From: a virus
DNA: 44,557 nucleotides
Strand: one strand, 5' to 3'
IMG/VR virus record: IMGVR_UViG_3300030739_000003
Location: 1-44,557 of that record
Below the pieces are notes generated by a model. It ran no database searches, was not told where the DNA came from, and saw nothing but the letters and a program-made list of their open reading frames with translations. Below are positions 1 to 44,557 of the stretch, one piece after another (positions within the stretch are counted from its first letter, which is position 1; every line of letters begins with the position of its first letter). Made by a program: the position numbers and the translations under genes.

Positions 1-127
1 CTTCGACATCGTGGTCTCGGAACGTCTGGCCTACGGCTCGAACCTGCGGAACGTCATCGCCTTCGCCAAGTCCGGGATGTACCTTGGCATGTGGAAAGAC
101 CTGACCAACCGCGTGTCGATCCGCAAC
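1..127. repeat. Terminal overlap of circular assembly (left copy)
   Basis: Bases 1-127 are identical to 44431-44557. The repeat lies in the middle of the capsid coding frame and both copies are in the same register. A length of exactly 127 equals a k-mer size commonly used by assemblers. The natural reading is a closed circle of 44,430 bp, not a biological terminal repeat. Confidence 0.95.
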
Positions 128-250
128 GATCTGTCCGGCGAGCCCTACGATCTGTACTCCTCCACCTCGTTCGGTGCGACCCGCACCCAGCCCGGTAAGG
201 TCGTGCAAATCCAGTGCTCCGACACCACGGGGGCCGATATCACCCCGTAA
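1..250 (+). CDS. Major capsid protein, C-terminal part
   Basis: This is the 3' end of the capsid gene whose 5' part begins at 43748. Joining 43748-44430 to 1-250 gives 933 bases in one uninterrupted frame, a protein of 310 residues. The reading frame enters at base 2 and stops with TAA at 248-250. The first 42 codons are duplicated at the right end of the window because of the circular assembly overlap. The ATG at 11 is internal and not a start. The stop is followed ten bases later by a UUCG hairpin. Capsid identity comes from its position just after a scaffold-like gene and from the protein's size. It is an inference from family resemblance and gene order. Confidence 0.9.
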   Translation, partial: FDIVVSERLAYGSNLRNVIAFAKSGMYLGMWKDLTNRVSIRNDLSGEPYDLYSSTSFGATRTQPGKVVQIQCSDTTGADITP

Positions 251-259
251 TGGTCCTGA

Positions 260-277
260 CCCCGGCTTCGGCCGGGG
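260..277 (+). terminator. UUCG-loop hairpin after the capsid gene
   Basis: Arms CCCCGGC and GCCGGGG enclose a TTCG tetraloop closed by C-G, an exceptionally stable type. It begins ten bases after the capsid stop codon. There is no T run after it, so it may be a partial terminator or an mRNA-stabilising 3' end rather than a full stop for transcription. Keeping capsid mRNA more abundant than downstream mRNA is the usual role of such an element. Confidence 0.7.
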
Positions 278-309
278 CCTACCCTAAGCGCCTGTGAAGG
301 AACACGAAC

Positions 310-840
310 ATGGCCCAGACTTCCAACCTCAAGAGTGCGTCGATCACGAACCTCGATAGCATCCCGACCGTCGCCAACAACACCGGCGAAGGCGCTCCAG
401 CCTTCCTGCGAGTGGTGGACGACTATGTCACCACCCTGTCGGGAGACAACACCACCTCGACTTACAAGGTCGTCCGCATCCCCTCGAACGCCGTCGTCAA
501 GTCGGTGAAGATCGAAAACGAAGCGATGTCGGCCGGCGATGTCGAAGTCGGTCTCTACTACAGCGACAGCACCGTGGATGGCACCCCGGTCGGCGTCCAA
601 GGCACCGTCCTGAACGCCACCTTCTTCGCCACGTCCGTGTCTTTGGCCTCGGCCGCTGGCCCGACCGATGTGACCAACGAGAGCGGTAGCTACACGCTGA
701 ACCTGCGCAGCGAGCCGATCTGGCAAGCGGCTGGTCTGACGGCGGACCCCGGCGGCTTCCTGGACATTGTCCTGACTGTCGTCACCGCTGGCATCACCAC
801 CGGAGCCCGCGTTGGCATCCGCTGCGACTTCGCCGAATAA
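310..840 (+). CDS. Hypothetical virion protein (176 aa)
   Basis: No family was recognised. The protein is rich in Ser, Thr, Val and Gly, with alternating hydrophobic stretches such as YKVVRIPSNAVVKSVKIE (around residues 57-74) that suggest beta strands, and it has no membrane segment. It starts at ATG with AAGGA nine bases upstream. It is the first gene after the capsid and its terminator hairpin, where phages often encode a decoration or head-completion protein, and that would be a reasonable guess. A stem-loop follows its stop. Confidence 0.85.
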   Translation: MAQTSNLKSASITNLDSIPTVANNTGEGAPAFLRVVDDYVTTLSGDNTTSTYKVVRIPSNAVVKSVKIENEAMSAGDVEVGLYYSDSTVDGTPVGVQGTVLNATFFATSVSLASAAGPTDVTNESGSYTLNLRSEPIWQAAGLTADPGGFLDIVLTVVTAGITTGARVGIRCDFAE

Positions 841-871
841 CCTGGGCCGCACTGATAAAGCGTGACCCTCC

Positions 872-904
872 GGCCCGCCTCCGAGCCTCCAGCGGAGGCG
901 GGCC
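872..904 (+). terminator. Strong hairpin between virion genes
   Basis: Perfect 11-base arms GGCCCGCCTCC and GGAGGCGGGCC enclose an 11-base loop. The right arm is followed by AACCCTTTAGGAG, a short T run that leads directly into the ribosome-binding site of the next gene. It may act as an attenuating terminator or mRNA processing barrier in the late operon. Confidence 0.65.
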
Positions 905-926
905 AACCCTTTAGGAGCTTCCTCCC

Positions 927-1352
927 ATGGCCCTCGGTGCCCTCACAGTCTCAATCCGTGGACCGTATGCCAACCCGGTTCGGGCGGGCGCGAACTACGA
1001 GCCTCAGTATTACGACGCCTCGGCTTCCAACGCCGCCGGCCCGACTGCGGGCTCGACTGTGAAGACCGACCAAGCCGCCGTGACGACTGCCCAGACTGCC
1101 GTGGCCGCTGCCGTAGCGACGCTTGTCGCCGATGGCGCGACCCCCACGCAAGCGCACGTGACGACCCTGAATACGGCCTGGGGTACGCTCAACACCGACA
1201 TCAACACCGTGACCTCTGACGTGGCGTCGCTGCTCAGCGGCAACGTTGTGGTTACCTACGACGAAAGTATCATCACCTCCCGCGCGCAGCTCAAGGCCGC
1301 TCTTTTGGCCGCCTTGCGCACGCTCGACGGTGCTGGTACACTCACCGCGTAA
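927..1352 (+). CDS. Hypothetical virion protein (141 aa)
   Basis: No family was recognised. The sequence is Ala- and Thr-rich with a central helical stretch (about residues 48-110) of alternating Ala, Val, Thr and Asp that could form a coiled coil. The N-terminus MALGALTVSIRGPYANPVRA looks structured. The start ATG follows TTAGGAG. It sits in the group of small genes between the capsid and the tail tube proteins, so a structural or head-tail joining role is likely, but this rests only on context. Confidence 0.82.
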   Translation: MALGALTVSIRGPYANPVRAGANYEPQYYDASASNAAGPTAGSTVKTDQAAVTTAQTAVAAAVATLVADGATPTQAHVTTLNTAWGTLNTDINTVTSDVASLLSGNVVVTYDESIITSRAQLKAALLAALRTLDGAGTLTA

Positions 1353-1364
1353 AGGAACACGACC

Positions 1365-1589
1365 ATGGCCTCCGCCTCCTACCAAATCAATCGCGGCACG
1401 CTGATCGACAACGTCGAAGGCTCGGGCTCGCAACCCATCTCCACGGGCACCGCCGCGCCGACTTCGGGCGACCTGGAAATCCGAGTTGACCTCACGAAGA
1501 ACTGGACCAAGCGTGAGCTGAAGGACGCCTTCCTCACGATCTGGCGGTTCATCGAGAACCCGAACAACGACACCAACTTCCCGCTGTAG
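1365..1589 (+). CDS. Hypothetical protein (74 aa)
   Basis: A small soluble protein without recognised domains. The C-terminal half (ELKDAFLTIWRFIENPNN) looks helical, and the N-terminal half is Ser/Thr/Gly-rich. AAAGGA lies about eight bases before the ATG start, and it begins 12 bases after the preceding gene stops. It is co-oriented with the surrounding late genes, and a minor structural role is plausible. Confidence 0.8.
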   Translation: MASASYQINRGTLIDNVEGSGSQPISTGTAAPTSGDLEIRVDLTKNWTKRELKDAFLTIWRFIENPNNDTNFPL

Positions 1590-1598
1590 GAGGCTGCA

Positions 1599-1892
1599 TT
1601 GCGTGGTCAAGAAAGCGTCGTCTTCTGCTCAAATGTGGCGGCCGGTAACTATGGCCCCTTCGAGCTGAAGGGCGGGGTCTACAACCTCGACTACTGTTGC
1701 ACGGGCTCGGGCACAATCCTTCTGGACAAGCTCGGACCCGATGGTGTGACCTACATCACGACCTCGGTTACCGTGACCAATGGGCTCGCCAATACTTCGA
1801 ACGTTGTGACGCTCTCGCCCGGCCAGTACCGCGTGACCATCGCGACCGGGACCGCCAACTACGCCAGCATTACGCGCTCGCCCACCGACTAG
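1599..1892 (+). CDS. Hypothetical beta-rich protein, TTG start (97 aa)
   Basis: The start is TTG at 1599, chosen because GTAGGAGG lies seven bases upstream, while no in-frame ATG exists nearby. The product is rich in Gly, Thr, Val and Tyr, with patterns such as GVTYITTSVTVTN and GQYRVTIATG typical of beta strands, so a small beta-sandwich domain is likely. It resembles the small beta proteins found before tail tube genes in T7-like phages in size and place only. Function is unknown. Confidence 0.78.
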   Translation: MRGQESVVFCSNVAAGNYGPFELKGGVYNLDYCCTGSGTILLDKLGPDGVTYITTSVTVTNGLANTSNVVTLSPGQYRVTIATGTANYASITRSPTD

Positions 1893-1911
1893 GGAGCGCC
1901 CGGAGCCTCCC

Positions 1912-3216
1912 ATGAGCAAATTTTTCGCACCTCTCGACATCAAGAACCGCGCTCTGCAACACCTCGGCGCGCGGCAGATGGCGTCTGCAACCGAGGTCAG
2001 CAAGAACGCCCTGGAGGTCAACTCCGTCTACGACGACGTGCGGGTTGCCGAGCTGCGCCGGAACGTCTGGCGGTTCGCCATTCGCCTCGCGGTCCTGCGC
2101 CCGATAGACGTGACCTCCTACCTCTACGTGCCGCCCGCGTGGTCCTCCACGGCCACCTATGCGCGTGGTCAGATCGTTTCCTACTCCAACATCCTCTACC
2201 AAGCGACCGCCCTCCTCGCGGCCAATATCGAGCCGGACACCAACCCGGCTTCGTGGACCCAATACTTCGGCCCGATGACGGTCACGCCCTGGTTCAGCGG
2301 CGCGGTCAACAACGGCCCGCAACCGTGGTCCTCCGCGATCTCCTACGCCAGCAATGCCCAAGTGATCGGCTCGGACGGGAACCTCTACTACTCCAACACG
2401 AACGGGAACGTAAATAACAATCCCGTGAACGACGGCGGGATCCATTGGACCTACCTTGGCTTGGCCGCGTCCGGCCAGGGCTACTACCAGTCGGAGCTGG
2501 TCTACACGCCGACCGGCCCCAATCCGGGCGTCTATCTGTCGCTCTCCGCCGGCAACAACGACACGCCTACGGTCGTCCCTGCCTGGGTGAATACCGTGAC
2601 CTACAACACGGGTGACACCGTGACCTATTCCAACGTGGTCTACCAGTCCACGATTGATATGAACGTCGGCCAGACACCGACAGGCACGGGTGACTGGGTG
2701 GTAATCCCTGGCGGGCAGGTTGGTTCCTCATCCGGGCAAAATTGGTTGCTGCTCGGTGGATCGATCAAGTCCCTGCGCTTCCTGTATCCGCTCGGCACCG
2801 GCCCGGCCACGCAGTCGGCGACGCGCAATGTCTTCATGCTCCCGAATGGCTTCCTCCGCCGTGCGCCGCAGGACCCCAAGGCGGGCTCGTTCTCCTGGCT
2901 CGGGGCCAGTACGGCGCTGACCTACGACGACTGGGACCTTCAGGACGACTTCATTATCTCCCGGATCAGCGACCCGATTGTCCTCCGGTTCGTCGCGGAC
3001 ATCTCCGACGTGACCATGATGGACCCCATGTTCTGCGAAGGCCTCGGCGGCCGGATCGGCATGGAAGTTGGGGAGACCTTGACGCAGAGCGAAGCGAAGG
3101 TCAATATGGCAGCTTCCGCTTACGGTCGCTTTATGGCCGAGGCCCGTGATGTCAACGGCATTGAGACCGACAGCACGGAGCCTCCCGAGGACGACTACAT
3201 CACCTGTAGGATTTAG
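1912..3216 (+). CDS. Tail tubular protein A-like, with carbohydrate-binding inserts
   Basis: The N-terminus (IKNRALQHLGARQMAS..., then AELRRNVWRFAIR) and the C-terminal part (around residues 330-430, with WDLQDDFIIS and the VNMAASAYGRFMAEAR helix) match the T7 gp11-like adaptor that closes the portal and starts the tail tube. The T7 protein is about 196 residues, and this one is 434. The excess is three modules of the CBM5/12 (chitin-binding-like) pattern WxxxxxYxxGxxVxYxxxxYxA, beginning near residues 76, 136 and 223. It starts at ATG with a GGAGCC site and is followed two bases later by the B-like protein. Confidence 0.85.
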   Translation: MSKFFAPLDIKNRALQHLGARQMASATEVSKNALEVNSVYDDVRVAELRRNVWRFAIRLAVLRPIDVTSYLYVPPAWSSTATYARGQIVSYSNILYQATALLAANIEPDTNPASWTQYFGPMTVTPWFSGAVNNGPQPWSSAISYASNAQVIGSDGNLYYSNTNGNVNNNPVNDGGIHWTYLGLAASGQGYYQSELVYTPTGPNPGVYLSLSAGNNDTPTVVPAWVNTVTYNTGDTVTYSNVVYQSTIDMNVGQTPTGTGDWVVIPGGQVGSSSGQNWLLLGGSIKSLRFLYPLGTGPATQSATRNVFMLPNGFLRRAPQDPKAGSFSWLGASTALTYDDWDLQDDFIISRISDPIVLRFVADISDVTMMDPMFCEGLGGRIGMEVGETLTQSEAKVNMAASAYGRFMAEARDVNGIETDSTEPPEDDYITCRI

Positions 3217-3218
3217 CC

Positions 3219-6200
3219 ATGGGCCGCGCATCTTACGTCCAGACCTCTTTTCTGGGCGGCGAGTTCTCGCAATACTTTCAAGGACGCGCCGAGGACCCTC
3301 GCTATGCGCAGGGCATGAACCTCTGCCGCAACGCTATCCCAATTGAGGAAGGGGCCTGGAGCCGCCGCACCGGCACCGCCTTCGGTGGAGCTACGCGCCT
3401 GGGCCTCCCTGGGGTGCTGCGCTACTTCGCCTTCAGCTCGGCCCAGCCCTACGAGGTCGAGTTCACACCCGGCTACATGCGCTTCTGGAGTGGCCCGAAC
3501 CTCGTCCTGGAGAACACTCCCACGACCGTGGCATCCATCTCCGCAGCTACCCCAGCGGTCGTGGAGACCACCCAGGAGCATGGCTACAGCACTGGCGACA
3601 CTGGCGAGTTCCTGCTCGCTCCTGGCACGTCGCCGTTCGTCGGTCTGAACGCCGCTATCAACCTGCAATTCATCGTCACGGTGATCGACGCCTATCACTT
3701 CAGTATCGCGGTCAACCCCACCCAGGCGGCCTTCAATGGCGCGCTCCTGAACCTCGGCTCGAACACCATCCAGTTCGCCCGTGCCCTGACCTTCGCCACG
3801 CCCTATCCGGCGGCCAGCCTGCCGCTTGTCCGCATCGTGCAGAACGACCAGGATGCCTTGATCCTATGCCCTGGCTACAAACCCTACGTCCTGACGAGCA
3901 CCAGCGTTCCGAACGGCGGGGTTTTCGCAAGCTTCAACTTCGCCCTGGCGGTCTTCCAGAACGGTCCATATCTGGACGCGCCCGAGGATGGCTCAACCCT
4001 AACCCCCAGTGCCGTTGGCCCCGGTTCGATCACGCTGACTGCCAGCTCCATCGCGAACGTCAATATCCAGAACAAGGTCGCCGGCAGCGGCATCGGCTTC
4101 CAATCGACCGATGTTGGTCGCCATGTGAACCTTTTCTCCGAACCCGCGTTATGGTCTTCGGGTACGGCTTACACCACGGGCGAGAGCGTCAAGTACAACA
4201 ACGCCTACTACACGGCGCTCTCGAATAACACCGGCAAGGAGCCGGACACCCAGTACACCATCTGGGCGATCAGCACCACGGCGGCCAACTGGACGTGGGG
4301 GATCATCACGGCGGTCGCTGGCACCGACGAAGTGACCGTCAACATCCAAGGACCGACGAACGACCCGGACGGTTTGCCGCGCGCGGATGGCCCGCTGAAC
4401 CAGACCGTGCCGGTCGTGACGTGGCAGCTAGGTGTCTACAGCGACACGACGGGCTACCCCGATGTGGGCACCTACTACGAGGGCCGCTTCTGGCTGGCCT
4501 CCCAGGCCTTCCCCAACCGCTTCGACGCGACGCGGAGTAACCAGCTCTTCCGCTTCGATCCGACCGGCCAGGACGGCACCGTGGCGGACGACAATGGCAT
4601 CTCCGAGACGTTCAACTCGAACACGCTCAACACCATCTACTGGTTCATTGCGAGCCATGTCGGGCTGACGGCTGGGACGCAAGCGGGTGAGTGGCTGATC
4701 CAGGCCAGCACGCTGAACGACCCGATCACGCCGTCGAGTATCCAAGCCCACCGGGTGACCAAGTTTGGCTGCGAGAACATCCTGCCTATCGAAGCCCCGC
4801 TGAGCATCGTCTTCGTCCAGCGCTACGCTCGGAAGGCCATCGAGTACATCGCCGATGTCTACTCCGGCAAGTTCAGCGGGACCAACATCTCGCTGCCAGC
4901 GAAGCACTTCACCCAGTCTGGGATCGCCGAGATCGCCTACGTCCAGGAGCTTGCCCCGATCATCTGGGCCCGCATGAACGACGGTTCTCTCGCCGGCTGC
5001 ACCTACAAACGCGAGAGCCCATTCGGCACACAACCCGCGTCCTTCGCCGGCTGGCATAAGCACACCCTCGGTTCTGGCCGCAGCGTCATTTCGATCCAGG
5101 CCGGGCCGGCGGTGGGTGGCGAGCTGGACAGCTTGTCCATGATCACCCAGGACCCTACCTCTGCCTACTGCTACGTCGAGGTCCTGACGAACCTGTTCGA
5201 CGAGGATACCCCAATTGAGCAAGGATGGTTCGTGGACGGCGGCCTAGCCCCGGCCTTCATGGTCGAGGACCAGGGAGCCACGGGCGTTACCCTCTACGGC
5301 TATGCGCCCTTCGTGGGCCAAGACCTGGACGTGAGCATTGCTGGCTTGGACCTGGGCACGATCACTGTGCAAGCGCCGGGGACGATCCACGTTCCCTACG
5401 CGGGGCTTTTCACACATGCCTTCCTGGCGAGCTTGCCGGTCTTCGATAATCCCTACTACAACCAGTCGGCGGGTATGCAGGTCGACACCATCACGCCCGC
5501 CAGCACCCCGGCCAGCCCACTGACGATCCAGACCTATCAGTGGACCGGCGACCCGGATGGCTACGACTATCTGGGCACCGTGGACTGGACGCGGGGTTAC
5601 TTCTTCGGCTACCAGGGTGATATCCTCGGTGATCCGACCGACTACGCCTACCTGAAGCGCTTCACCCTGGCCGGCGCGGTCAACAGTCTGAAGATCGCCT
5701 ACTCAGCTTGGGGGCTGTCGGACATTGATGACGGCATCCTTTTCCTGCAAGCCGCGCCGGACGGGAACCTCTATGGCTCCCCGGATGGAGGCAACACCGT
5801 GCGCCTTATCCAGGTCAGCCAACAAACCCTGGAGCTGCTCCAGGTCTTCGGTACGCCCGATGGTGAGCAGTTCGACAGCGACGCCACACACTACAGCGGC
5901 CAAGGAACGGACCCTGTGTTCGTGAGCGGCGGTGGTTCGACCTACCTCGCGGCGATGTGCCCGCAGCGCGGCTATGTCCATATCTTCGATGTGGGTGCGA
6001 CCGAGACCGCCTGGATCGGTAATTTCCCAATCGTCTCCGAGGTCGGGACTGAGAGCGAGACGACCTGTTCGCTCGTCCCCGGTCGTCAGACCGAAGCCCT
6101 GGGCACCTTCTTTGCCCTGGGCGTCCTTGGCAGCAATGGGGCGGGTGATGGCCTCATCCGGGCCTACCGCTTCAGCCTTTGGAACAGTGCCCTGGCCCTG

Positions 6201-7250
6201 GCGGAAGCCTATCCGATGTGGGTGTCCACCACCGCCTATGCGGCCGGCGCGAACGTGCGCTACAACGGCGTCGCCTACGTCTGCCTCACCGGGAATTCCG
6301 ACAGCACGTTCACCCCCGTAAAGTGGTCCGCGCTCGCCCCGCAAGGTGTCCGGCAAGAGCTGATGGGTACTATCGCTCCGGCGCAGATCGACGCGACCTG
6401 GACGGAATTTGCCGCCGGGTGTCCTGCGAGCCTGATCTACGATAGTACCGACGATACCGTTATGGGCGTCTTCAACAGCGTCACCGGGCCAACGGTTACC
6501 CAGTACATCGTGAAGTGGAACATCAACACCATGCAATTGGTGTGGAAGGTTGCCTGTTCCAATTTGCTCTGGCCGGACAACCGGACCCGCTGTCAGGCCC
6601 AGATCGTCAACTTCTTCGGCGGGGCTGATGACGTTGTGCCGAACGTCTGGTACACCCTCAACACGGCCACGGGGACGCTGTCGACTGGGAACCTCGTGGG
6701 CGTCTACGGCACGTCCTTGGTCAGCGATGACAAGACGGGCTACATCATTGGCAACTGGGGCCTGACGACGGACGTGTCTGGCTACCCCACGCCTGTTGCG
6801 CCGGCCACTGGAGCCTTCGGCAGCACCTGGGCCCGCATGGGTATGGCAACGGGTGAGAGCATCGCTACGACCTCGCTGGAGTTCCCGCTCTGCGCGGGCT
6901 ACACCTACACGAGCCAGGGGCAAATCCTACGGCCGGTCGACCCCCAGAAGACACAGACCCGAACCGGCCCGACACTGGGCACGGAGCGGCGGACGGAGCA
7001 AATGTCTTTGCTCTTGGCCAACACCCAGGGCATCTCGTTCGGCGAGGATATGACCCACTTGAACGCGGCCGACTTCCGCGTCACTGGGACCTTGACCCCG
7101 ACCCCGGCGAACCAGTTGTTTTCGGGGGTCTATTGGACTACAATCGACAGCGACTACACCTTCGACAGTATGCCCGGCTGGGAGGTCACGCGTCCTTACC
7201 CGGCAACCGTGCTGGCGGTCGGCCCGTTCATTACGACGATGGAAAGATAG
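3219..7250 (+). CDS. Tail tubular protein B-like (tail nozzle), enlarged
   Basis: A 1343-residue protein placed directly after the A-like gene, as T7 gp12 follows gp11. T7 gp12 is about 794 residues. The start (SYVQTSFLGGEFSQYFQGR, then RNAIPIEEGAWSRRTGT) is typical of this nozzle family: it begins with a binding segment and a conserved ARRTGT-like motif. Two CBM5/12-like modules are inserted, near residue 309 (WSSGTAYTTGESVKYNNAYY) and near residue 999 (WVSTTAYAAGANVRYNGVAY). It should form the distal tail nozzle and contact the cell envelope. The large central region (roughly residues 640-990) is not assigned. Confidence 0.85.
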   Translation: MGRASYVQTSFLGGEFSQYFQGRAEDPRYAQGMNLCRNAIPIEEGAWSRRTGTAFGGATRLGLPGVLRYFAFSSAQPYEVEFTPGYMRFWSGPNLVLENTPTTVASISAATPAVVETTQEHGYSTGDTGEFLLAPGTSPFVGLNAAINLQFIVTVIDAYHFSIAVNPTQAAFNGALLNLGSNTIQFARALTFATPYPAASLPLVRIVQNDQDALILCPGYKPYVLTSTSVPNGGVFASFNFALAVFQNGPYLDAPEDGSTLTPSAVGPGSITLTASSIANVNIQNKVAGSGIGFQSTDVGRHVNLFSEPALWSSGTAYTTGESVKYNNAYYTALSNNTGKEPDTQYTIWAISTTAANWTWGIITAVAGTDEVTVNIQGPTNDPDGLPRADGPLNQTVPVVTWQLGVYSDTTGYPDVGTYYEGRFWLASQAFPNRFDATRSNQLFRFDPTGQDGTVADDNGISETFNSNTLNTIYWFIASHVGLTAGTQAGEWLIQASTLNDPITPSSIQAHRVTKFGCENILPIEAPLSIVFVQRYARKAIEYIADVYSGKFSGTNISLPAKHFTQSGIAEIAYVQELAPIIWARMNDGSLAGCTYKRESPFGTQPASFAGWHKHTLGSGRSVISIQAGPAVGGELDSLSMITQDPTSAYCYVEVLTNLFDEDTPIEQGWFVDGGLAPAFMVEDQGATGVTLYGYAPFVGQDLDVSIAGLDLGTITVQAPGTIHVPYAGLFTHAFLASLPVFDNPYYNQSAGMQVDTITPASTPASPLTIQTYQWTGDPDGYDYLGTVDWTRGYFFGYQGDILGDPTDYAYLKRFTLAGAVNSLKIAYSAWGLSDIDDGILFLQAAPDGNLYGSPDGGNTVRLIQVSQQTLELLQVFGTPDGEQFDSDATHYSGQGTDPVFVSGGGSTYLAAMCPQRGYVHIFDVGATETAWIGNFPIVSEVGTESETTCSLVPGRQTEALGTFFALGVLGSNGAGDGLIRAYRFSLWNSALALAEAYPMWVSTTAYAAGANVRYNGVAYVCLTGNSDSTFTPVKWSALAPQGVRQELMGTIAPAQIDATWTEFAAGCPASLIYDSTDDTVMGVFNSVTGPTVTQYIVKWNINTMQLVWKVACSNLLWPDNRTRCQAQIVNFFGGADDVVPNVWYTLNTATGTLSTGNLVGVYGTSLVSDDKTGYIIGNWGLTTDVSGYPTPVAPATGAFGSTWARMGMATGESIATTSLEFPLCAGYTYTSQGQILRPVDPQKTQTRTGPTLGTERRTEQMSLLLANTQGISFGEDMTHLNAADFRVTGTLTPTPANQLFSGVYWTTIDSDYTFDSMPGWEVTRPYPATVLAVGPFITTMER

Positions 7251-7253
7251 GCC

Positions 7254-7712
7254 ATGGCTAGTGGCATAAACTTCGGTGGCTTTGCCGACCTTGGCGGCGC
7301 GGTCAGTGATTTGTTCAGCGCAGAGGGCGACGCGGCGGAAGCCAGCGCCTACACCCAGGCCGCGAAGATCGCCGGCCAGATGGCAGAGGTCTCCCAGGAC
7401 AGCACACGCATCCAAGAGACCCAGGCCCAGCGGCAAATCTTCCAGGTCATGGGAGCCCAGTCTGCACAGGTCGCGGGCGCGGGTCTGGCCAGCTCTGGGT
7501 CGAGCCAAGCTCTGATGCGCTCCAGTGCGTCACAAGGCGCATTGCAGAAGCAACTCATCCAGCAGAATGGCGACATCCAGACGGCTGGCTACGAGGCTGA
7601 GGAAAGCTCATATAACGGCATGGCGTCGGCGGCCAAGGCGGCAAGCTCCGGCGGCATCTTCGGTGGCCTCCTGAAAGGCGCAGGCGCGGTCGCTTCGATC
7701 TTTGGTCTCTAG
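7254..7712 (+). CDS. Internal virion protein, gp14-like
   Basis: A 152-residue protein, Ala-, Gly-, Ser- and Gln-rich, with a long central helix containing QAQRQIFQVMGAQSAQVAGA and a hydrophobic Gly-rich C-terminus (GGLLKGAGAVASIFGL) that could insert into a membrane. T7 gp14, the outer-membrane pore of the ejection apparatus, has the same position (after the nozzle gene, before two large internal proteins) and similar composition and size (196 residues). The assignment rests mainly on order and composition. It starts three bases after the nozzle gene stops. Confidence 0.7.
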   Translation: MASGINFGGFADLGGAVSDLFSAEGDAAEASAYTQAAKIAGQMAEVSQDSTRIQETQAQRQIFQVMGAQSAQVAGAGLASSGSSQALMRSSASQGALQKQLIQQNGDIQTAGYEAEESSYNGMASAAKAASSGGIFGGLLKGAGAVASIFGL

Positions 7713-7721
7713 GAGGAACCG

Positions 7722-9392
7722 GTGCCAAACATTGCCGAGTACAACGCGACGGATACCCTCAAGCCCGACAACATGGGCGCTGAGGCTTTCGCCATGGAAG
7801 GCCGCCGCGTCGGTCAGTTCTATCACCAGATGGGGCAGGACATCGGCGGCGGGATCGACACCCTGGGCAAGGAGGCTGGCAAGTACCAAGCCTTCCAAGA
7901 GATTGGCCACCTCTCCGCCACGGGCGCGCAGGTCCATAATAGCCTAGATCAGAGCCTCACGGATACGCTGAACAAGGCCGACCCGAACGACCCCACGACT
8001 GCCGTCAAGTGGCGTGAGCAAGTCCTGGAGCCAGCGCTCCAGCAATACCAAAGCGCGCCTGTGACGCCCGAGGGCAAACAGTACGCGATGCAGCACGCCA
8101 ACGAGCTGCGCCAGTTCTTCAATGAGAAGGCGATAGGCGGGCAGGCTGACATGGCCGGCGCGGCCCTGATGACGAACCTTCAGACCATGTCGAACAACGC
8201 GGAGTACAGTGCCCAGCAGGACCCCACGTCGGCGGACCTTGTGCGCAACACCTTCCGCATGTCCGTCCAGTCCATGCTCGCGACGCACCCGCAGCTCACC
8301 CCGCAGCAGACTGCCGCCTTCACCCAGCATATCGAAGCCGGGGAGCGCCAGATCACCCTTGCTCAAGGCCAGGGCATGGCCCAGAAGAACCCGGACGCGG
8401 CGATTGACGCCGTGAAGGCCGGCGGTCCCTTCGCGAACTATCTCAGCCAGGAGGACCGCGACGGTCTGATCCGCTACGCTACAGAGCAGAAGCAAGCCGG
8501 CCTTATTGACCAGGAGCGCCAGGAGCGCGCCCAGAAGCAACAGGCCGAGGACCAGTCTCAGGCGCGCGCTGGCCAATACCTGACCGCCTTCGGCAGCACC
8601 GACACCTCCAGCCCGACCTTCGTAGCCGACGCGACCAAGCGTGTCCTGACCGACCCGACGCTCCTGCCGGCGACGCGGGATAGCCTCGTGTCCATGGCCA
8701 GCCGCCTGCACGAGCAAGGCCAGAACGCCGACAAGATCGTGGACGACCCGAACACCCTGCACTCCCTGATTACTCGGATCGGCTCCCCGAACCCGCCGAC
8801 GCAGGCCGAGGTCATGGGCCAGATCGGGCTTCCCCACGGGCTGTCCATGTCGGGCGCGGACTTCGTGATGAGCCATATCAACCCCAAGACCCCGCATGAC
8901 GAGCTGGATACCAAGATGCTCGACGCCGAGATGGACTTGTGGAAGACGGGCACCTCCTCCGGTTCGCTGATCAGCGGTATGCCTGACGTGAAAGGCAAGC
9001 AAGCCTACACCGACGCCATCAACTTCTACCTGCCCCTGATCAAGCAAGGCGAGGCGGCCGGCATCCCCATGCACGAGCTCCTGGCCCCGCCGGACGCCCA
9101 GCACCCCAACTCGATTTACCATCAACGGCTGATCGAAAGCTTCAACCCGAACAACGTCCCCGGCCGTGGCGGGCCGACCGCTGCGCAGCGCACACAGTCA
9201 ACTTCCATCCTTGACAGCGTGACGCACGTGTGGCAACAGTTCCAGGGTATGGGCGAGCAACTGAAGGCTGCAACATCTGGAGGCGGCGAGGCAATCGCCC
9301 CGATCCCACACTGGACCCCCAGCACGTTGCAGCCCAACACGACGCCGCCACAAGCTGGACGCCCCAGCCTGGATCAAATCTTCGGGAACTAA
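7722..9392 (+). CDS. Internal virion protein, gp15-like (GTG start)
   Basis: The start is GTG at 7722 with AGGAGG seven bases upstream; the ATG at 7773 lies 17 codons in and has no good site. The 556-residue product is highly helical and rich in Gln, Ala and Asp, with no Cys and no membrane segment, as expected for the gp15 class that forms the periplasmic part of the ejection tunnel (T7 gp15 is 747 residues). Identification depends on its place between the gp14-like and gp16-like genes. Confidence 0.7.
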   Translation: MPNIAEYNATDTLKPDNMGAEAFAMEGRRVGQFYHQMGQDIGGGIDTLGKEAGKYQAFQEIGHLSATGAQVHNSLDQSLTDTLNKADPNDPTTAVKWREQVLEPALQQYQSAPVTPEGKQYAMQHANELRQFFNEKAIGGQADMAGAALMTNLQTMSNNAEYSAQQDPTSADLVRNTFRMSVQSMLATHPQLTPQQTAAFTQHIEAGERQITLAQGQGMAQKNPDAAIDAVKAGGPFANYLSQEDRDGLIRYATEQKQAGLIDQERQERAQKQQAEDQSQARAGQYLTAFGSTDTSSPTFVADATKRVLTDPTLLPATRDSLVSMASRLHEQGQNADKIVDDPNTLHSLITRIGSPNPPTQAEVMGQIGLPHGLSMSGADFVMSHINPKTPHDELDTKMLDAEMDLWKTGTSSGSLISGMPDVKGKQAYTDAINFYLPLIKQGEAAGIPMHELLAPPDAQHPNSIYHQRLIESFNPNNVPGRGGPTAAQRTQSTSILDSVTHVWQQFQGMGEQLKAATSGGGEAIAPIPHWTPSTLQPNTTPPQAGRPSLDQIFGN

Positions 9393-9395
9393 ATC

Positions 9396-12300
9396 ATGGC
9401 CGTTCCGGCACAAACTCCTGGTCCCGTTGGCGCTCCGCAGCCGACGCTAACTCCGTTCGAGCAGAAGGTCGTTCAGGCCCGCAGCCTCGGCTACAGCAAC
9501 GACCAGATCGCCGACAAGGTCAGCCAGCAGTACGACAAGGCGATCCAGGCGGGCTACAGCCCGGCGGATATCCAGCACTACATGGGCTTCAGCCCCCAGG
9601 CTCAGGCCCAGTCGACGCAGACCATGGCGGCCCAGGCCAAGGCCACGTACCAAGCGCAGCCGCCGCAACCTCAGGCGACGGACAACCCGTTCGACCTGTT
9701 CATGGCAGGGTTGAAGTCCAGCTCCGGCGGCCTCATTGCGCACGCGGGCGCGCCGGGCTTCGTCCCCAGCCAGCACGCCGGTATGATCTCTCGCTTGGCC
9801 TATGCGGCCGGGGATGAGACCGGCGACCTTCCGGCTCAAATCATCGGCGGCTTGGGTGGCGCGGCGGCCGGCGCGGCTGTCCCCGGAGCGGACCTCACGG
9901 GTGTCCCGGAGGCCATCGGCGCGGGCGCGGGGGCCATGGGCCTGCCCGAGCATATTAAGCAACAGTACGCCGACGAGATCAAGCACGGGGCCTACAAGTC
10001 TGCAGGCGACTTCGCTGAGCGCCAGACGAGCGTCTGGGGAGCCACGGCTGTCCAGGCCGGCATCGGCGCGGCGACCTTCGGCACCGGCAAGTATGTCGGC
10101 GGTGCGCTCGAAGCCGGAGGCATGGCCGTTGTCCCGCGCACGTTCCTCCGTGGCTCATCCGAGCTGGCCGCCCAGGCCGCCGCGACCTATGCCCTAACCG
10201 GCAAGCTGATGACCAAGGAAGACCTGATCGACAGCGCCATCCTCATGGCCGGCTTCCATGGCGCGGTCCACCTCGCGAAGACCTCCACGCCTATCGTGGC
10301 GGCGGCGAAGCAAAACCTGTCCGACAATTGGGTGAAGACTGGCGAGACCCCCAGCCAAGCCACCGCGCGCGTGGCGAACGACCCCGTGCAGCGGCAGGGC
10401 TTCAGCATCCCGAACGACACCCCGCGCTTCGTGCCGCCGGGCTCCGCCAGCCATGGCAACTACGTCCTGCCCAAGGTCCCTGGCTCGTTCGAGGCGGCGG
10501 CGTCCTGGATGCTGAAGACCGAGGGTGGCCTGACCGCCGATACGGGCGGCGTGACCAAGTACGGCATCTCCGCCAACGCCCACCCCGGCGTCGACATCAA
10601 GAACCTGTCCGTGCCCCAGGCCGTGCAAATCTATCACGACGACTACTGGAAGCCGATGGGGATCGACAACCTGCCCAAGAACATGCAGCTCCCTGCCTTT
10701 GACGCCGCGATCAACGAGGGCGTCGCCAAGGCGAAGGAGATGCTGGCGGAGAGCGGCAACGACCCTCAGAAGTTCCAGGAGCTTCGCGAACAGCACTATC
10801 GCTCCCTGGCGGAGGGCAACCCGACCAAGTACGGCAAGTACCTGCCGACGTGGCTCCAGCGCATCGGGAGCCCAAACGCAGGCGTGCCCCTGTCGGACGG
10901 CTTCTCTTTGGCCAAGGATTTGAACGATGGCAACGAGCCCTCGTCCGAGGAACTGAAGGGCTTGCAGACCGCGAGCAACGACGATCAGCCCGGCTTCCTC
11001 CAGCGCTTCGCCGCCGATGAGAGCGGGGCGATCCCCGGCAAGGCCAAGCAACTGACCGACGACATGACACCGGAAGCGCCGGCCGACGCCTGGGCCTCAA
11101 CCGCAGCGCATATGTCCGACGTGGAGAAGCCGCCGTCATTCAGCGAGAACCTGAAGACCATGGGCGCGGCAGTCTACCGCGAGATGGCCGCACCCGACCG
11201 CCCCATCGGCAAGCTCGTGGATGCGGTGATGAAGGGCGGCTCCATCGCCGACGCCGACAACCCCAAGTTCCTTGCCCGTGTGGCGGAGACCAGCGACAGC
11301 CGCGCCCAGTACATGCTGGAGCGGAACATGGTCGATACCCAGGGCAACATCACCGGGCCGGGCCTCAAGCCTATCCTAGCCCCGTTCGAGGGCGAGCAAG
11401 GCCCCAAGAACTTCTGGACCTACAGCATCGCCCGCTGGGCGGCGGAGAAGGCCGGGCAGAACAAGGAGACGGGCGTCGACCTGTCCAATGCTCTCCAGGT
11501 CATCCAGGAAGGCCACGGCAAGTACGGCGAGGCGTTCAAGCAACTCCAGGAGTGGCAGAACGGAACCCTGGCTTACGCCCGCGACGCCGGCCTGATCACG
11601 CCGGAAGCCTTCGACCGCTGGACCACGGAGAACCAAGCCCGCATCCCTGGCTACCGCGACCTCGGCAACGCGCCCGGCGGCCCTAAGGGGGCCAAGGGTC
11701 TGGTTGGCTACAACCCGGTCAAGGAGATGGTCGGGTCGGACAAGAACATCCTGAACATCCAGCAGAGCCTCATGCGAGATGCGTTCCTCCGCGTCGAGCT
11801 AGCCAACAACAACATGTTCGCCCGCAGCGCCATGGATGCGGCGGCCAGCATCGGCATGGCGACGAAGGTCGGCGACGAGAAGGTCGACCTGGACATGTCC
11901 AAGGCTTCTGACGCCGCGACGAAGATCGACCCCGATGCGGACGTGACCTTGGCCCAGCTCTCCGGCAGCAAGTTCGGGAAGGACGAGGTCCCAGTCCTGC
12001 GCGACGGCAATCTGGAGAAGTGGATACCACACGACCCCGAGCTGACCCGGCTTCTGCGCGGCTACGACCAGCAGAGCTTGGCCACGTGGCAGAAGATCGC
12101 TGCGATACCGGCGAAGTTCCAACGTTCCATGATCACGCTGAACCCCCTGTTCCCTGTCCATATCCTGGCGTATGACGTGCCCTTCCAGGCGATCACGAAG
12201 CCCGGCCTGCGCAACACCATCGCCGACGCCTACACCGGCCTTGGGCACGTGTTCGGCAAGACCGACACCTGGGATGAGTGGATGCGCAAAGGCAACCCCG

Positions 12301-13841
12301 ACCGTGTCTTCCAGGGCTTGAACCGCAATGACTACATGCGCAATGTCCTGAAGGGCAACGACGATCCGGACTTCCTCGGCGGCGTGTTCAACGCGATCAA
12401 GACCCCGGCGGATATGCTGAAGGCCTGGAGCATGAACATGTCCCAGGTCATGCCGGTTGGTAGATACGCGCGCCGCGCGGGAGACGAGAGCGACTTAGCC
12501 GCCGGCTACGCGGCCTCGGAAGCGCCCTTCCACCGCAGCAAGTATGGCGGTCCGGCGGCCAAGGCCCTGAACACGACCATCCCGTTCTTTACGGCGTACA
12601 TCAACAGCCTGGAGAAGACGGGCCGTGCGCTCGTCGGGATCAGCCGACCGGGCGAACCGGAGGTCAACGCCGCCCAGACCTGGGCCAAGGCAGCCGCCTT
12701 CATCACCTTGCCGATCCTAGGAGGCATGGCGCACAACCATGACAAGATTTGGTACAAGAACGTTCCTGACTACGTGAAGGACAACGCTCTGCTCATGCAC
12801 TTCGGCGACGACTGGGAAGTGACGGATCAGAAGGACGAGCTAGGTAACCCAATCGTTATCCCTCATGGCCACACCTTCACCTACAAGTATCCTCCGATCC
12901 TGTCACTGCTATTCGGTGCGATCCCCCGCCGGTTGGCCGAACAGTTCTTGTATGATAATCCGGATGCTTGGGATGACTTCGGCAAGTCCGTGGCCTCATC
13001 CTTCGCGCCTCCCGGCGGCATGACCTACTCGGCCTTCCTGCCGATCCTGGAGCACGTGTCCAACTACAGTTTCTTCCGGGGTCAGCCCATCGTCCCAGAC
13101 AGCGTGGCGCACAACCTGCCCACGGCCCAGAAGTACACGCCCTACAGCACCGTCACCGCGCGCGCTCTGTCGGCCTTCGTGAACGACATTCCACTAGTCA
13201 AGAACCTCAACCTGTCGCCGCCGATCATTGACAACTACATCTCCCAGTACGCTGGCACCCTGGGCGAGGCAGCCACGCACACCATCGATATGGGATTGCA
13301 GGCCGCTGGCGTAGCCCGTCAACGTGACCCGACGCCGCACCTGGAGGACACCCCGCTCCTGTCGAGCTGGATGACCCGCTATCCCAGCGCCAGCGCCCAG
13401 CCCACGCGCGACTTCGACGCCTCCTGGGCCAAGTACCAAGGCCTGCATGAACAGCTTGCCTTGGCCCTAAAGAACGACGACTTCGCCACCTTCCAGCAAA
13501 CGCTCTCGGATCATCCCGAGGCCGCTGCCGGCCGGCTGGCGTTGGGCAAGGGCACGGCCCCGCCGGGGAACCCGCAGCAATATGAGGGCGCGCTCGAAGC
13601 CGCTCAGCCGCAGATCAAGCCCGAGATGATGCAATGGCTCCAAGGCGCAAAGGCGATCCAGAATGAGGAGAAGATGATCAAGTACATCAACTCCCTCCCC
13701 GGCCGCCAGGATGCCGACAATCCCGCCGCGCCGTTCATGACCTCGGCTGAGAAGCGGCAGCAGCTTGACCAGCACTATGCTACAATCCAGATGATGAGTG
13801 AACGTGTCAACGAGGTCGGCCGCACCGCCGGTATCAGGTAA
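9396..13841 (+). CDS. Internal virion protein, gp16-like, with GH108-type muramidase
   Basis: This 1481-residue protein is the largest in the window and occupies the T7 gp16 position. Around residues 364-490 it has a GH108/ZliS-like N-acetylmuramidase domain: SWMLKTEGG with the likely catalytic Glu376, then GGVTKYGIS, a conserved YHDDYWKPMG segment and ALDAAIN-like FDAAINEGV. The enzyme would open peptidoglycan during DNA entry. T7 gp16 instead carries a lytic transglycosylase domain at its N-terminus. The rest is helical, with an N-terminal segment containing a repeated LGYSNDQI / AGYSPADI pattern and hydrophobic stretches that may span the inner membrane. The stop overlaps the fibre start (TAATG). 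Confidence 0.85.
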   Translation: MAVPAQTPGPVGAPQPTLTPFEQKVVQARSLGYSNDQIADKVSQQYDKAIQAGYSPADIQHYMGFSPQAQAQSTQTMAAQAKATYQAQPPQPQATDNPFDLFMAGLKSSSGGLIAHAGAPGFVPSQHAGMISRLAYAAGDETGDLPAQIIGGLGGAAAGAAVPGADLTGVPEAIGAGAGAMGLPEHIKQQYADEIKHGAYKSAGDFAERQTSVWGATAVQAGIGAATFGTGKYVGGALEAGGMAVVPRTFLRGSSELAAQAAATYALTGKLMTKEDLIDSAILMAGFHGAVHLAKTSTPIVAAAKQNLSDNWVKTGETPSQATARVANDPVQRQGFSIPNDTPRFVPPGSASHGNYVLPKVPGSFEAAASWMLKTEGGLTADTGGVTKYGISANAHPGVDIKNLSVPQAVQIYHDDYWKPMGIDNLPKNMQLPAFDAAINEGVAKAKEMLAESGNDPQKFQELREQHYRSLAEGNPTKYGKYLPTWLQRIGSPNAGVPLSDGFSLAKDLNDGNEPSSEELKGLQTASNDDQPGFLQRFAADESGAIPGKAKQLTDDMTPEAPADAWASTAAHMSDVEKPPSFSENLKTMGAAVYREMAAPDRPIGKLVDAVMKGGSIADADNPKFLARVAETSDSRAQYMLERNMVDTQGNITGPGLKPILAPFEGEQGPKNFWTYSIARWAAEKAGQNKETGVDLSNALQVIQEGHGKYGEAFKQLQEWQNGTLAYARDAGLITPEAFDRWTTENQARIPGYRDLGNAPGGPKGAKGLVGYNPVKEMVGSDKNILNIQQSLMRDAFLRVELANNNMFARSAMDAAASIGMATKVGDEKVDLDMSKASDAATKIDPDADVTLAQLSGSKFGKDEVPVLRDGNLEKWIPHDPELTRLLRGYDQQSLATWQKIAAIPAKFQRSMITLNPLFPVHILAYDVPFQAITKPGLRNTIADAYTGLGHVFGKTDTWDEWMRKGNPDRVFQGLNRNDYMRNVLKGNDDPDFLGGVFNAIKTPADMLKAWSMNMSQVMPVGRYARRAGDESDLAAGYAASEAPFHRSKYGGPAAKALNTTIPFFTAYINSLEKTGRALVGISRPGEPEVNAAQTWAKAAAFITLPILGGMAHNHDKIWYKNVPDYVKDNALLMHFGDDWEVTDQKDELGNPIVIPHGHTFTYKYPPILSLLFGAIPRRLAEQFLYDNPDAWDDFGKSVASSFAPPGGMTYSAFLPILEHVSNYSFFRGQPIVPDSVAHNLPTAQKYTPYSTVTARALSAFVNDIPLVKNLNLSPPIIDNYISQYAGTLGEAATHTIDMGLQAAGVARQRDPTPHLEDTPLLSSWMTRYPSASAQPTRDFDASWAKYQGLHEQLALALKNDDFATFQQTLSDHPEAAAGRLALGKGTAPPGNPQQYEGALEAAQPQIKPEMMQWLQGAKAIQNEEKMIKYINSLPGRQDADNPAAPFMTSAEKRQQLDQHYATIQMMSERVNEVGRTAGIR

Positions 13842-15604
13842 TGGTCAATATCCGTCTCCGTGGGCTGCGCTCACCCAACATCCCTTCCGGCACCATCGTC
13901 GGCCGCACGGGGAATGGCAACGGCGAAGCTCAGCTTCTTTCGATCCAGAACCTCCGGGGGATGGGTGTAGCCACGCACGCTGACGTGTCCGTCCAGATCG
14001 CTGCGGCCAACCCGGCTGTAGCGGATGGCGATGTCATGGCGAATATCTCGGGGGCCTCCGCTCAGGCCTCGGGTACGACCGTCAGTGCTCTCCTGGATCA
14101 TGTGTTCAGCGGAGCCACGGGGAGCATCCTCTATCGCGCTGCCGGCGGCTGGACGGCCCTGGCAGCGGGCTCCAGCGGCAAAGTCCTGACGATGGGCGCG
14201 TCCGTCCCGGCCTGGGCCGCTCCGGCCTCTGGAGGTGTCACGTCGATCTCCGCCGGCACGGGCATCAGTCTGAGCACCAACCCCCTCGTTAGCACTGGAA
14301 CCATCTCCTTGGCCTCGGGAGCGGCTGTAGCGAACCTCGGCTACACCCCAGCGCACGCGGGGACGAACGGTGACATCACCAATATCACGGGATTAACTAC
14401 TCCGTTGAATGTTGCCCAGGGCGGCACGGGACAAACGAACATCGCGCAAGCAGGCCTGGGTATTCAAGGCTTGCAGATGAATACTTTGAATAGTAACACG
14501 ACGCTAACACAGGCACAAAGTGGCGGGCTGCTTCTCTTGAACAGCTCGTCACCTTTCACGGTTACGTTTCCGACTGGTGTGTTCTCGACCTACACCTTGG
14601 CCAATACTGGGACCGCGACGGTAACACTCACCTACGGCGGCGGTGGCAACGGTCCGGCTACACTACCCCCGGGATATGCTGTTACTCTGTTCTGCGACCC
14701 CAACCTTGGTAACCAATATTGGATCGTCTCTTACTCGTCTCTTACCGCACCAATCTCGGGGACTGTTCCTGTTGCTAGTGGAGGTACTGGGGCCACGACC
14801 GCTGGTGGTGCTCGGACGAATTTGAGTGCTGCGGCTTCGGGTGCGAATTCCGACATCACCAGCCTCACGGGCCTGACGACAGCGCTTCCGATCACCGAGG
14901 GTGGGACGGGTGCGACCACGCCGACTGCGGCCCTGACGAACCTAGGGGCAGCAGGTCTGGGCACCTCTAATACTTTTACAGGATCGGTTAATTCATTTAC
15001 TAATCAGCTTTTAATAAATCAGAGTGGAGTGACAGACACATGGGACGGCGGAGCTATTATAGGGATAACGGGACCAGGCGGCGCTAACACAAGTATAAAT
15101 TTTACGACTTACTATGGCTCTGCTACTCAGTCCTCCAGCAGGCTTATCTTCCAAAACGCAGGCGGAACAGCTTCGTCTCCGACGAATAATATCATAAATG
15201 ACGTTTTAGGCGCTTTCGTATTTGCTGGATATAACGCCGGGTTTAAGAATACGTCTGCTTTCCGTGCGGTTGCTAGTGAGAACTGGTCCTCAGGCCACCA
15301 AGGCACGGCATTTCAGATATTCTTAACACCAAATGGTAGCACATCTGCGCAAACGGCGCTGACTGTACTTGGCGATGGAACATTAACTACCGGACCATCT
15401 CAGTCAGTCTTAAGAACCCCTGGTCTAAGTGTAGTAAAGATTGTTTCGACCGTGTCTGGTCTTCCATCGGCCGCGACGGAAGGCAATGGGGCCTGCCGCA
15501 TCGTGACTGACGCGCTCACTCCGGTTCTCGGATCGACAGTGGTGGGTGGCGGTGCAGTCCGTGTGCCAGTCAATAGTGACGGAACGAATTGGCGGGTCGG
15601 CTAG
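13841..15604 (+). CDS. Tail fibre protein with phage fibre repeats
   Basis: The 587-residue product begins with a short conserved-looking N-terminus (MVNIRLRGLRSPNIPSG) and contains several GGTG-type fibre repeats: LNVAQGGTGQTN, VASGGTGATTAGGARTNL and ITEGGTGATTPTAALTNLGA, typical of trimeric fibres. The last residues, RVPVNSDGTNWRVG, match a common fibre end motif. The segment from about 14960 to 15470 is clearly more AT-rich than its flanks and uses codons such as TTA and ATA, which suggests a swapped receptor-binding domain. It should recognise the host surface. Start and previous stop overlap as TAATG. Confidence 0.88.
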   Translation: MVNIRLRGLRSPNIPSGTIVGRTGNGNGEAQLLSIQNLRGMGVATHADVSVQIAAANPAVADGDVMANISGASAQASGTTVSALLDHVFSGATGSILYRAAGGWTALAAGSSGKVLTMGASVPAWAAPASGGVTSISAGTGISLSTNPLVSTGTISLASGAAVANLGYTPAHAGTNGDITNITGLTTPLNVAQGGTGQTNIAQAGLGIQGLQMNTLNSNTTLTQAQSGGLLLLNSSSPFTVTFPTGVFSTYTLANTGTATVTLTYGGGGNGPATLPPGYAVTLFCDPNLGNQYWIVSYSSLTAPISGTVPVASGGTGATTAGGARTNLSAAASGANSDITSLTGLTTALPITEGGTGATTPTAALTNLGAAGLGTSNTFTGSVNSFTNQLLINQSGVTDTWDGGAIIGITGPGGANTSINFTTYYGSATQSSSRLIFQNAGGTASSPTNNIINDVLGAFVFAGYNAGFKNTSAFRAVASENWSSGHQGTAFQIFLTPNGSTSAQTALTVLGDGTLTTGPSQSVLRTPGLSVVKIVSTVSGLPSAATEGNGACRIVTDALTPVLGSTVVGGGAVRVPVNSDGTNWRVG

Positions 15605-15672
15605 ACTTCTGGCCGGAGGAGTGCTATATCGGTTGCTGGCCTCAACAACAACAAGAACAACAGCGCCTTGCC

Positions 15673-15924
15673 ATGTCCCTCGACCATTCGCAGAATGCCG
15701 CCATCATCGGAGGCCATTCGATAGCCCTCGGGACCTTGCTTGGGACGTTCGCGGGGATACTACCACCGCTCGCGACTTTGATTGCCATCATCTTCTACGT
15801 CGTGCAGATCATGGACAGCGGGTTCGTGAAGAAGCACCTAAGACACTGGCGGATCAAACGCATCCGTCGCCGGAGGAAACTACATGACACGCCCCGTCCC
15901 GCAGATAACGCTCGACTTCCTTAA
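15673..15924 (+). CDS. Holin-like membrane protein
   Basis: An 83-residue protein with one or two hydrophobic segments (about residues 11-45, including LGTLLGTFAGILPPLATLIA followed by IIFYVVQI) and a very basic C-terminus (HWRIKRIRRRRK). This pattern, with the next gene encoding a lysozyme, fits a holin that permeabilises the inner membrane to time lysis. The ATG lacks a good ribosome site. It is preceded by a run of CAA triplets (15643-15660) that would leave the mRNA unstructured. A TTG at 15589 in frame would extend the protein by 28 residues but lies inside the fibre gene. It overlaps the endolysin by 41 bases. Confidence 0.7.
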   Translation: MSLDHSQNAAIIGGHSIALGTLLGTFAGILPPLATLIAIIFYVVQIMDSGFVKKHLRHWRIKRIRRRRKLHDTPRPADNARLP

Positions 15925-16651
15925 GTTGGTCGAAGGCTGCAATCTCACTCCCTACCTCGACAGCACCGGACATTGGACCGATGGCTATGGCAATACCCTC
16001 GGTGTGATCCCGCATGGCCTTCCGATCACGCAAGAGATAGCCGACACTGAGCTGGCGGAGAACGCCCAGATCGCGGCCGGCCACATCGCCGAGGTCGTGG
16101 ATGAGGCCGTGGTCCTCCAGCTCACCGACCACGAGTACGCGGCGCTGATCAGCTTCGTGTTCAACCTGGGCTGCGACAAATCCTGGACAATCTGGAAAGA
16201 CCTGAACAATCACCAATTCGAAGACGTGCCCGATCAGCTCAAGCGCTTCGACAAGGGCGTGATCAACGGCAAGCTCCAGGAAATCCCAGGGCTGGACCAC
16301 CGTCGTCTGGCCGAGGTCACACTATGGAACACGGCCGACGTTCCCGCCGCCGTGGCGACCGCCCAGGCCGTGCCCGCTCCCTCCAGCTCTGTCACCCGCG
16401 ACAACCTCGTCACGCCGCCCACGCCGGCCCCCAAGCCCGCTCTGGACCTATCCTCGCTGGTGGTGAAGGCGACGACGGCCGTAGGGTCGGTGGGAGCCCT
16501 GGCCAGCCAACTGCACGACCAGATCGCTCCGCACGCGGATGAGGTCCCGGCCTTCCAGCACGCGGCTGTCATCCTGACCATGGTCGTGGTATCATGTTCG
16601 GTGATCGCCCTGCTGATCCATGACTTCCAATCCAAAGCCGCGAAGGTCTAA
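15884..16651 (+). CDS. GH24 lysozyme (endolysin) with C-terminal membrane segment
   Basis: A 255-residue muramidase. The T4-lysozyme triad is visible as Glu17, Asp26 and Thr32 in VEGCNLTPYLDSTGHWTDGY, with the same 9 and 6 residue spacing as T4 (Glu11, Asp20, Thr26). The catalytic domain spans about residues 5-150. It is followed by a Pro/Ala/Ser linker (residues 160-190) and a hydrophobic C-terminal helix (AAVILTMVVVSCSVIALLIH) with a basic tail. Anchoring at the C-terminus is unusual, since known anchored endolysins usually have an N-terminal signal-anchor. The start has GGAGG seven bases upstream. Confidence 0.88.
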   Translation: MTRPVPQITLDFLKLVEGCNLTPYLDSTGHWTDGYGNTLGVIPHGLPITQEIADTELAENAQIAAGHIAEVVDEAVVLQLTDHEYAALISFVFNLGCDKSWTIWKDLNNHQFEDVPDQLKRFDKGVINGKLQEIPGLDHRRLAEVTLWNTADVPAAVATAQAVPAPSSSVTRDNLVTPPTPAPKPALDLSSLVVKATTAVGSVGALASQLHDQIAPHADEVPAFQHAAVILTMVVVSCSVIALLIHDFQSKAAKV

Positions 16652-16654
16652 GCC

Positions 16655-17092
16655 ATGTCCGATCCGATCCTCCTTATCGCCGCCGGCACCTGTGTCGCCG
16701 CGCCCATCGCCGTTTGGCTGGGCCTCCATTTTCACAAGATCGTCACCACCCTGCCAATTGCTACGGTGGTGAAGACCCCGGCCGTCTCGGCCCCCACTCC
16801 CGCTGTCGCACTCGCGCCGGCCCCCTCGAAAGGAACTGCTCCCGTGACTACCGTTTCCCAAGACATCGCCGACTTCGTGTCGGCCGCTGAGAAGGCCGCC
16901 GAGAGCGCGGAAACCTTCGTCTCCAATGAAGTCTACAGCGCTGCCGTCGCCGCCAAGGCCAAGGCCGAGCAAGACTTCCACGACCTGGGTGTCCAGTACG
17001 ACGCCGACGTGGCGGCCCTCAAGGCCGTCGTCGCCAAGCTCCAAGCCAAACTCCCGGCGGCTCCGGCCGGCGGCGTGACCGCTCCGGGCTAG
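16655..17092 (+). CDS. Membrane protein of lysis cassette, unknown role
   Basis: A 145-residue protein with a hydrophobic N-terminus (PILLIAAGTCVAAPIAVWLGL), a Pro/Ala/Thr-rich linker (residues 38-65) and a helical, charged C-terminal half (ISADFVSAAEKAAESAET-type heptads and KAKAEQDFHDLG). It lies four bases after the endolysin and five before the Rz-like gene. It could be an accessory holin, an antiholin or a spanin-associated factor. The sequence cannot distinguish these, and no family was recognised. AAGGTCTAAGCC precedes the ATG. Confidence 0.75.
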   Translation: MSDPILLIAAGTCVAAPIAVWLGLHFHKIVTTLPIATVVKTPAVSAPTPAVALAPAPSKGTAPVTTVSQDIADFVSAAEKAAESAETFVSNEVYSAAVAAKAKAEQDFHDLGVQYDADVAALKAVVAKLQAKLPAAPAGGVTAPG

Positions 17093-17096
17093 TCCG

Positions 17097-17519
17097 ATGC
17101 TTGAGATCATCCTCGCTCTCCTCGGTAAAGCCGGCGGCGCACTCGTCACGCTGTTCTCCAACGTGTGGGCGTGGGTGATCTTAGGCTTCGCCATCCTCTT
17201 GGCCTGCGTGTGGTTCGAGCACGCCCATGTGACCAAGCTCGATAACCAGCTCGCCGCCTGCAAGACGCAAAGCGCGGCCTATGAGAAGCTGGCCTCGGCC
17301 GAAGCGGTCGACCTCAAGAAACAGAACGACGCCGTGGACGCGCTGCGCATCCAGTCGGATGCCGACACCGCAGCCGCACAGAAGGCCGTACAGGCCGCTG
17401 AAGCCCGCCGCCCTACCGTCGTGACCAAAATCCAACGCATCGCCTCCACGCCTGCCCCTAGCCCTGGCGTCTGCCAGGATAAGGCCATAGGCTCGCTTAT
17501 CGCCGGGAGTTTGAAATGA
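17097..17519 (+). CDS. Inner-membrane spanin, Rz-like
   Basis: A 140-residue protein with one N-terminal membrane helix (WAWVILGFAILLACVWF, residues 23-39), then a long periplasmic charged coiled-coil region (residues 45-105) and a Pro-rich end. This is the Rz layout. Its last codons overlap the next gene by ATGA, and that gene carries a lipobox, which is the classic Rz/Rz1 arrangement. Together they should fuse inner and outer membranes in the last step of lysis. Confidence 0.8.
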   Translation: MLEIILALLGKAGGALVTLFSNVWAWVILGFAILLACVWFEHAHVTKLDNQLAACKTQSAAYEKLASAEAVDLKKQNDAVDALRIQSDADTAAAQKAVQAAEARRPTVVTKIQRIASTPAPSPGVCQDKAIGSLIAGSLK

Positions 17520-17902
17520 GCTTGCTGAAAACCCTTCAGGCCTACGCCATCGGCGGGCTCGCCTGGGTCTTGGCCGTGGCCTTCCTCTTCGGGCTCAACG
17601 CGTGCGCCAGCGTGCCCGTGCCTCCCAAGACGGTTGAGGTCCCGGTCGCGGTGCGCTGTCATCCCGATATCGGGCCGGAGCCAACGTATCCTGACACCGA
17701 TGCGGCTCTCAAGACCAAGGACGGTGATCCCTTTGGGCAGGTCCAGCTCCTCCTCGAAGGGCGGCTCCTGCGTATCCAGCGCGACGTTGAGAAGTCTGCC
17801 GCGCTGGATACCTGTGAGAACGGGCCTAGTGTTTCCGCTCTGCCTCAATCTCCTTCTGCAACAGCGCCAGCGCCCTCCAGGCCACTTTCGCCGAGTGCCT
17901 GA
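17516..17902 (+). CDS. Outer-membrane spanin lipoprotein, Rz1-like
   Basis: A 128-residue protein with a signal peptide ending in a lipobox (LFGLNAC, Cys30), followed by a Pro-rich segment (SVPVPPKTVEVPVAV) as in Rz1. Asn at the -2 position of the lipobox is slightly atypical. Translation is coupled to the Rz-like gene by ATGA. The last 77 bases run antisense to the end of the convergent gene at 17826-18242, and the low-complexity tail (SALPQSPSATAPAPSRPLSPSA) may be an extension caused by reading into that gene. Confidence 0.78.
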   Translation: MSLLKTLQAYAIGGLAWVLAVAFLFGLNACASVPVPPKTVEVPVAVRCHPDIGPEPTYPDTDAALKTKDGDPFGQVQLLLEGRLLRIQRDVEKSAALDTCENGPSVSALPQSPSATAPAPSRPLSPSA

Positions 17903-18242
17903 CGCCGTCCCTATCTACAGTGCCCCGGTCAATGAAGTGCCGCAGGAGAGCGTCGCTCTCATCGCCGGACTTCGACCGATCCCAGAACAGTGGCTTGCCC
18001 GGATTGTGTTGCTCGTTCCCGATCCGGCTGAGACCGGCGACGGCGATCAGGGCGTCTGGGAAGTAGTCGATCAGGCCCGTGGCCAAGGGCAGCTCCTTCC
18101 GCGCCGCAGCGCTGTCCGGTAGGCGGGAACGCTTGGGTGTCCACCTACGAAAGTCGATCTGGGGAATATGCGTTGTACCCTGTCCAGCGAACTCCAGGCG
18201 TGCGGCCTCCTCGTCGGACATCCGTTCTCTCCAATCGGTCAT
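17826..18242 (-). CDS. dATP/dGTP diphosphohydrolase-like (DUF5664)
   Basis: A 138-residue protein. The stretch DYFPDALIAVAGLSRIGNEQ, HNPGKPLFWDRSKSGDESDA and LLRHFIDRG..DDGVRHSAKVAWRAL follows the conserved pattern of the DUF5664 family, whose members include MazZ-type dATP/dGTP diphosphohydrolases of the MazG-like fold. The likely role is altering nucleotide pools. No PurZ-like adenylosuccinate synthetase was found in the window, so there is no basis to claim 2-aminoadenine DNA. Its start overlaps the preceding gene's stop (ATGA), and its end overlaps the spanin gene on the other strand. Confidence 0.78.
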   Translation of the reverse strand: MTDWRERMSDEEAARLEFAGQGTTHIPQIDFRRWTPKRSRLPDSAAARKELPLATGLIDYFPDALIAVAGLSRIGNEQHNPGKPLFWDRSKSGDESDALLRHFIDRGTVDRDGVRHSAKVAWRALALLQKEIEAERKH

Positions 18243-18754
18243 TTCAGAAACTCCTTCTTCACCACGGACCTACCATCTGGTAGCGTCTCCGTGTAGTCCT
18301 CGTTGTTCACGAAGCCCTCCGGGGTCCAGAAGCCCCAGTCGCGGACCTTCGGCCCCGTCGTGAACAGGGTCATCGTATAGGGCGTCTCCGATGGTAGGAT
18401 CAGGCGATGGGCCTGGAACGCTGGCCGCTGGATACAGTCACCCTTGACCCGCCACGCGCGCCGAGTTGGGCCAGAGGGCGGGTGGTCCTGAACGACCTCA
18501 TCGTAACAACCGGCCAGGATCACCGATTGGTTAGCCCAGGGATGATCGTGCAGCGGTCGGTCAGGATCGCTGGCCGTTTGGATGTGGAAGTAGACGTTCG
18601 CCCCTACGGCCCGGCGTGGGATGACATGCCAGCGGTAGAGGTATGGTTCGCCGTCCGGAGCGATGATCAGATCGGGGTCGCGGTAGTCACCCAGGATCGT
18701 GCGGGCCGCGTCCAGATCGTCATCGTTCAGGCGGTTGAAGATTTCGTGGGCCAA
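18239..18754 (-). CDS. Cupin-like phage protein, TTG start
   Basis: A 171-residue protein of a family common in phages, with a cupin-like pattern: YLYRWHVIPR, then SDPDRPLHDHPWANQSVIL, RPAFQAHRLIL and TMTLFTTGPKVRDWGFWTPE. The HDHPW His residues and the later HR may bind a metal in a beta barrel. Its reaction is not known. The TTG start at 18754 is supported by GGAGGACTACC eight bases upstream. That site overlaps the stop codon region of the upstream metallophosphoesterase, indicating one operon. Confidence 0.75.
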   Translation of the reverse strand: MAHEIFNRLNDDDLDAARTILGDYRDPDLIIAPDGEPYLYRWHVIPRRAVGANVYFHIQTASDPDRPLHDHPWANQSVILAGCYDEVVQDHPPSGPTRRAWRVKGDCIQRPAFQAHRLILPSETPYTMTLFTTGPKVRDWGFWTPEGFVNNEDYTETLPDGRSVVKKEFLK

Positions 18755-18765
18755 AGGTAGTCCTC

Positions 18766-19956
18766 CTAGTCGAGCATCTCCGGAGTCACGGTCGTCTTCA
18801 AGACCTGCCCGTATGCAGAGTGGTAGGTGATGGCGTGGGCGGCGCGCTCCGAGAACCAGCCCCCACGGGCGGCATAGGCATCCTTGGCCGCCAGGGTCGG
18901 ATGCTGGGTCACGTACATACCACCGTGCTCCTTCTCGTACAAGTGATGCTGGTGACCGGCGTGAGCGTAGCGCTTCGTTGTCTCACCCCAGACCTTCGGG
19001 TACTGGGCGGCGAACAGCAGCGGGAACTCGTCCGGCTTCTTGAGGTGGCCGTGATGGAACGCCAGCATCGTCTCGCCGTGCTGGTGGGCGTAGAATGGCA
19101 CCTCCGACTGGATCACCTGGACGCGTGGCTCGTTCTCGTAGAGCGCCGCGAACATCACCCGCAGCCAGACGGACGAAGCCATATCGTGGTTGCCCTCTGC
19201 CATGACGATCCACACCTTCTCGTGCTTGGTCAGGGCATGGTCGATGATCCGCCGCAGGACGCGCACGGCCACCTGGACCATCTTGGAGAACCGGCCGTCC
19301 GCGTCTAGGATATGGCCGGAGGTCGGCGTGACCGGGGCCAAGCCATCCCAGTGCAGGAAGTCGCCGAGCTGGTTGACGATGCATTCGGCCGCGTCCGGGG
19401 CGTTCTCGATCATGAGGCCGAAGCACCGGGTCAGGGTGTCCTCGGCGATCTTCAGATCCCACGGCGCGCCCGTCTCCTTGCCCCAGGACAGCATACCCAC
19501 ATGGCAATCGGTCAGGGTGTAGACGTTCAGGAGCTTCTCGTTGAGCGGCTGGGCGGTGGTCAGGCGGGGCAGCGGCGGCAGGCGGGGGACTTCCTCCGCC
19601 ATCGCGGCGGTCGCGGCCTCCATCATGAGGCGGAGCTGTTCGCCGTCCGCGCGGGACTTCACCCACTCAACCGACAGCTTCTTGTTGCCGGCCTCGTCGT
19701 AAGTGAACATCTGCGAGACGCCCTTCACGATGAAGGGATCGGGCACGGTGTTGGTGTAGTTGTGGTCGGGGCTGTAGCCCTTGGCCGCCGCGCGGGCGGC
19801 TAGGCCACGGAGGCTTTCGCGGATCGTCGTGCGGTGGACGCCGAGCTTGCTCGCCGCGCCGGTGTAGCTGCCTGTTTCAATCGTAGCTTCGAGGTAGCGC
19901 TTTTGAGTTTCCGTGCCCCACGCCGCGAGGCCTGGATCGTTGACGATATCCGACAT
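18766..19956 (-). CDS. HTH-metallophosphoesterase
   Basis: A 396-residue protein, with the start taken at MSDIVNDPGLAAWG (19956) because GGAAAGAGACAAGAA precedes it; an extension to 20001 has no site. Residues 12-60 form a helix-turn-helix (RYLEATIETGSYTGAASKLG then VHRTTIRESLRGL). The calcineurin-like metallophosphoesterase signatures follow: TDCHVGML, NQLGDFLHWDG, EGNHDMASS, FHHGHLKK and AGHQHHL, giving the two-metal site. Similar HTH-phosphoesterases sit in phage replication modules and may process DNA ends or nucleotides. It overlaps the RuvC-like gene by 157 bases. Confidence 0.85.
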   Translation of the reverse strand: MSDIVNDPGLAAWGTETQKRYLEATIETGSYTGAASKLGVHRTTIRESLRGLAARAAAKGYSPDHNYTNTVPDPFIVKGVSQMFTYDEAGNKKLSVEWVKSRADGEQLRLMMEAATAAMAEEVPRLPPLPRLTTAQPLNEKLLNVYTLTDCHVGMLSWGKETGAPWDLKIAEDTLTRCFGLMIENAPDAAECIVNQLGDFLHWDGLAPVTPTSGHILDADGRFSKMVQVAVRVLRRIIDHALTKHEKVWIVMAEGNHDMASSVWLRVMFAALYENEPRVQVIQSEVPFYAHQHGETMLAFHHGHLKKPDEFPLLFAAQYPKVWGETTKRYAHAGHQHHLYEKEHGGMYVTQHPTLAAKDAYAARGGWFSERAAHAITYHSAYGQVLKTTVTPEMLD

Positions 19957-20429
19957 TTCTTGTCTCTTTCCAAATCTGATGCGGCGAACTGCAACAAACA
20001 AAAGGCATCGGCCTCGTGCTCGTTTTCACCATTGTAGCCCATGAACTGTGCGGCGGCAATCATGTCCGCCTTCTCTGCATCGCCCCGGCCGGTCGCCCAC
20101 TTCTTGATCTCGCCAGGGCTGTAGTCGATCACCGGGATGCTCTTGGCCGCTGCGTAGGCTTCGAGCATCGCCGCCACGCCCCATAGCATCCGCGTAGCGC
20201 CTTGTCCACGAGCGAAGGGGCGCTCGTATACCACGACATCGAAGCTGCCCTCCAGGGCGGCTAGGAGAGCCTGGAGATGAGCGAGCTTCGCCGGCCGCTC
20301 CTTGCCCTCCAGGTCGACGTGCGCCGTGCAGTAGCCGGTGATCCCGAAGGCTGAGTTGCCGGGGATATAGTTCGCGGACCACGCCATATGCTGGCCCAGG
20401 TCGAACGCCAGGATGCGGAGGTCAGTCAT
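19800..20429 (-). CDS. RuvC-like Holliday junction resolvase
   Basis: A 209-residue protein starting at MTDLRILAFDLGQHMAWS (20429), supported by GAGGTACAAGAA upstream and ATGA overlap with the polymerase stop. RuvC-type motifs are visible: AFDLGQ with the first Asp, VVVYERPFARGQ with the Glu, and NEHEADAFCLLQFA with the last acidic residues. It should resolve branched replication or recombination intermediates before packaging. After residue 157 the sequence becomes a basic, low-complexity tail (RRGARKLKSATSKLRLKQA) where it overlaps the next gene for 157 bases, so the functional domain probably ends near 19956. Confidence 0.83.
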   Translation of the reverse strand: MTDLRILAFDLGQHMAWSANYIPGNSAFGITGYCTAHVDLEGKERPAKLAHLQALLAALEGSFDVVVYERPFARGQGATRMLWGVAAMLEAYAAAKSIPVIDYSPGEIKKWATGRGDAEKADMIAAAQFMGYNGENEHEADAFCLLQFAASDLERDKKCRISSTIQASRRGARKLKSATSKLRLKQAATPARRASSASTARRSAKASVA

Positions 20430-22420
20430 TTCTTGTACCTCGGGCCAATCCATTCGTCGACCTGGATCGGGACCTTCAGCTCGTGAACCCACGGCTTCAC
20501 ATCCTCCAGGATAGCCTTGAGCACCTTCGGATCGGCGTGCTTGTACCAAGGCTCCGTCAACACTTCGTCGTGGACATCCAGGACCACGGGGTAGTTCTCT
20601 GCCTCGCAGCGGAACATAGCGTCCACCACGATCTGCCGCTCAATACCCATGACGGCGTTCTCTGTCAAGAGCCCACCGAATGCGTCGACGGTGACGACCT
20701 TCTTGTTCTTGGTCGCCTTGAAGCGCCACGACTGGCGGATGTCCGGCTCCTCGTCCGTCGACCATGGCATCTGTTTCCAGATAAGCTCGGGCTCCCGGTA
20801 CCATAGCTTGTTCCCGCCGGGGAGCCGGGCCGTCAGCCACGCGTCCTCGCGCCGGTAGGTTATCCCGGCGATGGTCTCCACGGGCACGTTGTCAACCAGG
20901 GCCTTCAGCGACGCCTCCTGGAGAGTGTACCAAACCTTCGGAACCAGAGGAGCCCAGACCTTACGGTAGGTATCCACGACCTCCTGTATGAACTCGAAGG
21001 GCATGTGCGGGGCGTACTTCATCCAGAACTTCATGGCCCCCATCTGGAAGCCCAGACCGAGAACGCTGTTCTTGCCGATCTGGCGTTCTTCCTTGTCGTG
21101 CTTCGTGATCTCCCGCTTGTAGATCGTGGACGCCATGTCACAGTAGACATCTACCCCGCTCGCCATGAGCGCGGTCTTATCATGCTGCCCAGCTAGGGCC
21201 AAGACAACGCGGGCCTGAATACCGCTGTAGTCCCCGGAGACGAAGACATGATCTTCCTCCGCCATGATGGCATGCCGCAAGCCGCTCACGACGGCCTGGA
21301 CGGGCTCGCCGAACAGCGCCTCGACATACCCAGCGTCGCCGGTCAGGATGGCGTCCACGAGCGCCTGGGGGTCCGGGGCGTTGCCGTCGACACGGAGAAG
21401 GCCGCGCGGGAAGTTGTGAGGCTGGAACAGCCGGCCGGTCTGGCGGCCCGGACCCGTGCCGTGATACTGGAGCATTCCCCGCGCCCGGCCATCCATGCCG
21501 ACGACCTTCTCCATGCGGTCGAGCTTCTTCAGCGAGCTGGAGCCGATCAGTTGCTTGATTTCCAGGGCGCGGCTCACGTCCGGCGGGAGGATCGGATGGT
21601 CGAAGAAGTCGGGGTCATCGTCCTCCGGGTCCCCGATCATCTTGGCGATGGTCTCTTTGGTCATGTCGGGCATGATGACGCCACGGTCGGCCGCCCAGGC
21701 CTTGACCTTCGCCGTCTGACCGAAGTTCAGCCCGCCGGTCAGACCTTGGAACTCGGTAGCCAGGGGACCGGACGCCTGAGCCACGACTTGCTTGGCCGCG
21801 CGAACGTAGTCCATATCGAGGCGGAGCCCGCGCTCGTTGATGGTTTGGTTGAGCAGCCACACGGGGCGCTCATAATCCGGGAGCCAGCCGAGCCGGTTGT
21901 GGAGAGCGACTTGGTTGGGGACATCGCTCTCGCAGTACTCATAGATACGCTCCATCAGGGCCGGCGTCCGCTCGGGATACATGCCGGTCTTCTTGTTCAC
22001 ACGGGACAAGGTGAGGTTCAGCTTCGAGCCTTCGAGGTCTTTGGCCTCGGTCAGGTGCATGGCCTCCAGGGACTTCTCCAGGCTCAGCGGCACGCCACGT
22101 AGCGCGCACACGGCCATGGTGTCATGCCATTGCTCAGGAGGGATCGGGGGCCAACCATACAGGGCAACCATGTGATACTTCCACATCGCCTTCTCAAAAT
22201 CAGCGTTGTGGGCAATGAAGGTGTAGCCATGTTCGATAGCGTAGCGGATCATCTCGGGGATTGGTTGCCCCGGTGTCCAGCGGCACTTCGACCCGCGTTC
22301 GGTCTGGGCACACAGGACGGTCACGTCGGTGGTCACGTCCTCGGCGTAGCGCCATGCGCCACACACCTTCAGATCACAATCTGAGGCTGTCTCGAAATCT
22401 ATCATGATCCAGGGGGTCAT
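20426..22420 (-). CDS. DNA polymerase, family A
   Basis: A 664-residue replicative polymerase. The 3'-5' exonuclease begins near the N-terminus (MIDFETAS with Asp and Glu). The polymerase domain has motif A DYSGIQARVVLAL near residue 395, motif B RQIGKNSVLGLGFQMG near 447 and motif C LDVHDEVL near 615. There is no 5'-3' exonuclease domain, as in T7. I chose ATG at 22420 because it overlaps the stop of a small gene (ATGA) and is preceded by GAGACCA, the same spacing used at 23807. Upstream ATGs at 22435 and 22441 lack a site. Confidence 0.93.
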   Translation of the reverse strand: MTPWIMIDFETASDCDLKVCGAWRYAEDVTTDVTVLCAQTERGSKCRWTPGQPIPEMIRYAIEHGYTFIAHNADFEKAMWKYHMVALYGWPPIPPEQWHDTMAVCALRGVPLSLEKSLEAMHLTEAKDLEGSKLNLTLSRVNKKTGMYPERTPALMERIYEYCESDVPNQVALHNRLGWLPDYERPVWLLNQTINERGLRLDMDYVRAAKQVVAQASGPLATEFQGLTGGLNFGQTAKVKAWAADRGVIMPDMTKETIAKMIGDPEDDDPDFFDHPILPPDVSRALEIKQLIGSSSLKKLDRMEKVVGMDGRARGMLQYHGTGPGRQTGRLFQPHNFPRGLLRVDGNAPDPQALVDAILTGDAGYVEALFGEPVQAVVSGLRHAIMAEEDHVFVSGDYSGIQARVVLALAGQHDKTALMASGVDVYCDMASTIYKREITKHDKEERQIGKNSVLGLGFQMGAMKFWMKYAPHMPFEFIQEVVDTYRKVWAPLVPKVWYTLQEASLKALVDNVPVETIAGITYRREDAWLTARLPGGNKLWYREPELIWKQMPWSTDEEPDIRQSWRFKATKNKKVVTVDAFGGLLTENAVMGIERQIVVDAMFRCEAENYPVVLDVHDEVLTEPWYKHADPKVLKAILEDVKPWVHELKVPIQVDEWIGPRYKK

Positions 22421-22539
22421 TGGTCTCGCAACCATGACCATAGTATGCGAACACCATTTATGAACGCTACCGTTGCTATGGAGCCTATGATGTAGCCGCC
22501 CGCATAGTACATTGCGTTTTGAAAGGTGAAATCAGGCAT
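22417..22539 (-). CDS. Small membrane peptide upstream of polymerase (40 aa)
   Basis: A previously easy-to-miss gene: CTGGAGGGAAGGCA precedes ATG at 22539, and the TGA stop overlaps the polymerase start as ATGA. The product begins MPDFTFQNAMYYAGGY and has one hydrophobic helix (IIGSIATVAFINGVRILW) followed by SWLRDQ. Start signal, coupling and the membrane helix all argue for a real gene. Its role is unknown. It could tether replication proteins to the membrane or simply drive coupled translation of the polymerase. Confidence 0.72.
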   Translation of the reverse strand: MPDFTFQNAMYYAGGYIIGSIATVAFINGVRILWSWLRDQ

Positions 22540-22660
22540 TGCCTTCCCTCCAGAAGGTAGTTGTCCGCAGGCCGGTGTCTGAGCCGTCTGATGGCTTCGC
22601 CAGTGTGACCGGGGAGTGTTCCGGCCTGCGGACCCGAGTAGGGGCGTCGGGAGACTTCAT
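22532..22660 (-). CDS. Possible small gene (42 aa), weak
   Basis: An open frame from ATG at 22660 to TGA at 22532 overlaps the start of the 40-residue membrane peptide by eight bases. The product is MKSPDAPTRVRRPEHSPVTL plus a polar tail ending FWREGNA. No ribosome site precedes the ATG. A longer version would begin at TTG 22720 inside the upstream gene. The same DNA forms a large inverted repeat, so the frame may be non-coding. I keep it only because it fills a 155-base gap in a tightly packed operon. Confidence 0.3.
   Translation of the reverse strand: MKSPDAPTRVRRPEHSPVTLAKPSDGSDTGLRTTTFWREGNA
22563..22633. repeat. 13-bp inverted repeat before the polymerase gene
   Basis: Arms GTCCGCAGGCCGG (22563-22575) and CCGGCCTGCGGAC (22621-22633) are perfect complements, separated by 45 bases that contain a smaller TGGC-TTC-GCCA hairpin. 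In leftward mRNA this would fold just upstream of the membrane-peptide/polymerase ribosome site. It could be an mRNA stem, a protein-binding site or part of a replication origin. Confidence 0.6.
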
Positions 22661-22694
22661 GAGCGGGAGGTCAGGGTCTCGCGCCTCGCTCGGA

Positions 22695-23360
22695 TTACCA
22701 CGCCGCGTCTTCGGTATCAAGGCCCGAAGTCACGTCTTCCCTCTTGTTCAGGCCCACGTAGCCGGAGAAGGTCTCCGCCGCGCTCGGCCGGCCGGTCAGC
22801 CGCTTGCCCTTGTTCAGGGAACCCAGGCCATTCAGATAGCAAGCGATACCGGGCAGGCCGTTGTCGCCGACGCCATCATAGGCCTCGAAGTAGACCTCGA
22901 CCAGGGCGTCAACGCCCGTGTAGAAGTACGGCTTCGCGAGGTTGATGTTCTCGGAGTTGAAGTCCCGCCACTTGCCGTCCACGAAGGCGGCGAGCTGGGG
23001 CGGGTTCTTGGACCGGGCGGTCAGGACCGTGCGGCCACGGGAGAACTCGCGATCCTTGCCATTGGCCTTAGCCTTATCCGCCAGCTTGTCGCCGGAGGTC
23101 CAGGGCTTGCCCAGGGCGAGGTAGGCGTCCTTCGTCAGGTCCGGCCACTTGGCGCGGGCTTGGTTCTTGGCGCGTTCGATAGCCTCAGCGAGGAAGGGGT
23201 CGTCGTTCTCGAACTCGATGTTCACGCTGAACTTCGGCTCGCCCAGCGTCTTCCCGTTCTTCACGATGGCCTTAGCCTCGATCACATTGGGGAAGGTGAT
23301 CCGCTTGCCCTCGGTCTGAATTTTGAGGGTGCCGGCGGCATAGTCTTTAGCTTCGGACAT
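22695..23360 (-). CDS. Single-stranded DNA-binding protein (DUF2815, Enc34-like)
   Basis: A 221-residue protein matching the DUF2815 family, whose characterised member is the Enc34 single-strand binding protein: GTLKIQTEGKRITFPNVIEA near the N-terminus, a central SRGRTVLTARSKNPPQL and DFNSENINLAKPYFYTGVDA, then VEVYFEAYD and GIACYLNGLGSLNKGKRLTG. It coats single-stranded DNA during replication. The start ATG has AAGGAGAGGAC upstream. Family A polymerase, DUF2815 and DUF2800 proteins occur together in many phages, which agrees with the neighbours here. Confidence 0.85.
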   Translation of the reverse strand: MSEAKDYAAGTLKIQTEGKRITFPNVIEAKAIVKNGKTLGEPKFSVNIEFENDDPFLAEAIERAKNQARAKWPDLTKDAYLALGKPWTSGDKLADKAKANGKDREFSRGRTVLTARSKNPPQLAAFVDGKWRDFNSENINLAKPYFYTGVDALVEVYFEAYDGVGDNGLPGIACYLNGLGSLNKGKRLTGRPSAAETFSGYVGLNKREDVTSGLDTEDAAW

Positions 23361-23423
23361 GATGTCCTCTCCTTGTGTCTTGCGACAGTGCTTCGGGCGG
23401 AATTGCCCTTGGAAGCCCCGACC

Positions 23424-23807
23424 CTAGACGGGATCGATGGTCAAGTCAAGAGGCCAGCGTAGGATCACGTTATTCTTTTCCTCCGACCGCTGTACCAGCG
23501 CCTTAGCGAGATCGAAGTCATAGAGGTTGGCCAGACGCATGGCGGCGGTAACAAGGTCTGCGCTGCGGCCAATAAGGACACCAAACTGTTCGCTGGATAG
23601 GTCCGCACCGGAATGATCCAGGGCTTCAAACACCGCCGCGAGCTGGCCCACGGTCTTCTGTGCGTGGAGGACCGCATGAGTGCCCATGATGTGCGGCGTA
23701 AAACACTCCTGGGCACTCAGGAAAAGCTCCGAATATGGAACCTTCCAGGGCTGGGTTCGTTGGGCGTGGCTCAGGGTGAGCGAGCTATAATCACGTTGCT
23801 GCGACAT
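23424..23807 (-). CDS. Possible MazG-like protein
   Basis: A 127-residue helical protein. The pattern HAVLHAQKTVGQLAAVFEAL and SADLVTAAMRLANLYDFDLA, KALVQRSEEKNNVILR resembles the helical core of MazG-like nucleotide pyrophosphohydrolases, including the final Asp...Lys-x-x-Asn region. The usual N-terminal EExxE motif is not clear, so activity is uncertain. CTGGAGAGACCA precedes the ATG. It overlaps the end of the nuclease gene by 17 bases. If it is an enzyme, it would join the DUF5664 protein in reshaping nucleotide pools. Confidence 0.7.
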   Translation of the reverse strand: MSQQRDYSSLTLSHAQRTQPWKVPYSELFLSAQECFTPHIMGTHAVLHAQKTVGQLAAVFEALDHSGADLSSEQFGVLIGRSADLVTAAMRLANLYDFDLAKALVQRSEEKNNVILRWPLDLTIDPV

Positions 23808-24972
23808 TGGTCTCTCCAGTATAGGCGGCGAACTTCTCGGAAGCGCGCTCGACTTTCACCGCGTCTTTAGGGTCGCTGGACAGAGCCACGGTGAGCCCAG
23901 TGTCCGGCGTGTAGGCGTAGCTCTTCACCCAGGCCGCAGCCTCGGGGCCTAGCTTCTCCAGCTCGGCCGGCGACTTCAGCGCGGGGGCAGTGAAGGCCTT
24001 GTCCTTGAACTTGGCCTTCGCCAGATCGGCGGCCCCGTCCTTGTAGACGCGGTTCGCCTTCTTCCGCACCAGCTTCGTGCCGGGGACCTCACGGCCATCC
24101 GACAGCCGGCGGAACGTCTCGTCCTCCAGGGCCTTGATGTAGAACTTCACGGCCTGGATGTACTGGTACTGGCGGCCCAGGGCGGCGTCGCTCTCCTGGA
24201 CCACGGCGGCCGGCTGGGCCTTCATCGCCGCTCCGTATAGGGAGGTCAGCAAGGGGCACACGAGCTTGGCCGGGCAGAAGCGACACCAGGGGCCGGGGTC
24301 GAGGGAGCGGTCGTTCTCCGTGGCGCACATGGCGGGCACCAGCTCGGACTTCACCCACTCCTTGATCTCGCCTACGGTCGTTTCCCAGAAACGAACTGGG
24401 CCGCGATTGCTGAAACCTCTTGGCTGGACAATGCCCAAGTGTACGGGCGTTTCGTCGGGAAACACAGTTCCATTAGCCCGCTCGATCCCGTCAATGAGAC
24501 CGAAGGCGTAGTACTTGATCTGTGGATTGTCCTCCGGGTCGACAATGATACCCTCGCCGCCCTTGAGATCGACAACGGTGATGCGGTCGGGCGCGACGGC
24601 CCCGTAGTCGACGGAGCCATAGAACTTCTCGTGGACTGGGGAACTGATCGGCGCTTCGATATAGACACGGGTAGCCCCTTCGCCTATCGGCCGGACAGTG
24701 TCCAGGTAGATTTGGATGGCAACGGCCATGGCTTCGGTGATGACGATCCCGTTGTAGGTCTCGCCGACGATCTCCCAGGTGTCTACCTCGCGCTCCAGAC
24801 AGTCGGCCGCTGCCTCGTGCATGGCCGTGCCCTCGCGCTGGTAGTCGGGCTCGTCGCTCTCGGGCAGTTCCAGCTCCTTCAGCAGGGCCACGGAGCCCGG
24901 ACAATTCATCCACCGCTCCGCGCCCGATGCGCCGAGGGGGCTATGCCCGCGTTCCTTATGGGTCTCAGTCAT
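23791..24972 (-). CDS. Cas4/RecB-like nuclease (DUF2800)
   Basis: A 393-residue protein starting at METHK-type MTETHKERGH (24972; GGAGAAGAAGCT upstream, ATGA overlap with the preceding gene). The signature SPLGASGAERWMNCPGSVAL, then YQREGTAMHEAAADCLE, FYGSVDYGAVAPDRITVVDL with KGGEG, and QIKYYAFG outlines a PD-(D/E)XK nuclease core (His, Asp, Asp-x-Lys). The C-terminal cluster CRFCPAKLVCP, with CATEN upstream, could hold an iron-sulfur cluster as in Cas4. It probably resects DNA ends or degrades host DNA. Confidence 0.8.
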   Translation of the reverse strand: MTETHKERGHSPLGASGAERWMNCPGSVALLKELELPESDEPDYQREGTAMHEAAADCLEREVDTWEIVGETYNGIVITEAMAVAIQIYLDTVRPIGEGATRVYIEAPISSPVHEKFYGSVDYGAVAPDRITVVDLKGGEGIIVDPEDNPQIKYYAFGLIDGIERANGTVFPDETPVHLGIVQPRGFSNRGPVRFWETTVGEIKEWVKSELVPAMCATENDRSLDPGPWCRFCPAKLVCPLLTSLYGAAMKAQPAAVVQESDAALGRQYQYIQAVKFYIKALEDETFRRLSDGREVPGTKLVRKKANRVYKDGAADLAKAKFKDKAFTAPALKSPAELEKLGPEAAAWVKSYAYTPDTGLTVALSSDPKDAVKVERASEKFAAYTGETNVAAT

Positions 24973-25151
24973 AGCTTCTTCTCCATGACAACGATCCACT
25001 CCTGGGCCTCGTTGCGCTGAATACTCTGAAGGCGGTAGCCCTTAGAGGCCTGAGTATTCATCCAGGTCTGCACGCCTCGCTCATCAAGAAATCCTTGAAC
25101 GAGGTAGCGTTTCGTATGGTTATCCCCGACCCGCGTCCTTGGCCCAGTCAT
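24969..25151 (-). CDS. DUF4177-like small protein (60 aa)
   Basis: The 60-residue sequence contains KRYLVQGFLDERGVQTWMNT, QASKGYRLQSIQ and EWIVVMEKKL, which fits the beta-helix-beta pattern of DUF4177 (strand, then helix ending in GW/GY, then two strands). Function of that family is not known. Both ends are coupled: ATGA with the upstream gene and ATGA with the nuclease gene. The next gene upstream has the same fold pattern, suggesting tandem duplication and divergence. Confidence 0.75.
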   Translation of the reverse strand: MTGPRTRVGDNHTKRYLVQGFLDERGVQTWMNTQASKGYRLQSIQRNEAQEWIVVMEKKL

Positions 25152-25369
25152 GGGTCTACTCGTTCGAACAAGACCTTCACCCGAGGTAAAAAGCCATCTT
25201 CATGGTCCCGGCCCGCCTGGAATGCGGTGAAGGAGTGGACCCTGTAGCCGTCTGCGCAGAGGGAATTAATGCGCTTTTGAATTTCAGCCTGGGAAACGCC
25301 GCCGTAGGCCTCCCCGACATCTGTTACCCAGCTCCGATAGATGTACTGAAGTCTGTTTATTTTAGGCAT
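25148..25369 (-). CDS. DUF4177-like small protein (73 aa)
   Basis: Start taken at MPKINRLQYIYRSW (25369) because TTGGAGGATAATACG precedes it. The product has an N-terminal strand, a helix EIQKRINSLCADGYRVHSFT and final strands (RVKVLFERVD), the same layout as the neighbour at 24969-25151. Its stop overlaps that gene's start (ATGA). It may be a distant paralogue. A 42-base hairpin structure lies just upstream of its ribosome site. Confidence 0.75.
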   Translation of the reverse strand: MPKINRLQYIYRSWVTDVGEAYGGVSQAEIQKRINSLCADGYRVHSFTAFQAGRDHEDGFLPRVKVLFERVDP

Positions 25370-25390
25370 CGTATTATCCTCCAACCTAGC

Positions 25391-25432
25391 GGTCACGGTG
25401 GCCGCCCTTAAGGGCCATTACCCACCGTGACC
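25391..25432 (-). promoter_or_regulatory. Nested hairpin upstream of DUF4177-like operon
   Basis: Perfect 11-base arms GGTCACGGTGG and CCACCGTGACC enclose 20 bases that contain a 12-base palindrome, GCCCTTAAGGGC (25404-25415). It lies between the stop of the gene ending at 25451 and the ribosome site of the gene starting at 25369. There is no T tract on either strand. A processing or attenuation structure, or a protein site, is more likely than a simple terminator. Confidence 0.6.
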
Positions 25433-25450
25433 TACCCAGGCCTGTGGGTT

Positions 25451-26020
25451 CTAGGACAGCGCGTCCAGGCGTTCCAGGAACAGCTTGCGCTGGTTCTGGG
25501 GGATTTGGGACAGGCTGAATTGCTTCGTCGGGTCCGGGTTGAACTCGCCGATCAGGGCCTTGATCTTCGGCGGGGCCTTGAGCGTTGCGTTCTTGGCCGT
25601 CGCCGCCGCGTTCAGTTCCGCGTCGGTGACCGTGATGACGGTCGTAACCGGTTCGTCCCAGTCATCACCTTCGGCAGACGAGGCATCCGGTTCGGTAGCC
25701 GTATCGGGTGTTGACGGCGTCTCGGGCGGCTCGGCCTTGGGCTTTCGCGTCCGGGACTTTGGGGGCTCCACCAGGGCCAAGGCAGCAGGGTGCAGCTCGT
25801 CCGGGTCGACTGTAGACTGGGCGGCCTTGATGCGGCCTAGGAGGCGGTCGACCTCGTCCGACGCCAGGGTACTGACGTAGGAGATGACGTTGACTGGGTT
25901 CTTCTCGTCTTCAATGTCAAACCGAAGCTCGACGCGGACCTTACGGGCCGGGGTGTATTCCTCGGCCGCCTTGGTTCCGTCTTCCACGGCAATCGTGCCG
26001 CCGGTAACAGGTTGGGTCAT
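25451..26020 (-). CDS. Hypothetical protein with acidic, Pro-rich middle (189 aa)
   Basis: No family was recognised. Residues 25-75 look like a folded domain (ARKVRVELRFDIEDEKNPVN then VISYVSTLASDEVDRLLGRI). Residues 85-120 are a Pro/Glu/Ser/Asp-rich linker, and the C-terminal 50 residues form a second small unit (IKALIGEFNPDPTKQFSLSQ). CTGGAGGACTACCA precedes the ATG. Position upstream of the nuclease and SSB suggests a DNA-metabolism accessory role, but that is only context. Confidence 0.75.
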   Translation of the reverse strand: MTQPVTGGTIAVEDGTKAAEEYTPARKVRVELRFDIEDEKNPVNVISYVSTLASDEVDRLLGRIKAAQSTVDPDELHPAALALVEPPKSRTRKPKAEPPETPSTPDTATEPDASSAEGDDWDEPVTTVITVTDAELNAAATAKNATLKAPPKIKALIGEFNPDPTKQFSLSQIPQNQRKLFLERLDALS

Positions 26021-26108
26021 TGGTAGTCCTCCAGTAGTTCTGAGGCCGCCGGACAGGAGTGCTATGCCGGCTGATTAAGGCAACCTTATCCAGTTGCCAC
26101 CCTTGGGG

Positions 26109-26429
26109 TTAATTGATCGTGCTGCTTCGGGCTTGCGCTTGGGCAACGACTTGGTCAATGACCTCGGGCCCAATCCCCAGGCCCTTGGCCGCGACGGCGG
26201 CGAGAGCGGAGCCGGCCTTGGCGAAGCCCAGGAGCTTGTCGAAGTCCGATGCGCCCGGCTCAGGAAAGGCACAGACCTCCAGGCATTCGGCCTCGCCATC
26301 CGCCTTCAGGATCACCTTATGGTCCTTGTCGAGAGGGACGAGCAGGAAGTGATAGCCGGCGACTTGCTGTTGCTGGACTGTCCGGGCCGGAGCCTCGATG
26401 GTCTTAGGTTTCTTGGTCTTCTTGGTCAT
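26109..26429 (-). CDS. Hypothetical protein (106 aa)
   Basis: Start taken at MTKKTKKPKTIEAP (26429), preceded by CTGGAGAACTACCC. The first 15 residues are Lys-rich. Then a probable beta segment GYHFLLVPLDKDHKVILKAD and a helical C-terminus (DFDKLLGFAKAGSALAAVAA). No known family. It lies leftward in the replication operon, downstream of a 15-base inverted repeat that may carry a promoter. Confidence 0.75.
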   Translation of the reverse strand: MTKKTKKPKTIEAPARTVQQQQVAGYHFLLVPLDKDHKVILKADGEAECLEVCAFPEPGASDFDKLLGFAKAGSALAAVAAKGLGIGPEVIDQVVAQAQARSSTIN

Positions 26430-26446
26430 GGGTAGTTCTCCAGGGT

Positions 26447-26493
26447 TTGTCCCTTGACACCTAGACCACGAGAGCCAGGGTGTCAAGGGACAA
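26447..26493. promoter_or_regulatory. 15-bp inverted repeat with TTGACA in both arms
   Basis: Arms TTGTCCCTTGACACC (26447-26461) and GGTGTCAAGGGACAA (26479-26493) are perfect, with a 17-base loop. Each arm contains TTGACA reading inward on its strand. On the leftward strand TTGACA is followed after 17 bases by TAGGTG, a weak -10. The gap sits between two leftward genes. It may be a promoter with an operator, or a terminator stem lacking a T run. Confidence 0.55.
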
Positions 26494-26502
26494 TTTCAAC
26501 CC

Positions 26503-26754
26503 CTAATGCTTGGCCTTGGCTCGCTTCGGGGTCGGCGGGATAGGGGCCGAGAAGTTCTCTTCCCTGGGAATGTGGACAGACAAGACGTACTTGCGGTCGA
26601 TGTCCGGAAACTCCAGGGTGATCTCGTTCGGCGCGGTTCGCTTGATCCGGGTTTCCGGGCCAAGGGTTCGAATGTCGCCGTCGAAGTCGAAGCTGAGCAT
26701 TTTGTTCAGAAGCTCTTCTTTCGTCCGGGGCGACCGAGTTTGGCGGATAGGCAT
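26503..26754 (-). CDS. Hypothetical protein (83 aa)
   Basis: A small protein with a basic N-terminus (MPIRQTRSPRTKEELLNKML), a central beta-like part (NEITLEFPDIDRKYVLSVHI) and a Pro- and Lys-rich C-terminus. No family was recognised. CTGGAGGACTACC directly precedes the ATG, the same leader sequence used by three other genes here. A short GGCC-ACTC-GGCC hairpin lies just upstream of that site. Confidence 0.75.
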   Translation of the reverse strand: MPIRQTRSPRTKEELLNKMLSFDFDGDIRTLGPETRIKRTAPNEITLEFPDIDRKYVLSVHIPREENFSAPIPPTPKRAKAKH

Positions 26755-26785
26755 GGTAGTCCTCCAGGTTATGGCCGAGTGGCCG

Positions 26786-27007
26786 TTACCCAGATAGAAC
26801 GACCGCCGCGTGATCCGGTTCCGAACCCAAGATCACGAATTTGTGATCGGCTCCCTCGACCCCAATCTGGGCACGGAGCAAGTCCGGGTCCTCGACCAGG
26901 GCGCGGATCAGCGCGAAGCCTTCTGCCTCGTGGTCGGTGTCCTCATAGAGGGCGACCATGGTCTGCACGGCCTTCATGAAGCCGTTGATCTTAGCTGCAT
27001 CAGTCAT
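26786..27007 (-). CDS. Hypothetical protein (73 aa)
   Basis: A small acidic helical protein: INGFMKAVQTMVALYEDTDH, AEGFALIRALVEDPDLLRAQ, ending DHAAVVLSG. No family was recognised. The ATG lies two bases after the helicase stop, with AGGGTAATG as a weak ribosome site, so translation is probably coupled to the helicase. Confidence 0.7.
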   Translation of the reverse strand: MTDAAKINGFMKAVQTMVALYEDTDHEAEGFALIRALVEDPDLLRAQIGVEGADHKFVILGSEPDHAAVVLSG

Positions 27008-27008
27008 G

Positions 27009-28652
27009 TCACATTACCCTGTCTAGTGCCTTGGTTGTCGTCTGTAGCTTGCGCAGCGCCGACGCTAGGATACGCTCGGCGAACGAGTTAGGGGCCACGA
27101 GAAAGTCCGCCTGAACTTGACCGTCCTGCCCCATACGATCCAGACGGTCGACGGCCTGTTGGTTGTTACCTGGGGTCCAGTCTGCTTCACCAAAGACGGC
27201 GCGTTGGCATACGTCCTGGAGACCATCAGTCCCAGTTCCCATCGATTGCAGATTACCAAAGCAAAGCCGTGTGCCCACGTCTTTTCTGAACTGATCCACC
27301 AGTCTTTGTTTACCAGACGCACTGACGGAGCCGTCAATTCTAACCGCGCCATAGCGTTTCAACTCCTTTTCCCAGATGTCCAACACTTGAGTATGCCAGC
27401 CAAAGAGAACGATTTTCTCCTCGCCCCCGTCGATTAGCATGGAAACATAGTCGGCCACAAGCGGGGCCATGGCTATGCCCATCATACGGCGGACCGTGGA
27501 GATCGCTCCGAACGACGTGATGTCCTTGCCCTGCAACGTCTCCGGGTCAATGTCCAGCATACTCTCCGCCTGGAGGGCGCGCTTCACGTCGCCGTTTGGT
27601 TCGATCTGGATCAGCTCATAGGCCGGAAGCTTGAGCTGGGGCAGGACGCCGTCCGGCCCGTGCTTCTCCCGCCGCACCATGATGTTGGCCCGGAGCCGTG
27701 CCTGTAGCTCACCATGTCGGCCGCTGCGTTCGTCGATGTAGAACTTGGTCTCGCCGTCTGCGCCTTCCACCTCGATCCGCTTAGACGGGTTGAACCGCTC
27801 GCGGAAGGTGTCTTCAGACATCCAGTCGATAGCGTCGAAGTTCAGCCCACGGAGCAAGGTGTAAGCTTCTCGCGGCCGGTTAGGGAGTGGGGTTCCCGTA
27901 AGAGCCACAACCGAAGCGCAGCGGGAGGCGATGGCGGCGAAGTCTGTGACCGTATCGTCGTTTCGGCCAAAGATCGCACGTGTGCGAGCCGCATCGATAG
28001 TCTTGAGGTAATGAGCTTCATCCAAGATAAGAAGGTCGTACCATCCCTGCGCCAGGGCCCACCCCAATGCTGGAGACCGGGCCAAGTCATATGAGATAAT
28101 GTTCCACGCAGCATTGGGATGCACTCCGTTCTTACCATTAGTTGTGACATGGATAGTATAGGGCCAGGGCATGGTCGTCCACTCCCGGATTTTCCTAGCC
28201 CACTGGAGCCGGATATTCGCGGGGCAGACGACCAATACTCTCTTGGCATCCATCTCGTTGGCGATAGCTACCGCCTGCATCGTCTTGCCCAGGCCCGGCA
28301 CATCGCCGATCAGGGTGTTCTTCCGACGCAGCGCGTACTCGACGCCGGCCTTCTGGAACGGGCTTAGCTCCTGGTCGAGCGGGACCTTGATGTGGGCAAG
28401 GCTCTCCTTCGCCCGGCTGGCCGTGATCTCGTTCTGAATAGACAAGAGCTGGGCACGGGCGCGCGGGTCCGCGTACTCCCAGAACGCGACCGCCGCGTAA
28501 GGCTCGTAGGTGAAAAGAACGTCTTCAGCCGCCGTGGAGTTAGTCTCCGAGCGGTCGAGGCCGTGCTCTTCCATGAGCGCCTTCGTGACGATTGGGTCCG
28601 CCGGGACGCGCAGGACATACGCACCATTGGCCGGGTTGTAGGCGAGCTGCAT
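27009..28652 (-). CDS. SNF2-type DEAD/DEAH helicase
   Basis: A 547-residue superfamily 2 ATPase, starting at MQLAYNPANGAYVLRVP (28652), chosen for the GAGGCTAAG site and for its one-base spacing from the previous stop. Motifs: LSPFQKAGVEYALRR (Q region), GDVPGLGKTMQ (Walker A, about residue 114), LILDEAHYLK (motif II, about 204), LTGTPLPNRP (III), then IVLFGWHTQV, QSMGTGTDGLQ and NQQAVDRLDRMGQDGQV (V and VI). It resembles SMARCAL1-like phage helicases that remodel forks or anneal strands. Confidence 0.9.
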   Translation of the reverse strand: MQLAYNPANGAYVLRVPADPIVTKALMEEHGLDRSETNSTAAEDVLFTYEPYAAVAFWEYADPRARAQLLSIQNEITASRAKESLAHIKVPLDQELSPFQKAGVEYALRRKNTLIGDVPGLGKTMQAVAIANEMDAKRVLVVCPANIRLQWARKIREWTTMPWPYTIHVTTNGKNGVHPNAAWNIISYDLARSPALGWALAQGWYDLLILDEAHYLKTIDAARTRAIFGRNDDTVTDFAAIASRCASVVALTGTPLPNRPREAYTLLRGLNFDAIDWMSEDTFRERFNPSKRIEVEGADGETKFYIDERSGRHGELQARLRANIMVRREKHGPDGVLPQLKLPAYELIQIEPNGDVKRALQAESMLDIDPETLQGKDITSFGAISTVRRMMGIAMAPLVADYVSMLIDGGEEKIVLFGWHTQVLDIWEKELKRYGAVRIDGSVSASGKQRLVDQFRKDVGTRLCFGNLQSMGTGTDGLQDVCQRAVFGEADWTPGNNQQAVDRLDRMGQDGQVQADFLVAPNSFAERILASALRKLQTTTKALDRVM

Positions 28653-28653
28653 C

Positions 28654-28893
28654 TTAGCCTCGTTGGTTGAGATAGCGGTCCAGTGCATAAGCCCTGGCGA
28701 TAGTCTTTCGTTCCCGTCGGGTCTTCGCGTCGGGGTCCGGGATTTTTCGGAACCTTTCCCGTCGGCTGGACGTTGATCTGTTGGCAAGAGTGGACCGGTA
28801 GGATCGGCCGCCTTGCTTGAGAATGAGAAGCAGGTCGTTGAAAGCCGCCGCGTAGGGAGTACCCGGCGGGAAGTCGATAGGGAGTTTAAGCAT
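28654..28893 (-). CDS. Hypothetical small basic protein (79 aa)
   Basis: The N-terminal half (MLKLPIDFPPGTPYAAAFND) suggests a folded unit. The C-terminal part is very basic (RSTSSRRERFRKIPDPDAKT, RRERKTIARAYALDRY) and may bind nucleic acid. CTGGAGACACTGAACC precedes the ATG. The stop lies one base before the helicase start, so the pair is probably co-translated. No known family. Confidence 0.72.
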   Translation of the reverse strand: MLKLPIDFPPGTPYAAAFNDLLLILKQGGRSYRSTLANRSTSSRRERFRKIPDPDAKTRRERKTIARAYALDRYLNQRG

Positions 28894-29173
28894 GGTTCAG
28901 TGTCTCCAGTTTGGCCGCCTTGGACAGGTCATCCAAGACGATAGCCGCTCGCGACGAAAGCCGCCGCGCGATATAAGCGAAGTAACGTTCGCCCTCGTCT
29001 TGCCACGCCGGTTGCGCTTTCTGGAATAGGGCAACGTCGCCCCCTTCCTCAGCTTCGGCCAGGAGTGCGAACACCTCTTTGTTCTTACGAGGCTCATAGC
29101 TCCTGTAGTAGACAAGCTCGTCACCCGGCTTGGCTTGGTCGAGCCAATCACGAGTGGTAGATAGGTTCTTCAT
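28886..29173 (-). CDS. Hypothetical protein (95 aa)
   Basis: Start taken at MKNLSTTRDWLDQAKPGDEL (29173), preceded by AAGGAGAACCCAC. It is helical and charged: KEVFALLAEAEEGGDVALFQ and RYFAYIARRLSSRAAIVLDD. It overlaps the next gene by eight bases. It is the first gene leftward of the divergent spacer shared with the primase gene at 29233. Function unknown. Confidence 0.75.
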   Translation of the reverse strand: MKNLSTTRDWLDQAKPGDELVYYRSYEPRKNKEVFALLAEAEEGGDVALFQKAQPAWQDEGERYFAYIARRLSSRAAIVLDDLSKAAKLETLNHA

Positions 29174-29232
29174 GTGGGTTCTCCTTGACCTCCAGGGCCG
29201 TATGTGCAATCTGTAGCGCCTTGGAGACACGG

Positions 29233-31122
29233 ATGCAAGCCCCAAATTACAGCCCAAGGCACCTCGCAGCGCGCACGTATGCGACTGAAGGAATGCCGGT
29301 TTTCCCGTGCGTTGTCAACGGAAAAGAACCCGCGACCGCTCACGGCCTCAAAGACGCGACCATTGACTTGGCCGTGATTGATGCATGGTGGTCCGAGGCT
29401 GACTACAACGTCGCTCTGTGCCCGGACGATTGCGGCTGGCTAGTCGTGGACCTGGACACACCCAAGCAGAAGAAGGACGGGACGTGGACCGAAGACGGGC
29501 GCGAGACCTGGGCCAAGCTCCAGGCTGAACACGGCGCGGCCGAGAGCTACACCGTGACCTCGCCTCGCGGTGGCCGTCACATCTATTACGAAGGTTCCGG
29601 CCGGTCGACGGTGCAGTCAGCCCTTGGCCCTGGCGTCGACAGCCGGGGTGTCGGGGGATACGTCTTGCTCCCGCCAAGCGTGGTCGACGGCAAACCCTAT
29701 GTCGCCAACAACGCAGAGATCGAGCCGCTACCGGCCTGGGTTTCGAACATGCTGGCGACTAGCGTCCGCGAGGCCCGTGAGGTCACGACCGACCTAGACG
29801 CGCCTGCGTCCATTGACCGCGTCAAGCGGCTCCTGGCGTCCGCCGCGCCGGCCGTGGAAGGCGAGGGTGGCGACGATGCGACCTATCGTCTGGCGTGCCG
29901 CGTGCGCGAGCTAGGGGTCTCTGAAGAGACAGCCAACGATCTCATGGCGACCTGGAACGAGCGGTGTGAGCCGCCGTGGGAGCCGGACGAGCTGGCGGAC
30001 AAGATCGCCCACGCTTACGACTACGCCCAGAATGGCGAGGGCGCGTGGGCCGTCGAGGCGGCGTCATCCATGTTCGGCGGCTATGCTCCGCCGGCCGATG
30101 AGAAGCCCGCGCCCAGCAAGTGGAAGCTCTATTTCCCCAAGGATCAGGATGCGTGGCCGGAACCCGAATGGCTTATTCCTGGCCTACTGCCCAAGCAAGG
30201 CCTCGCCATGATCTATGGGAAGCCGGGGACGTGGAAGACCTTCGCCGCCCTAGACCTCACGCTAGGCCTAGCCGCCGGGCTCCCTACGTGGGGCTCCAGC
30301 GCCGCTGCGCCTGCCCCCGTCCTCTATCTAGCCGGCGAGAGCCCACGCGGGATCGGCAAGAGCCGGCGGCCGGCGTGGCAGATATTCCGAGGCGTCGAAC
30401 GCGTCGCCCTGGATGAGACCTTTGCCATTGGCCCCGATATGCCCAAGGCCTATGACCCCCTGCAAGTGCGGGACATGGTCGAAGCGGTCCAGGCTACCGG
30501 CTACGCGCCTAAGATCGTGGTCGTGGATACCCTAGCCCGGTTCGCCGCCGGCCTGGACGAGAACGCGGCCAAGGACATGGGCAACGCTGTCGAGGCCCTG
30601 GACTTCATCGCCAAGGCGTTCGACTGCCTCGTTCTCGTCTTGCACCACGCCGGGGCGAACACAGACCGCGTGCGCGGCTCCAGCGTGATTGAAGGCGCGT
30701 TCGATACCATGATAGAGGCCGAACGCTTCAAGGGCCTCCCGGCGCTGGCGCTATGGGTCCGGAAACAGAAGGACGCGCCGGAGCGCGCTCAGCCCTTGAC
30801 GTTCGAGGTGCGTAGCTTCGGAGGGTCGGCGGTCCTATCACCTACCACGCCCGAGGAGCACGCGCGGCTGGTCGAGAGCCCCGATGCGATCTCTCAGGCC
30901 AAGGTAGGGGCCGCTCTCGTGAAATTAGGGGCGATGAGCCTACAGGCGTCGGTCTCCGCGCACGTGGTAGCGAATGAATTGCTCCCGCCGAACGAGGTCG
31001 AGGGTGTCGAGGAACGCCAAGAGGCGATTGAGGCTATGGCCCGTCTCCTGAAGCGCCGCGCCCGGAAAGACCTGTCGGCCTACGTCGATGGCGACAAGTG
31101 GCGTATCCCGGTAGTGTCCTGA
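29233..31122 (+). CDS. Primase-polymerase with RepA-like ATPase
   Basis: A 629-residue fusion. The N-terminal domain is a bifunctional Prim-Pol: YATEGMPVFPC, then GWLVVDLDTP with the metal-binding Asp-Leu-Asp, and SPRGGRHIYYEG. The C-terminal domain (from residue about 300) is a RecA/RepA-type ATPase with Walker A MIYGKPGTWKTFAALDL, Walker B KIVVVDTLARF and VLVLHHAG. It should prime and unwind DNA at the replication start. Start at ATG 29233 (TTGGAGACACGG). It is the only rightward gene within the leftward block and is bounded by a bidirectional terminator. Confidence 0.88.
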   Translation: MQAPNYSPRHLAARTYATEGMPVFPCVVNGKEPATAHGLKDATIDLAVIDAWWSEADYNVALCPDDCGWLVVDLDTPKQKKDGTWTEDGRETWAKLQAEHGAAESYTVTSPRGGRHIYYEGSGRSTVQSALGPGVDSRGVGGYVLLPPSVVDGKPYVANNAEIEPLPAWVSNMLATSVREAREVTTDLDAPASIDRVKRLLASAAPAVEGEGGDDATYRLACRVRELGVSEETANDLMATWNERCEPPWEPDELADKIAHAYDYAQNGEGAWAVEAASSMFGGYAPPADEKPAPSKWKLYFPKDQDAWPEPEWLIPGLLPKQGLAMIYGKPGTWKTFAALDLTLGLAAGLPTWGSSAAAPAPVLYLAGESPRGIGKSRRPAWQIFRGVERVALDETFAIGPDMPKAYDPLQVRDMVEAVQATGYAPKIVVVDTLARFAAGLDENAAKDMGNAVEALDFIAKAFDCLVLVLHHAGANTDRVRGSSVIEGAFDTMIEAERFKGLPALALWVRKQKDAPERAQPLTFEVRSFGGSAVLSPTTPEEHARLVESPDAISQAKVGAALVKLGAMSLQASVSAHVVANELLPPNEVEGVEERQEAIEAMARLLKRRARKDLSAYVDGDKWRIPVVS

Positions 31123-31129
31123 TAGCAAA

Positions 31130-31163
31130 AGACCCGCCAGGGGATGCACTTCCCGGCGGGTCT
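31130..31163. terminator. Bidirectional terminator between convergent genes
   Basis: Arms AGACCCGCC and GGCGGGTCT (9 bp) enclose a 16-base loop. On the leftward strand the stem is followed by TTTTGC, which fits a rho-independent terminator for the genes starting at 32335 and beyond. On the rightward strand it lies eight bases after the primase stop. Confidence 0.8.
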
Positions 31164-31221
31164 CAGGGCTGTTTCGGGTACGCCAACCACTTGAGCCCTT
31201 CTATGCGGGCAAGCCGTATAT

Positions 31222-31470
31222 CTAGCTCGTCTCGGGCTCTGCGTCAACCTCGTCCTTACGCTTCGGAACGAGAGCCTCCAGGTGGACGGCGGTCACTTCG
31301 AAGAAGGCCGCCACGGCCACGATGACATGGGCGTTATTGCCCAAGAATTTCCCGAGCGGCGGGATGGATGAACCCGCTAGATCGAGGGCGAAGAAACCGA
31401 GGGCGACATGCAGCAAGGTATTGTGGACCTTGTGAACAACGACCTCCGGCCGGACGTGAAGCTTGATCAA
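31222..31470 (-). CDS. Small membrane protein, TTG start (82 aa)
   Basis: The start is TTG at 31470, supported by GGGAGGTTCGC upstream and by overlap with the stop of the DoxX-like gene (TTGA). The product has two hydrophobic segments (LLHVALGFFALDLAGSSI and VIVAVAAFFEVTAVHLEAL) and a charged C-terminus (PKRKDEVDAEPETS). It is probably a partner of the upstream membrane protein. It is the last gene before the terminator at 31130-31163. Confidence 0.72.
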   Translation of the reverse strand: MIKLHVRPEVVVHKVHNTLLHVALGFFALDLAGSSIPPLGKFLGNNAHVIVAVAAFFEVTAVHLEALVPKRKDEVDAEPETS

Positions 31471-31913
31471 GCGAACCTCCCCAGGATTAGAGCGTCGAGG
31501 CTGAAAGCGCCGGCCCCCTGGGCGATGATGAAGCCCAAGAGGACAAGATACAGCACTTCGGGGAGATAGAGGTAGTCCGACACCCGTTCGTGCCACTTCT
31601 TGGCCGTGACACGCCCGAAGGCGTCCAGGCCGCAGGCCCCAGCACAAATGACTAGGAGGCCGATTGCGGCGGGAACCGTGAGCGCTCCGAAGATCAGGCC
31701 GAGGCCCCCGGCGAACTCGCCCCCTGGGATCACGTAGCCCCAGGCCGGGGATTTCAGACCCCACTTTTCGAAGCCGGACAGAAACCGAGCGCGGCGGTCC
31801 TGCCAGAAGATTTTGTGAGCCCCCGCGAGGGCGAAGAAGCTCCCGACCGCCAAACGGTCTGCCAGGAGCCCCAGGGCGCTGAAATCGACGCCATGAAGGA
31901 GGAAATGAAGCAT
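31467..31913 (-). CDS. DoxX-like membrane protein
   Basis: A 148-residue protein with four predicted hydrophobic helices. The pattern LADRLAVGSFFALAGAHKIF, GYVIPGGEFAGGLGLIFGAL and AAIGLLVICAGACG follows the DoxX family (Arg in helix 1, a Gly-x-x-Lys region, a Glu in helix 2). Cellular DoxX proteins are tied to quinone or redox functions at the membrane. In a phage it may alter host membrane physiology. It is coupled upstream by TAATG and downstream by TTGA to a second small membrane protein. Confidence 0.68.
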   Translation of the reverse strand: MLHFLLHGVDFSALGLLADRLAVGSFFALAGAHKIFWQDRRARFLSGFEKWGLKSPAWGYVIPGGEFAGGLGLIFGALTVPAAIGLLVICAGACGLDAFGRVTAKKWHERVSDYLYLPEVLYLVLLGFIIAQGAGAFSLDALILGRFA

Positions 31914-32335
31914 TAGGCCGCCTCGCCAATCAGATGGCCGACGACGTGAATTTCTTCGATCACGGCGGCGTCGAGGGGCAGCTCACGCCCGTTTTGGAAA
32001 GCCTCGAAAGCTTCCTCGGATTTGGCGAGCAAAGCGAACGCGTGGCTCATGGACGCGGCCAATTCGGCCAAGGGCTGGCCGTTCGCCTGGGCGAGGTAGA
32101 TGCTCGCGTCCAAGAGGGCGATCATGAAGCAGCCGGGGCAGAGGTTCGCATCGGCCGGCTTGGGCGGGTCCGAATGGACGCGCATCGTCTGATCGAGATA
32201 GGCGGCGAGCTTGCGGCCCACGTCGTGGCGATGATGGTCGGCGATGTGAACGAGGCTATCGTCGCCGCCATAGGTCCGACCGTCCGAGCCGTGGCGCGAG
32301 ACGATTTCGGAAGCCCTTGAGTGAAAGAGGGTCAT
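31913..32335 (-). CDS. Hypothetical protein (140 aa)
   Basis: Start taken at MTLFHSRASEIVSRHGSDGR (32335), preceded by CTGGAGCACAG. The sequence contains HIADHHRHDVGRKLAAYLDQ and a CPGC pair (ANLCPGCFMIALLDASIYLA), so a metal or disulfide site is possible. The C-terminal half is helical. No known family. Its stop overlaps the DoxX-like start (TAATG), indicating a common operon. Confidence 0.75.
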   Translation of the reverse strand: MTLFHSRASEIVSRHGSDGRTYGGDDSLVHIADHHRHDVGRKLAAYLDQTMRVHSDPPKPADANLCPGCFMIALLDASIYLAQANGQPLAELAASMSHAFALLAKSEEAFEAFQNGRELPLDAAVIEEIHVVGHLIGEAA

Positions 32336-32414
32336 AACACTGTGCTCCAGAACGACGCGGAATTGCGTCGGCCCGGACTGATTAGGAGAAAACCGCCTCC
32401 CGATCAAGATGTAA

Positions 32415-32795
32415 TTATGCCACACTTCCCTCGCCGGCCTTGAGCCAGTCGCCGGACGTTGCGCGCCAGTCTTTCAGAATCCACTTGCGCAATTCGTCAA
32501 ACATTTCAGCGCGCTCGTCGTCCGTAGCCTGGATGGCGTCAGCGAGCCGGTTCCACGTGTCGCGCAAGAGGACAGTGTCACAGAGCGCCAAAAGCTCGCT
32601 TTCGCCCTCTTTCATCTGACGCGATTGCATAGCCGCGATGACCTGACCGTCCTTGCGGATTTCGGCTCCGCTCACAATGCGCGGGGGGTTGCTCGCAGCT
32701 TTGCCGATCACGGCCAAAAAAATGCAGCCGGGTAGGGTTTGATTGCCGCGCGTGACGATGACACCCCGGCCGCGCCAGTTTAGTGCTTGTTCCAC
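32415..32795 (-). CDS. Hypothetical protein, GTG start (126 aa)
   Basis: Start GTG at 32795, inside the last codons of the upstream gene, with GGAGCTAGAGCC as ribosome site. The first 40 residues look beta-rich (RGVIVTRGNQTLPGCIFLAV) and the rest helical (ELLALCDTVLLRDTWNRLAD and MFDELRKWILKDW). No known family. It is one of several conserved-looking small genes of unknown role in this leftward accessory block. Confidence 0.72.
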   Translation of the reverse strand: MEQALNWRGRGVIVTRGNQTLPGCIFLAVIGKAASNPPRIVSGAEIRKDGQVIAAMQSRQMKEGESELLALCDTVLLRDTWNRLADAIQATDDERAEMFDELRKWILKDWRATSGDWLKAGEGSVA

Positions 32796-33040
32796 GGCTC
32801 TAGCTCCAGCTCAGTAGCGACCCACTCCACCGCCAGCAAGAGCGGATTTACCGCGCCTTTGGCCTCAAACAAATCACGCCACGTGACGATTTGCTCATAG
32901 CGGTTATGGATGCGGCCGGGCGCGATCTTGAGCCCACGCACGTAGACACCCGCGTGGCGGATTTCCAGGCTGATATGATCCCAGCGTGCGGCCTCAATGG
33001 CAGCGTCGGACAGCTTGGTCAAGAGGTCGGAAACGGACAT
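32780..33040 (-). CDS. Hypothetical protein (86 aa)
   Basis: A small protein with helical ends (SVSDLLTKLSDAAIEAARWD and VNPLLLAVEWVATELELEPW) and a beta-like middle (HISLEIRHAGVYVRGLKIAP). No known family. Its GGGAGG ribosome site lies inside a 10-bp hairpin (33048-33075), so translation may be controlled by RNA structure. The downstream gene begins inside its last codons. Confidence 0.73.
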   Translation of the reverse strand: MSVSDLLTKLSDAAIEAARWDHISLEIRHAGVYVRGLKIAPGRIHNRYEQIVTWRDLFEAKGAVNPLLLAVEWVATELELEPWNKH

Positions 33041-33047
33041 GGCAAAT

Positions 33048-33075
33048 CCTCCCGTGGGTTGAGGTCCACGGGAGG
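33048..33075 (-). promoter_or_regulatory. Hairpin that covers a ribosome-binding site
   Basis: Arms CCTCCCGTGG and CCACGGGAGG pair perfectly over an 8-base loop. In leftward mRNA the right arm contains GGGAGG, the ribosome site for the gene starting at 33040. When folded the site is hidden. Translation would need melting, a binding factor or ribosome passage from the gene upstream. Confidence 0.65.
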
Positions 33076-33099
33076 TTATGACAGACGGGCGCTAGGGCG

Positions 33100-33501
33100 T
33101 CAAACCGCTCCGGCTTCCTGGAGAACGGATAGGACCGTCATCGCGCGCGGATCGCCCGGATGGGTGTCCAGCCAATCCCGCAAGGCGGCGCTGGACGGCT
33201 TAGGCGGAACGGTCCAGTCGATCACGCTAGTAGTCTCGCTGGAGGGGGGCCAAATCCAACGGTGGCAGACCCGACCGAAGCGTTGAAAGGTCACGGAGGA
33301 CTTCATAGCCCCGTGCGATGTCACCCGCCGGATCACTTCCTCGGCTATCGCTTTGGCCTCCGGGCCCTTCTTGGGGAGAGCGTTCATGTCGCATAGTTCG
33401 GCGACGATGTAGTCCGTTGCCGCCGGGGCCTTGAGCTGCCCTAAGATCACCGGCAATCCCTCGGTGACCAGTTGTCGGACTTGAGGGCGTGATAACATCA
33501 T
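33100..33501 (-). CDS. Hypothetical protein (133 aa)
   Basis: Start ATG at 33501 (second ATG at 33498), with CGGAGCCTCC upstream. The product is helical in its first half (RQLVTEGLPVILGQLKAPAA, EAKAIAEEVIRRV) with a central FQRFGRVCHRWIWPP segment. No known family. It overlaps the upstream gene for 275 bases in another frame on the same strand. Because this frame has a proper start and an even composition, I regard it as the genuine coding frame of the overlap. Confidence 0.68.
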   Translation of the reverse strand: MMLSRPQVRQLVTEGLPVILGQLKAPAATDYIVAELCDMNALPKKGPEAKAIAEEVIRRVTSHGAMKSSVTFQRFGRVCHRWIWPPSSETTSVIDWTVPPKPSSAALRDWLDTHPGDPRAMTVLSVLQEAGAV

Positions 33502-33937
33502 AGGAGGCTCCGATTTGGGACAGGACCAGAGCGATCAAGTCCGGGTTGAGATAGAGGTCGGCCGGCGGGCGCGTCATCCGAACGTCCAGGCGATCCTTGG
33601 GTGGGACGAACGCACATTGATGGTCACCATGGAGGATTGGACCGCAGAGGGCGCGAGGATAGGCGGCAAGCACGCCACCACGTTCCCGGCCCCATAGCTC
33701 CAAGGGTTCCGGACCCCCACTAAACCACGAACGCGCTTGATCCACGGTGTCGAACCCGAACAGGAAATCAGAGGTCTTGAGCCCCACGGTAGCCGGGTCA
33801 GGTATGCCATCGTCATTGGGCATAGGCGTGGCCCATGATGCCGCTAGGGCCGCGATCATAGCCCGGTCTTCATCCTTGACCGAGCGATACCAGCCTTGGC
33901 CGTTGCGCGTCTCCAGACGCCAAATTACATCGTCCAT
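33227..33937 (-). CDS. Hypothetical protein with read-through tail (236 aa)
   Basis: Starts at ATG 33937 with ATCGGAGGGAAACCG. The first 147 residues look like a genuine protein (MDDVIWRLETRNGQGWYRSV, LKTSDFLFGFDTVDQARSWF, ADLYLNPDLIALVLSQIGAS). After that it overlaps the gene starting at 33501 and turns into low-complexity Gly/Arg/Ser sequence (GHRGIAGDLRAAQGPGGNGL). A lost stop codon, an overprinted tail or a sequencing error would each explain this. No family was recognised. Confidence 0.65.
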   Translation of the reverse strand: MDDVIWRLETRNGQGWYRSVKDEDRAMIAALAASWATPMPNDDGIPDPATVGLKTSDFLFGFDTVDQARSWFSGGPEPLELWGRERGGVLAAYPRALCGPILHGDHQCAFVPPKDRLDVRMTRPPADLYLNPDLIALVLSQIGASYDVITPSSPTTGHRGIAGDLRAAQGPGGNGLHRRRTMRHERSPQEGPGGQSDSRGSDPAGDIARGYEVLRDLSTLRSGLPPLDLAPLQRDY

Positions 33938-33977
33938 CGGTTTCCCTCCGATATGCAGAGCATAAGCGCCCTAGATA

Positions 33978-34002
33978 GCCCCCAGCGTCGGCCAGGGGCT
34001 AG
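33978..34002 (-). terminator. Intergenic hairpin, leftward
   Basis: Arms TAGCCCC and GGGGCTA enclose an 11-base loop. The hairpin lies a few bases after the stop of the gene ending at 34012 and just before the next gene's leader motif GCATAAGCGCC (33962-33972). There is no T run. It may act as an attenuator or mRNA boundary. Confidence 0.5.
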
Positions 34003-34011
34003 TTAGGAAGT

Positions 34012-34467
34012 TCAGGCGACGTTGAATGGTTGAGGCTGGCCGAGGCGCGACAGCAACAGGACGACACGTTGACGCGCCGCCGCGAGCTGACCGGCCACGT
34101 AGTTTGAACCGCCGTCGGGGTTCGCCGCGTTGTGCTGGCGATAGCGGGCCTTGTCCTTACGGATGGCCGACAGAGCCGCGTCTAAGGCCCAGGAGGCGTC
34201 AGAGAACTCACGGGCGACCTTGCGGGCCTGATCAGCGATGGCCTCCGCACGGATCAGGACAGCGTCGGGAAGCTCGTCCACGTGGGCGTTGCCTTCGGCC
34301 GTGGGGAAGGCGGAGGTAAGGACGGCAACGGCCTTCGCCTGATAGGGCCGAAGCGTGGTCTTGCCGTAGGTTGTGTGGCCGGCCGGACGGTTATCCGCGT
34401 CGAATAGTTCAGCGGGATAACGGCCTAGGACAATGTCCGCCACATCGGGATAAGGAATTTTGGTCAT
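34012..34467 (-). CDS. Hypothetical protein (151 aa)
   Basis: Starts at ATG 34467 with ACTGGAGATGCAGCT. The first third (MTKIPYPDVADIVLGRYPAE) is probably folded. The rest is helical and Ala-rich (EFSDASWALDAALSAIRKDK). No known family. It is preceded by the leader motif shared with two other genes and by a UUCG hairpin. Function unknown. Confidence 0.75.
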   Translation of the reverse strand: MTKIPYPDVADIVLGRYPAELFDADNRPAGHTTYGKTTLRPYQAKAVAVLTSAFPTAEGNAHVDELPDAVLIRAEAIADQARKVAREFSDASWALDAALSAIRKDKARYRQHNAANPDGGSNYVAGQLAAARQRVVLLLSRLGQPQPFNVA

Positions 34468-34483
34468 AGCTGCATCTCCAGTT

Positions 34484-34499
34484 TAGGCATGAGCGCCTA
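34484..34499 (-). repeat. Leader motif shared by three leftward genes
   Basis: TAGGCATGAGCGCCTA here, TAGGCATAAGCGCCTA at 35634-35649 and GCATAAGCGCC at 33962-33972. Each lies 10-25 bases before a ribosome-binding site of a leftward gene. In two of the three the ends pair to form a small stem (TAGGC/GCCTA). A shared RNA- or DNA-level control element is likely. Confidence 0.55.
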
Positions 34500-34502
34500 G
34501 TA

Positions 34503-34528
34503 TGAGGCCCCGGCGAACCGAGGCCCCA
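34503..34528 (-). terminator. UUCG-loop hairpin, leftward
   Basis: On the leftward strand TGGGGCCTCGG and CCGGGGCCTCA pair with a few G-T wobbles around a TTCG loop. The structure sits between the stop of the gene at 34539 and the leader motif of the next gene. No T run follows. It probably marks an mRNA boundary or partial terminator. Confidence 0.6.
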
Positions 34529-34538
34529 GGCTAGAGGT

Positions 34539-34877
34539 TCAAGCGAGAGTGAGATCGCGGCCGGCGCGTTCAACGATCCGGCTAGGGCCAAGATCCGTGA
34601 TAGCGAAGGCTTCTTGATCGGGGAACAGGTCGAACGCGTCGTTGGTCAGAAGCTCGATAATCTTGCCGTCCGCGATGACCTGGACGGGGAAGATCAGCTC
34701 ACGCTGAATTTGCCCCTCGGTCATCTTGTAAGCGCCCTGGACCGATGGCATTTCAGTCACGCCACCCGCGAGGTCAATGCAGCGCTTGGCGAAGTCGCGG
34801 CGGGCTTCCTCATAGTTTCGCACGCCGTCATTGTGCAGGGCCGGCAAGAGGATTTGATAGTTGTGTTTCGTGGTCAC
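34539..34877 (-). CDS. Hypothetical protein, GTG start (112 aa)
   Basis: The start is GTG at 34877, whose last bases overlap the stop of the zinc-finger-like gene (GTGA), with AAAGGAAG upstream. It appears as a compact alpha/beta domain: [53 protein letters not shown]. No known family. It is the third gene of a coupled trio starting with the alanine-repeat protein. Confidence 0.72.
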
Positions 34878-35026
34878 GATCTAGCTTCCTTTTGTTTGCC
34901 TTCACAGAGGAGGGCATGAGACTTGGCCGCATAATTGGAGGTGAGCTTGCGCCCACAATCGCATTCATAGCGGATCGGAGCCGGCGAGCGCAAGCCCGGC
35001 AAAATCGCCCGTTGTTCTCGTGTCAT
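34874..35026 (-). CDS. Small zinc-finger-like protein (50 aa)
   Basis: Starts at ATG 35026, overlapping the stop of the alanine-repeat gene as ATGA, and ends overlapping the next GTG start. The sequence is [20 protein letters not shown] followed by [20 protein letters not shown] and [10 protein letters not shown]. The spacing of Cys-x-Cys and His-x4-Cys suggests a single small zinc finger. Earlier in-frame starts exist only in the repeat DNA and give meaningless Arg/Gly sequence, so the short form is preferred. Function unknown; zinc-finger-like peptides of this size often bind nucleic acid or proteins. Confidence 0.65.
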
Positions 35027-35622
35027 CCGAAGATCGCCAAGAAGCGCTCGCGTTGAGCCGCACGAGCCGCATTCGCCGCCGCATTCGCCGCCGCACGAGC
35101 CGCATTCGCCGCCGCATTCGCCGCATTCGCCGCCGCATTCGCCGCCGCATAAGCCGTTTCGGGAGCCGCATCCGCCGCCGCATTCGCCGCCGCACGAGCC
35201 GCATTCGCCGCCGCATCCGCCGCCGCATAAGCCGTTTCGGGAGCCGCATCCGCCGCCGCATTCGCCGCATCCGCCGCATCCGCCGCCGCATTCGCCGCAT
35301 CCGCCGCATCCGCCGCCGCATAAGCCGTTTCGGGAGTAGGATTGGCGAGACAGGCCTGCCCGGCGTCGATGGCGGCTTGAACGCGCGGGTCGGGATTGAG
35401 GTAGGCGACGGATTGAGCCTCGCCGAGGGCGAACTCTACGCACTGGCGTTTCAGGCCGAGCCTCCCAGCAACCCACAATAGGTCGGGGATGGACACGCCG
35501 GCCGCCAGGGCTTCCTTGGCCGTGAAATACTTCTTCCGGCCAAAGTCAGGGACCTTGTCAGTCGAGCACGGGCGCAAGGCCAACGCTTCCTCACGGGTGA
35601 GACGAATCGGGGTCTTGGACAT
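35023..35622 (-). CDS. Alanine-repeat protein (199 aa)
   Basis: Starts at [20 protein letters not shown] (35622) with TATGGAGGATACT. The first 100 residues are a normal folded domain ([60 protein letters not shown]). The remainder is a long Ala/Asn/Asp helix built of [11 protein letters not shown] and [10 protein letters not shown] units, the latter three times, ending in [12 protein letters not shown]. Such repeats form extended helices. Role unknown: perhaps an adaptor or decoy. It is expressed from a strong promoter (35790-35819) with a long leader. Confidence 0.8.
35060..35330 (-). repeat. Tandem DNA repeats coding for Ala-rich helix
   Basis: The stretch is made of GCCGCATTCGCC- and GCCGCATCCGCC-type units, with a longer unit containing CGCATAAGCCGTTTCGGGAG present at about 35147, 35225 and 35317. 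Units are variable in number, so the protein's length probably changes by recombination or slippage. Both strands of this DNA are open in several frames, which is a consequence of the repeat. Confidence 0.85.
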
Positions 35623-35669
35623 AGTATCCTCCATAGGCATAAGCGCCTACCCGTCCACTAGCACATGAC

Positions 35670-35700
35670 TAAGCGTTGTGCAAGGGACTTGTAAGCGTTG
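35670..35700. repeat. 9-bp direct repeats TAAGCGTTG
   Basis: TAAGCGTTG occurs at 35670-35678 and 35692-35700, 22 bases apart, about two helical turns. They lie between the leftward promoter at 35790-35819 and its gene. The spacing suits a protein binding on one face of the DNA. Confidence 0.5.
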
Positions 35701-35789
35701 CGTAAGGATGGCTAAAAGTCGTGTGAACCTCGGGGTGAGGACCAGCGCCTCAAGCGCTCGTGCGGACCGGAACACCGTGTCGGTACCCG

Positions 35790-35819
35790 ACTATACCGTA
35801 ATGCATTTGGGTTTGTCAA
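35790..35819 (-). promoter_or_regulatory. Sigma70-type promoter, leftward
   Basis: On the leftward strand TTGACA (35819-35814) is followed after 18 bases by TATAGT (35795-35790), a nearly perfect pair. Transcription would start near 35783, leaving a leader of about 160 bases before the alanine-repeat gene. The leader holds the direct repeats at 35670-35700. No coding capacity was recognised between 35650 and 35860. Confidence 0.75.
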
Positions 35820-35858
35820 ATGGGTTAGGGCGTCCAAGCGTGCGACCTTGGGTCCAGG

Positions 35859-35890
35859 ATATGGGGAAGGCTTGGAGGGCCTCCCCATAT
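35859..35890. terminator. Hairpin flanked by direct repeats
   Basis: ATATGGGGA..GGC (35859-35871) and GCCTCCCCATAT (35879-35890) pair with one bulged base. The hairpin is flanked by the direct repeat GGTCCAGG (35851-35858 and 35892-35899). It lies after the stop of the leftward gene at 35920 and may end its transcript. There is no T run. Confidence 0.55.
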
Positions 35891-35919
35891 AGGTCCAGGT
35901 AGCGACGGGATATCGCCCG

Positions 35920-36093
35920 TTAGGCCAAGGAATAGGGGTTGAGAGCCCCATGGGCTTGCGCTGGATGGCCACAGCTTATCATTGTGAACATGCATCCGGC
36001 CACGGCCAGATACAGACAGATGCTGAATAGGGCAATTGCTCGGCCGAACCAGTCCGGCCGCCGACGCTTGGATGGTCTCATACGGTAGGGCAT
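35920..36093 (-). CDS. Small membrane protein or lipoprotein (57 aa)
   Basis: Starts at MPYRMRPSKRRRPDWFGRAI (36093) with CAGGAGCTAAGCAT. After a very basic N-terminus comes a hydrophobic stretch, ALFSICLYLAVAGC, with a lipobox-like VAGC. It continues MFTMISCGHPAQAHGALNPY. It could be a lipoprotein or a single-span membrane protein. An operator-like palindrome and a terminator lie upstream. No known family. Longer readings starting at 36180 lack a ribosome site. Confidence 0.68.
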   Translation of the reverse strand: MPYRMRPSKRRRPDWFGRAIALFSICLYLAVAGCMFTMISCGHPAQAHGALNPYSLA

Positions 36094-36120
36094 ATGCTTA
36101 GCTCCTGTTACCCGGAATGG

Positions 36121-36141
36121 GTTTCTGTATGATACAGAAAC
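36121..36141. promoter_or_regulatory. 21-bp palindrome, probable operator
   Basis: GTTTCTGTAT, one central G, then ATACAGAAAC: a perfect palindrome with 10-base arms. It is AT-rich compared with the rest of the genome. Size and symmetry are those of a repressor or activator dimer site. It lies 28 bases upstream of the small membrane protein gene at 36093 (leftward). Confidence 0.65.
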
Positions 36142-36145
36142 GACA

Positions 36146-36175
36146 AAGCCCGCCCAGGTGTTCCCAGGCGGGCTT
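36146..36175. terminator. Rho-independent-like terminator
   Basis: Arms AAGCCCGCC and GGCGGGCTT enclose a 12-base loop. On the leftward strand the stem is followed by TTGTC after CTT. It lies between two leftward genes, right beside the palindrome at 36121-36141, so termination and renewed initiation may be regulated together. Confidence 0.72.
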
Positions 36176-36198
36176 ATCACGTATTCGTGAATAAAAAG

Positions 36199-36378
36199 TT
36201 AGTGGGTCTCGCACCACGTGATAAAGCGCTCATGGTCGAAGCGCGGATTGATCACCCGCAACGCCACTACAATGCGTGTCACGTCCTCATGCCATTGGTC
36301 ATGCCGCAATTGCAGGAAACGAGAAGGCCTAGCGTCCGCCAAGGCCTGGGCAATCAACTCATAGTCCCGCTTCGTCAT
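36199..36378 (-). CDS. Hypothetical protein (59 aa)
   Basis: A short gene with ATG at 36378 overlapping the preceding stop (ATGA). The product, MTKRDYELIAQALADARPSR, then DQWHEDVTRIVVALRVINPR and FDHERFITWCETH, matches a small protein type found in many phages, where the helix DYELIAxAL and a C-terminal NPRFDxxRF are conserved. Function of that family is not known to me. The pattern and the start coupling make it a confident gene. Confidence 0.8.
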   Translation of the reverse strand: MTKRDYELIAQALADARPSRFLQLRHDQWHEDVTRIVVALRVINPRFDHERFITWCETH

Positions 36379-36566
36379 GCGACACCCAATGCGCCGAGGA
36401 GGAGCGTATCGTGATAGTGCTCCGCCGATTGCAGGTCATCCAACGCACGGTCGACGGCGGGATAACCCTTGGCCGTAGGATTGGCCCGCCATGTCTTGTT
36501 GTAGGCTCGCTTAGCCGTGTCCATGCGGATACGCGCGGCTTTGATATCGTCGTCGATTTGGGCCAT
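36375..36566 (-). CDS. Hypothetical protein (63 aa)
   Basis: A small helical protein: MAQIDDDIKAARIRMDTAKR, AYNKTWRANPTAKGYPAVDR, ALDDLQSAEHYHDTLLLGAL. AGGATGCAATCTA precedes the ATG. It is coupled by ATGA to the next gene. Three tandem hairpins lie upstream. No known family. Confidence 0.73.
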   Translation of the reverse strand: MAQIDDDIKAARIRMDTAKRAYNKTWRANPTAKGYPAVDRALDDLQSAEHYHDTLLLGALGVA

Positions 36567-36587
36567 TAGATTGCATCCTATGTTGTT

Positions 36588-36635
36588 CTGATGATCTCAT
36601 CAGTGTGCGCATCACGCACAGACGCCCGAAGGCGT
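36588..36635 (-). promoter_or_regulatory. Three tandem hairpins in a leftward leader
   Basis: In leftward order: ACGCC-TTCG-GGCGT (36635-36622), TGTGCG-TGATG-CGCACA (36620-36604) and CTGATGA-GA-TCATCAG (36603-36588). The first has a UUCG loop and lies ten bases after the preceding stop. The last ends 22 bases before the next ATG. The array may combine a terminator with an mRNA-stabilising or regulatory leader. Confidence 0.65.
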
Positions 36636-36644
36636 TTCGACCTG

Positions 36645-36872
36645 TCAGTCCACTATGTAGTCCCCACCCTGATTTTCCCATAGTGCGTCGCAGAGGTCCG
36701 CGCCAGCGAGATATTCTTCCTTGATGCCTAGATCACGCTCAAACTCATCGGCGTCGTCCCCTTGGACATACAAGGTTTTATCCAGGTCTTTGTTGGTGAG
36801 GGCATAACCAATGCCGAGCCCATAGCGCACTAGACGCCATTCGTTGTCTTCAAACAGGGTGAAACTGCGCAT
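36645..36872 (-). CDS. Hypothetical protein (75 aa)
   Basis: Start taken at MRSFTLFEDNEWRLVRYGLG (36872), with AGGGTGAGCGAC upstream and no support for longer forms. The rest, TNKDLDKTLYVQGDDADEFE, RDLGIKEEYLAGADLCDALW, is acidic and ends DYIVD. No known family. It follows the small membrane protein at 36878 by five bases. Confidence 0.73.
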   Translation of the reverse strand: MRSFTLFEDNEWRLVRYGLGIGYALTNKDLDKTLYVQGDDADEFERDLGIKEEYLAGADLCDALWENQGGDYIVD

Positions 36873-36877
36873 GTCGC

Positions 36878-37072
36878 TCACCCTTGGCCGCTGCAAGCCA
36901 TGCCCAGAAGCATGACGCCGGTCACGATGAACGCCACGCCCACGAATAGGACGTACTGGGCAATCACCCAACGCTTGGGTTGTGGCTTGCGGGGTTGAGG
37001 CCTGAAGGCCTTGGACGCTTCGATATCGCGCTCTTGCGCCTCATAGTCGTCGCTCAATTGCAGGTGAAACAT
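36878..37072 (-). CDS. Small membrane protein, first leftward gene (64 aa)
   Basis: Start taken at MFHLQLSDDYEAQERDIEAS (37072), with GGAG ten bases upstream. A cytoplasmic charged half is followed by a basic stretch (RPQPRKPQPKRW) and one C-terminal membrane helix (VIAQYVLFVGVAFIVTGVML). It is the first gene of the leftward block, next to the control region, and is therefore probably expressed very early. It might act on host membrane functions. No known family. Confidence 0.73.
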   Translation of the reverse strand: MFHLQLSDDYEAQERDIEASKAFRPQPRKPQPKRWVIAQYVLFVGVAFIVTGVMLLGMACSGQG

Positions 37073-37509
37073 GTGTGCATCTCCGTTGTGGAACGCCCTC
37101 ATGCCGACACAATCGCTCATGTGTCAAGCCCTAATCGGCTCACATAGACCAAATCAATCACGTTGCACATGCTCATAGGCTCATCCTATAGCCCTGCCAG
37201 CCCCACGACGCTCACATGATCGCCTTGGATATCGCCCTGCAATCCAGGTGATCCATTCCACGCATGCGTGAACGACAATTTACATGTGTAATACCCTCCC
37301 AACCCACGTCAACGTGTGCTGACTGCAATGCGCAACCATTGATTGCGACCTGATCCCTGGTCAACGGCAATAGACCGGGGTGGGCCGGCGGGTGGGGTCG
37401 CCATAACGCGCGCGCGCCTATATTCGGGTGCCCTCTCTCGCACGCGGCGACTTCGAAATTTTCGGCGACCGGCTTGACAAAACGACCACCCAGGAATACA
37501 CAGTGTCAC
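37073..37509. promoter_or_regulatory. Divergent control region, 437 bp without genes
   Basis: No open frame with a ribosome site was found. The region holds many short symmetries: GACACA/TGTGTC (37106-37125) around a leftward TTGACA (37127-37122); a 12-base palindrome CACGCATGCGTG (37259-37270); TTACA-TG-TGTAA (37280-37291); CGCAA/TTGCG near 37332-37348; and an alternating CG run near 37408-37416. A rightward promoter lies at 37474. It separates the leftward and rightward blocks and is the best candidate for early regulation, and possibly for an origin. Confidence 0.65.
37474..37502 (+). promoter_or_regulatory. Late promoter before terminase
   Basis: TTGACA (37474-37479), 17 bases, then TACACA (37497-37502). 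The start of transcription would fall at about 37509-37510, on or next to the terminase small subunit ATG. That would make the message leaderless unless translation begins further in. The -35 is perfect and the -10 has three of six matches. Confidence 0.6.
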
Positions 37510-38232
37510 ATGAGCGCGCACATACCCCCGACCGAACCCGCTGATCCCCGTGACATGCCAGATTGTCCGGAGTTCGCAGCCCTTGACCCCCGCCAGCGAG
37601 TGTGGGTCATGGCGTACCTCGACAATGGCGGCAACCAAACTTCCGCCGCAATTACCGCCGGCTCACCCGAGGGCCACTCCTCCCGCGCATACGGCTGGCG
37701 CAACGGACACGATCCCAAAGTCTTGGCCGCCCTTCGGGTAGAGGCCGAGCGCCGGGGGAAACGCAGCGCGCCCTTCGCGATGCAGACCATCCTTGACATC
37801 GCGAACACACCGGGGCACAAGGACCAATTCAAGGCGGCGGTCGAGCTGCTAAACCGCTCCGGCCTGATCGTTGCCCAGAAGATCGACGTGGACCACACCC
37901 ACCGCGACGAGACCAGCGCGGGAATGATCAAGGAAATCAGTAACCTAGCCCGGACCCTTGGCCTCGACGCGACCAAGCTACTCGGCTCAGCCGGCGTCGT
38001 CATTGACGCAGAATTTGTGGAGATACCCAATGACCGAGACCCTCAAGAAGCGGACGCACCGCGTCGGAACGAAAGTCGTCCGCCGGCCGAAGAAGCGCGT
38101 GCGCCGCGCCAGCTCACTTACCAAGACGCCCCAGCAGACGAAAGTCCCGGCAACCGCTACACCGACGACAGTGGAGTGGACGGCGGACCCGATCCCAGCC
38201 TTGACGACTGGGCCTGGACGCCTGATCGCTGA
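37510..38232 (+). CDS. Terminase small subunit
   Basis: A 240-residue protein. The N-terminal region LDPRQRVWVMAYLDNGGNQT, SAAITAGSPEGHSSRAYGWR followed by DPKVLAALRVEAERRG is the helix-turn-helix DNA-recognition unit of terminase small subunits. The middle (TILDIANTPGHKDQFKAAVE, LLNRSGLIVAQK) gives the oligomerisation region. The C-terminal 68 residues are polar and overlap the next gene by 203 bases. It recognises the packaging site and recruits the large subunit. The start is ATG 37510, with a poor ribosome site (AGGA, 14 bases away). Confidence 0.83.
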   Translation: MSAHIPPTEPADPRDMPDCPEFAALDPRQRVWVMAYLDNGGNQTSAAITAGSPEGHSSRAYGWRNGHDPKVLAALRVEAERRGKRSAPFAMQTILDIANTPGHKDQFKAAVELLNRSGLIVAQKIDVDHTHRDETSAGMIKEISNLARTLGLDATKLLGSAGVVIDAEFVEIPNDRDPQEADAPRRNESRPPAEEARAPRQLTYQDAPADESPGNRYTDDSGVDGGPDPSLDDWAWTPDR

Positions 38233-38443
38233 GCTTCTGGACCTCGCCCAGGCTGAACGGGATGCCGGCCATCTGGGCCAAGACGCCCGCTATACGGCGG
38301 CGGCGCACCAGCTCAACGCGACGATCAACTCCCTCGGGTACGAACACGCCGGCCGCTCGGTTGCATTTGACGACGCCCGCCGGCTCTACCTCCGTGCCAA
38401 TCCGGGGACTGAGCCTTCGCTGGTAGACGCGTCGTGGCTGTAG
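38030..38443 (+). CDS. Hypothetical basic protein overlapping both terminase genes (137 aa)
   Basis: Starts at MTETLKKRTHRVGTKVVRRP (38030), supported by GTGGAGATACCCA. The first 30 residues are extremely basic (KRVRRASSLTK). From residue 60 it looks like a folded helical domain: PGRLIAELLDLAQAERDAGH, ARYTAAAHQLNATINSLGYE. It overlaps the small terminase gene by 203 bases in another frame and the large one by 10. The basic part could bind DNA at the packaging motor. No known family. Confidence 0.7.
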   Translation: MTETLKKRTHRVGTKVVRRPKKRVRRASSLTKTPQQTKVPATATPTTVEWTADPIPALTTGPGRLIAELLDLAQAERDAGHLGQDARYTAAAHQLNATINSLGYEHAGRSVAFDDARRLYLRANPGTEPSLVDASWL

Positions 38444-39888
38444 TCGACCCCAACGAGACGCGCCTCCTTGCGCTTCGGGACACCCTGCGGGCGGCGGCCG
38501 ACCGGCGGAAGTTCCACCGGATGGACTTCTTTGTCCCGTACCCAAAGCAGAAGCGCTTCCTAGACTTCGGCCGGACGCGGCGGGAGCGGCTTCTCATGGC
38601 AGGCAACCAGAACGGCAAGACGATCACCGGCTCGTTCGAAGCTGCCTGCCACGCGACCGGGGGCTATCCAGCGTGGTGGGCCGGGCGGTGTTGGCAGCGG
38701 CCAACGAAGGGCTGGGCCGCTGGGGAGACTGGTACCGTCGTCCGGGACGTGAGCCAGAAGTACCTCCTGGGCGAACCCGGCGACAGCGAAGCCCTTGGGA
38801 CGGGCATGATCCCGAAGGAGGACATCCTCGACCTGTCCTTGGCCAGGGGTGTAACCGACGCCTACGACACCGCGCATATCCAGCACCGCACCGAGGGCGA
38901 CAAGGACGGGACCTCGATCATCCGCTTCAAGTCCTATGAGCAGGGCCGGACGAAGTTCCAGGCCGATACCATCGACTGGTTCTGGTGCGATGAGGAAGCA
39001 CCCATGGATATCTACTCGGAGGTCTTGACCCGGACGACGGCTACCGGCGGCATGGGGTGGATGACCTTCACGCCACTCAAGGGTCGGTCGGATGTCGTCC
39101 TGCGGTTCACTGATGAGCACGATCCGAACCGTGAGACCGTCACCATGACGATTGAAGACGCGGAGCACATCCCCGAGGCCGAGCGCCAAGCGATCATCAA
39201 CTCTTGGCCGGTCCACGAACGCGAGGCACGGGCCAAGGGTGTCCCCATGCTGGGCAGCGGGCGCATCTTCCAGGTGTCCGAGGAAGCCATTGCAGAGGAC
39301 ACCCTGGAGTATATCCCGCCCTACTGGCCGAAGCTCTGGGCTATCGACTTCGGCATCGGGCACCCGTTCGCGGCGGTCCTGATCGCCTACGACCGGGACA
39401 ACGATATCATCCACATTCTGCACGCGTTCAAGATCAGCGACCAGCTCCCGATCATGCACGCTGCCCAGATCAAGACCATCGGCCGCAACGTCCCCGTGGC
39501 TTGGCCCCATGACGGCGACAGCCGTGAGAAGTCGAACGGCGAGAGCCTTGCCGATGCCTATCGCAAACAGAAGCTCCGGATGCTCCCGCAGCACGCCACG
39601 TGGCCGGACGGCGGTGTCAGCACCGAGGCAGGCATCCTGGAGATGCAGCAACGGTTCGCTACCGGCCGGCTGAAGGTCGCCCGCCACCTGTCGGACTGGT
39701 TCGCCGAGTACCGCGAGTATCACCGTAAGGACGGCGTGATCGTTAAGGAACGCGACGACATCATGTCCGCCACCCGGATCGCCGTGATGATGAAGCGCTC
39801 GGCCCAGCTCGTCCAGCTCGGCGACCGGCCCCTGGATCGCTCGCGCGAAGTCATCGCGGACGGGGTTGACTTCGACCCCTTCAATTAG
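38434..39888 (+). CDS. Terminase large subunit
   Basis: A 484-residue packaging motor with GTG start at 38434. The ATPase domain has Walker A MAGNQNGKTITG, Walker B DWFWCDEEAP and coupling motif TFTPLKGRS. The nuclease domain begins at LWAIDFGIGHPFAAVL with the metal-binding Asp, and later acidic residues include ERDDIMSATRIA. It cuts concatemers and pumps DNA into the prohead. It overlaps the preceding gene by ten bases, so translation is coupled. Confidence 0.92.
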   Translation: MAVVDPNETRLLALRDTLRAAADRRKFHRMDFFVPYPKQKRFLDFGRTRRERLLMAGNQNGKTITGSFEAACHATGGYPAWWAGRCWQRPTKGWAAGETGTVVRDVSQKYLLGEPGDSEALGTGMIPKEDILDLSLARGVTDAYDTAHIQHRTEGDKDGTSIIRFKSYEQGRTKFQADTIDWFWCDEEAPMDIYSEVLTRTTATGGMGWMTFTPLKGRSDVVLRFTDEHDPNRETVTMTIEDAEHIPEAERQAIINSWPVHEREARAKGVPMLGSGRIFQVSEEAIAEDTLEYIPPYWPKLWAIDFGIGHPFAAVLIAYDRDNDIIHILHAFKISDQLPIMHAAQIKTIGRNVPVAWPHDGDSREKSNGESLADAYRKQKLRMLPQHATWPDGGVSTEAGILEMQQRFATGRLKVARHLSDWFAEYREYHRKDGVIVKERDDIMSATRIAVMMKRSAQLVQLGDRPLDRSREVIADGVDFDPFN

Positions 39889-39919
39889 GTATCATGTCCC
39901 GTTAGCTCTGGAGGCTCCA

Positions 39920-40135
39920 ATGAACCATGTCCTCATCTTTCTTCTGATCACCATCTTCCACTTCCACAATCCGCCCCAGTACGAACTAGCCCTCGCCCCG
40001 GCCGGCGCAACCGTCGCTGAATGCGAACAGGTCGCCGCCGAGACGAAGGCCAAGCTCCTGAAGTCGGACCCGACCGCCGAGATCAAGGACGTGGAAACGT
40101 CCTGCATCGTCCAACACGAAGGCACCGCCAGCTAA
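39920..40135 (+). CDS. Small protein with signal peptide (71 aa)
   Basis: Start taken at MNHVLIFLLITIFHFHNPPQ (39920), with CTGGAGGCTCCA upstream. The hydrophobic N-terminus may be a signal peptide or anchor. The rest, APAGATVAECEQVAAETKAK, LLKSDPTAEIKDVETSCIVQ, has two Cys that could pair in the periplasm. It is odd to find an exported protein between the terminase and the portal. Superinfection exclusion would be one possible role, but this is speculation. Confidence 0.7.
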   Translation: MNHVLIFLLITIFHFHNPPQYELALAPAGATVAECEQVAAETKAKLLKSDPTAEIKDVETSCIVQHEGTAS

Positions 40136-40368
40136 TGCCCCCGATCAACCCCAAGAACTTCGCCATCCCTGGGGCTTCGAACGACCTTGGCCTGGGTATC
40201 GGCGAGGGCGACCAGCTCCAGAACCAGCTTCAGGACGAGATCGCCCAACGCAAGAAGGCGAAGATGATCGGCGACAACACGCCGCAGCAAGGTATCTACG
40301 GTGCGAGCACAGGCTCGGCGTCTGCCTCGCTCGGCATCCTGAGCCAATCCCAAGGGGGCCTGGGGTAG
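40135..40368 (+). CDS. Hypothetical protein before portal (77 aa)
   Basis: Starts at MPPINPKNFAIPGASNDLGL (40135), overlapping the previous stop (TAATG). The middle is a charged helix (LQNQLQDEIAQRKKAKMIGD) and the end Gly/Ser-rich. A similar small protein, starting with the same NPKNFAIPGA-type motif, sits between terminase and portal in related podoviruses as far as I recall. Function unknown, possibly in assembly. The stop abuts the portal start. Confidence 0.75.
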   Translation: MPPINPKNFAIPGASNDLGLGIGEGDQLQNQLQDEIAQRKKAKMIGDNTPQQGIYGASTGSASASLGILSQSQGGLG

Positions 40369-42171
40369 ATGGCAGACGCAGCCCGTAACGACGTGACCGT
40401 TCCGCTGATCCAGTCGGAGCGCGAACAACGCATCGTCCAGGAGACCTTGCAGGAGTTCAGCCAGATGCAGCTCTGGCGGAACACCTTCGCGGCCCAATGG
40501 GAAGAGGTTGCGGAACTGGTCCTGCCGACGAGCCGGAACACGTTCTTCTACGGGAACTTCAACTGGCCCGGCCAGAAGAAGACCGACCGGCAGGTTGACG
40601 CGTCCGCCATGATGGCCCTGAGCCGCTTCGGTGCGATCTGCGACAGCCTCCTGACGCCGCGCAACCAAATCTGGCACGCCCTGACTAGCCAGGACCCCGA
40701 GCTGAAGAAGGACCGGGACACCCGCATCTGGTATCAGGAGGTCACGCGTCGCCTGTTCGCCCTGCGCTACCAGCCCATTGCGAACTTCTCCGCGCAGAAC
40801 CAGAACAACTACCAGTCGCTCGGGGCCTTCGGCACGGGCGGCATGTTCGTGGACCAAGCGGTGGACGCCGCTGGCCGCCCCATGCGCGCGCTGCGCTACA
40901 AGGCGATCCCGCTCGGCGAGCTGTTCCTGCACGAAAACCATCAAGGCCTGATCGACGGCTTCATTCGCTGGATGCGGCTGACCCCCCGGCAGGCGTTCCA
41001 GAAGTGGGGCGCACGCGTCCCGCCGAACATCATCGCGGCCATGGAGAAGCACTCCGAGACGCCGTTCAACTTCCTACACCGCGTGATCCCCAACTCCGAC
41101 TTCGATCCGTCGAAGGTCGACCAGAAGGGGATGCTCTACACGAGCTACTACGTATCCATTGAGGGCATGTCGCTGCTCCAGGAGGGTGGCTACAAGACGT
41201 TCCCGCTGGCGGCCAGCCGCTACGACCAGACCCCCGGCGAGACCTACGGCCGGAGCCCGGCCATGATGGTCCTCCCGGCGATCAAGACCCTGAACGCCGA
41301 GAAGCGCACGTTCCTGAAGCAAGGCCACCGCGCGGCCGACCCCGTCCTCCTGACGGCCGATGACGGCCTCGTGGGCGTGTCCCTGCGGCCGGGCGCGATC
41401 AACAAGGGTGGCGTGTCGCCGGACGGCAAGCCCCTGATCCAAGTCCTTCCCTCCGGTCAAATCCAGATCAACAAGGAGATGATGGACGAGGAGAAGAGCC
41501 TGATCAACGACGCCTTTATGGTCAGCCTGTTCCAAATCCTCCAGGAGACGCCGCAGATGACGGCGACCGAGGTCATTGAGCGGACCAACGAGAAGGGTAT
41601 CCTCTTGGCCCCGACTGTCGGCCGCCAGCAGAACGAATACCTCGGCCCCATGATCGAGCGCGAGCTGGACCTCATGGCAACCCTGCATCTCCTGCCGCCC
41701 ATGCCGCCGGCTCTGCGTGAGGCGCGCGGCGAATACCATGTCGAGTACACGAGCCCCCTAGCGCGCGCCCAGCGTGCCCAGGAGGCCGCCGGCTTCATGC
41801 GGTCGCTAGAGACGGCCACGACGGTCGTCAACGCCACCCAGGACCCGTCCCACCTCGACGTGTTCGACCTGGACACGGCCCTGCCCGAGATCGCCCGCAT
41901 CCAGGGGACGCCGGAGAGCTGGCTGGCGAATGACCAGCAGATCGCCCAGAAGCGCCAAGCGCGCGCCCAGGCCCAGCAGCGGCAGGAGCAAATCCAAGCC
42001 GCGCCGGCCCAGGCCGCGATGATGAAGGCTCAAGCGGTCCAGGCGAAGGCCGGGATGGCGAATGGCGTGGCCCAGGCCCGTGGTCAGCCGGCCCCGAACA
42101 CTGGCGGTGGACAAGCTGCTTCGGTTCCTGTACAAGGCGGCAATGCACCCGGACCTGGAGGCCCGCAATGA
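40369..42171 (+). CDS. Portal protein (head-to-tail connector)
   Basis: A 600-residue protein of the T7 gp8-type connector family: WRNTFAAQWEEVAELVLPTS near the N-terminus, then LTPRNQIWHALTSQDPELKK, NYQSLGAFGTGGMFVDQAVD and YGRSPAMMVLPAIKTLNAEK, with TPQMTATEVIERTNEKGILL toward the C-terminal barrel. The last 70 residues are Gln/Ala-rich. Twelve copies should form the ring at one capsid vertex, through which DNA passes. It starts right after the previous stop. Confidence 0.92.
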   Translation: MADAARNDVTVPLIQSEREQRIVQETLQEFSQMQLWRNTFAAQWEEVAELVLPTSRNTFFYGNFNWPGQKKTDRQVDASAMMALSRFGAICDSLLTPRNQIWHALTSQDPELKKDRDTRIWYQEVTRRLFALRYQPIANFSAQNQNNYQSLGAFGTGGMFVDQAVDAAGRPMRALRYKAIPLGELFLHENHQGLIDGFIRWMRLTPRQAFQKWGARVPPNIIAAMEKHSETPFNFLHRVIPNSDFDPSKVDQKGMLYTSYYVSIEGMSLLQEGGYKTFPLAASRYDQTPGETYGRSPAMMVLPAIKTLNAEKRTFLKQGHRAADPVLLTADDGLVGVSLRPGAINKGGVSPDGKPLIQVLPSGQIQINKEMMDEEKSLINDAFMVSLFQILQETPQMTATEVIERTNEKGILLAPTVGRQQNEYLGPMIERELDLMATLHLLPPMPPALREARGEYHVEYTSPLARAQRAQEAAGFMRSLETATTVVNATQDPSHLDVFDLDTALPEIARIQGTPESWLANDQQIAQKRQARAQAQQRQEQIQAAPAQAAMMKAQAVQAKAGMANGVAQARGQPAPNTGGGQAASVPVQGGNAPGPGGPQ

Positions 42172-42404
42172 TCCTCGCTACGCTAAGCCATGAAGGTGGC
42201 CTGACCGTCTTCCGCCGCTACGACACGCAGCAGAAGCAAGGCCTGACCGATGAGATGATCATCGGCGTGGAAGGCGAAGTAATCGAGGTTCAGCCTGAAG
42301 ACTTGCAGACCTTCCGCGAGAGACCCTACACGTATCCCTTCAGGGATCGGCAACCGGCCAACTGGAGAGAGGTCGATGGCAAAGAGTATCGAAAGAGAAA
42401 TTGA
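42168..42404 (+). CDS. Hypothetical protein (78 aa)
   Basis: Starts overlapping the portal stop (ATGA). The product begins MILATLSHEGGLTVFRRYDT and looks like a small beta-rich domain, with a basic C-terminus (WREVDGKEYRKRN). No known family. It overlaps the next gene by 29 bases. Confidence 0.7.
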   Translation: MILATLSHEGGLTVFRRYDTQQKQGLTDEMIIGVEGEVIEVQPEDLQTFRERPYTYPFRDRQPANWREVDGKEYRKRN

Positions 42405-42702
42405 AGAGATCGGCGCAACGCTGGACTTTCTACGCCAGCGCAAGCGCGCCTACCAACTCACGTTCGGTTCGCCGGCCGCGCAGGAAGTCTTGATAGACCT
42501 TGCGTCGTTCTGCCGAGCCAACGAGAGTACGTGGCATGACGACACGCGGAAGGCCGACGTTTTGATCGGTCGGCGCGAGACGTGGCTGCGTATCCAACAG
42601 CATCTCAACCTCTCCTCTGAGGAGTTGATGACGCTCTACTCGGGCCGCCCTGTGGTAAGGCTCATCACCGAAGACCAAGCTGAGGAAGAAGACAATGGCT
42701 GA
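42376..42702 (+). CDS. Bbp19-like hypothetical protein (108 aa)
   Basis: A helical protein: MAKSIEREIEEIGATLDFLR, AYQLTFGSPAAQEVLIDLAS, FCRANESTWHDDTRKADVLI, GRRETWLRIQQHLNLSSEEL. The order 'RxAYQxxFxSPxAQxVLxDLAxFCR' and 'GRRExxLRI' agrees with the Bbp19-type proteins named after Bordetella phage BPP-1, found between portal and scaffold. The role is unknown. AGAGAGGTCG lies before the ATG. Confidence 0.72.
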   Translation: MAKSIEREIEEIGATLDFLRQRKRAYQLTFGSPAAQEVLIDLASFCRANESTWHDDTRKADVLIGRRETWLRIQQHLNLSSEELMTLYSGRPVVRLITEDQAEEEDNG

Positions 42703-43537
42703 AGGTACAGAGAACGCAAACGGAACGGCTGATCCTGCGGCGGGCGGCGGCTCTACTGGAGACCCCTGGTATAAGGGCGTCGCCCCGGAAGTAATCGGCC
42801 ACCTGGAAGCTCGGGGCTGGAACACCAAGACCCCCTCTGAGGTCGCCGTGGAAGCCGTGAAGGCCCACTTCGAGGCCCAGAAGTTCATTGGCGCGCCGCC
42901 GGATCAGGTCGTGCGAATGCCGAAGGACGCCGCCGACGAAGCCGGCTGGACCGCCCTGCGCGCCCGTCTGGGCGTACCGGCCGACGCGACGGGCTACAAG
43001 TTCGATGACATCAAGCGGGCAGACGGGTCCGCCCTCGCCGCCGATCAGGCTGCGTTCTTGGCCCAGACCGCACTCGCCGCCCACTTGCCGCCGGACGCCG
43101 CCCTGGAGGTCGCCAAGGCCTTCACGAAGTTCCAGGACGATGCCGCCAGCCGCCAAGTGGCCGACCGGACAGCCGCGATCACCACGGCCAAAGAAGCCCT
43201 CAAGAGCAACTGGGGTCCGAACCACGAGGCCAACCTGTTCGTCGCGAAACAGGCCGCCGCCGCCCTGGGCGTCACTCAAGACCAAGTGGACGCCCTGGAA
43301 AGCCAGATCGGCTACGACAAGGTCATGGAGATGTTCCGCTCCATCGGCACTAAGATCGGCGAGGACAAGTTCGTCCAGAACCTCAATCCGAACGCGGCCG
43401 GCGTCATGACCCGCGAGCAGGCCTTGTCCAAGAAACAAGAGCTGATGAATGACAGCGTGTGGACGAAAGCCTACCTCGACGGCGACAGCGTGAAGGTCCG
43501 CGAGATGACCGCGCTTAACACGATCATTGTGGGTTGA
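42695..43537 (+). CDS. Scaffold (capsid assembly) protein
   Basis: A 280-residue protein directly before the capsid gene. The first 60 residues are acidic and disordered-looking, then LEARGWNTKTPSEVAVEAVK, VPADATGYKFDDIKRADGSA and a long helical section, ending in a Lys/Asp-rich stretch with VREMTALNTI. This matches scaffold proteins of the T7-like type that shape the prohead and then leave. It overlaps the preceding gene by eight bases. Its 3' end contains the capsid promoter -35. Confidence 0.83.
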   Translation: MAEGTENANGTADPAAGGGSTGDPWYKGVAPEVIGHLEARGWNTKTPSEVAVEAVKAHFEAQKFIGAPPDQVVRMPKDAADEAGWTALRARLGVPADATGYKFDDIKRADGSALAADQAAFLAQTALAAHLPPDAALEVAKAFTKFQDDAASRQVADRTAAITTAKEALKSNWGPNHEANLFVAKQAAAALGVTQDQVDALESQIGYDKVMEMFRSIGTKIGEDKFVQNLNPNAAGVMTREQALSKKQELMNDSVWTKAYLDGDSVKVREMTALNTIIVG

Positions 43538-43561
43538 CAGACAGCCAGATCGTGATATCTT
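43534..43561 (+). promoter_or_regulatory. Capsid gene promoter
   Basis: TTGACA (43534-43539), 16 bases, TATCTT (43556-43561; four of six matches). It overlaps the scaffold stop codon. Transcription would begin near 43568 and give an independent capsid message ended by the hairpin at 260-277 past the circle junction. Confidence 0.68.
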
Positions 43562-43602
43562 AAGACCGTCGCCACCCGGCTCGCGCAGGGGAGCGGCAGG
43601 CA

Positions 43603-43635
43603 GGCCGGGGTGCGTGCGCGACACTCGCCCCGGCC
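43603..43635 (+). promoter_or_regulatory. GC hairpin in the capsid leader
   Basis: GGCCGGGG (43603-43610) and CCCCGGCC (43628-43635) pair across a 17-base loop. The leader between scaffold stop and capsid start is about 210 bases, and nothing in it looks like a gene. The hairpin is likely to affect mRNA stability or attenuation. The capsid ATG follows AAAGAAGGTGG. Confidence 0.5.
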
Positions 43636-43747
43636 GGCCACCGCCCTACACCATCTGGAGGGGCGAAGGTTTAGCGCGAACTGAGCCCCCTACTCGGACA
43701 CGGCTCCCACGATAAAAACCCTCACCCAAAAGAAGGTGGCACAAGCC

Positions 43748-44557
43748 ATGTCTGAGAACCTGTACGAACTGTTCACTACGCAGTTCTCCACCAACCTCGA
43801 ATTGAAGCTCCAGCAAATGGGCTCGAAGCTGCGCGGCAAGGTCCGCGAAGGCTTCCACGTCGGTAAGCAAGCTTCCCCGATCAACCAAGTCGGCGCGATC
43901 CAGCTCAAGGCTCCGGCCGGCCGCTTCGCCCCGAAGAACCGCACCGATGCGCAGTTCACTCGTCGGTGGGTCTTCCCGCAAGACGGCGAGATCGACCAGC
44001 TCATTGACAGCTTTGACGAGCTGAAGACTATCGTGGACCCCAAGTCCATGTACTCGGAAAACGCCGCCATGGCCGTTGGCCGGGGCTGGGACGACTGCCT
44101 GATCGCAGCCGCCTTCGGCACCGCGCAAATCGGCGCTGATGCGGGCGGCCTGTCGCCGGAGACCTTCAATACCTCCTCGACCGTGGCCAACGCCGGCTTC
44201 CGTGTGGTCTCCACCTTCGGCTCCTCGGCGGCCTCCGGCCTGACCGTGTCCAAGCTGATCGAGACGAAGCGGACCTTCCGCCACTACCACGTCGATATCG
44301 ACACCGATCCGCTGACCCTGATCATCGGCTCGCAGCAAGAGAGCGACCTCCTGAACCAAGTTCAGGTCGTGTCGACCGAGTTCAACGACCGCCCCGTGCT
44401 GGTCGACGGCAAGGTCACGCGCTTCCTCGGCTTCGACATCGTGGTCTCGGAACGTCTGGCCTACGGCTCGAACCTGCGGAACGTCATCGCCTTCGCCAAG
44501 TCCGGGATGTACCTTGGCATGTGGAAAGACCTGACCAACCGCGTGTCGATCCGCAAC
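43748..44557 (+). CDS. Major capsid protein, N-terminal part
   Basis: Starts at MSENLYELFTTQFSTNLELK (43748), with AAGGTGG upstream. The protein continues across the window edge to base 250, giving 310 residues. Segments such as RRWVFPQDGEIDQLIDSFDE, AAAFGTAQIGADAGGLSPET and LTLIIGSQQESDLLNQVQVV fit a HK97-fold coat protein of the type found in T7-like and related podoviruses. It follows the scaffold gene and has its own promoter. Right-hand end duplicates bases 1-127. Confidence 0.92.
   Translation, partial: MSENLYELFTTQFSTNLELKLQQMGSKLRGKVREGFHVGKQASPINQVGAIQLKAPAGRFAPKNRTDAQFTRRWVFPQDGEIDQLIDSFDELKTIVDPKSMYSENAAMAVGRGWDDCLIAAAFGTAQIGADAGGLSPETFNTSSTVANAGFRVVSTFGSSAASGLTVSKLIETKRTFRHYHVDIDTDPLTLIIGSQQESDLLNQVQVVSTEFNDRPVLVDGKVTRFLGFDIVVSERLAYGSNLRNVIAFAKSGMYLGMWKDLTNRVSIRN
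44431..44557. repeat. Terminal overlap of circular assembly (right copy)
   Basis: Identical to bases 1-127, in the same frame of the capsid gene. Removing one copy closes a circle of 44,430 bp. Confidence 0.95.

Follow-up and report, generated by a model that had tools for sequence, protein, structure and literature searches.

The architecture considered here, an N-terminal domain followed by an alanine array in which other residues recur at a spacing of three or four, and by a C-terminal tail that is short and hydrophobic, is found in gp10 of the Salmonella phage 9NA and its Sashavirus, Vibrio and Shewanella relatives. The Pfam families closest to such a domain are DUF6931 (PF22011), to which no function has been assigned, and Imm5_like (PF21805); a literature search found nothing on either, and Imm5 has been described as mostly alpha, with conserved R and D residues (PMC3482391). 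Small classical zinc fingers (C2H2 or C2HC) have a beta-beta-alpha fold and the pattern (F/Y)-x-C-x2-C-x12-H-x3-(H/C), with hydrophobic core positions. At the RNA or DNA level, the Cluster K mycobacteriophages carry a 13 bp start-associated sequence (SAS) and 17-bp imperfect repeats of conserved sequence, the extended SAS (ESAS), which includes inverted repeats; both are repeated elements placed directly upstream of the start codon in some of the non-structural genes (PMC3203893).

The DNA analysed here (the window) spans the 44,557 bases of a virus record. Its genes include those for tail, endolysin, terminase, head-tail adaptor, DNA polymerase, helicase, exonuclease and primase proteins, and their layout suggests a short-tailed phage. 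Genes 1 to 5 lie on the minus strand and gene 1 opens a leftward block of genes (Table 1), with GGAGG, a strong ribosome-binding site, directly 5' of its ATG. We note that one gene within this otherwise leftward block, a primase/polymerase-helicase-like gene at 29185-31122, is on the plus strand and is conserved in several relatives.

Table 1. Coordinates of genes, protein segments, hairpins and the promoter-like site in the window, and of hairpins in three related contigs.
Feature	Position	Strand	Description
Gene 1	35622-35023	-	199 aa, alanine array; ORF in sequence and in relatives
N-terminal domain of gene 1	35622-35338	-	~95 aa; PC...F..A..AG.SI.DLLWVAG.L..K..CV.FAL..A; DUF6931/Imm5-like
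Alanine array of gene 1	35337-35050	-	three PETAYAA units; AAA/AA-spaced D, N, R (i,i+3/i+4)
Gene 2	35026-34874	-	50 aa, zinc-finger-like Cys/His; ATGA overlap with gene 1
Gene 3	34877-34539	-	112 aa; GTG start overlaps gene 2 stop (GTGA)
Gene 4	34467-34012	-	151 aa; 60% identity over 87 aa in L016, order kept
Gene 5	33937-33227	-	hairpin 3 before its Shine-Dalgarno site
Hairpin 1	35649-35634	-	TAGGC-GCTTAT-GCCTA; one base before GGAGG of gene 1
Hairpin 2	34499-34484	-	TAGGC-GCTCAT-GCCTA; before Shine-Dalgarno site of gene 4
Hairpin 3	33972-33957	-	AGGGC-GCTTAT-GCTCT; before Shine-Dalgarno site of gene 5
Promoter-like site	35819-35790	-	sigma-70-like, TTGACA-18-TATAGT; 11/12 consensus matches
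L016 hairpins	5963, 6966, 7588		GCCTAAC-GCTTGT-GTTGGGC; TGTAGAGC-GCTCCC-GCTCTGTA; GAGC-GCTCTT-GCTC
L030 hairpins	5392, 5968, 6685, 6933		four, one before array gene
L047 hairpins	3175, 3495, 3811, 4717		four, one before array gene

The gene 1 protein contains 77 alanines, and its array, which Tandem Repeats Finder (TRF) places at 35057-35327 with unit periods of 9, 12, 21, 33 and 78 and scores up to 337, is followed by a short tail (QRxxFLxIF) running to the stop codon. The same domain and array occur in at least 14 other virus contigs; the number of relatives rose from two in a first scan to 13 in an alignment-based one, and a wider scan reached 18 loci, the majority of them on shared contigs. 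Every complete copy has a domain of about 95 residues, an alanine-rich array in which the other residues are typically spaced by 3 or 4, and a tail that is short and hydrophobic, for example QRxxFLxIF. Cultured phages with this architecture include Salmonella phages 9NA, Solent and Sergei, E. coli phage PDP46 and several Vibrio and Shewanella phages, and profile-profile comparison (hhalign) of the window-type contigs with the cultured-phage group gives a probability of 95.8 (E = 6.8e-9). With a homologous N-terminal domain, an in-frame alanine array and a conserved C-terminal tail, gene 1 is, judged by its sequence, a member of the 9NA gp10-type family. The two differ in that domain identity is only about 20% and that the 9NA type has no PETAYAA units, no zinc-finger gene seen alongside and no GCUYNN hairpin in front; they agree in layout, the 9NA array gene also being leftward and divergent from the large terminase gene. 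That divergent arrangement is found in most contigs having both genes, at a distance of a few kb or less, and the array gene region is by its position accessory and probably early. Members of the family turn up in very dissimilar phages, among them Salmonella and E. coli phages that are easy to grow, yet wherever they are annotated they are labelled 'hypothetical'. For one Vibrio phage (L035, 4324-4397) GenBank lists the alanine repeats of the gene as CRISPR spacers, clearly an artefact. In the Vibrio phage SUMAE (L041, 208-2028) a 606-aa protein ends in the domain and a short array, and this fusion may be a clue to function.

Searches with the window protein itself were largely silent. Against Pfam and PHROG at E values up to 1 it returns compositional noise, so that its connection to DUF6931 would be one of kinship through relatives, several of which exceed the curated cut-off of 27 bits in matches that span the domain and some of the array: L007 and L021 (one contig fetched twice) score 35.9 and 34.3 bits and L018 scores 29.1. 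The nearest relative of the window (L016, also recovered as L004), whose domain is 75% identical, reaches 25.9 bits, just under the cut-off, and the N-domain alone matches DUF6931 in 7 of 12 family members. Of the two grounds named together for abandoning the original prediction, a housekeeping phage homologue of the domain and a lack of coupling in relatives, the first was not found; the second is taken up below. The phage collection gave no match to the region DNA or to the window domain, a plasmid search was likewise negative, and bacterial genomes yielded one marginal, partial planctomycete match lacking the array.

A folded domain followed by a long repeat helix had been predicted, and the domain and the alanine array are both there in the sequence. 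The AlphaFold2 model is all-helical, with helices in the domain and an array broken near each PETA unit, and speaks against a single long helix, with the proviso that mean pLDDT is 71-75 for the whole protein and about 50-65, a low confidence, in the array. Antifreeze-like and DNA-binding (histone-like) arrays were also considered and rejected; the window array is acidic (pI 4.1, compared with 4.4 for 9NA gp10) and no match supports either. PDB sequence matches, among them a designed helical barrel, are compositional or weak, PDB fold searches produced nothing convincing (hits weak or compositional, one search having compared three chains only), and NCBIfam matches (GltJ and others) are alanine-rich artefacts.

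We therefore regard gene 1 as one of a widespread, uncharacterised family of accessory tailed-phage genes, and put at about one in two the fuller reading in which it would encode a binding protein made early, in a leftward operon with overlap-coupled genes 1-3 and hairpin-marked initiation at genes 1, 4 and 5. What is observed directly is homology, a conserved layout of domain, array and tail, purifying selection acting on the domain, rapid turnover of the array, in frame, among cultured relatives, and an accessory placement that is often divergent from the terminase genes. We infer further that the product would be a non-enzymatic binding protein, early expression being read from gene position and one consensus promoter; its compact helical domain (DUF6931/Imm5-like) may bind a host or competitor protein, and the array may act as a length-tolerant helical spacer or bundle.

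Action against host factors, as first proposed, is possible for the gene 1 product, the only hint in that direction being weak similarity to Imm5_like 'putative immunity' proteins. A stronger version, in which the domain would block one particular host defence effector or toxin in the way predicted for Imm5-type immunity proteins, and so provide counter-defence or superinfection immunity, is a live but less likely reading, the most probable of the alternatives. Imm5_like matches are present in 6 of 12 N-domains and in L032, which has the best score (19.5 bits), but all stay under the curated cut-off of 25 bits, and the window protein has none. The accessory location and patchy spread over unrelated phages would suit such a role, and rapid array change could reflect an arms race; however, it is the array that varies and the domain that is conserved, the reverse of what is expected if the domain were under pressure to escape. 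Nothing nearby is recognised as a toxin or defence gene, and PADLOC gives nothing for the operon.

Gene 1 had originally been viewed as part of a three-gene unit, the most distinctive unexplained element of this DNA, and several components of that view are borne out. The coupled reading frames are present as ATGA and GTGA overlaps, and the 50-residue Cys/His protein is encoded as described, with the motif Y-x-C-x1-C-x12-H-x3-C; all four ligands are conserved in L016. The knuckle is one residue shorter than in the classical pattern, and no Pfam family scores above its cut-off, but the protein looks like a small, putative classical zinc finger. The unit itself fares less well. The interval originally assigned to it, 34874-35622, covers genes 1 and 2 only, and the operon is longer than three genes, since gene 4 is syntenic in L016 as well. 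The nearest relative keeps the order 1-2-3-4 and both overlaps, with 78% identity in the zinc finger and 32% in gene 3, and it is the only other contig in which the zinc-finger gene was found. Because that gene was not found beside the domain-array gene in the remaining relatives, where the coupling is likewise missing, the three-gene unit is on present sequences a local assembly, shared with a single close relative. The domain-array protein, by contrast, is common in unrelated phages that lack genes 2 and 3, and is not distinctive to this phage.

These observations also bear on the idea that co-translation reflects assembly of the alanine protein, the zinc finger and the gene 3 product into one functional complex. 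Preservation of both junctions and of the zinc finger in L016 is in its favour, but phage operons often contain such overlaps, no zinc-finger gene was detected with the domain-array gene in any other relative, and in L026 the gene 3 homologue is not adjacent to the array gene but some 1.6 kb upstream; we consider such a complex improbable. Under the preferred reading, of gene 1 as an early binding protein, genes 1-3 would simply be translated in sequence through their overlapping stop and start codons, the zinc-finger protein being a partner by location only.

Comparison of the window with its nearest relative gives a dN/dS of about 0.18 (0.217/1.18) for the domain and about 0.14 (0.151/1.12) for gene 2, so that both are genuinely coding, with purifying selection on the domain. 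The array behaves differently. A comparison of repeat numbers among strains had been suggested, and it is informative: 9NA (L037), Solent (L057) and Sergei (L058) have identical domain DNA over its 276 nt but encode proteins of 202, 183 and 149 aa. What differs is the array, in frame, between the unchanged domain and an unchanged C-terminal tail. At the sequence level the array is thus hypervariable in these Salmonella phages, with fast in-frame turnover, and such natural variants with identical domains make the role of the array directly testable. Since the helical spacing is preserved across relatives that use different codons (GCG in the window, GCC in L002) and different non-alanine residues (Y/D/N/R, W/S/E or H/N/Y), the array seems to be selected as a helix and hardly for length. 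That it is a neutral DNA repeat carried along by slippage with no role of its own, as GC-rich tandem DNA and strong length change among near-identical phages might suggest, is the least likely of the alternatives, given that frame and AAA/AA spacing are kept in this way and that the C-terminal motif after the array is conserved.

A second feature of the operon is a small RNA hairpin in the leaders of genes 1, 4 and 5. The sequence TAGGCGCTYATGCCTA precedes genes 1 and 4, and AGGGCGCTTATGCTCT precedes gene 5; all stop just short of the Shine-Dalgarno site, and the consensus is a GCU[CU]NN hexaloop on a covarying stem of 4-8 bp. The orthologues of these three genes in L016 are also preceded by hairpins, whose stems differ but whose loops are related. 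In a single leader such a hairpin is reached in 0.5-2.4% of dinucleotide shuffles; none is present in 16 other gene leaders of the window, and when all 64 loop triplets were scanned in the window and L016 regions, GCT alone occurred, six times. Two further phages have four hairpins each: L030, with none in the 31 kb of its remaining genome that was read, and L047, a contig found by a DNA pattern derived from L030. Because the loop rule was framed after the first cases (the window and L016) had been seen, these two provide independent support. The ten distinct hairpin sequences have 96% paired cells, with four of five pairs changed on both sides, and their covariation score is reached by no shuffle. 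In all four phages the hairpin-bearing genes include the alanine-array gene, and the hairpin is missing from most other relatives. It has no match in Rfam, and outside these phages pattern scans of viral collections turned up no more than two isolated hits (L055 and L056), both chance-like.

The nearest described idea that we found for this element is the SAS of the Cluster K mycobacteriophages (PMC3203893), which it resembles in placement and not in sequence or form; the hairpin has a conserved hexaloop and a covarying stem before the Shine-Dalgarno site, whereas SAS is defined by its sequence and the imperfect repeats of ESAS are conserved in theirs, and the 13-bp SAS (GGGATAGGAGCCC) is absent from start sites in the leaders examined. 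This repeated hairpin before several genes of the operon seems not to have been reported previously. It is probably a translation-control element read by a phage or host factor, and would mark initiation at genes 1, 4 and 5. The zinc finger is unlikely to be that reader, as the hairpin occurs in L030 and L047 with no such gene seen alongside. We tentatively propose a putative, undescribed phage RNA element, a GCU[CU]NN-hexaloop hairpin set against the Shine-Dalgarno site, that might coordinate translation of an early gene block through a dedicated loop-binding factor; one regular client would be a tunable early effector whose array can change in length, without loss of frame, much more rapidly than the remainder of its gene. 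Should the hairpin prove to be a genuine control element, it would illustrate how unrelated early phage genes can be marked for joint translational control. The hairpin and the hypervariable array merit more attention than the three-gene coupling.

The strong promoter and long leader of the original prediction are partly upheld. The sigma-70-like site is a close match and leaves gene 1 a leader of about 160 nt, but one such site in the region compares with 1.5 in shuffles and is not above chance, so that it is the quality of the match that argues for it. The gene 1 leader also carries AACGCTTR repeats (four in the window against 1.3 expected, a weak excess), and two copies of AACGCTTA lie in it 22 bases apart on the minus strand (35670-35677 and 35692-35699), with a similar motif in the L016 leader. 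Upstream of the promoter-like site, a strong terminator-like hairpin of 13 pairs (36175-36146, minus strand) divides the gene 1 unit from the small genes before it.
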